A DNA stretch of 34,654 nucleotides, from the NCBI GenBank assembly GCA_913058295.1, contig CAJXRD010000037.1, forward strand, positions 1 through 34,654, read 5' to 3'. Numbering within the stretch: position 1 is the first letter of the stretch; each line of letters opens with the position of its first letter. The notes under the pieces are model-generated. The model made no database searches. It saw only the letters and a list, made by a program, of their open reading frames with translations, and was not told the DNA's origin. A program made the translations under genes and the position numbers. Below are positions 1 through 34,654 of the stretch, piece after piece. Source of the DNA: an uncultured Flavobacteriales bacterium. GTDB lineage: Bacteria > Bacteroidota > Bacteroidia > Flavobacteriales > Flavobacteriaceae.

Positions 1-1396
1 AATAATCCTCTATTGGATCCGTGATCGCAGGAGCCTTGTCTACTTGTAAAACTAATGGAACTATATCATAGCAACCAAAATCATTTTCTTCTAATCTTGC
101 AAAAACAATCTGATATCCTGGGTCAATACTTAGATATGCTGCAGGAATTAATATTGGATTAGTACCAGATTCAGCATCTGCCTCTAATTCATAATATTCC
201 ACAAAAGTATTTGCTTGCCCATTAATAATTTGGGCATCACTAACTGTTAAATCAAAAATGGCTAAACCATCATTAGGAACCTCATCACATGTCACTAAAT
301 CATCCGGAACTACTGCAATTGGTTGTGGAGCGAATTCAATTAACACGTCATCGGCTGCAGTACATCCTCCAGAAAAAGTAGTTTCAATTTGATAAATACC
401 AGATTGGGTAACGATAAGTATATTTGAATTTTCCCCTACAATTAAATCAAACATTAAGGTTGTAGTGTTCCATTCAAACCACTGGTAAGTTGTTTGTCCT
501 GTTGGATCTGGATCTACTCCAATCTCCAAAGGTTCTCCATCACATGGAGCATTACCAGCTATTATTGTTAAATCTTCTCCTAAGTCTACCCCTATATTAA
601 AAGACCCTCCTTCTAAAAAAACAGCAGAATCTAATGCAGTATCTTGATCATCTGCAATAACCATTTTAATGGTATAAGGATTTCCGGGAATCACATCTCC
701 TTGAGCGACTAAACTTATAGTTTGTCCATTTAAATCTATTGCAGCCGTATTTTCATCATTAAAAGGTAAGAAGTTATACCTGTCAAAATACTCTTCATTT
801 ATAGCAGGGCATCCTCCAGGAACATCAGGATGAATATTAGTTGCTTCGATTGGAATAGTTGTACCAGGAAGAACCGCTAAATTTTGTACAGTCCCAGTAA
901 CTAAATCAATAAGTATAAAGGCAAAAGCATCTGAAAAAGTACATTCAAAATTTTGGTTGTATTCTTCAGAAGCAAAAATAAAATTAAAACTAATTTGACT
1001 TATAAGGGGTACAAACTCAAATTGAATAAAGGATGCGTTATTTGAATTGCTAGTAGAAGTGTACAGTTCTAAATCTGCATCTCCTGGCCATCCCAAACCA
1101 CCATCACTGTGGGTTGTTAAATTAGGTCCTGGGGTATTTGAAACAAATCCAGAACTAAGAACAATACCAGTTTGAAAGGGGAAACCTGAGCCATTAGCAT
1201 CAAAAGCTGCAATACCATTGCCATCTCCAAAATCTATCCCTGTTCGGGATCCATAATTGGAAGTTTCTGCACAGGGGCTATCAATTAAAACATCTTCGAC
1301 AAGCTCTTGTATGGTTAAACTCTCATCTACCGTGATAAATTGAGCGTGTCCAATGACTGAGAAAAGTAGAACAATGGGGAGTAATATTTTCTTCAT
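1..1396 (-). CDS. Choice-of-anchor L domain secreted protein, 5' part only (runs off window edge)
   Basis: The minus strand is open from an ATG at 1396 to base 1 without a stop, about 465 codons. It starts with a clean signal peptide (MKKILLPIVLLFSVIGHAQ). The next ~200 residues match the choice-of-anchor L pattern: SLTIQELVEDVL near the start, then SRTGIDFGDGNGIAAFD, FPFQTGIVLSSG, and the hallmark FASEEYNQNFECTFSDAF. After this come Ig/PKD-like segments with spaced cysteines (CDGEPLEIG, GGCTAADDVLIEF, CDEVPNDGLAIFDL). In Flavobacteriia such proteins are usually very long surface or secreted proteins that end in a T9SS type B (gliding-motility-associated) sorting domain. That C-terminus is outside the window, so the sorting type is inferred. 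The gene is divergent from the Nfu gene with 67 bp between starts. The substrate or ligand is unknown. Confidence 0.85.
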   Translation of the reverse strand, partial: MKKILLPIVLLFSVIGHAQFITVDESLTIQELVEDVLIDSPCAETSNYGSRTGIDFGDGNGIAAFDANGSGFPFQTGIVLSSGFVSNTPGPNLTTHSDGGLGWPGDADLELYTSTSNSNNASFIQFEFVPLISQISFNFIFASEEYNQNFECTFSDAFAFILIDLVTGTVQNLAVLPGTTIPIEATNIHPDVPGGCPAINEEYFDRYNFLPFNDENTAAIDLNGQTISLVAQGDVIPGNPYTIKMVIADDQDTALDSAVFLEGGSFNIGVDLGEDLTIIAGNAPCDGEPLEIGVDPDPTGQTTYQWFEWNTTTLMFDLIVGENSNILIVTQSGIYQIETTFSGGCTAADDVLIEFAPQPIAVVPDDLVTCDEVPNDGLAIFDLTVSDAQIINGQANTFVEYYELEADAESGTNPILIPAAYLSIDPGYQIVFARLEENDFGCYDIVPLVLQVDKAPAITDPIEDY

Positions 1397-1421
1397 GCGT
1401 ATGGTTAAGGTTTCAAATATA

Positions 1422-1453
1422 TTGAATACATTGGTTTTCTTTTCATATTTTTG
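1422..1453 (+). promoter_or_regulatory. Bacteroidota-type promoter for the Nfu gene
   Basis: TATTTTTG at 1446-1453 fits the -7 consensus TAnnTTTG exactly. A TTG at 1422-1424 lies 21 bp upstream, within the usual range for the -33 element. Transcription would start only a few bases before the ATG at 1464, giving a very short leader. Assigned by consensus only. Confidence 0.4.
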
Positions 1454-1463
1454 TAAAAAAATA

Positions 1464-2390
1464 ATGAAAATGTCCAATTTTAACGTTACTGTACAACCCA
1501 CTAATAATGAAAATATTGTGAAGTTTGTTACAAACTCCTTTTTAACTCAAGCAAAAAGTTACGAATTTATCAATATTGACGACGCTAAAGCCAGCCCTAT
1601 AGCGCAACAATTGTTTTTCTTCCCATTTGTTAAAACAGTTTATATCTCTCAAAATTTTATTGCTGTTGAAAAATTTAGTTTCGACTCCACTAAAGTGACT
1701 TGGAATGATGTTCAAGATGAAGTTATCACTAATATCTCTGAATATCTCAATTCGGGAAAACCAGTAATTGTTGAAGAGACTACTAAAACTAATAAAAAAT
1801 CGGCTATAACCATTTATGCGGAAAGCACACCTAATCCTTCCGTAATGAAGTTTGTTGCTAATAAAGCATTAGCTAACAAAATTTATGAATTTAAAAATGT
1901 GAATGAAGCTACCTACTCTCCTTTAGCAAAATCTATTTTTAGCTTTCCTTTTGTAAAAGAAGTTTTCATAAGTGCCAATTATGTTTCGATTACAAAACAA
2001 GATAGTTTTGAGTGGAATGATTTTGTTAATGAACTTCGGGAATTCATTAAAAATTATATCGAAAACGGAAAAACTATTTTTGATGATGAAATTCTTAATT
2101 CTGAAATGAATTCTGGAGACCATTCAGAAGAGGAAGAAAAACAATACACAGATGTTGATAAAGAAATAATTGGAATATTAAATGAATATGTAAAGCCTGC
2201 TGTTGAAGGGGATGGCGGAAACATTGCTTTTAAATCTTATAGCGAAGAAACAAAGATAGTGAAGGTGATTTTACAAGGAGCTTGTAGCGGTTGTCCTTCT
2301 TCTACTTTAACATTAAAAAATGGTATTGAAATGATGCTAAGAGATATGCTAAATAACAATGAGTTGACTGTGGAAGCAATTAACGGTTAG
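1464..2390 (+). CDS. NifU/Nfu family Fe-S cluster scaffold or carrier with two tandem Nfu N-terminal domains
   Basis: This protein delivers or assembles Fe-S clusters in the cytoplasm. It has 308 residues if started at ATG 1464 (a second in-frame ATG at 1470 is equally possible). A further upstream in-frame ATG at 1353 would overlap the divergent gene's signal-peptide codons and encode unrelated sequence, so it is rejected. The N-terminal half holds two copies of the Nfu_N domain. The second has the canonical AESTPNPSVMKFVAN; the first has the degenerate VQPTNNENIVKFVTN. Both continue with SPxAxxxFxFPFVKxVxIS. The C-terminal NifU domain carries the cluster-binding CxxC (GACSGCPSSTLTLKNG, C274 and C277). 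The domain order is common in Bacteroidota. The gene is followed 39 bp later by a DUF255 gene, possibly co-transcribed. Confidence 0.9.
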   Translation: MKMSNFNVTVQPTNNENIVKFVTNSFLTQAKSYEFINIDDAKASPIAQQLFFFPFVKTVYISQNFIAVEKFSFDSTKVTWNDVQDEVITNISEYLNSGKPVIVEETTKTNKKSAITIYAESTPNPSVMKFVANKALANKIYEFKNVNEATYSPLAKSIFSFPFVKEVFISANYVSITKQDSFEWNDFVNELREFIKNYIENGKTIFDDEILNSEMNSGDHSEEEEKQYTDVDKEIIGILNEYVKPAVEGDGGNIAFKSYSEETKIVKVILQGACSGCPSSTLTLKNGIEMMLRDMLNNNELTVEAING

Positions 2391-2429
2391 AATTTCACTT
2401 AGACTTTTACCAAATACACCTTTATTATT

Positions 2430-4535
2430 ATGAAGAAACTTTTACTATTACTTTTTATACCGCTCCTTTTTTCATGTAACTCTTCTAAAAAAGAAATTTT
2501 GAAAACTCACGAATTCACAAACAGTTTAATCAACGAATCAAGTCCTTATTTGCGTCAACACGCACATAACCCTGTGAATTGGAATCCGTGGAATGATGCT
2601 ACTTTACAACTAGCAAAGGAGGAAGAAAAATTAATGGTAATCAGCGTTGGGTATTCTGCTTGTCATTGGTGTCATGTAATGGAAAAAGAGAGTTTTGAAG
2701 ATTCTGCTGTTGCTGCTGTTATGAATAAAAACTTTATATCAATAAAAGTGGACAGAGAAGAGCGTCCAGATGTAGATCAGATTTATATAAATGCAGTACA
2801 ACTTATGACCGGAAGTGCTGGTTGGCCTTTAAATGTAGTTACTCTTCCAGACGGAAGACCAGTTTGGGGAGGCACCTATTTTAAAAAGGATGATTGGATT
2901 AATGCATTGGATAAAATGCAAAAGCTTTATGAGGAAAGTCCAGAAAAACTTATAGAATATGCTGATAAATTAGAAGAAGGTATAAAAAGCATGGATTTAA
3001 TTTCGTTAAATACAAACGAAGTTAATTTTAAAGAATTTCCAACTAATTCTATAATTTCGAAATGGGAAACTAATTTTGACTATAAGTTTGGGGGAAATAA
3101 TAGGTCTCCAAAATTTATGATGCCTAACAATTATGAGTTTTTATTGCGCTATGCAGTACAAAATAATGATGAAAAAACATTAGACTATGTATTGTTAACT
3201 TTAGATAAAATAGCCTATGGCGGAGTATATGATCATATTGGTGGTGGATTTGCAAGATATAGTACTGATAAAAAATGGCATGTACCCCATTTTGAGAAAA
3301 TGCTTTACGACAATGCACAACTTGTAAGCCTTTACAGTCACGCTTATTCTATTATTCAAAACCCCCTTTATAAACAAGTAGTGACCGAAACCTTAGAATA
3401 TATCGCTCAAGAAATGACTACTGAGGAAGGCGCATTTTATTCCTCCTTAGATGCAGATAGTGAACTGGAAAATGGCGAATTAGAAGAAGGAGCATATTAT
3501 GTATTTACTAAAGAAGAACTAAAAGAGCAATTGAATGAGGATTTTGATTTATTTTCTGAATATTACAATATTAATAATTATGGGAAATGGGAAAAGGAAA
3601 ACTATGTATTAATTAGAAAAAAAAGTGATCAAGAAATTATCGAAGAATTTTCGATTAGTTTAGAGATACTTCAACAAAAAAAACAAACTTGGAAGCAAAA
3701 ACTACTTTCCTTTAGAAATAAACGAGCAAAGCCACGTTTAGATGACAAATCATTAACTTCTTGGAATGCCTTAATGCTTAAGGGATATGTAGATGCTTAT
3801 AAAGTGTTTGAGGATAAAGAGTATCTTGTCACCGCTTTAAAAAACGCTCATTTTATTACTGAAAAACAACTACAAAGCAATGGTGCATTATATCATAATT
3901 ATAAAGATGGTAAAAGTTCAATTAATGGTTATTTAGAGGATTATGCTTCAGTTATAGATGCATTTATCGCATTATATGAAGTTACTCTAGATGAAAAATG
4001 GATAAATCACGCAAAACAACTAACAGATTATTCTTTTACAAACTTTTTTGATGAAGAAAACAGTATGTTTTATTTTACATCTAAAGAAGATACAAAATTA
4101 GTAACCCGAACTTTTGAATACAGAGATAATGTTATTCCTGCCTCAAATTCTATGATGGCAAAAAACCTTTTTATTCTTGCACATCATTTTGATAATAATA
4201 AATTTAGTGAAACTGCTAAGCAGATGCTTCACAATGTACAACCAGAGATAGCAAATTATCCCAGTGGATATTCTAATTGGTTAGATTTATTGATTAATTA
4301 TCAGCATAACTATTTTGAAGTTGTAATAGTTGGTGATGATGCATTCGAGAAACTTTCAGAACTAAACAAAAAGTATTTACCAAACATTTTAATCGCTGGC
4401 AGCACATCTGAAATGGATAATCCCTTACTAAAATTAAGATATGTTGAAGGGGAAACGTTAATTTATGTATGTGTAAATAATGCCTGTAAACTTCCTGTTT
4501 CAGAAACCTCAGAGGCCTTAAAATTATTAAATTGA
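2430..4535 (+). CDS. Thioredoxin domain-containing DUF255 (YyaL/SPATA20-like) lipoprotein
   Basis: The 701-residue product begins with a lipoprotein signal (lipobox LFSC, C16), so it is probably anchored in a cell-envelope membrane. Residues ~30-190 form the DUF255 thioredoxin-like domain with SPYLRQHAHNPVNW and the active-site-like C78-H-W-C-H82, followed by GWPLNVVTLPDGRPVWGGTYF. The rest resembles the (alpha/alpha)6 barrel of N-acylglucosamine-epimerase-like proteins (GGVYDHIGGGFARYSTD, WHVPHFEKMLYDNAQL, SLDADSE, SWNALMLKGY). The length is typical for the family. The biochemical role of the family is not settled, so none is assigned; a redox or carbohydrate-related function would be a guess. 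Many family members lack a lipobox, so the envelope location is worth noting. A likely intrinsic terminator lies ~90 bp downstream. Confidence 0.9.
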   Translation: MKKLLLLLFIPLLFSCNSSKKEILKTHEFTNSLINESSPYLRQHAHNPVNWNPWNDATLQLAKEEEKLMVISVGYSACHWCHVMEKESFEDSAVAAVMNKNFISIKVDREERPDVDQIYINAVQLMTGSAGWPLNVVTLPDGRPVWGGTYFKKDDWINALDKMQKLYEESPEKLIEYADKLEEGIKSMDLISLNTNEVNFKEFPTNSIISKWETNFDYKFGGNNRSPKFMMPNNYEFLLRYAVQNNDEKTLDYVLLTLDKIAYGGVYDHIGGGFARYSTDKKWHVPHFEKMLYDNAQLVSLYSHAYSIIQNPLYKQVVTETLEYIAQEMTTEEGAFYSSLDADSELENGELEEGAYYVFTKEELKEQLNEDFDLFSEYYNINNYGKWEKENYVLIRKKSDQEIIEEFSISLEILQQKKQTWKQKLLSFRNKRAKPRLDDKSLTSWNALMLKGYVDAYKVFEDKEYLVTALKNAHFITEKQLQSNGALYHNYKDGKSSINGYLEDYASVIDAFIALYEVTLDEKWINHAKQLTDYSFTNFFDEENSMFYFTSKEDTKLVTRTFEYRDNVIPASNSMMAKNLFILAHHFDNNKFSETAKQMLHNVQPEIANYPSGYSNWLDLLINYQHNYFEVVIVGDDAFEKLSELNKKYLPNILIAGSTSEMDNPLLKLRYVEGETLIYVCVNNACKLPVSETSEALKLLN

Positions 4536-4559
4536 TCTTTTAAAAACAGTAAACGTTTA

Positions 4560-4574
4560 TAGGGAAATACCCTA
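4560..4574. repeat. Perfect 5-bp inverted repeat TAGGG-N5-CCCTA
   Basis: TAGGG (4560-4564) and CCCTA (4570-4574) flank AAATA just after the DUF255 stop codon. It lacks a T-tract, so it is not a terminator by itself. It could be a binding site for a dimeric regulator, but only the symmetry supports that. Confidence 0.25.
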
Positions 4575-4620
4575 AAACAAGTATTCTTCCTTTAATTTAC
4601 ACTGTAATAATAGTTTAAAA

Positions 4621-4659
4621 CTTGCCTGATATTTTAATTAATAAAAGGCAGTTTTTTTT
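4621..4659 (+). terminator. Probable intrinsic terminator after the DUF255 gene
   Basis: TGCCT (4623-4627) pairs with AGGCA (4646-4650), with extra A/T pairing inside the loop. Eight T residues follow (4652-4659). The short GC stem makes it moderate in strength. Confidence 0.55.
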
Positions 4660-4752
4660 GACTAAACCCCAGAATTCACATTTATATAATTTTTTAACAT
4701 TTCTTTTAAAGATTATTAACAATTGACTTATGGAATATTACAAATATTAGAA

Positions 4753-4760
4753 TAACTTTG
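4753..4760 (+). promoter_or_regulatory. -7 promoter element TAACTTTG
   Basis: TAACTTTG fits TAnnTTTG and sits 18 bp before the chosen ATG at 4779. No good TTG is found at the ideal -33 spacing; the nearest (4723-4725) is 27 bp away. The same octamer precedes the paralogue at 14204. Confidence 0.45.
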
Positions 4761-4778
4761 CCAACTAAAATTTTTGCT

Positions 4779-5474
4779 ATGAAAAAAATCTTTTTATTTT
4801 CCTTTTTATGTATTGCTTCATTAACCTCTGTTAATTCACAAGCACAGTCCGTTTACGCAGATACAGATATAGATAAATATATCTCGTCAGTACAAATCCC
4901 AAAAAACAATGAAATAGACCTTGTAGGTACTCCTTATGCTAATGAAGAGTTTCAAAAAGGTGTCGCCGTTAAAAACGGATTAACTATTGCTCGTAATATT
5001 GGTTTGAGATATAATGCAAATAAAGATATTTTTGAAATTAAAAAAACGTTTGTCTTAACAGATGATCAAGCTAGATTGTTAAAAAAGACTAATGAAATTA
5101 CATTAAAAATAAATGATAACGATTTTGTTTTTATTACGGCTACTGCCAGTAGTAAAGCACAAGGATATTTTGTTATTCTGCATAAAGGAGAGAAAGTTTC
5201 CCTTTATAAAAAAATAAAGAAAGAGTTTATTCCTGGTCAAAAAGCATATTCGTCAATGACTAAAGCAGTATCTCCAACCTATAAAGAAAAAATTATTTAT
5301 TATATGGCAGATTCTGAAGGTGTACTTTCAGAATTACCAAATTCTAAAAAGAAAAAAGTAGAAGCTTTAGGTGAAAACTCTAAAGAGATTAAATCCTTTT
5401 TAAAAGAGAATAAAATAAATGTGAATAAAGAAAAAGACCTTATAAAACTCACTGAGTTTGTGAATACATTATAA
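4779..5474 (+). CDS. Secreted/periplasmic protein of unknown function, paralogue 1 of 3
   Basis: I do not recognise the family. The product has 231 residues and a signal peptide (MKKIFLFSFLCIASLTSVNSQAQ). The start at ATG 4779 is preferred over a TTG at 4758, because that TTG overlaps a -7 promoter box and only adds residues in front of the signal peptide. It shares an ordered set of motifs with the proteins at 13369-14085 and 14204-14911: G[ST]PY-x4-F-x2-G near residue 50, a conserved RYN about 30 residues later, LYKK in the middle, a lysine-rich P[ND]SK[KN]KK-type segment followed by x3-x-G, and a C-terminal [VDI]xK/DExDL helix. No cysteines are conserved and no catalytic motif is evident. 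It is transcribed alone, between a terminator and a strong bidirectional terminator, and is convergent with the TPR-AraC regulator gene. Confidence 0.75.
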   Translation: MKKIFLFSFLCIASLTSVNSQAQSVYADTDIDKYISSVQIPKNNEIDLVGTPYANEEFQKGVAVKNGLTIARNIGLRYNANKDIFEIKKTFVLTDDQARLLKKTNEITLKINDNDFVFITATASSKAQGYFVILHKGEKVSLYKKIKKEFIPGQKAYSSMTKAVSPTYKEKIIYYMADSEGVLSELPNSKKKKVEALGENSKEIKSFLKENKINVNKEKDLIKLTEFVNTL

Positions 5475-5497
5475 TTGTAAACCTTACAATTAATATT

Positions 5498-5534
5498 AAA
5501 AAAGCGGAAAGAAATTTATTCTTTTCGCTTTTTT
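5498..5534. terminator. Bidirectional intrinsic terminator between convergent genes
   Basis: AAAAAAGCGGAAAGAA (5498-5513) pairs with TTCTTTTCGCTTTTTT (5519-5534) with one G-T wobble, giving a 16-bp stem and a 5-nt loop. It has A6 on one side and T6 on the other, so it can end transcription in both directions. It overlaps the TAA of the minus-strand regulator gene (5533-5535). Confidence 0.85.
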
Positions 5535-7206
5535 ATTTTCCTTTAATTTCTAATTGCTTCACAAAATAAGAAGGGTATATTCCAAATTTTTTATAGAAAG
5601 CTTTAGAAAATGACTCTGAGCTTTTAAAGCCACAATCATTAGCAATAGCCTTAATAGTATACCTCCTAAATTTTTTATTTGCCTCTAATTCTTTTATTGC
5701 AAAATCAATTCTTAAATCATTGATGTATTGCGAAAAATTCTTATCCTTTTTTAAATTAATAACCTTTGAAAGGTATGTTGAATTGGTTTCGAAGCTTTTG
5801 GCAACTTCGTTTAAAGAAACATCTTTAGATAAAAACTTATCTTCAGATTCAAAAAGATCCAACTGTTTTAAAATATCTTCAATTACTATCACCGATATAA
5901 CATTAGAATCTGTTTCTAGCTTTGAAGTTTTTGCTTTTGCCTTTTCTTTTTCTTGATTTGCAATTAAATTTTCAAAACGTTTTTTAAACTGTTGTTGTCT
6001 TCTAAAATAATAGAATAATGCAATAATGCTTATACTTAAGAAGCCCAAAACCCACCAAGTGATTAAAGTAGAGGTTTTATTTTTTTCATTGAGTTCTTCA
6101 ATTAATCCCTCTTTTTCTTCCAAAAGCTTGGGAATAAGATATTCCTTTTCTGTTTTAGCTTTAATATTTACTCTTTTAGCATCAATAACCCTTACTATTT
6201 GTACTAATTTATATAAATATTCTAATTGCTTTTCCTTTTCATTTTGATCTCTATAATAGCTAACTAACTTATCATAAACAAAAGGCAGCTCTGGATTTAG
6301 CACATGTTTTGCTTCATAAATAGAATCTATTTTCTTTAAATAAGGTACACCTCTTTCTTTATTTCCTTGATTGTAATAGGTGCTTCCAACATAATAATAA
6401 TAGTAAGGCAAATAACTATTGTTATACAAGGCCCTATTTTTATCTCCCTTTTGCAAACTATCTAAAGCATCATTATAATTTCCTTTTGCATAAAGTGCAG
6501 ATCCAGTTCTTGAAACAAAGGCTAAATAAGTAAAGCTATCTTTCTCCTTAAGAGTTTTTTCAATAGCCATATTATAATAGACCAATGCTGAATCTGGTTT
6601 TTTTAATCGGATATAACACTTCCCTATATCTTCTAACGAATACAAGTAATGCTCTGAATAATGTTCAATTTCAGGGTTTGCGTTTAATAGTTTGTAGGTT
6701 AATAAAGAAGTTTCTAATGCTTTTGAATAATCTCCCCACAATTCATTTATTCTTATAATTTGGTGAAGTGCAGTAATCTGTTGGTCTATATTATTACTTT
6801 TATTGGAAGACTGATAGCCTAATATTGCACTTTGTAGGCTCTTTTCATATTCTTCTTTTTCATATAATAAATGAGATTTATTAATATATGCCAATGCAGG
6901 AAAATTAATATGTTCACTCTCTTTTGAAAGTGCTATGGAAGTATCTAAATATTTTAATGCATTTCTTCTTTTTGACTTCTCAGCCATTTTCACATAACCC
7001 AAAGCCATTTTATTACTATCCTTCTCGATTCTAGATTTTTCTATATATACTCTTGCAATTTGTTTGGCTTTTACTGTGTCTCCAGTATTGTTAAACAACA
7101 ACAATAAAGAATTATAAGATTTTGTTTGTAATGAATCTTGAGAGGAAGTTTGTGCAAACCCAACTGTAAATGATAAAATAAATAATATTGTAAAAATTGA
7201 CTTCAT
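5533..7206 (-). CDS. TPR-repeat transmembrane AraC-family transcriptional regulator
   Basis: The 557-residue protein has a signal peptide (residues 1-19), a periplasmic TPR array (~45-350, with repeat cores such as ALGYVKMAEK, ALVYYNMAIEK and GSTYYNQGNKERG), a coiled region, one transmembrane helix (~381-400, ITWWVLGFLSISIIALFYYF) and a cytoplasmic C-terminal AraC-type helix-turn-helix (~455-550). The HTH has the usual YLSKVINLKKDKNFSQYIN and the IANDCGFKSSESFSKAFYKK signature, with FG-x-YPS after it. This layout is common in Flavobacteriia and suggests direct membrane signal transduction to DNA. It is transcribed away from the TonB-receptor operon, whose upstream region holds a 22-bp dyad (7353-7374) that is also found at 13228. 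The regulator is a natural candidate to bind that dyad, but this is inferred from position only. Confidence 0.88.
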   Translation of the reverse strand: MKSIFTILFILSFTVGFAQTSSQDSLQTKSYNSLLLLFNNTGDTVKAKQIARVYIEKSRIEKDSNKMALGYVKMAEKSKRRNALKYLDTSIALSKESEHINFPALAYINKSHLLYEKEEYEKSLQSAILGYQSSNKSNNIDQQITALHQIIRINELWGDYSKALETSLLTYKLLNANPEIEHYSEHYLYSLEDIGKCYIRLKKPDSALVYYNMAIEKTLKEKDSFTYLAFVSRTGSALYAKGNYNDALDSLQKGDKNRALYNNSYLPYYYYYVGSTYYNQGNKERGVPYLKKIDSIYEAKHVLNPELPFVYDKLVSYYRDQNEKEKQLEYLYKLVQIVRVIDAKRVNIKAKTEKEYLIPKLLEEKEGLIEELNEKNKTSTLITWWVLGFLSISIIALFYYFRRQQQFKKRFENLIANQEKEKAKAKTSKLETDSNVISVIVIEDILKQLDLFESEDKFLSKDVSLNEVAKSFETNSTYLSKVINLKKDKNFSQYINDLRIDFAIKELEANKKFRRYTIKAIANDCGFKSSESFSKAFYKKFGIYPSYFVKQLEIKGK

Positions 7207-7352
7207 TAATTAATTTGAAAAATATTTATACTCCCTTTTTTTAATATTATAAAAATACCCATTTATTAAAGAGCGTAGAATAATATTTGACCCTTTATAA
7301 TATCGAATCTCGTATTTGATTGTCTTTCTGAGTCTTACGCCCTATTTCTGTT

Positions 7353-7374
7353 GTCTAAATTTATAAATAACGAC
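7353..7374. promoter_or_regulatory. 22-bp dyad operator candidate, copy 1 (upstream of TonB-receptor operon)
   Basis: The sequence is GTC-TAA-ATTTATAAAT-AAC-GAC, with perfect GTC/GAC outer and ATTTA/TAAAT inner dyad symmetry. It ends 80 bp before the ATG at 7455. It matches the copy at 13228-13249 at 21 of 22 positions. Confidence 0.6.
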
Positions 7375-7454
7375 TTCATTTTTATGAATGGAGACCAAGT
7401 CGGTTAGGATTAATCTGTTATATGAAGTTAATTTGAGTAGTTCAAAAACAAAAA

Positions 7455-10217
7455 ATGAAAAAATTATATACCCTCATTTTACTATGTAACTTCTGCTTCG
7501 CTTTTTCACAAGAGAAGGATTCCAAGATATCATTACAATTTGAAGATGCTACATTGGAAGAAGTTATTAAAAATATAGAAGAAAAAACCAATTATCAGTT
7601 TTACTATTTAGAGGCTTGGTTTCCTGACAAATTAATTTCTGGCAATTATAAAGAAGCAAGTATTCAAGAAATTCTAGACGACCTTTTTAAAGAATCACTT
7701 ATCAATTATTATATTTCATCAGATAATAAAGTGATTTTAACCAAAAACAATATTATTTACGACAGCTTGCCCAATGGTTTTTTTAAGGAAGAAAATTCCA
7801 TTCCAACCGAAACCGAAACAGCCCCTATTAATTCTCCAATATTTGTAAATGATGAAAATGTTACTAAAGTAAAAAAAATAGAAACTATTCGAATAGGGAG
7901 GGAAAATAAAAACAGCAGTCAAAAACAATTTACATTAAAAGGAATCATCACAAATAAGATTGATGGTAAGCCTATTTCAGATTTAGCTCTTATTGCAAAT
8001 GGTCATAAAATTGGAGCAGTTACTAACAAAAATGGTCTTTACATAATAAAGCTACCTATAGGAATTAATATCATTGAGACAAGATCTCTAGCCTTTGAAG
8101 AAATTAAAATACGAGTGATTATTTATAATGATGGGCAATTAGATTTTAGTATCAACGAAAGTTATGAAGGCTTGGATGAAGTTATTATAAAGACTAATGT
8201 TGAGAAAAACATTGAAGAAGTAATTGCTGGAAAAACCGAAATAAATGTAAAACAGGTGAAAAATATTCCACTGGTGTTAGGTGAAAGAGATATTTTTAAA
8301 GTAGCATTATCATTACCAGGAATTTCCACTGCAGGTGAAGGAGCATCTGGCTATAATGTAAGAGGCGGGAAAACAGATCAAAATCTAATATTATTAGACG
8401 ATGCTGTAATCTATAATCCTATTCATTTTTTCGGAATATTTTCTGCAATTAACCCTTTTACAACTGGTGGGTTTGATATTTATAAAGGGAATATCCCTGC
8501 CAAATACGGTGGCCGATTATCTTCTGTTTTCGATATAAAAACGAAAGATGCAAACATTGAAAAAATTTCTGGTGAAGCTGCTATTGGTCCTGTTACTGGA
8601 AACCTTTCTCTAGAAATTCCTATTGTGAAAGGTAAGTCTGGATTATTGATTGGTGGAAGAGCCACCTATTCCGATTGGATTTTAAGATCCTTAGACAATG
8701 AGGAGCTAAAAAACAGTCAGGCTTCTTATTACGATGTTATTGCAAAATACAACCATAAATTTGATGAAAACAATGAATTAAAAGCATCTGGCTATTTTAG
8801 TAAAGACAAGTATAGTATTACTTCAGATTCTCTGTATAATTATAATAACAGACTTGCATCTATTAAATGGAAGCATAAATTTAACGAGAAAAATAGTGGT
8901 GATTTAATCCTTTCCAATAGCAATTATAGATTTGATATAGAGTACGATGGAAATGCCAATAATGACTTTAAATTAAATTACAATATTGATGAGATTGAGC
9001 TAAAGCTTAATATGCAATATCTTCCAAATAAAAAGCATGCGATAAATTATGGAATAGCTAGTAAACTTTATGATGTAGAGCCTGGAAACTTAACACCTGA
9101 AGGTTCAGAGTCTATTATAGATCCTTTAACAATACCCACAGAAAGAGCTTTGGAATCTGGTTTATTTATATCGGATAATTTTACAATAAACGAGAAATTA
9201 TCTGTCTATGCTGGATTGCGATATTCTATCTATATGTATTTAGGCGAATCTACACAACGGCTTTACGAAAGTGGATTACCAAAAAACGAGACCACACTTA
9301 TTGGCAGTCAAGAATATGATAAAAACGAAGTGGTTAAAACCTATACAGGCCCTGAAATTAGACTTTCTGCACGATATCTAATCAAGCCAGATCTCGCGGT
9401 TAAGGCAAGCTACAACTCTTTATACCAATACATTCATTCATTATCAAACAATACTACTGCCTCTCCTGTAGATACTTGGAAACTTTCAGATTTAAATATT
9501 AGTCCCCAAGATGCTAAACAATTTTCAATAGGATTATTTAAAAGTTTTGAGGATAATAAATATGAACTAAGCATAGAGGGTTATTATAAAAAGATGAACA
9601 ATGTTTTAGATTATAAAGTTGGAGCGCAACTTTTATTAAATGAGACTATCGAACAAGAACTTTTACAAGGAGATGGAAAGTCCTACGGTATTGAGTTTTT
9701 AATTCGGAAAAATTATGGAAAATTAAATGGATGGCTTGGCTATACTTATTCCAGATCTTTTACAAAATTGGATGGTGATTTTGCGGAAGAAATTGTAAAT
9801 GATGGAGAATACTTTCCTTCCAACTATGACAAGCCTCACGACATTAGTTTAGTTACAAATTACAAACTTACACAACGCTTTAGTCTCTCCTCTAATTTTG
9901 TTTATCAAACAGGAAGACCAGTAACCGTCCCTGTTGGAAATTATATTTTTAATGGAGCCGAATATGTTCTTTATAGTGACCGAAATGAATATAGAATTCC
10001 AGATTATTTTAGATTAGATATAGGCGTTAATATTGAAGGAAATCATAAACTTAAAAAACTAGCACATAGCTTTTGGAATATTTCAATCTATAATGTATTG
10101 GGAAGAAACAATCCCTATTCGGTTTATTTTGTAACCGAAAATGGTGAAGTAAAAGCATATCAAACTTCTATTTTTTCTATTCCTATTCCAACCATAACTT
10201 ATAATATAAAATTTTAA
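7455..10217 (+). CDS. TonB-dependent outer-membrane receptor with STN and carboxypeptidase-regulatory domains
   Basis: This is an active outer-membrane uptake channel powered by TonB. The 920-residue product has a signal peptide (1-19), an STN/secretin-TonB short N-terminal domain (~26-97, LQFEDATLEEVIKNIEEKTN to YYISSDNKVILT), and a linker. A carboxypeptidase-D-regulatory-like beta domain follows (~159-245, TLKGIITNKIDGKPISD). The plug is at ~265-375, with GYNVRGGKTDQNLILLDDA and DIYKGNIPAKYGGRLSSVFD. A beta-barrel then ends in an aromatic strand (TITYNIKF). STN domains often receive anti-sigma factors, but no sigma/anti-sigma pair lies nearby. The next gene starts 2 bp after the stop and encodes a DUF4249 lipoprotein, a frequent partner of this receptor subclass. 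There is no SusD homologue. The substrate is unknown. Confidence 0.93.
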   Translation: MKKLYTLILLCNFCFAFSQEKDSKISLQFEDATLEEVIKNIEEKTNYQFYYLEAWFPDKLISGNYKEASIQEILDDLFKESLINYYISSDNKVILTKNNIIYDSLPNGFFKEENSIPTETETAPINSPIFVNDENVTKVKKIETIRIGRENKNSSQKQFTLKGIITNKIDGKPISDLALIANGHKIGAVTNKNGLYIIKLPIGINIIETRSLAFEEIKIRVIIYNDGQLDFSINESYEGLDEVIIKTNVEKNIEEVIAGKTEINVKQVKNIPLVLGERDIFKVALSLPGISTAGEGASGYNVRGGKTDQNLILLDDAVIYNPIHFFGIFSAINPFTTGGFDIYKGNIPAKYGGRLSSVFDIKTKDANIEKISGEAAIGPVTGNLSLEIPIVKGKSGLLIGGRATYSDWILRSLDNEELKNSQASYYDVIAKYNHKFDENNELKASGYFSKDKYSITSDSLYNYNNRLASIKWKHKFNEKNSGDLILSNSNYRFDIEYDGNANNDFKLNYNIDEIELKLNMQYLPNKKHAINYGIASKLYDVEPGNLTPEGSESIIDPLTIPTERALESGLFISDNFTINEKLSVYAGLRYSIYMYLGESTQRLYESGLPKNETTLIGSQEYDKNEVVKTYTGPEIRLSARYLIKPDLAVKASYNSLYQYIHSLSNNTTASPVDTWKLSDLNISPQDAKQFSIGLFKSFEDNKYELSIEGYYKKMNNVLDYKVGAQLLLNETIEQELLQGDGKSYGIEFLIRKNYGKLNGWLGYTYSRSFTKLDGDFAEEIVNDGEYFPSNYDKPHDISLVTNYKLTQRFSLSSNFVYQTGRPVTVPVGNYIFNGAEYVLYSDRNEYRIPDYFRLDIGVNIEGNHKLKKLAHSFWNISIYNVLGRNNPYSVYFVTENGEVKAYQTSIFSIPIPTITYNIKF

Positions 10218-10219
10218 TT

Positions 10220-11428
10220 ATGACTAAAATAAATACACAAAGCCTATTAAAATTGGGACTACTATTGTTTATTTTAAACAGTTGTACCGAAGAAATAGAT
10301 TTTAAAACCGAATCTTTTGAAAGTGCTTTAGTAATAGATGCTACTATTACTAACGAGTTAAAACACCAAGAAGTAATTTTAAGCAGAACCTATGCATTTG
10401 AAGAGGAGGCAACTAATCCAGAAACTAATGCGGAGGTAAGAATAGCTAGTGATAATGGGGAGTTTATATTTCAAGAAATAGAAAATGGAAAGTATGTCTC
10501 TAATACTGCATTTAAAGCAGAGTCCAACACAAATTACTCCTTAAAAGTTACAACAAATAATGGTCAGCTATATAGCTCTTCTCCTATGCAACTTACACAA
10601 GCTACTCAAATAGACCAACTGTATGCAGTAAGAGAAACAAACGATCAAGGAGAAAATGGTATGGCAATTTATGTAGATAGTTATGACCCCTTTGGAAAAT
10701 CTAAAAACTATCGCTATGAATATGAAGAAACTTATAAAATTATTGCTCCAACGTGGGTTCCAGAAGATATTTTAGTTTTAGATGAGTTTTTTCCTTGTAC
10801 CGTAGACCTAGTACCAAAAGCACAAGAAGAACAAGTTTGTTATAATACCGTAAAATCGATTAGCATTAATCAAACCAATACCAATTCATTAACAGAAGAT
10901 AGAGTTACTAGACATTTGATTCGGTTTATTAATGAAGATAATTATATAATATCACATCGGTATAGTATTCTTTTAAAACAATATATTCCTTCACAAGAAG
11001 CGTATACCTATTATGAAACGCTAAATCATTTTTCTGAAGAAAGTAGTTTATTATCTCAAGTACAACCAGGATTTATTAATAGTAATGTGTTTTCTGAAAG
11101 CAATCCTAGTGAAAATGTTTTAGGATTTTTTGATGTTTCATCGGTATCTTCAGAAAGAATTTATTTTAATTATAGAGACTTTTACCCAGATGAAAATTTA
11201 CCACCATTTCCTGTTATTTGTTATCCTGTAGAACATTACCAATTTACTTCAGGTGGCGCTTGCGGCTCCTTAATTACAGAATTACTTAGAGATAGAGTAG
11301 TCTATCATAGTGGAGCAACAGTCAGGCCTGATAACACAACTATAGGCCCTTTTTTAATGGTACTTAGGGAATGTGGAGATTGTACCGCTTTAGGTAAGAA
11401 TGTAGCACCAGATTTTTGGGAAGAATAA
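10220..11428 (+). CDS. DUF4249 domain-containing lipoprotein
   Basis: The 402-residue protein starts with a lipoprotein signal ending in LNSC (C22) and continues with the DUF4249 pattern (EEIDFKTESFESALVIDATI, then NEVILSRTY-like and NAEVRIASDNGEF segments). The C-terminal third has several cysteines (PFPVICYPVEHYQFTSGGACG and LRECGDCTALG) that may form disulfides in the envelope. DUF4249 lipoproteins are encoded next to TonB-dependent receptors across Bacteroidota and probably act as surface or periplasmic partners of the receptor, in place of SusD. Translational coupling with the receptor is likely because only 2 bp separate the genes. The exact function of the domain is unknown. Confidence 0.88.
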   Translation: MTKINTQSLLKLGLLLFILNSCTEEIDFKTESFESALVIDATITNELKHQEVILSRTYAFEEEATNPETNAEVRIASDNGEFIFQEIENGKYVSNTAFKAESNTNYSLKVTTNNGQLYSSSPMQLTQATQIDQLYAVRETNDQGENGMAIYVDSYDPFGKSKNYRYEYEETYKIIAPTWVPEDILVLDEFFPCTVDLVPKAQEEQVCYNTVKSISINQTNTNSLTEDRVTRHLIRFINEDNYIISHRYSILLKQYIPSQEAYTYYETLNHFSEESSLLSQVQPGFINSNVFSESNPSENVLGFFDVSSVSSERIYFNYRDFYPDENLPPFPVICYPVEHYQFTSGGACGSLITELLRDRVVYHSGATVRPDNTTIGPFLMVLRECGDCTALGKNVAPDFWEE

Positions 11429-11441
11429 AAAATAAATAATT

Positions 11442-13193
11442 ATGAAAAAAACAAAAATCATAGCATTACTAATATTTACTCTTAGTATACAAACAATATA
11501 TAGTCAAAGGGATAATAATAGCTATATCGATGCTTATAATTTTACTCCCAAAGAAAACATCTTTGTTCATTATAACACTTCCTTATTGTTTGCAGGAGAA
11601 TATCTTTATTACAAGGTCTATTGTTTAAACGCAACACATAATCAATTAAGCAAATTAAGTAAAGTAGCCTATGTAGAGCTTATTAGTGAAGATAAACAAA
11701 AAGTATTTAGACATAAAATTAGTCTGAAAAATGGATTAGGGCAAGGAGACTTTTTTATCTCTACTTCTATTCCATCTGGTAATTATAAAATAATCGCTTA
11801 TACGCAATGGATGAAAAACGGAGGAAGAAATTATTTTTTCCAGGGGGATATTAGTATTATTAATCCATATCTAGCGAATCAAAAATCGATTATAGATACC
11901 ACTAATATTTCAACAAATTATAATTCAGAAAAAAATAAAATCCAGAATTCTTCCTATTATTTAAAATTGACTACAAACAGTGAAAAGTATAAAAAAAGAG
12001 AGAAAGTAGCAATAAACATAATTAACCTTAAAGAAGTAGGAGGCCATGGTAATTACTCTATTTCTGTTAGAAAATTAGACACTGTTAATTCCACAGTAAG
12101 AATTACAGCTATAGATTATAAAAAGAATTATTCAAACCAGGAAATCACTAAAAATAAAAAAGTTTCAGAAATATATAATCCTGAAATCAATGGAGGCATC
12201 ATCTCTGGCAGTATCCTAAATAATAGTACTAATTTACCTGCTCAAGAAGAGGATGTAAGTATTTCGATTCCGGGTAAAAATTTTATTTTTAAAACGGTAA
12301 CCACAGACGAAAACGGTGCCTTTAATATTTCTATAAAAGAAAATCATATTAAAGAAACGGGAATAATTCAAGTACTTGGTGAGGATAGAGAAAACTTTAG
12401 TGTAGAAATAACAGAAACACCTTCTGTAGATTTATCACAATTAAAATTCAACTCTTTTAAAATAACTCCATCCATAAAAGAAATGGTTTTAGAAAGAAGT
12501 ATTTATAATCAAATAGAAAATGGTTATTATGCTATAAAGCCAGACACCATTGTTTCATTACCAGCACAAAAACCATTTTATTCAGACTACAATTCTACCG
12601 TTTATACTTTAGAAGATTACGCAAAATTTAACACTGTAAAAGATGTGTTTATTGAAATTGTAGAGGATGTTTGGACCACAAAAAACAAAAATGGAGATCG
12701 GGTCTTTTATGTTAGAAACTTTACGGATAATAATAAAAACCATCTCCCTTTAATTTTTATGGATGGAGTATTAATACAGAACCACAATCACTTAATAGAA
12801 TACAAAGCCAATAAAATAAAAAAGATAGAAATTTTACAAGGAGAGGCTCATTTTGGCACTTCAATTTATCAAGGAGTTATTATTGTGGAAACTATTGATG
12901 GTGATTATAAAAACTTATTAAAAGGAGGTTTTTTAAAGGAATTAAATTTATTTAACCCCCAGCCTACAAAAAATTACTTTCATCAAGTTTATAATGACAA
13001 TAGCGATAACTCTCAACACATTCCAGATTTCAGAAACCAACTATTATGGAGTCCTAACATAAAATTAAATACTAAGGAACAAGAAATATCTTTTTACACA
13101 TCAGACAATTCTGGAGATTATGAAATATGTTTAGAAGGGTTTACAATTTATGGAAAACCAATTACTATACGAAAAGTCATTCATGTGGAATAA
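11442..13193 (+). CDS. Secreted MG2/carboxypeptidase-regulatory protein with a plug-like C-terminal region
   Basis: The 583-residue product has a signal peptide (to IYSQ, residue 22). Residues ~30-145 resemble an alpha-2-macroglobulin MG2-like beta domain, with FTPKENIFVHYNTSLLFAGE, YYKVYCLN, and PSGNYKIIAYTQWMKN. A carboxypeptidase-regulatory-like domain follows near 250-330 (GGIISGSILNNSTNLPAQ to TTDENGAFNISI). A region near 435-485 (PLIFMDGVLIQN, IKKIEILQGEAHFGTSIY, QGVIIVET) resembles the end of a TonB-receptor plug, without a barrel after it. It is the third gene of the operon, 13 bp after the DUF4249 gene. Proteins of this design commonly accompany TonB receptor/DUF4249 pairs, probably as envelope partners. 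The precise role is unknown. The domain calls are by eye. Confidence 0.7.
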   Translation: MKKTKIIALLIFTLSIQTIYSQRDNNSYIDAYNFTPKENIFVHYNTSLLFAGEYLYYKVYCLNATHNQLSKLSKVAYVELISEDKQKVFRHKISLKNGLGQGDFFISTSIPSGNYKIIAYTQWMKNGGRNYFFQGDISIINPYLANQKSIIDTTNISTNYNSEKNKIQNSSYYLKLTTNSEKYKKREKVAINIINLKEVGGHGNYSISVRKLDTVNSTVRITAIDYKKNYSNQEITKNKKVSEIYNPEINGGIISGSILNNSTNLPAQEEDVSISIPGKNFIFKTVTTDENGAFNISIKENHIKETGIIQVLGEDRENFSVEITETPSVDLSQLKFNSFKITPSIKEMVLERSIYNQIENGYYAIKPDTIVSLPAQKPFYSDYNSTVYTLEDYAKFNTVKDVFIEIVEDVWTTKNKNGDRVFYVRNFTDNNKNHLPLIFMDGVLIQNHNHLIEYKANKIKKIEILQGEAHFGTSIYQGVIIVETIDGDYKNLLKGGFLKELNLFNPQPTKNYFHQVYNDNSDNSQHIPDFRNQLLWSPNIKLNTKEQEISFYTSDNSGDYEICLEGFTIYGKPITIRKVIHVE

Positions 13194-13227
13194 TATACCT
13201 AAAGCTTTGTTAAAACCAGTAAATATG

Positions 13228-13249
13228 GTCTAAATTTATAAATACCGAC
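13228..13249. promoter_or_regulatory. 22-bp dyad operator candidate, copy 2 (upstream of paralogue 2)
   Basis: The sequence is GTC-TAA-ATTTATAAAT-ACC-GAC, differing from the copy at 7353-7374 at one position. It ends 8 bp before a TTTG that could be the -33 element of the promoter at 13258-13289, the typical place for an activator site. Confidence 0.6.
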
Positions 13250-13257
13250 CACCTTAG

Positions 13258-13289
13258 TTTGCATACACGGATAGACCGTAGTACTTTTG
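13258..13289 (+). promoter_or_regulatory. Bacteroidota-type promoter for paralogue 2
   Basis: TTTG at 13258-13261 and TACTTTTG at 13282-13289 (fits TAnnTTTG) are separated by 20 bp. The predicted start would leave a ~70-nt leader before ATG 13369. Confidence 0.5.
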
Positions 13290-13368
13290 AACTATCAAAT
13301 AGAATAAAAGAATTTCGAAATTAAAATTTGAATTTGAATTCATCAATTATAAATTAAAATAAAATATT

Positions 13369-14085
13369 ATGAAAAAGAAAATATTAATTGCACTTAGCTT
13401 TCTATTAATAGGGTCAGGTTTTATTTATGCCCAAAATAGAACTATTCAACTAGAAACAGATTTTTTTGTAAATTCTATGGATCGAAACTATGTAGCGCCA
13501 GATTTTGTAGATAAATATGATGGGTCTCCATATAATTCTACTACATTTTTATTGGGGAATATTTATATCAATAATGAGCTAACTAAGTCTGATGTAGCAA
13601 TGCGTTATAACATCTATTCCGATGAGATGCAAGTTAAAGAAACGTTACAAACTGAGGATAAAGATATCACAGCTTTAATAAAATCTCCAGATATCTCTGT
13701 GACCATATTAAAAGATAAGTTTGTTTATGTGCCTAAAGGAAAAGGTCTAGAAAAAGGAGGGTATTATCAAGTAGAAACTACTGGTAAAACTTATAGCCTT
13801 TATAAGAAACTTGGTAAAGAGTATTTTGAAGCTAGTAAAGCAAAAACTTCTTTTGAAAGAGATGTTCCTGCAAAGTTTGAAGATAGAACTAGCTATTATA
13901 TCCATTTTAGTAATGGTGGCATGGTGTTTTTACCAAAAAACAAAAAGAAAAGATATAAAGCTTTTGGTGAAAGTGAAGCTCTAGTTAAAGCATATGCAAA
14001 AGAAAGAAACTTAGATATTACAAAGGAGAAAGATTTAAGAAGAGTAATTGTTTATTTAGATAATAAAAAAAGTATTACTCAGTAA
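13369..14085 (+). CDS. Secreted/periplasmic protein of unknown function, paralogue 2 of 3
   Basis: The 238-residue protein has a signal peptide (MKKKILIALSFLLIGSGFIYAQ). It aligns along its whole length with the products of 4779-5474 and 14204-14911: GSPYNSTTFLLG, then MRYN, YSLYKKLGKEYF, KTSFERDVPAKFEDR, a lysine-rich PKNKKKRYKAFGE and DITKEKDLRRVIVYLD. The two downstream copies are the closest pair (both have a [KS]xSFE[RK]DV motif, which copy 1 lacks). Its promoter region carries the 22-bp dyad that also precedes the TonB-receptor operon, so it may be co-regulated with that operon. It is followed by a strong terminator (14111-14141). The family is not one I can name; no enzyme motif, lipobox or T9SS tail is visible. 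Confidence 0.75.
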   Translation: MKKKILIALSFLLIGSGFIYAQNRTIQLETDFFVNSMDRNYVAPDFVDKYDGSPYNSTTFLLGNIYINNELTKSDVAMRYNIYSDEMQVKETLQTEDKDITALIKSPDISVTILKDKFVYVPKGKGLEKGGYYQVETTGKTYSLYKKLGKEYFEASKAKTSFERDVPAKFEDRTSYYIHFSNGGMVFLPKNKKKRYKAFGESEALVKAYAKERNLDITKEKDLRRVIVYLDNKKSITQ

Positions 14086-14110
14086 TAGAATCTTTAAAAC
14101 AATAAAAGAG

Positions 14111-14141
14111 AAAAAAGCGACATCAATGATGTCGCTTTTTT
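14111..14141. terminator. Strong bidirectional intrinsic terminator
   Basis: AAAAAA then GCGACATC (14117-14124) pairs with GATGTCGC (14128-14135) followed by T6. It ends paralogue 2. Because of the symmetric A/T flanks it could also stop transcripts that run leftward out of tsaB and antisense through paralogue 3. Its 8-bp GC arm is identical to that of the terminator at 14941. Confidence 0.88.
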
Positions 14142-14142
14142 C

Positions 14143-14172
14143 TTGAGTTTTAAATTTCATTTGTTAACTTTG
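14143..14172 (+). promoter_or_regulatory. Bacteroidota-type promoter for paralogue 3
   Basis: TTG at 14143-14145 and TAACTTTG at 14165-14172 are separated by exactly 19 bp, matching the TTG-N19-TAnnTTTG arrangement. The box ends 31 bp before ATG 14204. It begins directly after the preceding terminator's T-tract. Confidence 0.65.
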
Positions 14173-14203
14173 AGAAATAGATTTTCACTTAAAAAATATA
14201 CTA

Positions 14204-14911
14204 ATGAAAAGCCCCTTACTTGTAATATTTTTTTATCTTTTTATAAATTCTGCATATAGTCAAAATGATTTTTATAGGTATGTGGTGGTAGAAGATAATA
14301 TAACAACCAGAAGTAAGAGAATATCTTCTGACACCAATTATTTACCCGATGATATTATTGGAACTCCATATAGTGATGAAGCATTTTTTAAAGGAAGCGT
14401 ATATGAAAACAATGAAACTACCATAAAAGACCTGTATTTTAGATATAATGCCTTCCAAGATTTTATAGAAGTTAAAAAAAAATTGAGTGATCCTGATAGT
14501 AAAATATTTCTTTTAAAAAAGGACCCTAATGTTTTAATCAAGTTTAATGATGAGTATTTAATGTTTGATGAAAAAATAAATGGTTATTATCAAATATTAT
14601 TTATTGGTAATAATTATAAACTTTATAAAAAATTATATAAAAAATATTACAAACCTATAACAGCAAAATCGTCCTTCGAAAAAGATGTGTTGGCTACATA
14701 TAAAGATATTCCAAAATATTTTTTAGTAGACAATGAAGATACCCTTTATGAGTTTCCAGACTCAAAAAATAAAAAAATAAAACTTTTTGGCAATAAAAAA
14801 TCCGAAATCCAAAATTATGTGAAGAGTAATCGATTAGATATTAATGACGAAGATATCTTAGTTAAGGTGGTTCGTTATTTCGACACTTTTGAGGATGCTA
14901 GCCCGCAATAA
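14204..14911 (+). CDS. Secreted/periplasmic protein of unknown function, paralogue 3 of 3
   Basis: The 235-residue product has a signal peptide (to SAYSQ, residue 20). The family landmarks are GTPYSDEAFFKG, YFRYNAFQDFIEVKK, YKLYKKLYKKYY, SSFEKDVLATYKD, FPDSKNKKIKLFG and DINDEDILVKVVRYFD. It has its own promoter and a terminator that lies inside the convergent tsaB gene; the two coding regions overlap by 14 bp at their 3' ends. It is especially rich in Lys, Tyr and Asn. It is probably a tandem duplicate of the gene just upstream, since even the terminator stem is shared. Function unknown. Confidence 0.75.
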   Translation: MKSPLLVIFFYLFINSAYSQNDFYRYVVVEDNITTRSKRISSDTNYLPDDIIGTPYSDEAFFKGSVYENNETTIKDLYFRYNAFQDFIEVKKKLSDPDSKIFLLKKDPNVLIKFNDEYLMFDEKINGYYQILFIGNNYKLYKKLYKKYYKPITAKSSFEKDVLATYKDIPKYFLVDNEDTLYEFPDSKNKKIKLFGNKKSEIQNYVKSNRLDINDEDILVKVVRYFDTFEDASPQ

Positions 14912-15560
14912 AATCTTTTAAATAATATGGCTCAAAATAGGCGACATCTTCGATGTCGCTTTTTTTATGTTTATCATTTGCCAGTAAACCCATATTATTA
15001 GCCGATGGTAATTTGCCTTCTATAAATATTGCATTTTTATGATTGCAAATTGTTTTAAATTTTTCTACTCCATCTCCAATAAAATAAACTGTCCCCTTTT
15101 CTAAATAGTCTGAAAAGGAATTTTCATCTAATATCTCAGCTTTAGTTTCTCTTAGTTGTTTTTTATTTTCCGCACTATATACTGCCGAGTAAACTTCCAT
15201 TCGCCTTGCATCTAACATAGATACAATAAACCCCTCTTTTTCTTTTACTTGATAAGCTAAAGAATCTAAAGTTGGTATCGAAATTAAAGGGATCTCTAAG
15301 GCAAAGCACAATCCTTTAGCTGCAGAAACGCCAATTCGAAGACCTGTATAAGATCCTGGGCCTTTACTCACTGCTATAGCATCGAGTTGTGATTTAGAAA
15401 TATTATTTTTTAATAGGAGCTCTCCCATATAAACATGAAGTCGTTCCGCATGAGAATAGCTATTATTATAATCTTCTTTTAATGAAATAACACTTCCGTT
15501 TACCGAAAGTGCTACAGAACAATTAGTTGTTGCGGTTTCAATACATAAAATTGTAGCCAT
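14898..15560 (-). CDS. tsaB: TsaB, tRNA threonylcarbamoyladenosine (t6A37) biosynthesis complex subunit
   Basis: TsaB is the dimerisation partner of TsaD in making t6A at position 37 of ANN-decoding tRNAs in the cytoplasm. The 220-residue protein has the actin-fold start ILCIETATTNCSVALS, the signature VSKGPGSYTGLRIGVSAAKG, SIPTLDSLA, SMLDARRMEVYSA and a C-terminal VAYFEPYYLKDF, all typical. The length is normal. Its ATG overlaps the stop codon of the efflux adaptor gene by one base, so it is translated as the last gene of the ABC-efflux operon. Its 3' end overlaps paralogue 3 by 14 bp on the other strand, and its codons for SDIEDVA form the terminator hairpin of that gene (14941-14966). Confidence 0.95.
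   Translation of the reverse strand: MATILCIETATTNCSVALSVNGSVISLKEDYNNSYSHAERLHVYMGELLLKNNISKSQLDAIAVSKGPGSYTGLRIGVSAAKGLCFALEIPLISIPTLDSLAYQVKEKEGFIVSMLDARRMEVYSAVYSAENKKQLRETKAEILDENSFSDYLEKGTVYFIGDGVEKFKTICNHKNAIFIEGKLPSANNMGLLANDKHKKSDIEDVAYFEPYYLKDFIAG
14941..14966 (+). terminator. Intrinsic terminator of paralogue 3, embedded in the tsaB coding sequence
   Basis: GCGACATC (14941-14948) and GATGTCGC (14952-14959) form an 8-bp perfect stem with a TTC loop, followed by T7 (14960-14966). It begins 30 bp after the stop of the plus-strand gene. On the other strand the same bases encode KKSDIEDVA of TsaB. Confidence 0.85.
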
Positions 15561-16849
15561 TAGTCACTATCCTTATCTTCGTTATCTTCTTTTTCTTTAT
15601 CAGACTTTTCTTCAACCTTATCTCCAGATTCTAAAGATTTAGTAACTGTATTGTATGGCCCAGTAATCACTTCATCATTTTCTTGTAAGCCAGAGATAAT
15701 TTCAATATTGGTATCGTCTTGTATCCCAGTTTTTATAACTCTCAATTTAGCTTCCCCTCCAACTTTAACAAAAACACATTCAAACTTTTCGCTATTTGCT
15801 TTTTCTTTCACCTTTTTTTCTTTAGAACTAGTCGTATCTGTTTTTATAACGATAGCGCTAATAGGAACTCCAATAATCTTTTCTTTTCTATCTGTAATAA
15901 TATCTACAGTAGCTGTCATTCCAGGACGAAAAGGAGAAAAGTTCTCCGGTTTGTTTTCGGTTAAATCTTTATAGGATTCTGGAAGTATTCTTACTTTTAC
16001 TTTAAAATTGGTAACCTGATCTACAGACATTGCATTTTCTGCAGTATTTGCAATCTCAGTAACAATACCTTTAAATTCTCTTTTTAAATATGCATCTACC
16101 TCAACGATAGTTGAATCTCCAACGGTGACTTTTACGATGTCTGTTTCATTTACATCTACTTCCACTTCCATATTGTTTAAGTTAGCAACACGTACAATCT
16201 CTGTACCTGTCATCTGAGCAGTTCCAACTACTCTTTCTCCTAACTCAACTGAAAGTTTTGATATAGTTCCATCTCTTGGAGCAAAAATGGAAGTTCTTGC
16301 CAAATTATCTTGAGATTGCTTCACCGAAGATTCTGCGCTTCGAACATTATAATAAGCAGATTTTACATTTGCTTGAGACATTTCATAATCTGCAACCGTT
16401 TTTTCCCAATCTGATTTTGAAATAACCCCCTTTTCAAAAAGAGATTTATTTCTTTCATAATTTGATTTAGAATTTTTTAAACTAGCTTCAGCTTGTGTTA
16501 ATTGTGCTCTAACGTTTTCTAATCCTGCTTGAGATTGGTTAACCATAGCTTGTACTAAATCTGGATTAATACGAACTAATAAATCTCCTTTTTTTACTTG
16601 TTGCCCTTCTTTTATTGGAAGTTCAATTATTTCCCCCGAAACTTCTGAAGATAATTTTATCTCAATTTCTGGTTGTATTTTTCCTGTTGCTGCAACTGTC
16701 TCAACAATATCTATCCATTCAATTTTGGTAATTTCAATTTCTTTTGCATTTCCGTTTTCACCAAACCAACCTGCTTTTTTACCACCAATTAAAGCTACAA
16801 TTAAAACAATAATAATAGCGATAATCCAAATGATTTTCTTTTTTTTCAT
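15560..16849 (-). CDS. Periplasmic adaptor (membrane-fusion) subunit, HlyD/MacA type
   Basis: The 429-residue protein connects an inner-membrane transporter to a TolC-like channel. It has a short cytoplasmic N-terminus with lysines and one membrane anchor (IIWIIAIIIVLIVALIGG). The lipoyl-like half follows (GKIQPEIEIKLSSEVSGEI, IKEGQQVKKGDLLVRINPD), then a long alpha-hairpin (~95-185, with QAGLENVRAQLTQAEASLKN and LFEKGVISKSDWEK). The second lipoyl half (IFAPRDGTISKLSVELGERV) and beta-barrel segments (FSPFRPGMTATVDI) come next. An acidic Glu/Asp/Lys tail ends the protein. It lies 2 bp downstream of the TolC gene and overlaps tsaB by one base. It is the second adaptor of the operon; the other is at 18367-19530. 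Confidence 0.9.
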   Translation of the reverse strand: MKKKKIIWIIAIIIVLIVALIGGKKAGWFGENGNAKEIEITKIEWIDIVETVAATGKIQPEIEIKLSSEVSGEIIELPIKEGQQVKKGDLLVRINPDLVQAMVNQSQAGLENVRAQLTQAEASLKNSKSNYERNKSLFEKGVISKSDWEKTVADYEMSQANVKSAYYNVRSAESSVKQSQDNLARTSIFAPRDGTISKLSVELGERVVGTAQMTGTEIVRVANLNNMEVEVDVNETDIVKVTVGDSTIVEVDAYLKREFKGIVTEIANTAENAMSVDQVTNFKVKVRILPESYKDLTENKPENFSPFRPGMTATVDIITDRKEKIIGVPISAIVIKTDTTSSKEKKVKEKANSEKFECVFVKVGGEAKLRVIKTGIQDDTNIEIISGLQENDEVITGPYNTVTKSLESGDKVEEKSDKEKEDNEDKDSD

Positions 16850-16851
16850 AA

Positions 16852-18297
16852 TTAAAATTTAAGCTCTGAAGCTGGTATTCCAAAAAACAATTCCAATACT
16901 TTTAATTTGAATATATAATCAAATTTAGAACGATTTACTTCAATATTTGAAGTACTATACCTTAGTTTTGATTGACTAAATTCGAATGAATTTGTTAATC
17001 CTACATCAAATCTAGTTTTAGCATATTCATAAGCCAATTCTTGAGATTCAAATGATGCCAATGCAGCATCATAAGCCTTTTTAGCACCTTCAGCATCTAC
17101 ATAGGCTTGATAAACGGAAGACTCTAAATCTAATTTAGCTTGCTCTAATTGATATTCATTTCTTTTAACATTAACTAAATTTCTTTGAACATTATTCCTT
17201 GTAGACAATCCATTGAATAAAGGAACACTTAAATTAAAACCATAAGACAATCCTTTATTATCTGATAGTTGATCACCATAGGAATTAGCAGGTGTTTCTA
17301 TTAAACTTGTATTTGGCACATCTGAAAGAACTGCTTCACCAGTATCCCCAACATAACCAATTTGAGTAGTAATTATAGGATTGTCTGGATCTGTTATTGT
17401 TCCTATTCCAGGAATGTCATTTTCTCTTGTATTATAATTAAAAAACGCATTTACAGTTGGCCAATAATTACTTCTAGATAACTCTAAGTCTTTTTGAGCG
17501 ACACTCATATTCTGTTCAGCAATTTTTACTTCGAATCTATTTTCTTTAGCTGAGTTAATTACTTCGTCAATACTTTTATTAGTTATTTCTGAAAGAATTA
17601 CCGTAAATTCTTGTTCAGCGATATCAAAATTCTCATAATCCTTAATTAATAATAGCTGCGCTAAACTTATTAGGGATATTTTTACATTGCTTTCTGAAGT
17701 AACTATTCCTTGTTTTTCTTGAGCGCTAACTGCTTTTATTTCCAATAAATCTCCTTCTGGCAACACGCCAGAATCCACCAATTCTTGAGTTCGAGTTATT
17801 TGTTCTTCAGTAACTTTATTTTGCTCAGTAGCTACTTCCAAATTTGCTTTTGTTAATAATACTTGCAAGTAACCATTCGCAACAAATAAAGCAATATCAT
17901 CTTTAATTTTACTTGAATTATATTGAGCTGAAAGTTGTTGCATTTTTGCTTTTTGTAATTCTCTATGATTACGTAATCCTCCAAATACAGTTAATCCAGC
18001 AGTGATGTTATATGAAGAACTTCTAGAAGTAATATTTCTTAATACTCCAGTAGTTATATCTTGTGTTAACCCTGTATTCCAACTATTACCCGCAGATCCA
18101 TTTAGAGTTGGCAAGTAATTTCCAATGGCGTCACTCTTTGAAATATCTGTGCTTTCTATATCTAAAGTCGATTGCTTTACCGAAATATTATTCTCGATTG
18201 CATAGGCCACACATTCTTGAAGTGTCCATTTTTTATTTTGAGCTGTTACTGATATTCCTATCGCTAGGAATAAAAAAACAAGTACATATTTTTTCAT
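16852..18297 (-). CDS. TolC family outer-membrane efflux protein
   Basis: The 481-residue protein has a signal peptide (MKKYVLVFLFLAIGISVTAQ) and the OEP repeat pattern. WTLQECVAYAIENNISVKQS opens the first repeat; TAGLTVFGGLRNHRELQKAK, SGVLPEGDLLEIKA and then SYGFNLSVPLFNGLSTRNNV, with the helix AYEYAKTRFDVGLTNSFEF, make up the rest. Each repeat has a beta-strand pair and long alpha-helices that form the channel-tunnel. It provides the outer-membrane exit for the ABC-type tripartite pump encoded in the same operon. It lies between the two adaptor genes, 69 bp after the end of the upstream one and 2 bp before the next. Confidence 0.93.
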   Translation of the reverse strand: MKKYVLVFLFLAIGISVTAQNKKWTLQECVAYAIENNISVKQSTLDIESTDISKSDAIGNYLPTLNGSAGNSWNTGLTQDITTGVLRNITSRSSSYNITAGLTVFGGLRNHRELQKAKMQQLSAQYNSSKIKDDIALFVANGYLQVLLTKANLEVATEQNKVTEEQITRTQELVDSGVLPEGDLLEIKAVSAQEKQGIVTSESNVKISLISLAQLLLIKDYENFDIAEQEFTVILSEITNKSIDEVINSAKENRFEVKIAEQNMSVAQKDLELSRSNYWPTVNAFFNYNTRENDIPGIGTITDPDNPIITTQIGYVGDTGEAVLSDVPNTSLIETPANSYGDQLSDNKGLSYGFNLSVPLFNGLSTRNNVQRNLVNVKRNEYQLEQAKLDLESSVYQAYVDAEGAKKAYDAALASFESQELAYEYAKTRFDVGLTNSFEFSQSKLRYSTSNIEVNRSKFDYIFKLKVLELFFGIPASELKF

Positions 18298-18366
18298 AAT
18301 AATTGTATTGTTGAATTGGTCTTACTAATTTAAAATTTGTTACATTAATAGAATAAAATACTTGAT

Positions 18367-19530
18367 TTACCCACCTCTATTAAAATCTGCAGCTGGTTTT
18401 AATTGGTTCCAAATCTTGATTTTGTCATCTTCAGAAATACCACTTTTAATCTCTACGTTTATCCCATCACTAACACCAAGTTCGATATCTTTTCTTTCAA
18501 AATTTTGAGCCCCTACCTCTACTTCTACATAAGGATCTTTTGTTTTTGGATCGTATTGAATTAAAGCTTCTTTTAATGACATCACACTATCTGCTCTTGC
18601 CAATATAATAGAAGCATTTGCACTTAACCCTGCACGAATAAATGTAGAATCTGTTTTATTTAGTGTTCCTTTAATTTCGAATTGGATAGCACCATTTTCC
18701 TCTACTCCTTTTGGTGCGATATAATCTAAAACTGCATCAAACTTTTTATTTTCAATAGCACCAACCGTAATTTCTAGTGGCAGCTTTTCTTTAATCTTTC
18801 CAACTTCACTTTCATCTACTTTTCCTTCAAAAATCATATTTCCAACATCGGCAATAGTTGCAATGGTTGTTCCATCGTTAAAATTATTTGCTTCAATAAC
18901 TTGATTTCCTGTTTTTACAGGCACATCTAATACCATTCCAGAAACAGTTGCTCTTATCTCAGTATTGGCAGATGCTCCCATACCAGTTGTAGTTCCCGTT
19001 TTTACGATATCGTAATTTTGACGAGCATTATTTAAGCTAATTTGTTCTTGCTTATAACGTTGTTTTGCTTGATCATAAGACAATTGTGCCGTATCAAACT
19101 CATTGGCAGATATAACTCCTTTTTCAAACAATTCTTTCTGTCTGTTATAAATATTTTCCTGATTTTTAAAAGCCAATCGTGCCGTTTCAACCTGAGTATT
19201 AATACTGTTGATATTGTTTTTAGCACTATTTAAAGAAGACACATTAGGGACCACTTTTACTTTAGCAAGTAAATCTCCAGCTTCCACAAATTCCCCTGCT
19301 TCCACAAATATTTCGTCAATTATTCCTGAAATATTTGGCTTGATAAGCACCTCTTCTTTAGGAACAATACTCCCAGTTGCTACTGTTTTTTTTATGATTG
19401 TTTCAGTAGAGGGTGATTGAGTTTCATATACAACAGGGTCCTCTTGGTTTTTACTATATAACCAATACATAGCGGTCGAAAATAATAAGACTATAGCTAT
19501 TAATGTTCCGATGGTTGCTCTTTTTTTCAT
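18367..19530 (-). CDS. Periplasmic adaptor (membrane-fusion) subunit, MacA-like
   Basis: The 387-residue protein has an N-terminal membrane anchor (ATIGTLIAIVLLFSTAMYWLY), a first lipoyl half (ATGSIVPKEEVLIKPNISG, EAGEFVEAGDLLAKVKVV), a coiled-coil hairpin (~100-170, LAFKNQENIYNRQKELFEKG), a second lipoyl half (IRATVSGMVLDVPVKTG) and beta-barrel segments (FEGKVDESEVGKIKE, FIRAGLSANASIILAR). It lies 29 bp downstream of the second permease gene and precedes the TolC gene. The hairpin contains the LFEKGVIS-x-x-[ED] motif that also occurs in the other adaptor of this operon, consistent with an ancient duplication. It is expected to dock to the MacB-type permease pair. Confidence 0.9.
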   Translation of the reverse strand: MKKRATIGTLIAIVLLFSTAMYWLYSKNQEDPVVYETQSPSTETIIKKTVATGSIVPKEEVLIKPNISGIIDEIFVEAGEFVEAGDLLAKVKVVPNVSSLNSAKNNINSINTQVETARLAFKNQENIYNRQKELFEKGVISANEFDTAQLSYDQAKQRYKQEQISLNNARQNYDIVKTGTTTGMGASANTEIRATVSGMVLDVPVKTGNQVIEANNFNDGTTIATIADVGNMIFEGKVDESEVGKIKEKLPLEITVGAIENKKFDAVLDYIAPKGVEENGAIQFEIKGTLNKTDSTFIRAGLSANASIILARADSVMSLKEALIQYDPKTKDPYVEVEVGAQNFERKDIELGVSDGINVEIKSGISEDDKIKIWNQLKPAADFNRGG

Positions 19531-19559
19531 TCTAATTTATATTCAATGTTAATTTCTTA

Positions 19560-20831
19560 TTAATCTGTTCGTAAAGCATCTACTGGCTTTACTTTTATTG
19601 CTGTTTGCGCTGGTATTAATCCAGCTAATAATCCTGAAATTATTAAAATCGTTAATGCAATTAATACTACTCCTATGTTAACAGATGGGTTTAGAAACAT
19701 CATATCTGACGTATCCATTCCATCTAGTATATTATTTATTAATGCCAGTAATCCAGAGGCTAAGGCGATACCTGCCATCCCCGAAATTATGGTAAGGAAA
19801 ATAGATTCTAATAAAATCTGAGATCGAATACTCCATGGACTTGCTCCAAGAGCTCTTCTAATCCCAATTTCTTTGGTTCTTTCTTTTACTACAATTAGCA
19901 TAATATTACTGATCCCGATAATTCCGGAAAGTAATACCAGTATTCCAACAAAATAAGCGACAAAATTTAGGGCCACAAAAAGACCATTAATTTTACTAAA
20001 CTCTTCATATAAATCGAAGTGACCAATAGCCCTATCATCTTCTGGATGAATAGTATGGCGAGACTTCATTAAATCAAATATATTGTCTTTCAACTCTGTA
20101 ATAGTAGTACCATCTTCTGCAGTTATTGCCATCCAACCCACTCTATTTCCCATATTAAAGGCCTGTGAAAAAGCAGTAAAAGGAACAAATATTTGTTTTT
20201 GTCCTTCTTCAGCATCCCCGTCATTAGATTTTTTATTATAGGTCCCAATTACCATAAAATTAACACCGTTTATTTTAATATAAGAGCCTAAAACTTCTTC
20301 ACCAGGTTCATATAATTCACTTCTTACACTACTACCTATTACTGCAACTTTTCTTTTTTCATTAATATCTGAGTAATTAATAAATCTACCCAAGGTAATA
20401 TCCATAGGTTCTTGTTCAATAAACTCCGGGTAATCTCCATAAACATTAAATGCTCCTGTATTTAATCCTCTAACTACATTGTTTGTTCCTCTAAAACCTC
20501 CTAATTGATTTCTAGGAGAAATATAACGTAGGTTAGGTACAGCTCGTCTAATTGCCTCTACATCTTCAATTTTAAATCTATATCTTCTTCCTTTGGGAAG
20601 CCCCTTATAAGGTTTAGAAGCCGTTTGAGACCACATAAACATCGAATTTGTAGCCATACCGTCGAAACCCTGCTTTACACCATTTTCGAGCCCCTTACCT
20701 GCTGCTAAAAGAATAACTAAAATAAAGATCCCCCATAACACTCCGAAGGAGGTCAAAACAGTCCTAAACCAATTAGAACTAAGGGCTTCTAATATTTCTG
20801 ACCAGCTATCTTTGCTAAACAAATTACTCAT
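19560..20831 (-). CDS. MacB-type ABC transporter permease (second of two)
   Basis: The 423-residue protein has the FtsX/MacB layout: one N-terminal transmembrane helix (RTVLTSFGVLWGIFILVILL), a large periplasmic MacB_PCD domain (~45-270, with IGSSVRSELYEPGEEVLGS and FMVIGTYNKKSNDG), and three C-terminal transmembrane helices. The coupling loop is VVKERTKEIGIRRALGASP. It ends with the usual IKVKPVDALRTD. It starts inside the end of the first permease gene (8-bp overlap), so the two are translationally coupled and probably form a heterodimer powered by the ATPase at 22061-22768. Extrusion substrates cannot be read from the sequence. Confidence 0.92.
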   Translation of the reverse strand: MSNLFSKDSWSEILEALSSNWFRTVLTSFGVLWGIFILVILLAAGKGLENGVKQGFDGMATNSMFMWSQTASKPYKGLPKGRRYRFKIEDVEAIRRAVPNLRYISPRNQLGGFRGTNNVVRGLNTGAFNVYGDYPEFIEQEPMDITLGRFINYSDINEKRKVAVIGSSVRSELYEPGEEVLGSYIKINGVNFMVIGTYNKKSNDGDAEEGQKQIFVPFTAFSQAFNMGNRVGWMAITAEDGTTITELKDNIFDLMKSRHTIHPEDDRAIGHFDLYEEFSKINGLFVALNFVAYFVGILVLLSGIIGISNIMLIVVKERTKEIGIRRALGASPWSIRSQILLESIFLTIISGMAGIALASGLLALINNILDGMDTSDMMFLNPSVNIGVVLIALTILIISGLLAGLIPAQTAIKVKPVDALRTD

Positions 20832-22068
20832 CTCTTAAGGCTTCTATGGGTTTAATACTCGCTGCTCTATAGGCAGGAAAAAATCCTGCAACTGCTCCTG
20901 CAACTACTAAAATAAACACGGTTGTAAATGCTACTTTAAAATCTACAGAAGGGTTTTTAATATAATCTGTTTCTATCAATGGTCCAACAAGTTCCAAAAG
21001 AACCAAACTAAAAATTAGGCCTAGAAATCCAGCAATTGCCGTTACAAATATAGATTCGTGCAATATCATTCCTATAATAGAAATGGGTTGTGCACCAATG
21101 GCTTTTCTTATTCCTATTTCCTTAGTTCGTTCTTTTACAATAATCAACATAATGTTACTTACTCCAACTATTCCTGCTATTATCGTACATATTCCAACTC
21201 CCCAAAAAAACCATCGAATCATAAACATTAGATCGTAGAATCGTTTTGCATTTTCTAAAGAATTATTAATTCGAATTGCGCGTTCATCTGTTGGAGAAAT
21301 AATATGTTTTGTTTTTATATCTGCTTCTAATTTTGCTGTAAAGGCTTCGGAAGCAGCTAAAGCATCTTCAAACTTATCATGTTTTTCCAGCGTAAATGCC
21401 ATAGAACGAAGTTTATCTCCTGCATTAAAAACACGCTGTGAAGTAGTTAATGGTATAAATATTCTATTTTCTTCTCGCTCTCCTCCTGGATCCGTATAAA
21501 TCCCTACTACTTTAAATTTTACTCCAGATATCTCAATATATTCCCCAATTGCATTTTCTTTTTTAAACAAATCTTGATATACTCTTTGTCCAATTATTGC
21601 AACTTTTTCGTAAGCATCATTATCACTTTGATTTATATATCTTCCCGTTGTAAGCGTAGCATTTTCTAAAAATTGATAATCCCCTAAAACTCCTTCTACA
21701 CGGTAACTTCCATTTTCTGTCTTATAGGTAGTTATCTGTCCCCATCTACTATAGACTCCAGATTTGTATTCTAACTGATCTTCATTCTTTGCTTCAACCA
21801 TTTCATAATCAGCATTGTCCAATTGAATTCGTCTTCCTGGGTTTAAGCCTTTATAACTTTCTGAAGTAACCCCCGTCCACACCGAAATTCTGTTGGTTGC
21901 ATCATTTTCAAATTCTGAAGCAATTCCATTTTGCATCCCTTGTCCAATAGCTAGTAAAATGACCAAAATAAATATTCCAGAAGCTACAGAAAGCCCTGTT
22001 AAAAAAGTTCGCAGTTTATTTTTGCGAATGGTTTCGAATATTTCTTGCCAACGTTCTAGACTAAACAT
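20824..22068 (-). CDS. MacB-type ABC transporter permease (first of two)
   Basis: This 414-residue protein is homologous to the next permease. It has an N-terminal helix (RTFLTGLSVASGIFILVILL), a periplasmic domain with IIGQRVYQDLFKKENAIGEY and FKVVGIYTDPGGERE, the coupling segment IVKERTKEIGIRKAIGAQP and three C-terminal helices ending in ASIKPIEALRDE. It overlaps the ATPase gene by 8 bp and the second permease by 8 bp. Two distinct half-transporters with one ATPase point to a heterodimeric membrane part (ATPase dimer plus permease A and B). A homodimer of each is also possible. Confidence 0.92.
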   Translation of the reverse strand: MFSLERWQEIFETIRKNKLRTFLTGLSVASGIFILVILLAIGQGMQNGIASEFENDATNRISVWTGVTSESYKGLNPGRRIQLDNADYEMVEAKNEDQLEYKSGVYSRWGQITTYKTENGSYRVEGVLGDYQFLENATLTTGRYINQSDNDAYEKVAIIGQRVYQDLFKKENAIGEYIEISGVKFKVVGIYTDPGGEREENRIFIPLTTSQRVFNAGDKLRSMAFTLEKHDKFEDALAASEAFTAKLEADIKTKHIISPTDERAIRINNSLENAKRFYDLMFMIRWFFWGVGICTIIAGIVGVSNIMLIIVKERTKEIGIRKAIGAQPISIIGMILHESIFVTAIAGFLGLIFSLVLLELVGPLIETDYIKNPSVDFKVAFTTVFILVVAGAVAGFFPAYRAASIKPIEALRDE

Positions 22069-22768
22069 GTATTAGTTTTTTTGCTCGTACTTGTTTTACA
22101 ACCGAATCATCTATTATTAAACCATCTTTAAGGTTCACAATACGATTACACATATGTGCTATATCATCTTCGTGAGTAACCATTAAAACGGTTTTTCCTT
22201 CATCGTTAATTTTTTGAATTAACTCCATTACTTCGTAAGATGTAACACTATCTAATGCTCCTGTAGGCTCATCTGCCAGCAATACTTTTGGCTCACTTGC
22301 TAATGCTCTTGCAATGGCTACCCGTTGTTTCTGTCCTCCTGAAAGTTCATTAGGCAAATGATCTGCCCAATCTGCTAATCCTACTCTTTCCAAATAATGC
22401 ATCGCTTTTTCCATACGGATATTTCGCTTAACACCTTGGTAATACAAAGGCATTGCTACATTATCTAGAGCATTTTTATAGTTGATTAAATTGAAAGATT
22501 GAAAAATGAAACCTAAAAACTTATTTCGGTATTGTGCAGCAACTTTTTCATTTAAATCTTTAATAAGCTTGTTATCCAAATGGTATGTTCCTTCGTCAGC
22601 TTCATCTAATATTCCTAAAATATTTAATAAGGTAGATTTCCCAGAACCTGAAGATCCCATTATGGCTACCATTTCCCCTTCGGAAACATTAAAATTTATC
22701 CCTTTTAAAACGTGTAGCGAGTTTGCTCCCATTTTATAGGATTTATGAAGGTCTTTTATTTCAATCAT
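22061..22768 (-). CDS. ABC transporter ATP-binding protein, MacB/LolD type
   Basis: The 235-residue ATPase has Walker A (GSSGSGKST, residues 38-46), a Q-loop (FQSFNLI), signature [15 protein letters not shown] (LSGGQ at 142-146), Walker B with the catalytic Glu ([11 protein letters not shown]167), D-loop (ALDS) and the H-loop (VTHEDD). Its lack of a fused transmembrane domain and the two separate permeases downstream match the LolCDE/YknYZ-like arrangement. It is the first gene of the operon that runs to tsaB. Three overlapping inverted-repeat half-sites lie ~60-95 bp upstream of the start and could be an operator. Confidence 0.95.
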
Positions 22769-22829
22769 GGTTTCGTATTAACATTACAAAGTACATAAAT
22801 ATATATTTGTGAAATGTGAAAATGGTGTT

Positions 22830-22863
22830 AAGACTTATTTAATAAAGTCTTTTATAAGACTTT
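22830..22863. promoter_or_regulatory. Three alternating AAGACTT/AAGTCTT half-sites upstream of the efflux operon
   Basis: AAGACTT (22830-22836), AAGTCTT (22845-22851) and AAGACTT (22856-22862) alternate in orientation. The last two form a perfect 20-bp palindrome AAAGTCTT-TTAT-AAGACTTT. They sit upstream of the ATPase start (22768), a typical place for an operator. The downstream-facing T-rich flank is weak for termination. The regulator is unknown. Confidence 0.35.
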
Positions 22864-22886
22864 AAATTAAAAAATATGTTACAGAT

Positions 22887-22936
22887 AAAACCCTTTTAAT
22901 TTTTCCTTAAGCGAAAAGAAAAAATAAAAGGGTTTT
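22887..22936 (-). terminator. Large hairpin terminator after the LRR-like gene
   Basis: AAAACCCTTTT (22887-22897) is an exact inverted repeat of AAAAGGGTTTT (22926-22936), with further A/T pairing inside. A third copy, AAAAGGGTTT, lies at 22962-22971 and could form an alternative hairpin with the first arm. It lies ~60 bp beyond the stop of the minus-strand gene at 22995. Confidence 0.55.
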
Positions 22937-22994
22937 ATAAAATAGAAATATTTAAATAATTAAAAGGGTTTAGAAGCTATTTACCAGGAATTTA

Positions 22995-23975
22995 TTACTC
23001 CTTTATAACTTTCTTTGTTATTATACCTTTATCTGTCTCTATTTGTACAAACAACAACCCACTAGTTAGGTTAGATACATCTAATTGTCTTGAAGGATTA
23101 CTTTCCTGCAAAACTAACCTACCTAATACATCGTATACTTGTAGTGTATGAATACTATAACCACTATTGTTTCCTAGATACAACACATTTAGTACAGGGT
23201 TGGGATAAATAGAAATTTGATTCTCTAAATACTCCGTAAGCCCTAAATTACAATCGTCTGTAATGGTTACTAATGGATTGTCTTCTATAATCCAACTATC
23301 GTATGGTGGGTCTGTACCAGCTATAACAGCAGCAGGGTCATCTACTTGAACACAGATAAGGTTGTCACAAAATTTAATCCTCAAAAAATTGATATTTGTA
23401 TTGTCCCCACTTTTTAAATTAATTTGTGTTAAACCATCAGCATTGTTAATTCTTAAATCACTTATGTTTGTATTTGAAGATAAATCTAATTCAGTAATTG
23501 TATTGGAGTCAACAAACCATAAACTTTCTAACAATAAATTATTAGTCACATCTAATTCTGTAATTGTACTGGTAAAAATACAAGTGGGACAATTAATATT
23601 AACAATTAAATCTCGTAAATTAATATTACTTTCAAGGCTAATACTTTCTAAACTAACATCACCAATACTTAATTTATCAAGATTAATATTATTAGAAATA
23701 TTTAATTGTGTAATATCTAATCGTCCTAATCTTAAATACTCTAAACTCACAAAATCTTCTATCCCTGTTAAATCTGTTATAGTATAATTGTTTAAAAAAG
23801 CTAAATCTGTCACCATATCAATATCACTGGTAAACACCTGTCCATTAATTTCTCCATCACTATCATAACCTAAATTACTTAAATAAATTTCAAATTCTGA
23901 ATCAGGGATTAATGTTATTTGGGCTTGTATTATACCAGTTAACAAAACAAACCAAATTAATAAAATCTTTTTCAT
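22995..23975 (-). CDS. LRR-like secreted protein with T9SS type A sorting domain
   Basis: The 326-residue protein has a signal peptide (to IIQAQ) and a solenoid of degenerate leucine-rich-like repeats at ~45-215, with units such as ITDLTGIEDFVSLEYLRLG, ITQLNISNNINLDKLSIG and ITELDLSSNTNISDLRI. The C-terminal ~75 residues form a T9SS type A sorting domain (ISIYPNPVLNVLYL, LQVYDVLGRLVLQ, LDVSNLTSGLLFVQIETDKG, ITKKVIKE). It should therefore be exported by T9SS, then cleaved and surface-anchored or released. The gene starts 10 bp after the stop of the M43 metalloprotease gene and is probably co-transcribed with it. The opening IPDSEFEIYLSNLGYDSDGE is typical of flavobacterial LRR proteins of this class. 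Confidence 0.9.
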   Translation of the reverse strand: MKKILLIWFVLLTGIIQAQITLIPDSEFEIYLSNLGYDSDGEINGQVFTSDIDMVTDLAFLNNYTITDLTGIEDFVSLEYLRLGRLDITQLNISNNINLDKLSIGDVSLESISLESNINLRDLIVNINCPTCIFTSTITELDVTNNLLLESLWFVDSNTITELDLSSNTNISDLRINNADGLTQINLKSGDNTNINFLRIKFCDNLICVQVDDPAAVIAGTDPPYDSWIIEDNPLVTITDDCNLGLTEYLENQISIYPNPVLNVLYLGNNSGYSIHTLQVYDVLGRLVLQESNPSRQLDVSNLTSGLLFVQIETDKGIITKKVIKE

Positions 23976-23985
23976 AGCATTATTA

Positions 23986-25446
23986 TTAATTATTCTCCTT
24001 ATAAATTACGCTCTCTTGTGTATCTCCATTCTCAAAATTTTTAATGATATTATACAAACCTGGTTGCAAATCATCTATTAATTCTTCGTCATTTATACTT
24101 GTAGAATCTTTAGGAGTTACGGTAACATTAGTGTTAATTATATTGTCATTAAATTTTACAACAACACCTCCAATAACAGGTGGAGAATTATAGTTATCGT
24201 AACATTTTCTAGGCTGTTGGTTTGTAAATTGTAATATACGAATTGCTGAATGATTTGGGTGAACTATACTGCTAAAATCTGTCTCATCTTTATCTATTTG
24301 TAATAATATATTGTTATTATCATAATAAAAAGAGGTGTCGCTATAGTCTGCTGGTTGTGGATAGTCACCCTCGCCACCACATTCCACAAAATCATAATCA
24401 AAACCAGGTTGAAAATGTGGATGTACCCAAGGAGTAGAATGAGGATAATATGGAGCGTAGTCTCCAAGATAAGGCTCGTATAAAATTGAAACAGGATAAG
24501 AAACTATCCAATTCAGATTTGATTCGTTAATTATTGCTTTTATTACAAATCTCATAACAGCTACTTGCCCAGCAGTAAACTCTTGTGCGCAATCGTTATT
24601 ATAACCCATAAAATTTTTAACTTCAGGTTCTAAACCTCCATAATTATATGGTACGCCACAATGGTCTACTTCACCATTGGGAACATACAAACAATTACCA
24701 TCCACTGTCATTACCTTAGGAGTTGCATTTGTATCAATTATACCATCCCCTTTAATGTTTGCATTAAAGCATTCTGTATCTGTATCATCTCTTGTAACAT
24801 TTTCACAAACATACTCTCCTGTAGCGTCAGTTCTACAATGAAATGTATGATATAAATTAAAAAAATGACCTACTTCATGGGTCAATACATGAGAATTTTC
24901 AGGGTCGTTTATATATCCATTTTCACATATAATTATTTTAAAATTCTCATTTCCCGAGCCTTCAGAAGCAGCCACAGCTGAAGGTAATATATCCCCAATT
25001 GAATATATATTTACTGCTCCTTCTAAATATAAATTATTATCTCTAACAAATGGTCTAAAACCAAATTTATAGTTTCCTGTATCTGGGTCAGTATCAATTT
25101 CTTGATATTCTGTAGAGTTTATTTCAGATATACCATCATATTTAAAAAAAATATTAAAGGCATTATAGTTTTTATTTAATATAGCTACTGCATTTAACGC
25201 CTGTAACTCGGTAAGGTCATTATCTGAATTATTCGACCCATTGTCATTATTTAAATCCCAAAATCGTACTTTTAATACATAGGTTTCTAGCCCTGAAAAA
25301 GATTCTATAGGAACATTTTGATTGACTTCAGAAAAATTAATAAAGGAATCCGAACTTTCATCAGAATTTGTTCCACACCAATTGTCTTGCGCATTTACAT
25401 TCATAACCATAGTTATAAAAGTAATAAATAATAATAGTTTTTTCAT
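23986..25446 (-). CDS. Secreted M43 (pappalysin/cytophagalysin-like) zinc metalloprotease
   Basis: The 486-residue protein has a signal peptide (MKKLLLFITFITMVMNVNAQ). The zinc site is HEVGHFFNLYH at residues 190-200 (HExxHxxxLxH; H190, E191, H194, H200), and the Met-turn is in NFMGYNNDC (M280). Both match M43 metzincins. Cysteines around both motifs probably form disulfides. The C-terminus ends in LQPGLYNIIKNFENGDTQES, which resembles the last strands of a type A sorting domain, but the YPNP start is missing. The sorting route is therefore unclear. The adjacent downstream gene encodes a bona fide T9SS type A protein. The substrate is unknown; M43 members cut proteins such as gelatin. Confidence 0.88.
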   Translation of the reverse strand: MKKLLLFITFITMVMNVNAQDNWCGTNSDESSDSFINFSEVNQNVPIESFSGLETYVLKVRFWDLNNDNGSNNSDNDLTELQALNAVAILNKNYNAFNIFFKYDGISEINSTEYQEIDTDPDTGNYKFGFRPFVRDNNLYLEGAVNIYSIGDILPSAVAASEGSGNENFKIIICENGYINDPENSHVLTHEVGHFFNLYHTFHCRTDATGEYVCENVTRDDTDTECFNANIKGDGIIDTNATPKVMTVDGNCLYVPNGEVDHCGVPYNYGGLEPEVKNFMGYNNDCAQEFTAGQVAVMRFVIKAIINESNLNWIVSYPVSILYEPYLGDYAPYYPHSTPWVHPHFQPGFDYDFVECGGEGDYPQPADYSDTSFYYDNNNILLQIDKDETDFSSIVHPNHSAIRILQFTNQQPRKCYDNYNSPPVIGGVVVKFNDNIINTNVTVTPKDSTSINDEELIDDLQPGLYNIIKNFENGDTQESVIYKENN

Positions 25447-25611
25447 AATAATAAATTAAGGGGTTAAAATTTGTTTCCTTAATTAACTGGGGAGTTTTAT
25501 TACAATTATTATGAATGCCAAGTATTTTAATTTAATAACTTTACAAAGCAAAAAAAAAAAACGATTTACCAAAATATTTGTAGGAAAAGTTTTCAATTTA
25601 TTTTGGCATAC

Positions 25612-25653
25612 AAAAAGCCTAAAATTTACGGTATTGTAATTTTTAGGCTTTTT
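25612..25653. terminator. Long bidirectional-type intrinsic terminator
   Basis: An 18-bp stem (25612-25629 with 25636-25653, one mismatch, core AAAAAGCCTAAAA/TTTTAGGCTTTTT) encloses a 6-nt loop. It ends the oxidase-assembly operon whose last gene stops at 25686. A 12-A tract at 25550-25561 lies further left, with nothing else notable in 25447-25611. Confidence 0.85.
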
Positions 25654-25685
25654 ACTAATTAAAATTTATAATGTATTTTAAAAAC

Positions 25686-25910
25686 TTAATCTTTTTTAGA
25701 ATTTTTTCGGCTTCTATAAATGGCATAACCAACACCAGCAATTAATAGATATGGAAAGATCATCAAATACATAATACCATTATTTATCCCTCTTGCTGTT
25801 TGCCCACTTTCGTCGCTTTCTATGACTGCTCGACACATGGCACACTGAGACTCTACAGGCAATGATGCAAGAAGTAGTAAGGTTAGTATGAGTATAATTT
25901 TTGTTTTCAT
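25686..25910 (-). CDS. Small membrane protein with a CxxC after the signal sequence, unknown function
   Basis: The 74-residue protein starts at ATG 25910 (MKTKIILILTLLLLASLPVESQ). A longer reading frame from 26066 runs through a GC-richer repeat and the end of the DUF420 gene, so it is rejected. After the signal peptide comes CAMC (C24 and C27), then a short polar stretch and one transmembrane helix (IMYLMIFPYLLIAGVGYAIY), ending in a basic tail (RSRKNSKKD). Its position as the last gene after SCO and DUF420 suggests a role in cytochrome oxidase assembly or copper handling. That is inferred from context; the CxxC is compatible with it but not proof. Confidence 0.75.
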   Translation of the reverse strand: MKTKIILILTLLLLASLPVESQCAMCRAVIESDESGQTARGINNGIMYLMIFPYLLIAGVGYAIYRSRKNSKKD

Positions 25911-25935
25911 TTTAACTTTCTCTCTTATAAGGATA

Positions 25936-25995
25936 CTTCGACACTTCGACAATCTCAGCGCAGGCAGGCTCAGTACAAGCAAGCTCAGTGACCAG
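25936..25995. repeat. GC-richer intergenic repeat: two CTTCGAC units plus three 15-bp CTCAG units
   Basis: CTTCGAC occurs at 25936-25942 and 25944-25950. Three imperfect 15-bp units follow (25951-25965, 25966-25980, 25981-25995), each with CTCAG at its fourth base: AATCTCAGCGCAGGC, AGGCTCAGTACAAGC, AAGCTCAGTGACCAG. It resembles the TTCGAC/CTCAG dispersed intergenic repeats seen in many Flavobacteriia (recalled, not searched). It separates DUF420 from the small CxxC gene. Confidence 0.6.
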
Positions 25996-26005
25996 ATAAT
26001 ACAAT

Positions 26006-26533
26006 TTAATAGTAGGGCGAAATCATTAAATAAACTACAACACCACTTATCGCGACATAAAGCCAAAGTGGAAAAGTGATTCTTGCTATTTTTTTATGTT
26101 TATCAAATTGACCCGTAATTCCTCTTACAAAAGTGATTAATACAAAAGGTATCACTACAATTGATAATATGATATGTGTTATTAAGATGAAATAATATAC
26201 ATACTTCAAAACACCTTCTCCACCAAATTTTGTAGAATCTGAAGTCATATGGTAGGTGATATAAAGCAATAAAAATAATACAGAAAAAGCAATTGCAGTT
26301 TTCATCAAACGCTCATGCATTTTTCTATTTCCCTTTTTTATTTGTAAAACTGCAAGTATTAAAATAATTGCTGTCATTCCATTTATAGTAGCATAAATAG
26401 GCGGTAAAAACCCTAATCGTTCTACTCCGGGAATTTTAATCCCGAAAAGAGCTGCAACTGCAATTGGAATTACAATAGATAATATCCAAATAAGGCGATT
26501 GTACTTTTTATTTTCTTCTGAACTTTCTATCAT
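26006..26533 (-). CDS. DUF420 membrane protein (cytochrome oxidase assembly, CtaM-like)
   Basis: The 175-residue protein has about five transmembrane helices: IWILSIVIPIAVAALFG; PPIYATINGMTAIILILAVLQI; AIAFSVLFLLLYITYHMTS; YYFILITHIILSIVVIPFVLI; and TFPLWLYVAISGVVVYLMI. Conserved features of DUF420 are visible, including LPPIYATING, H-x3-M, YHMTSD and the THIILSIVV. Members of the family in other bacteria help cytochrome oxidase assembly, which fits the SCO gene immediately upstream (start and stop share one base). Specific function is not proven for this group. Confidence 0.9.
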   Translation of the reverse strand: MIESSEENKKYNRLIWILSIVIPIAVAALFGIKIPGVERLGFLPPIYATINGMTAIILILAVLQIKKGNRKMHERLMKTAIAFSVLFLLLYITYHMTSDSTKFGGEGVLKYVYYFILITHIILSIVVIPFVLITFVRGITGQFDKHKKIARITFPLWLYVAISGVVVYLMISPYY

Positions 26534-27174
26534 TATAATAGTTTCTTTATATCCTCTTTTAGCATTTGAATCCCTGAATCTTCCAGACCATTATAATATA
26601 CAATAGTATTTCCATTTTCATCTATTCTAGACCGCATATATCCTTCTTGATCTATTAAAGCGAAATATCCTGAATGCTCAAAGCCTCCTTCAACTTCAGC
26701 ATTTTCACCTGCATAAATATTAAATCCTTTGTTTGCTAAATTGTAGATAGATTCTTTTTCACCAGTTAATAAATGCCAATTTGGATTGGTGATTTTATAA
26801 CTTTCGGCATAATCTTTTAATACCCTTGGAGTATCATGTGCAGGATCTATTGTAAAAGAAGCAATCCCAAGGTTTGGATTACCGAAAAATTCGTTTTGTA
26901 TTTTTACCATATTCCTATTCATAATAGGGCAAATGGAAGGACAAGTAGTAAAAAAGAATTCTACAATATATACTTTTCCTTTATAGGTTTTATTGTCAAT
27001 AGTTTTCCCTTCTTGATTGGTAAAACTAAAATTAGGAACTTGTTTTTTGTCTTCGTTATTTACAACAATATATACCAAATCTGATTGTGTGAAATTCTCA
27101 ACAATTTTAGGTATTGCCCAAATACCAAACAATAGGATAATAAATGAAATTCCTATATAAGAGTATTTTTTCAT
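26533..27174 (-). CDS. SCO1/SenC family copper chaperone for cytochrome oxidase
   Basis: SCO proteins deliver copper to, or reduce, the CuA site of oxidase subunit II. The 213-residue protein has an N-terminal membrane anchor (YIGISFIILLFGIWAIPKI) and a thioredoxin fold facing the periplasm. The metal/redox motif is TTCPSICPIM (C78, C82), and the third ligand is the histidine in GGFEHSGYFALID (H167). All three ligands are intact. It lies between a SCO-like protein without cysteines (2 bp upstream) and DUF420 (1-bp overlap). Confidence 0.93.
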   Translation of the reverse strand: MKKYSYIGISFIILLFGIWAIPKIVENFTQSDLVYIVVNNEDKKQVPNFSFTNQEGKTIDNKTYKGKVYIVEFFFTTCPSICPIMNRNMVKIQNEFFGNPNLGIASFTIDPAHDTPRVLKDYAESYKITNPNWHLLTGEKESIYNLANKGFNIYAGENAEVEGGFEHSGYFALIDQEGYMRSRIDENGNTIVYYNGLEDSGIQMLKEDIKKLL

Positions 27175-27175
27175 T

Positions 27176-27841
27176 TTAATTAGTTTCTTTTTTTGAATTA
27201 TACTTTTTTAAAGCCAATCTATATTCTGCAAGAATTACTCGAATATCATCACTCATTTTATTATTAATTTCTGCATAAACTCTAGCATCAAAACCATATA
27301 AGGTCCCAGTCTCATCATCGTCATTCCTCCCTCTAAGATTTCTATCCTTATCTATTATAAAAACATAAGGTGAACTTAAATCCTCTTCTAATGTATAATT
27401 AGATTGTAAAGAATTAAACACATTATTTATTGCTTCCGAATTACCATATACAAAATTCCAATTCTCAGGATTCTCAATTTCAGCAAGTCTAGATTTTAGA
27501 AAATTTACTTTTTCTTGAGTTCCCTCAGGCATTAGAATTACAAATTGAAAATCTTTAAATTGATAGTTTTTTTTATAAATTTCATGTGCCAAATTAAAAG
27601 CATGTGCATGGTTATCCTCTATATTATTTCCGAAGAAACCTAAGACGGTAATTTTATTTTGCAGAACTTTAGACTTTCCGTCTTCTGTTTTAAATTCACT
27701 TATCTCTGAAATATTAGTCGTTAAAACTGGAAGCTTTACGAAATTATTAACTCCCGAAGCAAAAAAGAGGTAGGCAGTTATTGGTAGTATAAACAATACC
27801 CCTAAAACTATAAATTTTTTAATTTTATCTGAAGTTTTCAC
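27176..27841 (-). CDS. SCO/thioredoxin-like membrane-anchored protein without cysteines
   Basis: The 221-residue protein starts with GTG at 27841; no in-frame ATG precedes the membrane anchor (FIVLGVLFILPITAYLFFA). The remainder looks like a thioredoxin/SCO fold: KITVLGFFGNN occupies the position of the SCO KVYIVEFFFTT strand. It is followed by a helix, FQFVILMPEGTQEKVNFLKS, then NWNFVYG (compare SCO NWHLLTG), and PYVFIIDKDRNLRGR (compare GYFALIDQEGYMRSR). It has no cysteine at all, so it cannot bind copper or do disulfide chemistry in the SCO way. It lies 2 bp upstream of the real SCO gene, so the two are co-expressed and may work as a pair. The fold call is by eye. Confidence 0.75.
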   Translation of the reverse strand: MKTSDKIKKFIVLGVLFILPITAYLFFASGVNNFVKLPVLTTNISEISEFKTEDGKSKVLQNKITVLGFFGNNIEDNHAHAFNLAHEIYKKNYQFKDFQFVILMPEGTQEKVNFLKSRLAEIENPENWNFVYGNSEAINNVFNSLQSNYTLEEDLSSPYVFIIDKDRNLRGRNDDDETGTLYGFDARVYAEINNKMSDDIRVILAEYRLALKKYNSKKETN

Positions 27842-27845
27842 AATG

Positions 27846-27853
27846 CAAAAATA
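27846..27853 (-). promoter_or_regulatory. -7 promoter element TATTTTTG abutting the GTG start at 27841
   Basis: On the minus strand TATTTTTG (27853 to 27846) fits TAnnTTTG and ends only 4 bp before the GTG. The transcript would start at or near the start codon, implying leaderless translation, unless the real start codon lies further in. Confidence 0.45.
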
Positions 27854-27896
27854 ATGGGAATAAAAAGAAGTATCCTCATTTCCCTATTTAATTTAT

Positions 27897-27934
27897 AAAA
27901 AAAGACTCTTACTGAAATTACAATAAGAGTCTTT
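27897..27934 (-). terminator. Intrinsic terminator of the cytochrome oxidase subunit operon
   Basis: AAAGACTCTTA (27901-27911) and TAAGAGTCTTT (27924-27934) form a perfect 11-bp stem. On the minus strand seven T residues (27903-27897) close the hairpin. It lies 25 bp after the stop of subunit IV, so heme O synthase to subunit IV form one unit and the SCO genes a second. Confidence 0.88.
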
Positions 27935-27958
27935 ATATGTTTTTGAAATTAGTTTTAT

Positions 27959-28345
27959 CTAAAAATCGAATTTTACGTAGTTTTCTGCGTAAACATTATA
28001 GATATAGTCTCCTTCTAATAAAATGATAAAAAGCAAATAGCAAATTAGAAAAACAGCAGTCCAAACCACAGCTCTTCTTAATCCCATTTTCTCATCCCGC
28101 ATATGCATAAAATCCCAAGTGATATAATAGGCTTTAACAATGGTTAAAGCTAAAAATATCCAGTTTAAATATTTTAATGCAAAAAGGGTGTTGCTTGTTA
28201 AAAATTCAGGTTTAATAATACCTAATGCAACTTCTATTATGGTAATAATAGAAAGTAAAATAAATACTCCCCAAATTTTCTGAACGTTAGATTTAAACTT
28301 TAATCGTCCTCTAAATATTGCTAAATTGTGTTCTTCGTGTGCCAT
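27959..28345 (-). CDS. Cytochrome c oxidase subunit IV family protein
   Basis: The 128-residue protein has three transmembrane helices (VFILLSIITIIEVALGII, LKYLNWIFLALTIVKAYYITW, VVWTAVFLICYLLFIILLEGDYIY). They fit the bacterial COX4_pro family, including the KAYYITWDFMHMRDE segment. It is a small accessory subunit of the aa3/caa3-type terminal oxidase in the inner membrane. The gene lies 18 bp downstream of the long subunit III gene. Subunits I and II are not in the window. Confidence 0.9.
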   Translation of the reverse strand: MAHEEHNLAIFRGRLKFKSNVQKIWGVFILLSIITIIEVALGIIKPEFLTSNTLFALKYLNWIFLALTIVKAYYITWDFMHMRDEKMGLRRAVVWTAVFLICYLLFIILLEGDYIYNVYAENYVKFDF

Positions 28346-28363
28346 TTCTTAATATTAATTCTA

Positions 28364-29341
28364 TTAAACAAGGTAAAATACTGTAAATACAAATACCCAA
28401 ACTAAATCTACAAAGTGCCAATAAAGTCCAACTTTTTCGACCATTTCGTAATGCCCTCTTCTTTCGTAAGTACCTATAATTACATTAAAAAAAACAAGGA
28501 TATTGAAAATCACCCCTGAAAAAACGTGAAAACCGTGAAATCCTGTTATAAAGAAGAAGAAATCTGCAAATAATGGCGTACCATATTCATTGTGTTTTAG
28601 GTTTGCACCTTCTACAATTAGCTTTCCATCTTTTTCTAGTTTTGCTATAGATTCTGCACGAGAAAGAATTATCCTCTCCCCATTGTCATTCAGATATTGC
28701 GTACGAATCAATAAAGATTCGTCTGCTAAAAATCCTTTTTTAACTTCTTCAAAAGAAACACTAGTTCTTGGGGATTCTGATTGAAACCAAATTCCGTCAT
28801 TACTTTGTTCTGTTACTCTTTCAGAAGGTATTGAAATTGCAAAATCAGTAATTGCTTGTCGTTCTCCATCTGTATTTAAAAACTGAAGTATTTTCCCTCC
28901 TTTAGTTTCAACAGCACCATAGGTTCCTTTAATAAAAGTTCCCCATTCCCAAGCTTGAGATCCAACGAAAATTGCTCCTCCAATAATTGTTAAAAATAAA
29001 TAAACAATTACCTTGTTTTTCTTCATATGATGTCCAGCATCTACTGCCAATACCATAGTTACAGAAGAAAATATTAAGATAAAGGTCATAAAGGCCACAT
29101 AATACATTGGGAAATTTCCATGTATAAAAGGTATGTGGGTAAACACCTCATCTGCGATAGGCCAAGAGTCTATAAATTTAAATCTTGAAAATCCATAAGC
29201 GGCAAGAAATCCTGAAAACGTTAAAGCATCAGATACGATAAAAAACCACATCATCATTTTGCCATAACTAGCATTTAAAGGTCTGTTTCCTCCATCCCAG
29301 GTTTTTTGATCAGTGCTTGTTTTTGCAACTGTTGCTTCCAT
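28364..29341 (-). CDS. Cytochrome c oxidase subunit III (long form)
   Basis: The 325-residue protein is homologous to heme-copper oxidase subunit III: YGKMMMWFFIVSDALTFSGF at the start, then two transmembrane helices, and the C-terminal block FFFITGFHGFHVFSGVI and YWHFVDLVWVFVFTVFYL. Between these, residues ~141-255 form a soluble insert (ETKGGKILQFLNTDGERQ to NLKHNEYGTPL) that normal subunit III proteins lack. The insert is, as far as I recall, usual in Flavobacteriia. Subunit III stabilises the catalytic core and may guide oxygen access. It lies 45 bp after the short subunit III gene. Confidence 0.92.
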   Translation of the reverse strand: MEATVAKTSTDQKTWDGGNRPLNASYGKMMMWFFIVSDALTFSGFLAAYGFSRFKFIDSWPIADEVFTHIPFIHGNFPMYYVAFMTFILIFSSVTMVLAVDAGHHMKKNKVIVYLFLTIIGGAIFVGSQAWEWGTFIKGTYGAVETKGGKILQFLNTDGERQAITDFAISIPSERVTEQSNDGIWFQSESPRTSVSFEEVKKGFLADESLLIRTQYLNDNGERIILSRAESIAKLEKDGKLIVEGANLKHNEYGTPLFADFFFFITGFHGFHVFSGVIFNILVFFNVIIGTYERRGHYEMVEKVGLYWHFVDLVWVFVFTVFYLV

Positions 29342-29386
29342 AAAAAGTAATTAGTTTTTAATTGGTTTCAAAAATACATATAATTT

Positions 29387-29998
29387 TTATCTAACAAAAT
29401 AGAAAAATAAAAAGAGGTAAATCCATAAAACATCAACGAAATGCCAAAAAGTAGTTGCTATCTCTATGCCTACGGTGTTTCCTTTAGTATATTTTTGTTT
29501 ATAATGATTATAAATTACGACCAAAACTGCTATTAGTGCCGCAATTATATGTGTTAAGTGCATCAATACTACTAAATATACAAAGGAAGTTGTAATGGTA
29601 CTTTCACTTCCTGTAAAAAAATATCCATTAGCTATTATCTCTGAAAATCCTTTAAACTGAAGTGTGACAAATATTAATCCTAATACAAAAGTGCTAACTA
29701 AAAGCAGCATTCCTTTTTTATTTTCTTCGGCAGCAACCATTTTATTTGCAAAATGAATTGTTATACTACTTATTACAATCACTACTAAACTAATATAAAA
29801 TGCCTGTGGTATCTGAAAATCTGTTAACCAATCTGGTCGTTCTTTACTTACTACGTATGCACTTGTAAGACCTGCAAAGCTCATTCCAAGACTTATCATA
29901 CCAAACCAAAGCATCATTTTTTTGGCTCTGTCTACTTTTGACTTATCGACTTCAAAACTATTTTCCATCTTATTTATATTACTATGAGTAGTACTCAT
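29387..29998 (-). CDS. Cytochrome c oxidase subunit III family protein (short form)
   Basis: The 203-residue protein has five transmembrane helices and the subunit III pattern MMLWFGMISLGMSFAGLTSAYV, LMHLTHIIAALIAVLVV and the C-terminal TFWHFVDVLWIYLFLFFYF. It has no soluble insert, unlike the product of the next gene. Two subunit III homologues in one operon suggest that both may be needed for one oxidase (as the N- and C-terminal parts) or that they belong to variants of it. Its start overlaps the heme O synthase stop by one base. Confidence 0.92.
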   Translation of the reverse strand: MSTTHSNINKMENSFEVDKSKVDRAKKMMLWFGMISLGMSFAGLTSAYVVSKERPDWLTDFQIPQAFYISLVVIVISSITIHFANKMVAAEENKKGMLLLVSTFVLGLIFVTLQFKGFSEIIANGYFFTGSESTITTSFVYLVVLMHLTHIIAALIAVLVVIYNHYKQKYTKGNTVGIEIATTFWHFVDVLWIYLFLFFYFVR

Positions 29999-30891
29999 TA
30001 TCTTAAAAACTTATCTAATACATAAACTATTTGCAACAAAGTGATGTAGCTTACACTTGCTAACATAAATTGCTTTGCGACTTTATTCGTTCTTAATCGG
30101 TATAAACGAATCGAAAAATATAAAAACCCCAAGCCAATTAATCCCATTATCACTCCAGAAACCACACTTAACTCTAATTTACCTGTAACACCAAACACTG
30201 GTATTAAGGATGCTAATACTGTCCAAATGGTGTATAAAACAGCTTGTAACGCAGTACTCTTATCTCTTTTCCCATTTGGCAACATAAAGAAACCGGCTCT
30301 TTCATAATCATCATATAAAAACCAACCTATCGCCCAAAAGTGAGGGAATTGCCAAAAAAATTGGATCATAAACAAAGTCCCTGGTTCTATACCAAACTCT
30401 CCAGTTGCTGCAACCCATCCTAACATAAATGGAATTGCTCCCGGAAAAGCCCCTACAAATACAGAAAGCGGAGTTTTTGTTTTTAGTGGAGTATACAAAC
30501 TTACATACATAAATATGCAAATTGCTCCGAACATGGATGTGATAGGGTTTATTGCATATAAAGCTACAATACCGATGACGGTTAAAACTATAGCAATAAT
30601 AAATGCTGAATTTACACTAATCCTACCCGCAGGAATGGGTCTATTTTTAGTACGCTCCATCAAGGCATCTAAATCTCGTTCAATAATTTGATTGTATACA
30701 TTAGAAGCTCCAACCATACAATATCCTCCTACACTTAAAAGTAAAAGGCTTACTATGTTAACAGATTCTGCGCCTAAAAAATATCCCGCAATAGATGAGA
30801 ACAATACGCTAATAGACAACCTGACTTTGGTTATTTCTGCGAAGTTTTTTAGAAATGATACTTTTTCTGTATGTGATTGGATAACAGACAC
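29998..30891 (-). CDS. ctaB/cyoE: Heme O synthase (protoheme IX farnesyltransferase)
   Basis: The enzyme attaches a farnesyl group to protoheme to make heme O, the precursor of heme A for the oxidase. The 297-residue protein has the UbiA prenyltransferase fold with about nine helices. The allylic diphosphate-binding region is VYNQIIERDLDALMERT (N67, D75) followed by KNRPIPAGR, and the second Asp-rich region is FLYDDYERAGFFMLP. The length is normal. It is the first gene of the oxidase operon, 1-bp overlap with the next, and has a well-formed promoter (30911-30941). Heme A synthase is not in the window. Confidence 0.95.
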   Translation of the reverse strand: MSVIQSHTEKVSFLKNFAEITKVRLSISVLFSSIAGYFLGAESVNIVSLLLLSVGGYCMVGASNVYNQIIERDLDALMERTKNRPIPAGRISVNSAFIIAIVLTVIGIVALYAINPITSMFGAICIFMYVSLYTPLKTKTPLSVFVGAFPGAIPFMLGWVAATGEFGIEPGTLFMIQFFWQFPHFWAIGWFLYDDYERAGFFMLPNGKRDKSTALQAVLYTIWTVLASLIPVFGVTGKLELSVVSGVIMGLIGLGFLYFSIRLYRLRTNKVAKQFMLASVSYITLLQIVYVLDKFLR

Positions 30892-30910
30892 CCTCTTTTA
30901 TTTAGCGCTG

Positions 30911-30941
30911 CAAATATACAGTTACTCTTTTTCCTTTACAA
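30911..30941 (-). promoter_or_regulatory. Bacteroidota-type promoter of the oxidase operon
   Basis: On the minus strand TTG (30941-30939) and TATATTTG (30918-30911) are 20 bp apart, a near-ideal -33/-7 pair. The -7 box ends 19 bp before ATG 30891. Confidence 0.65.
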
Positions 30942-30975
30942 TATAAAATCTACATTCTTATCTATTAAAATAAAA

Positions 30976-30991
30976 TAGAATTTTTATTCTA
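30976..30991 (-). terminator. Weak terminator-like hairpin after remB-like gene
   Basis: TAGAAT (30976-30981) pairs with ATTCTA (30986-30991) around a TTTT loop, followed on the minus strand by TTTTATTTTAAT. The stem is short and AT-rich, so it is only a candidate for ending the gene that stops at 31003. Confidence 0.3.
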
Positions 30992-31002
30992 AGAACAAAT
31001 TA

Positions 31003-33084
31003 TTATTGATCGTAATGCCAATTAAAAAGATCGGTTCTTATCCCTAAGTTAAACCAAGTGGTCTGGCTTTCAAAATTTTCATCTGTATTAACCATAGGAT
31101 TGTAATCTCTATAAATAACACTTCCGTAAACCTTTAAACTTGTTGCTGGGTTAATTAAATATCCTAGCTGTAATTCGGTGAAGAAAAAATCTATCGTGTT
31201 TCCTTGAGCGACCTCATTTCCTATTTCATAAGCTCTATTCTCTTCGTTACCATAAATATCTGCACCATAAAACAATTGATCCTCAGGTGTATTAAAGTCT
31301 GACCCTCGTTGCGCAACAATTACTTTTGCATCGCCAAATATTCTTCCTTTATGGTAGTGTCCTATTAAAATAAATTCAGAAAAACTTGCTCCATAGGCAT
31401 GAGCTATAGACTGATTGTTATGCCCATAATTTAATACAACTGTATTATGAGAATAAGTATAAGGTCTTACTCTATTGTATTCTGCTTGTAAAAATAAGTT
31501 CTTAATACCAAAACCATCGTAATATTTCATCCCTATTTGATAGCCTGTTTTATTTTTCCAGCTACCTTCTCCACCAAAAATATCGCTCGATGAAAATTCG
31601 TCTATTATAAATTGTCCGTACATATTTATACGGTCATTAATTTTATATTTTGCACTTAAACCAATAAGAGCATTTCCAGATCGAGAGCCTGTAGAAAACT
31701 GTATGGATTGATAGAATATGATTGGATTCAAATAAGAAAAGTTAATCCCATCTCCTGCATTATCCCAAATAACAGATTCAAACAAACCTATATTTAATCG
31801 TTTAGTGATGTTATAACTTAAGTAATGACTTGCAATATATTTGTTTTTATAGGATCGATTCTCATTTAAAACTTCAGAGCGAACATCTTTGAAAGCCATC
31901 CAAGTATTGGTATATTTTATTTTCCAGAATGTAGTATTAATTTTAAAATAAGAATTTGGACTTGCATTGTCACTTAAGAATAAAGATCGATGTCCTTCGC
32001 CTACAAAGTTTTTACCATGTCCTAATTGAAAATTAAAATGTTTAGAAGGTGAATAAGACACATAACCCGTGGCAACAGGATAATCATATGCGTCTTCTTT
32101 AAATTCTTTTGCTATGCCTCTTCCTGGTATAATCGCTGGATTTCCACCAGATGGCTTAATGGATTCTGCATACCTATTAAAATAACCTGCAAACCTTCCT
32201 TGACTTTCATAGATTACACTAAAGAAGCTTAATTTTTTTCCTATTCCTCCTTGTAAATAAACTAATCGGGTATTATTATAGGTATCAATATCAGCATTCA
32301 CATCCTTACCTATTTGTAAATCTACACCAGGATCTATGGTTAGCCAATAATCTTCCCCTTTTAATGCTATCATATGTTCATTCCACCATTTTCTACCAAA
32401 CCAAGAAGTTTTATTTTTTAATATTTTTTGGTTTTCAGATTCAAAATCATAGTACTTATTAACTTCACTATAAATAAATGGCTTTTGAGCGGTATGGCTA
32501 TTTGTTCCCACTTTATTTAAAGCTGCATCGAATCTACTGTAGTTTTGATGAGATAATGGAATGTTAATATTGCTTCTATACTCTTCATTTGCATAAGGCT
32601 GTTTGACAATATCATCATATTCATTTGTCAAATCATTAACAGGCAATTCTTCATTTAAAGGGGTTTCTCCTAAAGTGGGTTCTTCTAAAGGTATTTTAAT
32701 AGGAACTGTAAACTGTACGTATGAAGGATTTGCATTATAGGTAGCGGGAGTAATTTTTGGCAATAAATTAAAAACGCGTTTTGCTTCTTCTTTTAATTCA
32801 TTATAGATAGCATCCACATATAAAACTTTAAACTCACCCTCTTTGGTTACTTCAAAAAAGACTTCTGCTTTTCCATTGTAATTTTCATTAGTAGCTATTT
32901 CTGGGGTTTTAAAATTGTTATATATAAACTCTTGCAAAGTATAATTAAAACAATTCTCAAGAGAATCTATAGCAATATTAGAGCATTCTTTAAAAACAGG
33001 ATATTTTCCAAAATTAGCAGTTGTGATTTGAGAATATGAAGTGAAGGCAATTAAAAAAATAAGAAATGAGGCAAATTTCTTCAT
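31003..33084 (-). CDS. remB: RemB-like gliding-motility outer-membrane protein with N-terminal TonB-C-like domain
   Basis: The 693-residue protein has a signal peptide (to TSYSQ). Residues ~28-130 form a TonB-C-like domain (YPVFKECSNIAIDSLENCFN, GKAEVFFEVTKEGEFKVLYV, NLLPKITPATYNANPSYVQF). This is the same core (P-[VI]-[FY]-x2-C, xVFN/SLPKxxP) seen in the two TonB genes upstream. Next comes a linker rich in Glu and Pro, then a large beta-barrel region (~220-693). It contains GHGKNFVGEGHRSLFLSDN, WKIKYTNTWMAFKD and alternating aromatic strands, and ends in WFNLGIRTDLFNWHYDQ. This matches what I recall of RemB, an outer-membrane protein of Flavobacterium gliding motility. The barrel also recalls Wzi-like capsule proteins. 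The symbol is likely but not certain. Confidence 0.65.
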   Translation of the reverse strand: MKKFASFLIFLIAFTSYSQITTANFGKYPVFKECSNIAIDSLENCFNYTLQEFIYNNFKTPEIATNENYNGKAEVFFEVTKEGEFKVLYVDAIYNELKEEAKRVFNLLPKITPATYNANPSYVQFTVPIKIPLEEPTLGETPLNEELPVNDLTNEYDDIVKQPYANEEYRSNINIPLSHQNYSRFDAALNKVGTNSHTAQKPFIYSEVNKYYDFESENQKILKNKTSWFGRKWWNEHMIALKGEDYWLTIDPGVDLQIGKDVNADIDTYNNTRLVYLQGGIGKKLSFFSVIYESQGRFAGYFNRYAESIKPSGGNPAIIPGRGIAKEFKEDAYDYPVATGYVSYSPSKHFNFQLGHGKNFVGEGHRSLFLSDNASPNSYFKINTTFWKIKYTNTWMAFKDVRSEVLNENRSYKNKYIASHYLSYNITKRLNIGLFESVIWDNAGDGINFSYLNPIIFYQSIQFSTGSRSGNALIGLSAKYKINDRINMYGQFIIDEFSSSDIFGGEGSWKNKTGYQIGMKYYDGFGIKNLFLQAEYNRVRPYTYSHNTVVLNYGHNNQSIAHAYGASFSEFILIGHYHKGRIFGDAKVIVAQRGSDFNTPEDQLFYGADIYGNEENRAYEIGNEVAQGNTIDFFFTELQLGYLINPATSLKVYGSVIYRDYNPMVNTDENFESQTTWFNLGIRTDLFNWHYDQ

Positions 33085-33146
33085 TATAAAATGGCATTAT
33101 TGTTTTTGGAAAGATACGGATTTTTACAATGTTTTAGATAAAATAA

Positions 33147-33176
33147 TCCCCATCTTCATTTCTCTAAAGATGGGGA
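33147..33176 (-). terminator. Intrinsic terminator after the TonB-like gene 33189-33980
   Basis: TCCCCATCTT (33147-33156) pairs exactly with AAGATGGGGA (33167-33176), 10 bp with a 10-nt loop. On the minus strand it is followed by TTATTTTATC, a modest U-rich tail. Confidence 0.65.
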
Positions 33177-33188
33177 CATATACTAATA

Positions 33189-33980
33189 CTAATCTATTCT
33201 AAATGCAATAGGAATCATATATTGTACTTTAACAACTTTATCTCCCTGTCTGCCAGGCTCCATTTTAGGTAATTTTGAAACCACTCGAATGGCTTCTTTT
33301 TCTAGCGATTTATCTATTGCTCTAGCCTTTACATCTGTAACCAATCCATGTTCATCAATATAAAATTGAACAGTTATGGTTTGCTTACCTTTAGTGTTAA
33401 TTGCATCAAACTTATCTGCATTAAATTTTTTCTGAATAAAAGATTTTATTTTTAAAGACATACAATTTCTTTTATCAATATTTGAAGATAAATTTTCACA
33501 GCCTGGAAAAACCGGAACATGCTCTACTCCAATTACATTATATGATTTTTTTTCCATCTTCTTGGAATTAGTTGCAGGTTCTTTAGGAATTATATCCTTA
33601 TCATTATCTGGCTCATTTATGTCTGAAAGATCTGTTTCTAAATCAGAAGTGTTTTCAGCTTTCTTAATGATATTAATAACTTTAGTTTTAGTTTTTGGTT
33701 TTGTAATTGTTGCTTTCTTTTTTTTAATCTTAATTGGCTCTTCTAATCTATAGTTACACAAAAGAGGTTCTTCCAAATAATTAATTTCTGGAATAATCAT
33801 CGCTTTTTCTTTAATTTCAAATTTAGTTTGCATAACAGAATAAACTATTAACAGACTAATTATTAAACTCAATTGAAAAAACAGTTTTGAATTCCATTTA
33901 ATATTAACACTCTTTTTATCGTCTCTGTTAGACAATGTTTTTGGTTGGTCATTGTTTAAATTGTTCTTAGATAATTTCAT
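33189..33980 (-). CDS. Energy transducer TonB family protein
   Basis: TonB couples the inner-membrane proton motive force (ExbBD) to outer-membrane receptors. The 263-residue protein has a cytoplasmic N-terminus, one transmembrane helix (~33-50, LFFQLSLIISLLIVYSVM) and a lysine/acidic periplasmic linker (KIKKKKATITKPKTKTKV, then ETDLSDINEPDNDKDI). The TonB_C domain (~150-263) has VPVFPGCENLSSNID, RNCMSLKIKSFIQKKF, a conserved IDEHGLVTDVKARA and LPKMEPGRQGDKVV. The linker is Lys/Thr-rich, not the usual Pro-rich type. ExbB/ExbD are not in the window. It is a tandem paralogue of the gene at 34091 and is transcribed from its own promoter region. Confidence 0.85.
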   Translation of the reverse strand: MKLSKNNLNNDQPKTLSNRDDKKSVNIKWNSKLFFQLSLIISLLIVYSVMQTKFEIKEKAMIIPEINYLEEPLLCNYRLEEPIKIKKKKATITKPKTKTKVINIIKKAENTSDLETDLSDINEPDNDKDIIPKEPATNSKKMEKKSYNVIGVEHVPVFPGCENLSSNIDKRNCMSLKIKSFIQKKFNADKFDAINTKGKQTITVQFYIDEHGLVTDVKARAIDKSLEKEAIRVVSKLPKMEPGRQGDKVVKVQYMIPIAFRID

Positions 33981-34015
33981 AATGTGAATATTTAAATTTA
34001 ATATATTCTCATATA

Positions 34016-34032
34016 TACAAGGGCTATGCCAA
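34016..34032 (-). promoter_or_regulatory. Sigma-54-like promoter element upstream of the second tonB gene
   Basis: On the minus strand the sequence TTGGCAT-AGCCC-TTGTA resembles the -24/-12 consensus (TTGGCAC-N5-TTGCA), with three mismatches including T for the conserved C of the -12 GC. It would place the start ~26 bp before ATG 33980, and it begins within the U-tract of the preceding terminator. A sigma-70-type alternative (TTG 34018-34016 region with TAAATTTA) also exists. Confidence 0.3.
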
Positions 34033-34067
34033 AAAAAATCCCGCTTCTAAAAAATAGAAGCGGGATT
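34031..34067 (-). terminator. Strong intrinsic terminator after the last (partial) tonB gene
   Basis: AATCCCGCTTCTA (34037-34049) pairs perfectly with TAGAAGCGGGATT (34055-34067) over a 5-nt loop. On the minus strand it ends in a run of eight T residues (34038-34031). It ends the gene that stops at 34091. Confidence 0.9.
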
Positions 34068-34090
34068 AATATTTTATAATTTATGCTATT

Positions 34091-34605
34091 CTAAAATTCT
34101 ACTTGGAATAAGATTGGTAAAGAATATAATACACCTACAGCTTGACCTCTTTGTTTCCCTGGAATCATTTTAGGCAAAGATTTTACAACTTTAATTGCTT
34201 CTTCTTGTAATTTAGGGTGAGGAGCTCTTGCCCTAACATTAACAACGTTTCCGTTCTTATCAATCTTAAATTGAACAGAAATTCTTTGTCTTCCTTCTAA
34301 ACCTAAATCTCCAGCAAGTTCAGTGTTAAATTTTTTCTGAACAAACTTTTGAATTTTTTCAGACATACACTGTTTCTTCTCATTATTGTTCTTTTTCTTT
34401 TCACATCCTGGATAAATTGGCACATTTTCAATTACAGCAAAAGGTACATCAGCTATTTCTTCATCTACAGCTTCATCAATTTCTTCAATTTCCACAATTT
34501 CTTCCTCTTGATCTACTTCTGCAGATTCAATAACCGTTTCTTCAATATCAGCTTCATCTTCAACTTCCACAATTACATCTGGTGCAGCTGGTGGCGGTGG
34601 CGGTG
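34091..34605 (-). CDS. Energy transducer TonB, N-terminus cut off by the contig end
   Basis: The frame is open from base 34605 to the stop at 34091-34093 (about 171 residues). An internal GTG at 34570 can be taken as a start but is not one, because the frame continues upstream without a stop as a proline/alanine-rich stretch (PPPPPAAPDVIV). That is the typical TonB periplasmic linker, followed by a very acidic segment (EVEDEADIEETVIESAEVDQ). The C-terminal TonB_C domain has VPIYPGCEKKKNNNEKKQCM, KIQKFVQKKFNTEL and LPKMIPGKQRGQAV. The membrane anchor lies beyond the contig end. It is a tandem paralogue of the next gene and of the N-terminal domain of the RemB-like protein. Confidence 0.88.
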
Positions 34606-34654
34606 CTGTCTCTTATACACATCTCCGAGCCCACGAGACTCCTGAGCATCTCGT
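34606..34654. other. Illumina Nextera adapter with i7 index (not genomic)
   Basis: The final bases start with CTGTCTCTTATACACATCT (34606-34624), the Nextera mosaic end. CCGAGCCCACGAGAC (34625-34639) follows, then TCCTGAGC (34640-34647), which matches a standard Nextera i7 index, and ATCTCGT (34648-34654), the start of the P7 sequence. This is read-through left in the assembly. The biological sequence ends at 34605. Confidence 0.98.

Follow-up and report, generated by a model that had tools for sequence, protein, structure and literature searches.

The window, meaning the whole 34,654-nucleotide stretch of DNA analysed here, belongs to a genome of 3,067,664 bases (3.07 Mb) in 95 contigs and carries a TPR-AraC regulator gene, a three-gene operon that begins with a TonB-dependent receptor, and three paralogous genes of a secreted family, SEC1, SEC2, and SEC3 (Table 1). 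The limits that an earlier, sequence-only reading had given to the operon (7455–13193) and to the regulator gene (5533–7206, minus strand) are both correct. The regulator starts with a signal-like N-terminal helix, continues through a TPR region and a hydrophobic stretch at about residues 382–400, and ends in a C-terminal AraC domain (AlphaFold2 model, mean pLDDT 84), with a membrane topology drawn from the sequence and the predicted helices only and not from a transmembrane predictor. At E <= 0.001, Pfam returns only TPR and HTH families for this protein and no kinase or receiver domains. In addition to its plug domain, the receptor has two matches below the Pfam cut-off, a weaker one to CarbopepD_reg_2 and one to FecR_C at the N-terminus, the latter of which we take to be an STN-like domain. 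None of the three operon proteins has a Pfam match to SusD, the receptor's neighbour in SusCD-type loci, and the DUF4249 protein has been proposed to work with its TonB transporter (PMC11003636, in excerpt).

Table 1. Features of the locus, in coordinates of the window.
Feature	Position	Strand	Remarks
SEC1	4779–5474	+	secreted family; paralogue across the regulator from SEC2
TPR-AraC regulator, 557 aa	5533–7206	-	Pfam HTH_18 (PF12833) 1.5e-12 and TPR_2 1.1e-08, both above cut-off
Dyad copy 1	7353–7374	+	GTCTAAATTTATAAATAACGAC; reversed half-site overlapping forward half-site 7363–7374
Second forward half-site of copy 1	7384–7395	+	ATGAATGGAGAC; 21 bp after the first half-site
Predicted receptor-operon promoter	7404–7435	+	TTAG 7404–7407, N20, TTAATTTG 7428–7435
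TonB-dependent receptor	7455–10217	+	plug domain above cut-off
DUF4249 gene	10220–11428	+	PF14054 6.5e-43
MG2-like protein, third operon gene	11442–13193	+	weak MG2 match below cut-off; gene order the same in L079 and L096
Dyad copy 2	13228–13249	+	GTCTAAATTTATAAATACCGAC
Predicted SEC2 promoter	13258–13289	+	TTTG 13258–13261, N20, TACTTTTG 13282–13289
SEC2	13369–14085	+	secreted family; no Pfam or NCBIfam match
SEC3	14204–14911	+	secreted family; paralogue behind the 14109–14143 hairpin

The Pfam search was likewise without a match for SEC3 and gave a single match, below cut-off, for SEC1, and the NCBIfam search of all three proteins gave none. An AlphaFold2 model of SEC2 built from 29 sequences has a mean pLDDT of 87 and found no match in the PDB by Foldseek at E <= 0.001; the family is an unnamed, putatively secreted one with a confident predicted model. 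No dyad precedes SEC1 in the window. A perfect 17-bp hairpin (14109–14143) lies between SEC2 and SEC3 and is likely a terminator. The end of the contig (34607–34654) resembles a Nextera transposase adapter with an index; it forms the end of the frame 34349–34645 and looks like an assembly artefact.

The dyads upstream of the receptor operon and of SEC2 are as the sequence-only reading had described them in position and symmetry: the copies are identical at 21 of 22 positions, with one position differing, and both fit the pattern GTC-N3-ATTTATAAAT-N3-GAC exactly, the outer GTC/GAC and the inner ATTTATAAAT being symmetric. With up to three mismatches the pattern occurs at three places in the window, the third at 1559 with three mismatches, against a shuffle mean of 0.45, and a count of three was reached in 0 of 100 shuffles. 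The whole genome holds three exact dyads (the two window copies and C3:76774) and one further dyad with a single mismatch (C27:11477), and a reversed control pattern gave none at up to one mismatch. Allowing three mismatches raises the counts to 45 for the dyad and 31 for the reversed control, and weak matches are therefore mostly background. The third exact dyad (G000:C3; L075 8775–8796) immediately follows the stop codon of an AraC gene of 374 aa and precedes an SMP-30/NHL protein with a sorting tail, at a site where the promoter spacing described below is not fitted.

Among 397 genomes of the family, the exact dyad occurs 29 times in 16 genomes, against a single occurrence of the reversed control. 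With up to one mismatch, the 19 genomes of the genus hold 29 dyads against 2 for the control, and the other 40 genomes of the same search hold 5 against 1. All 19 exact sites in the genus fall between called frames; dyads inside called frames were found with one mismatch at three genus loci (L093, L100, and L102) and exactly at two loci outside the genus (L103 and L186). The sequence-only reading had held that random placement across the genome, or a lack of conservation among relatives, would speak against a regulatory role. Neither was seen, given three exact sites against none and 29 against one in the counts above, and the dyad is kept at regulator loci.

Each dyad consists of a reversed half-site that overlaps a forward half-site, the half-site being 12 bp long with the consensus ATAAATnnCGAC, and often another forward half-site stands 21 bp further on, making three. 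Two layouts follow the dyad: 8 bp and then a promoter, or 9 bp, a second half-site ATAAATnnCGAC, a further 8 bp, and then the promoter. The promoter elements (TTTG, N20–21, TAnnTTT) are of the Bacteroidota type. Copy 2 has the first layout, with a SEC2 promoter that scores 9/9 at offset 8, i.e., 8 bp after the dyad, and copy 1 has the second, with a receptor-operon promoter that scores 7/9 at offset 29, 8 bp after the second half-site, and has a poor -33 element (TTAG). The earlier claim that the sequence flanking the two copies is unrelated is thus in need of amendment: the same spaced promoter elements follow both copies, and a further half-site follows copy 1.

This promoter ruler, fitted as TTTG-N20/21-TAnnTTT with at least 7 of 9 letters, was applied to 45 distinct exact dyads, whose loci had been selected by dyad, by regulator, or by both. 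A promoter stands at 8 or 29 bp from 34 of the 45, sites that are not independent because orthologues are included. The TTTG noted earlier at 13258 and its activator-like distance both hold, the distance being 8 bp there and exactly 8 or 29 bp across the 34 dyads. Taken singly, offset 8 is occupied at 13 sites and offset 29 at 23, and any offset reached at most 7 in 500 letter shuffles. Other sets of four offsets sharing none of 8, 9, 29, and 30 gave 1 to 16 sites, with 16 coming from the set directly adjoining the 8/9/29/30 set; 11 of the 45 dyads fall outside the ruler. The 23 members of the 29-bp class have the second half-site at +21 with the consensus ATAAATnnCGAC, except for three in which it is not recognisable (L193, L195, and L090 at 10543). 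When frames were sought downstream of the 34 fitted promoters, 27 had a signal-like start by eye, 5 did not, and 2 were not found. A composite pattern of half-site and promoter, tried as a search tool at up to two mismatches, was hardly distinguishable from its control, with 77 matches against 55 in the 19 genus genomes on both strands, and was abandoned.

The half-site repeat at 21 bp, about two helical turns, and the 8-bp spacing to the promoter are the geometry of an AraC-type activator site. That the TPR-AraC protein binds these sites and represses, or regulates only itself, appears unlikely. The site does lie, at most regulator loci, in the divergent gap beside the regulator gene, and a third promoter-like peak, found 71 bp from 13 of the 45 dyads, may be the regulator's own promoter, both of which would suit autoregulation. 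Against repression, the half-site ends 8 bp upstream of the -33 element and covers neither -33 nor -7, and the constant spacing together with an imperfect -33 element in many sites (TTAG, CTTG, and GTTG) suits activation.

The association between dyad and regulator also appears when the search is made with protein alone. Public genomes were searched with seven aligned regulator sequences, without recourse to any DNA motif, and the dyad was sought within 600 bp before the regulator at the 13 loci found: it is exact at 11, has one mismatch at L149, and has three at L152. Seven of these are genus loci already seen, and five of the other six (L150–L154 and L157) have an exact dyad. In the 397 genomes, exact dyads are present in 7 of the 9 where the regulator is matched at 45% identity or more (E <= 1e-90) and in 9 of the 388 others (Fisher 1.4e-9); the two regulator genomes that lack an exact dyad have a one-mismatch dyad before the regulator (G327, L222) and a three-mismatch dyad (G155). 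Within the genus, where a regulator genome has a match of at least 55% across the greater part of the protein (split in G015 into two pieces at contig ends), dyads with up to one mismatch occur in 7 of 7 regulator genomes and 4 of 12 others (Fisher 0.013), a contrast weakened to 7 of 9 against 4 of 10 if G005 and G007, which have regulator fragments of 44–61 aa at 64% and no dyad, are counted as regulator genomes. Four genus genomes that are 69–87% complete (G004, G009, G010, and G013) have dyads and no regulator match of at least 55%, and 18 of the 45 exact dyads are, by reading, near none of this regulator, SEC genes, another AraC gene, or a receptor operon.

The recognition helices of the regulators vary along with the dyad. 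A paralogous TPR-AraC clade, 37–38% identical and represented in the window genome by C38, has the same layout with the core ATTCATGAAT, as GTC...ATTCATGAAT...GAC in L077, L083, and L091, and, by reading, a second half-site at a distance of 21 bp (22 bp in L077). The HTH1 helix of this clade is TN[HY]KYLS against TNSTYLS. Symmetric 22-mers were scanned before 41 regulators. The core ATTTATAAAT stands before 15 of them, 14 with TNSTYLSK and one the unlike C27 protein, and ATTCATGAAT stands before five, none of which has TNSTYLS; other cores were found for two, and no palindrome for 19, five of these with TNSTYLS. For L150 and L182 the scan lists palindromes other than their dyads, whose symmetry lies under its cut. 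The match of core and helix is a consistent pattern and not a statistical proof because most TNSTYLS proteins are orthologues. At L224, the outer letters and the HTH2 helix are both changed. These observations fit a predicted arrangement in which HTH2 reads the GAC end nearest the promoter and HTH1 reads ATAAAT.

It should be noted that the idea of the nearest AraC protein always binding the dyad was rejected: two dyads of the window genome (C3, exact, and C27, one mismatch) adjoin AraC genes with unlike HTH1 helices. Near-dyads with three to four mismatches beside two other AraC genes (L019 and L023) have no fitting promoter. Three genus members (L076 8478–8499, L081 2875–2896, and L087 9547–9568) keep a one-mismatch dyad with a peptidase gene on one side, assigned to M28 by Pfam in L076, and a different AraC gene on the other; the promoter ruler is absent there by eye. 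At L226 (G118:C1), five complete TPR-AraC paralogues and a cut related frame form a tandem array.

Palindromes of about 20–22 bp suit Crp-like or LuxR-like factors, and the length of the dyad would thus be in keeping with a factor of either kind binding the palindrome, with the AraC gene no more than a common neighbour or target. A Crp-like palindrome of 22 bp has been reported in Bacteroides (PMC3878776, in part), and some genomes have dyads and no full regulator match. This explanation is nonetheless quite unlikely: direct repetition of the half-site at 21 bp is AraC-like, the paralogue clade differs in the core and in HTH1 alike, and dyad and regulator co-occur strongly. A Crp-type palindrome itself was set aside, the Bacteroides consensus wwwTATGTTnTAnAACATAwww, as given in the available part of PMC3878776, differing from the dyad.

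Comparison with relatives suggests an order of events at the locus. The arrangement of SEC gene, regulator, dyad, and SEC2 without the receptor operon is found in G011, G012 (C57), G014, G119, and G238 and at L150, L151, L153, L154 (= G405), and L157; in G114 and G324 the dyad stands before SEC1 instead, and a second G012 locus (L090) has two dyads, one in front of the regulator and one in front of a SEC2 gene. Of the loci read, only those of the window genome and G017 carry the receptor-DUF4249-MG2 operon between the dyad and SEC2, and G008 has a 91-aa MG2 remnant. In G014 (L096) the receptor operon is elsewhere, with a receptor of 924 aa that has a TTG start and its own one-mismatch dyad about 80 bp upstream, and in G009 (L092) it follows another gene with an exact dyad; the dyad sites thus follow the operon. 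As read from these sequences, the older target is the secreted SEC family, which the receptor operon joined in this genus. That the dyads are non-regulatory, i.e., repeats or insertion scars duplicated with the operon, would agree with two copies flanking an operon added at this locus in this genus. Such a scar is highly improbable and contradicted by the comparative data, in which dyads are conserved at loci without the operon and keep the promoter ruler.

Further receptor matches of at least 51% were read at 12 loci (L202–L213) with 13 receptor genes. By iterated profile, a SEC family member stands directly before a receptor at 9 of the 12: all but one of the 9 loci from other genera, which makes 8, and the G007 locus from the genus. 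The exceptions are L207, L208, and L210, the contig of L210 beginning inside the receptor. SEC and receptor therefore belong together even without this regulator. No dyad with up to two mismatches was found at L202–L213, where L202 has 290 bases before its first gene and L210 starts inside the receptor. At L208 (about 2660–2790; G003), in a genome without a regulator match, the receptor operon has a perfect half-site-promoter ruler, with an upstream core that lacks the outer GTC/GAC. In some relatives, further dyads precede other genes, including a leucine-rich-repeat protein with a sorting tail (L088) and a SusD-like gene (L078; by Pfam), which is followed by a protease-like gene. In L092 and L208, what precedes the receptor is SusD-like by eye only. 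The proposal of a small regulon, joining the receptor operon and the secreted paralogue under the adjacent TPR-AraC protein, gains support from this comparison. Its link between secreted protein and receptor is strengthened by the SEC genes before receptors in other genera, and the part that did not stand is the receptor as the older target, the SEC family being older.

The preferred reading, to which we assign a probability of about 80%, is that the dyads are predicted operator sites of the adjacent TPR-AraC regulator, which would activate the receptor operon and SEC2. The periplasmic TPR domain would sense something, and the cytoplasmic AraC domains would contact the half-sites, with the first HTH on ATAAAT and the second on the promoter-proximal GAC end. 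The regulator would then recruit RNA polymerase both to the receptor-DUF4249-MG2 operon promoter and to the SEC2 promoter, and through this common activation the receptor and the secreted SEC protein would be made together. A literature search, with most subscription papers outside its scope, found no description of this type of regulator. The analysis thus offers a predicted operator code with a fixed promoter ruler for a membrane regulator type found undescribed, and ties an unnamed secreted family with no PDB fold match to a DUF4249-type TonB receptor. Paralogue regulons could be read from genomes, and the signal of the TPR sensor becomes directly testable. A wider conjecture, possible though on balance doubtful, is that the TPR-AraC proteins of Bacteroidota are one more class of trans-envelope regulators, in addition to the HTCS, SusR, and ECF/anti-sigma systems, each paralogue with its own three-half-site operator code, and that the receptor's N-terminal domain or the SEC protein reports to the periplasmic TPR domain in a feedback loop that spans the envelope.

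Several known systems share parts of this arrangement. The activator sites of E. coli AraC and RhaS have half-sites at a set distance beside the -35 element, forming direct repeats for AraC and inverted repeats for RhaS. The half-sites here are similarly at a fixed distance from a promoter element, but the inverted pair shares 2 bp and occurs together with a direct repeat, and the promoter is of the -33/-7 type. The pair of TonB transporter and DUF4249 protein BT2172/BT2173 (PMC11003636, in excerpt) resembles the conserved receptor-DUF4249 operon, to which a SEC gene, an MG2-like gene, and the dyad are additional here. SusR is among the membrane-anchored Bacteroides regulators with direct-repeat sites, which for SusR lie 67 or 77 bp apart, compared with 21 bp here (PMC3878776, in part). 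The closest likeness is to the HTCS of Bacteroides, membrane-anchored regulators with a C-terminal AraC domain whose targets include outer-membrane receptors and whose predicted sites are direct repeats; for HTCS_Rgu-1, two 12-bp sites are predicted with 9 bp between them, which gives the 21-bp period of the half-sites here (PMC3878776, in part). The half-sites of this analysis thus have the form of an HTCS-like direct repeat (sites of 12–16 bp with a period of about 21 bp). The window protein differs from the HTCS in having a TPR region and no kinase or receiver match, the dyad arises here from the overlap between a reversed half-site and the first forward one, and the predicted targets belong to an unnamed secreted family and to a receptor of the DUF4249 type.
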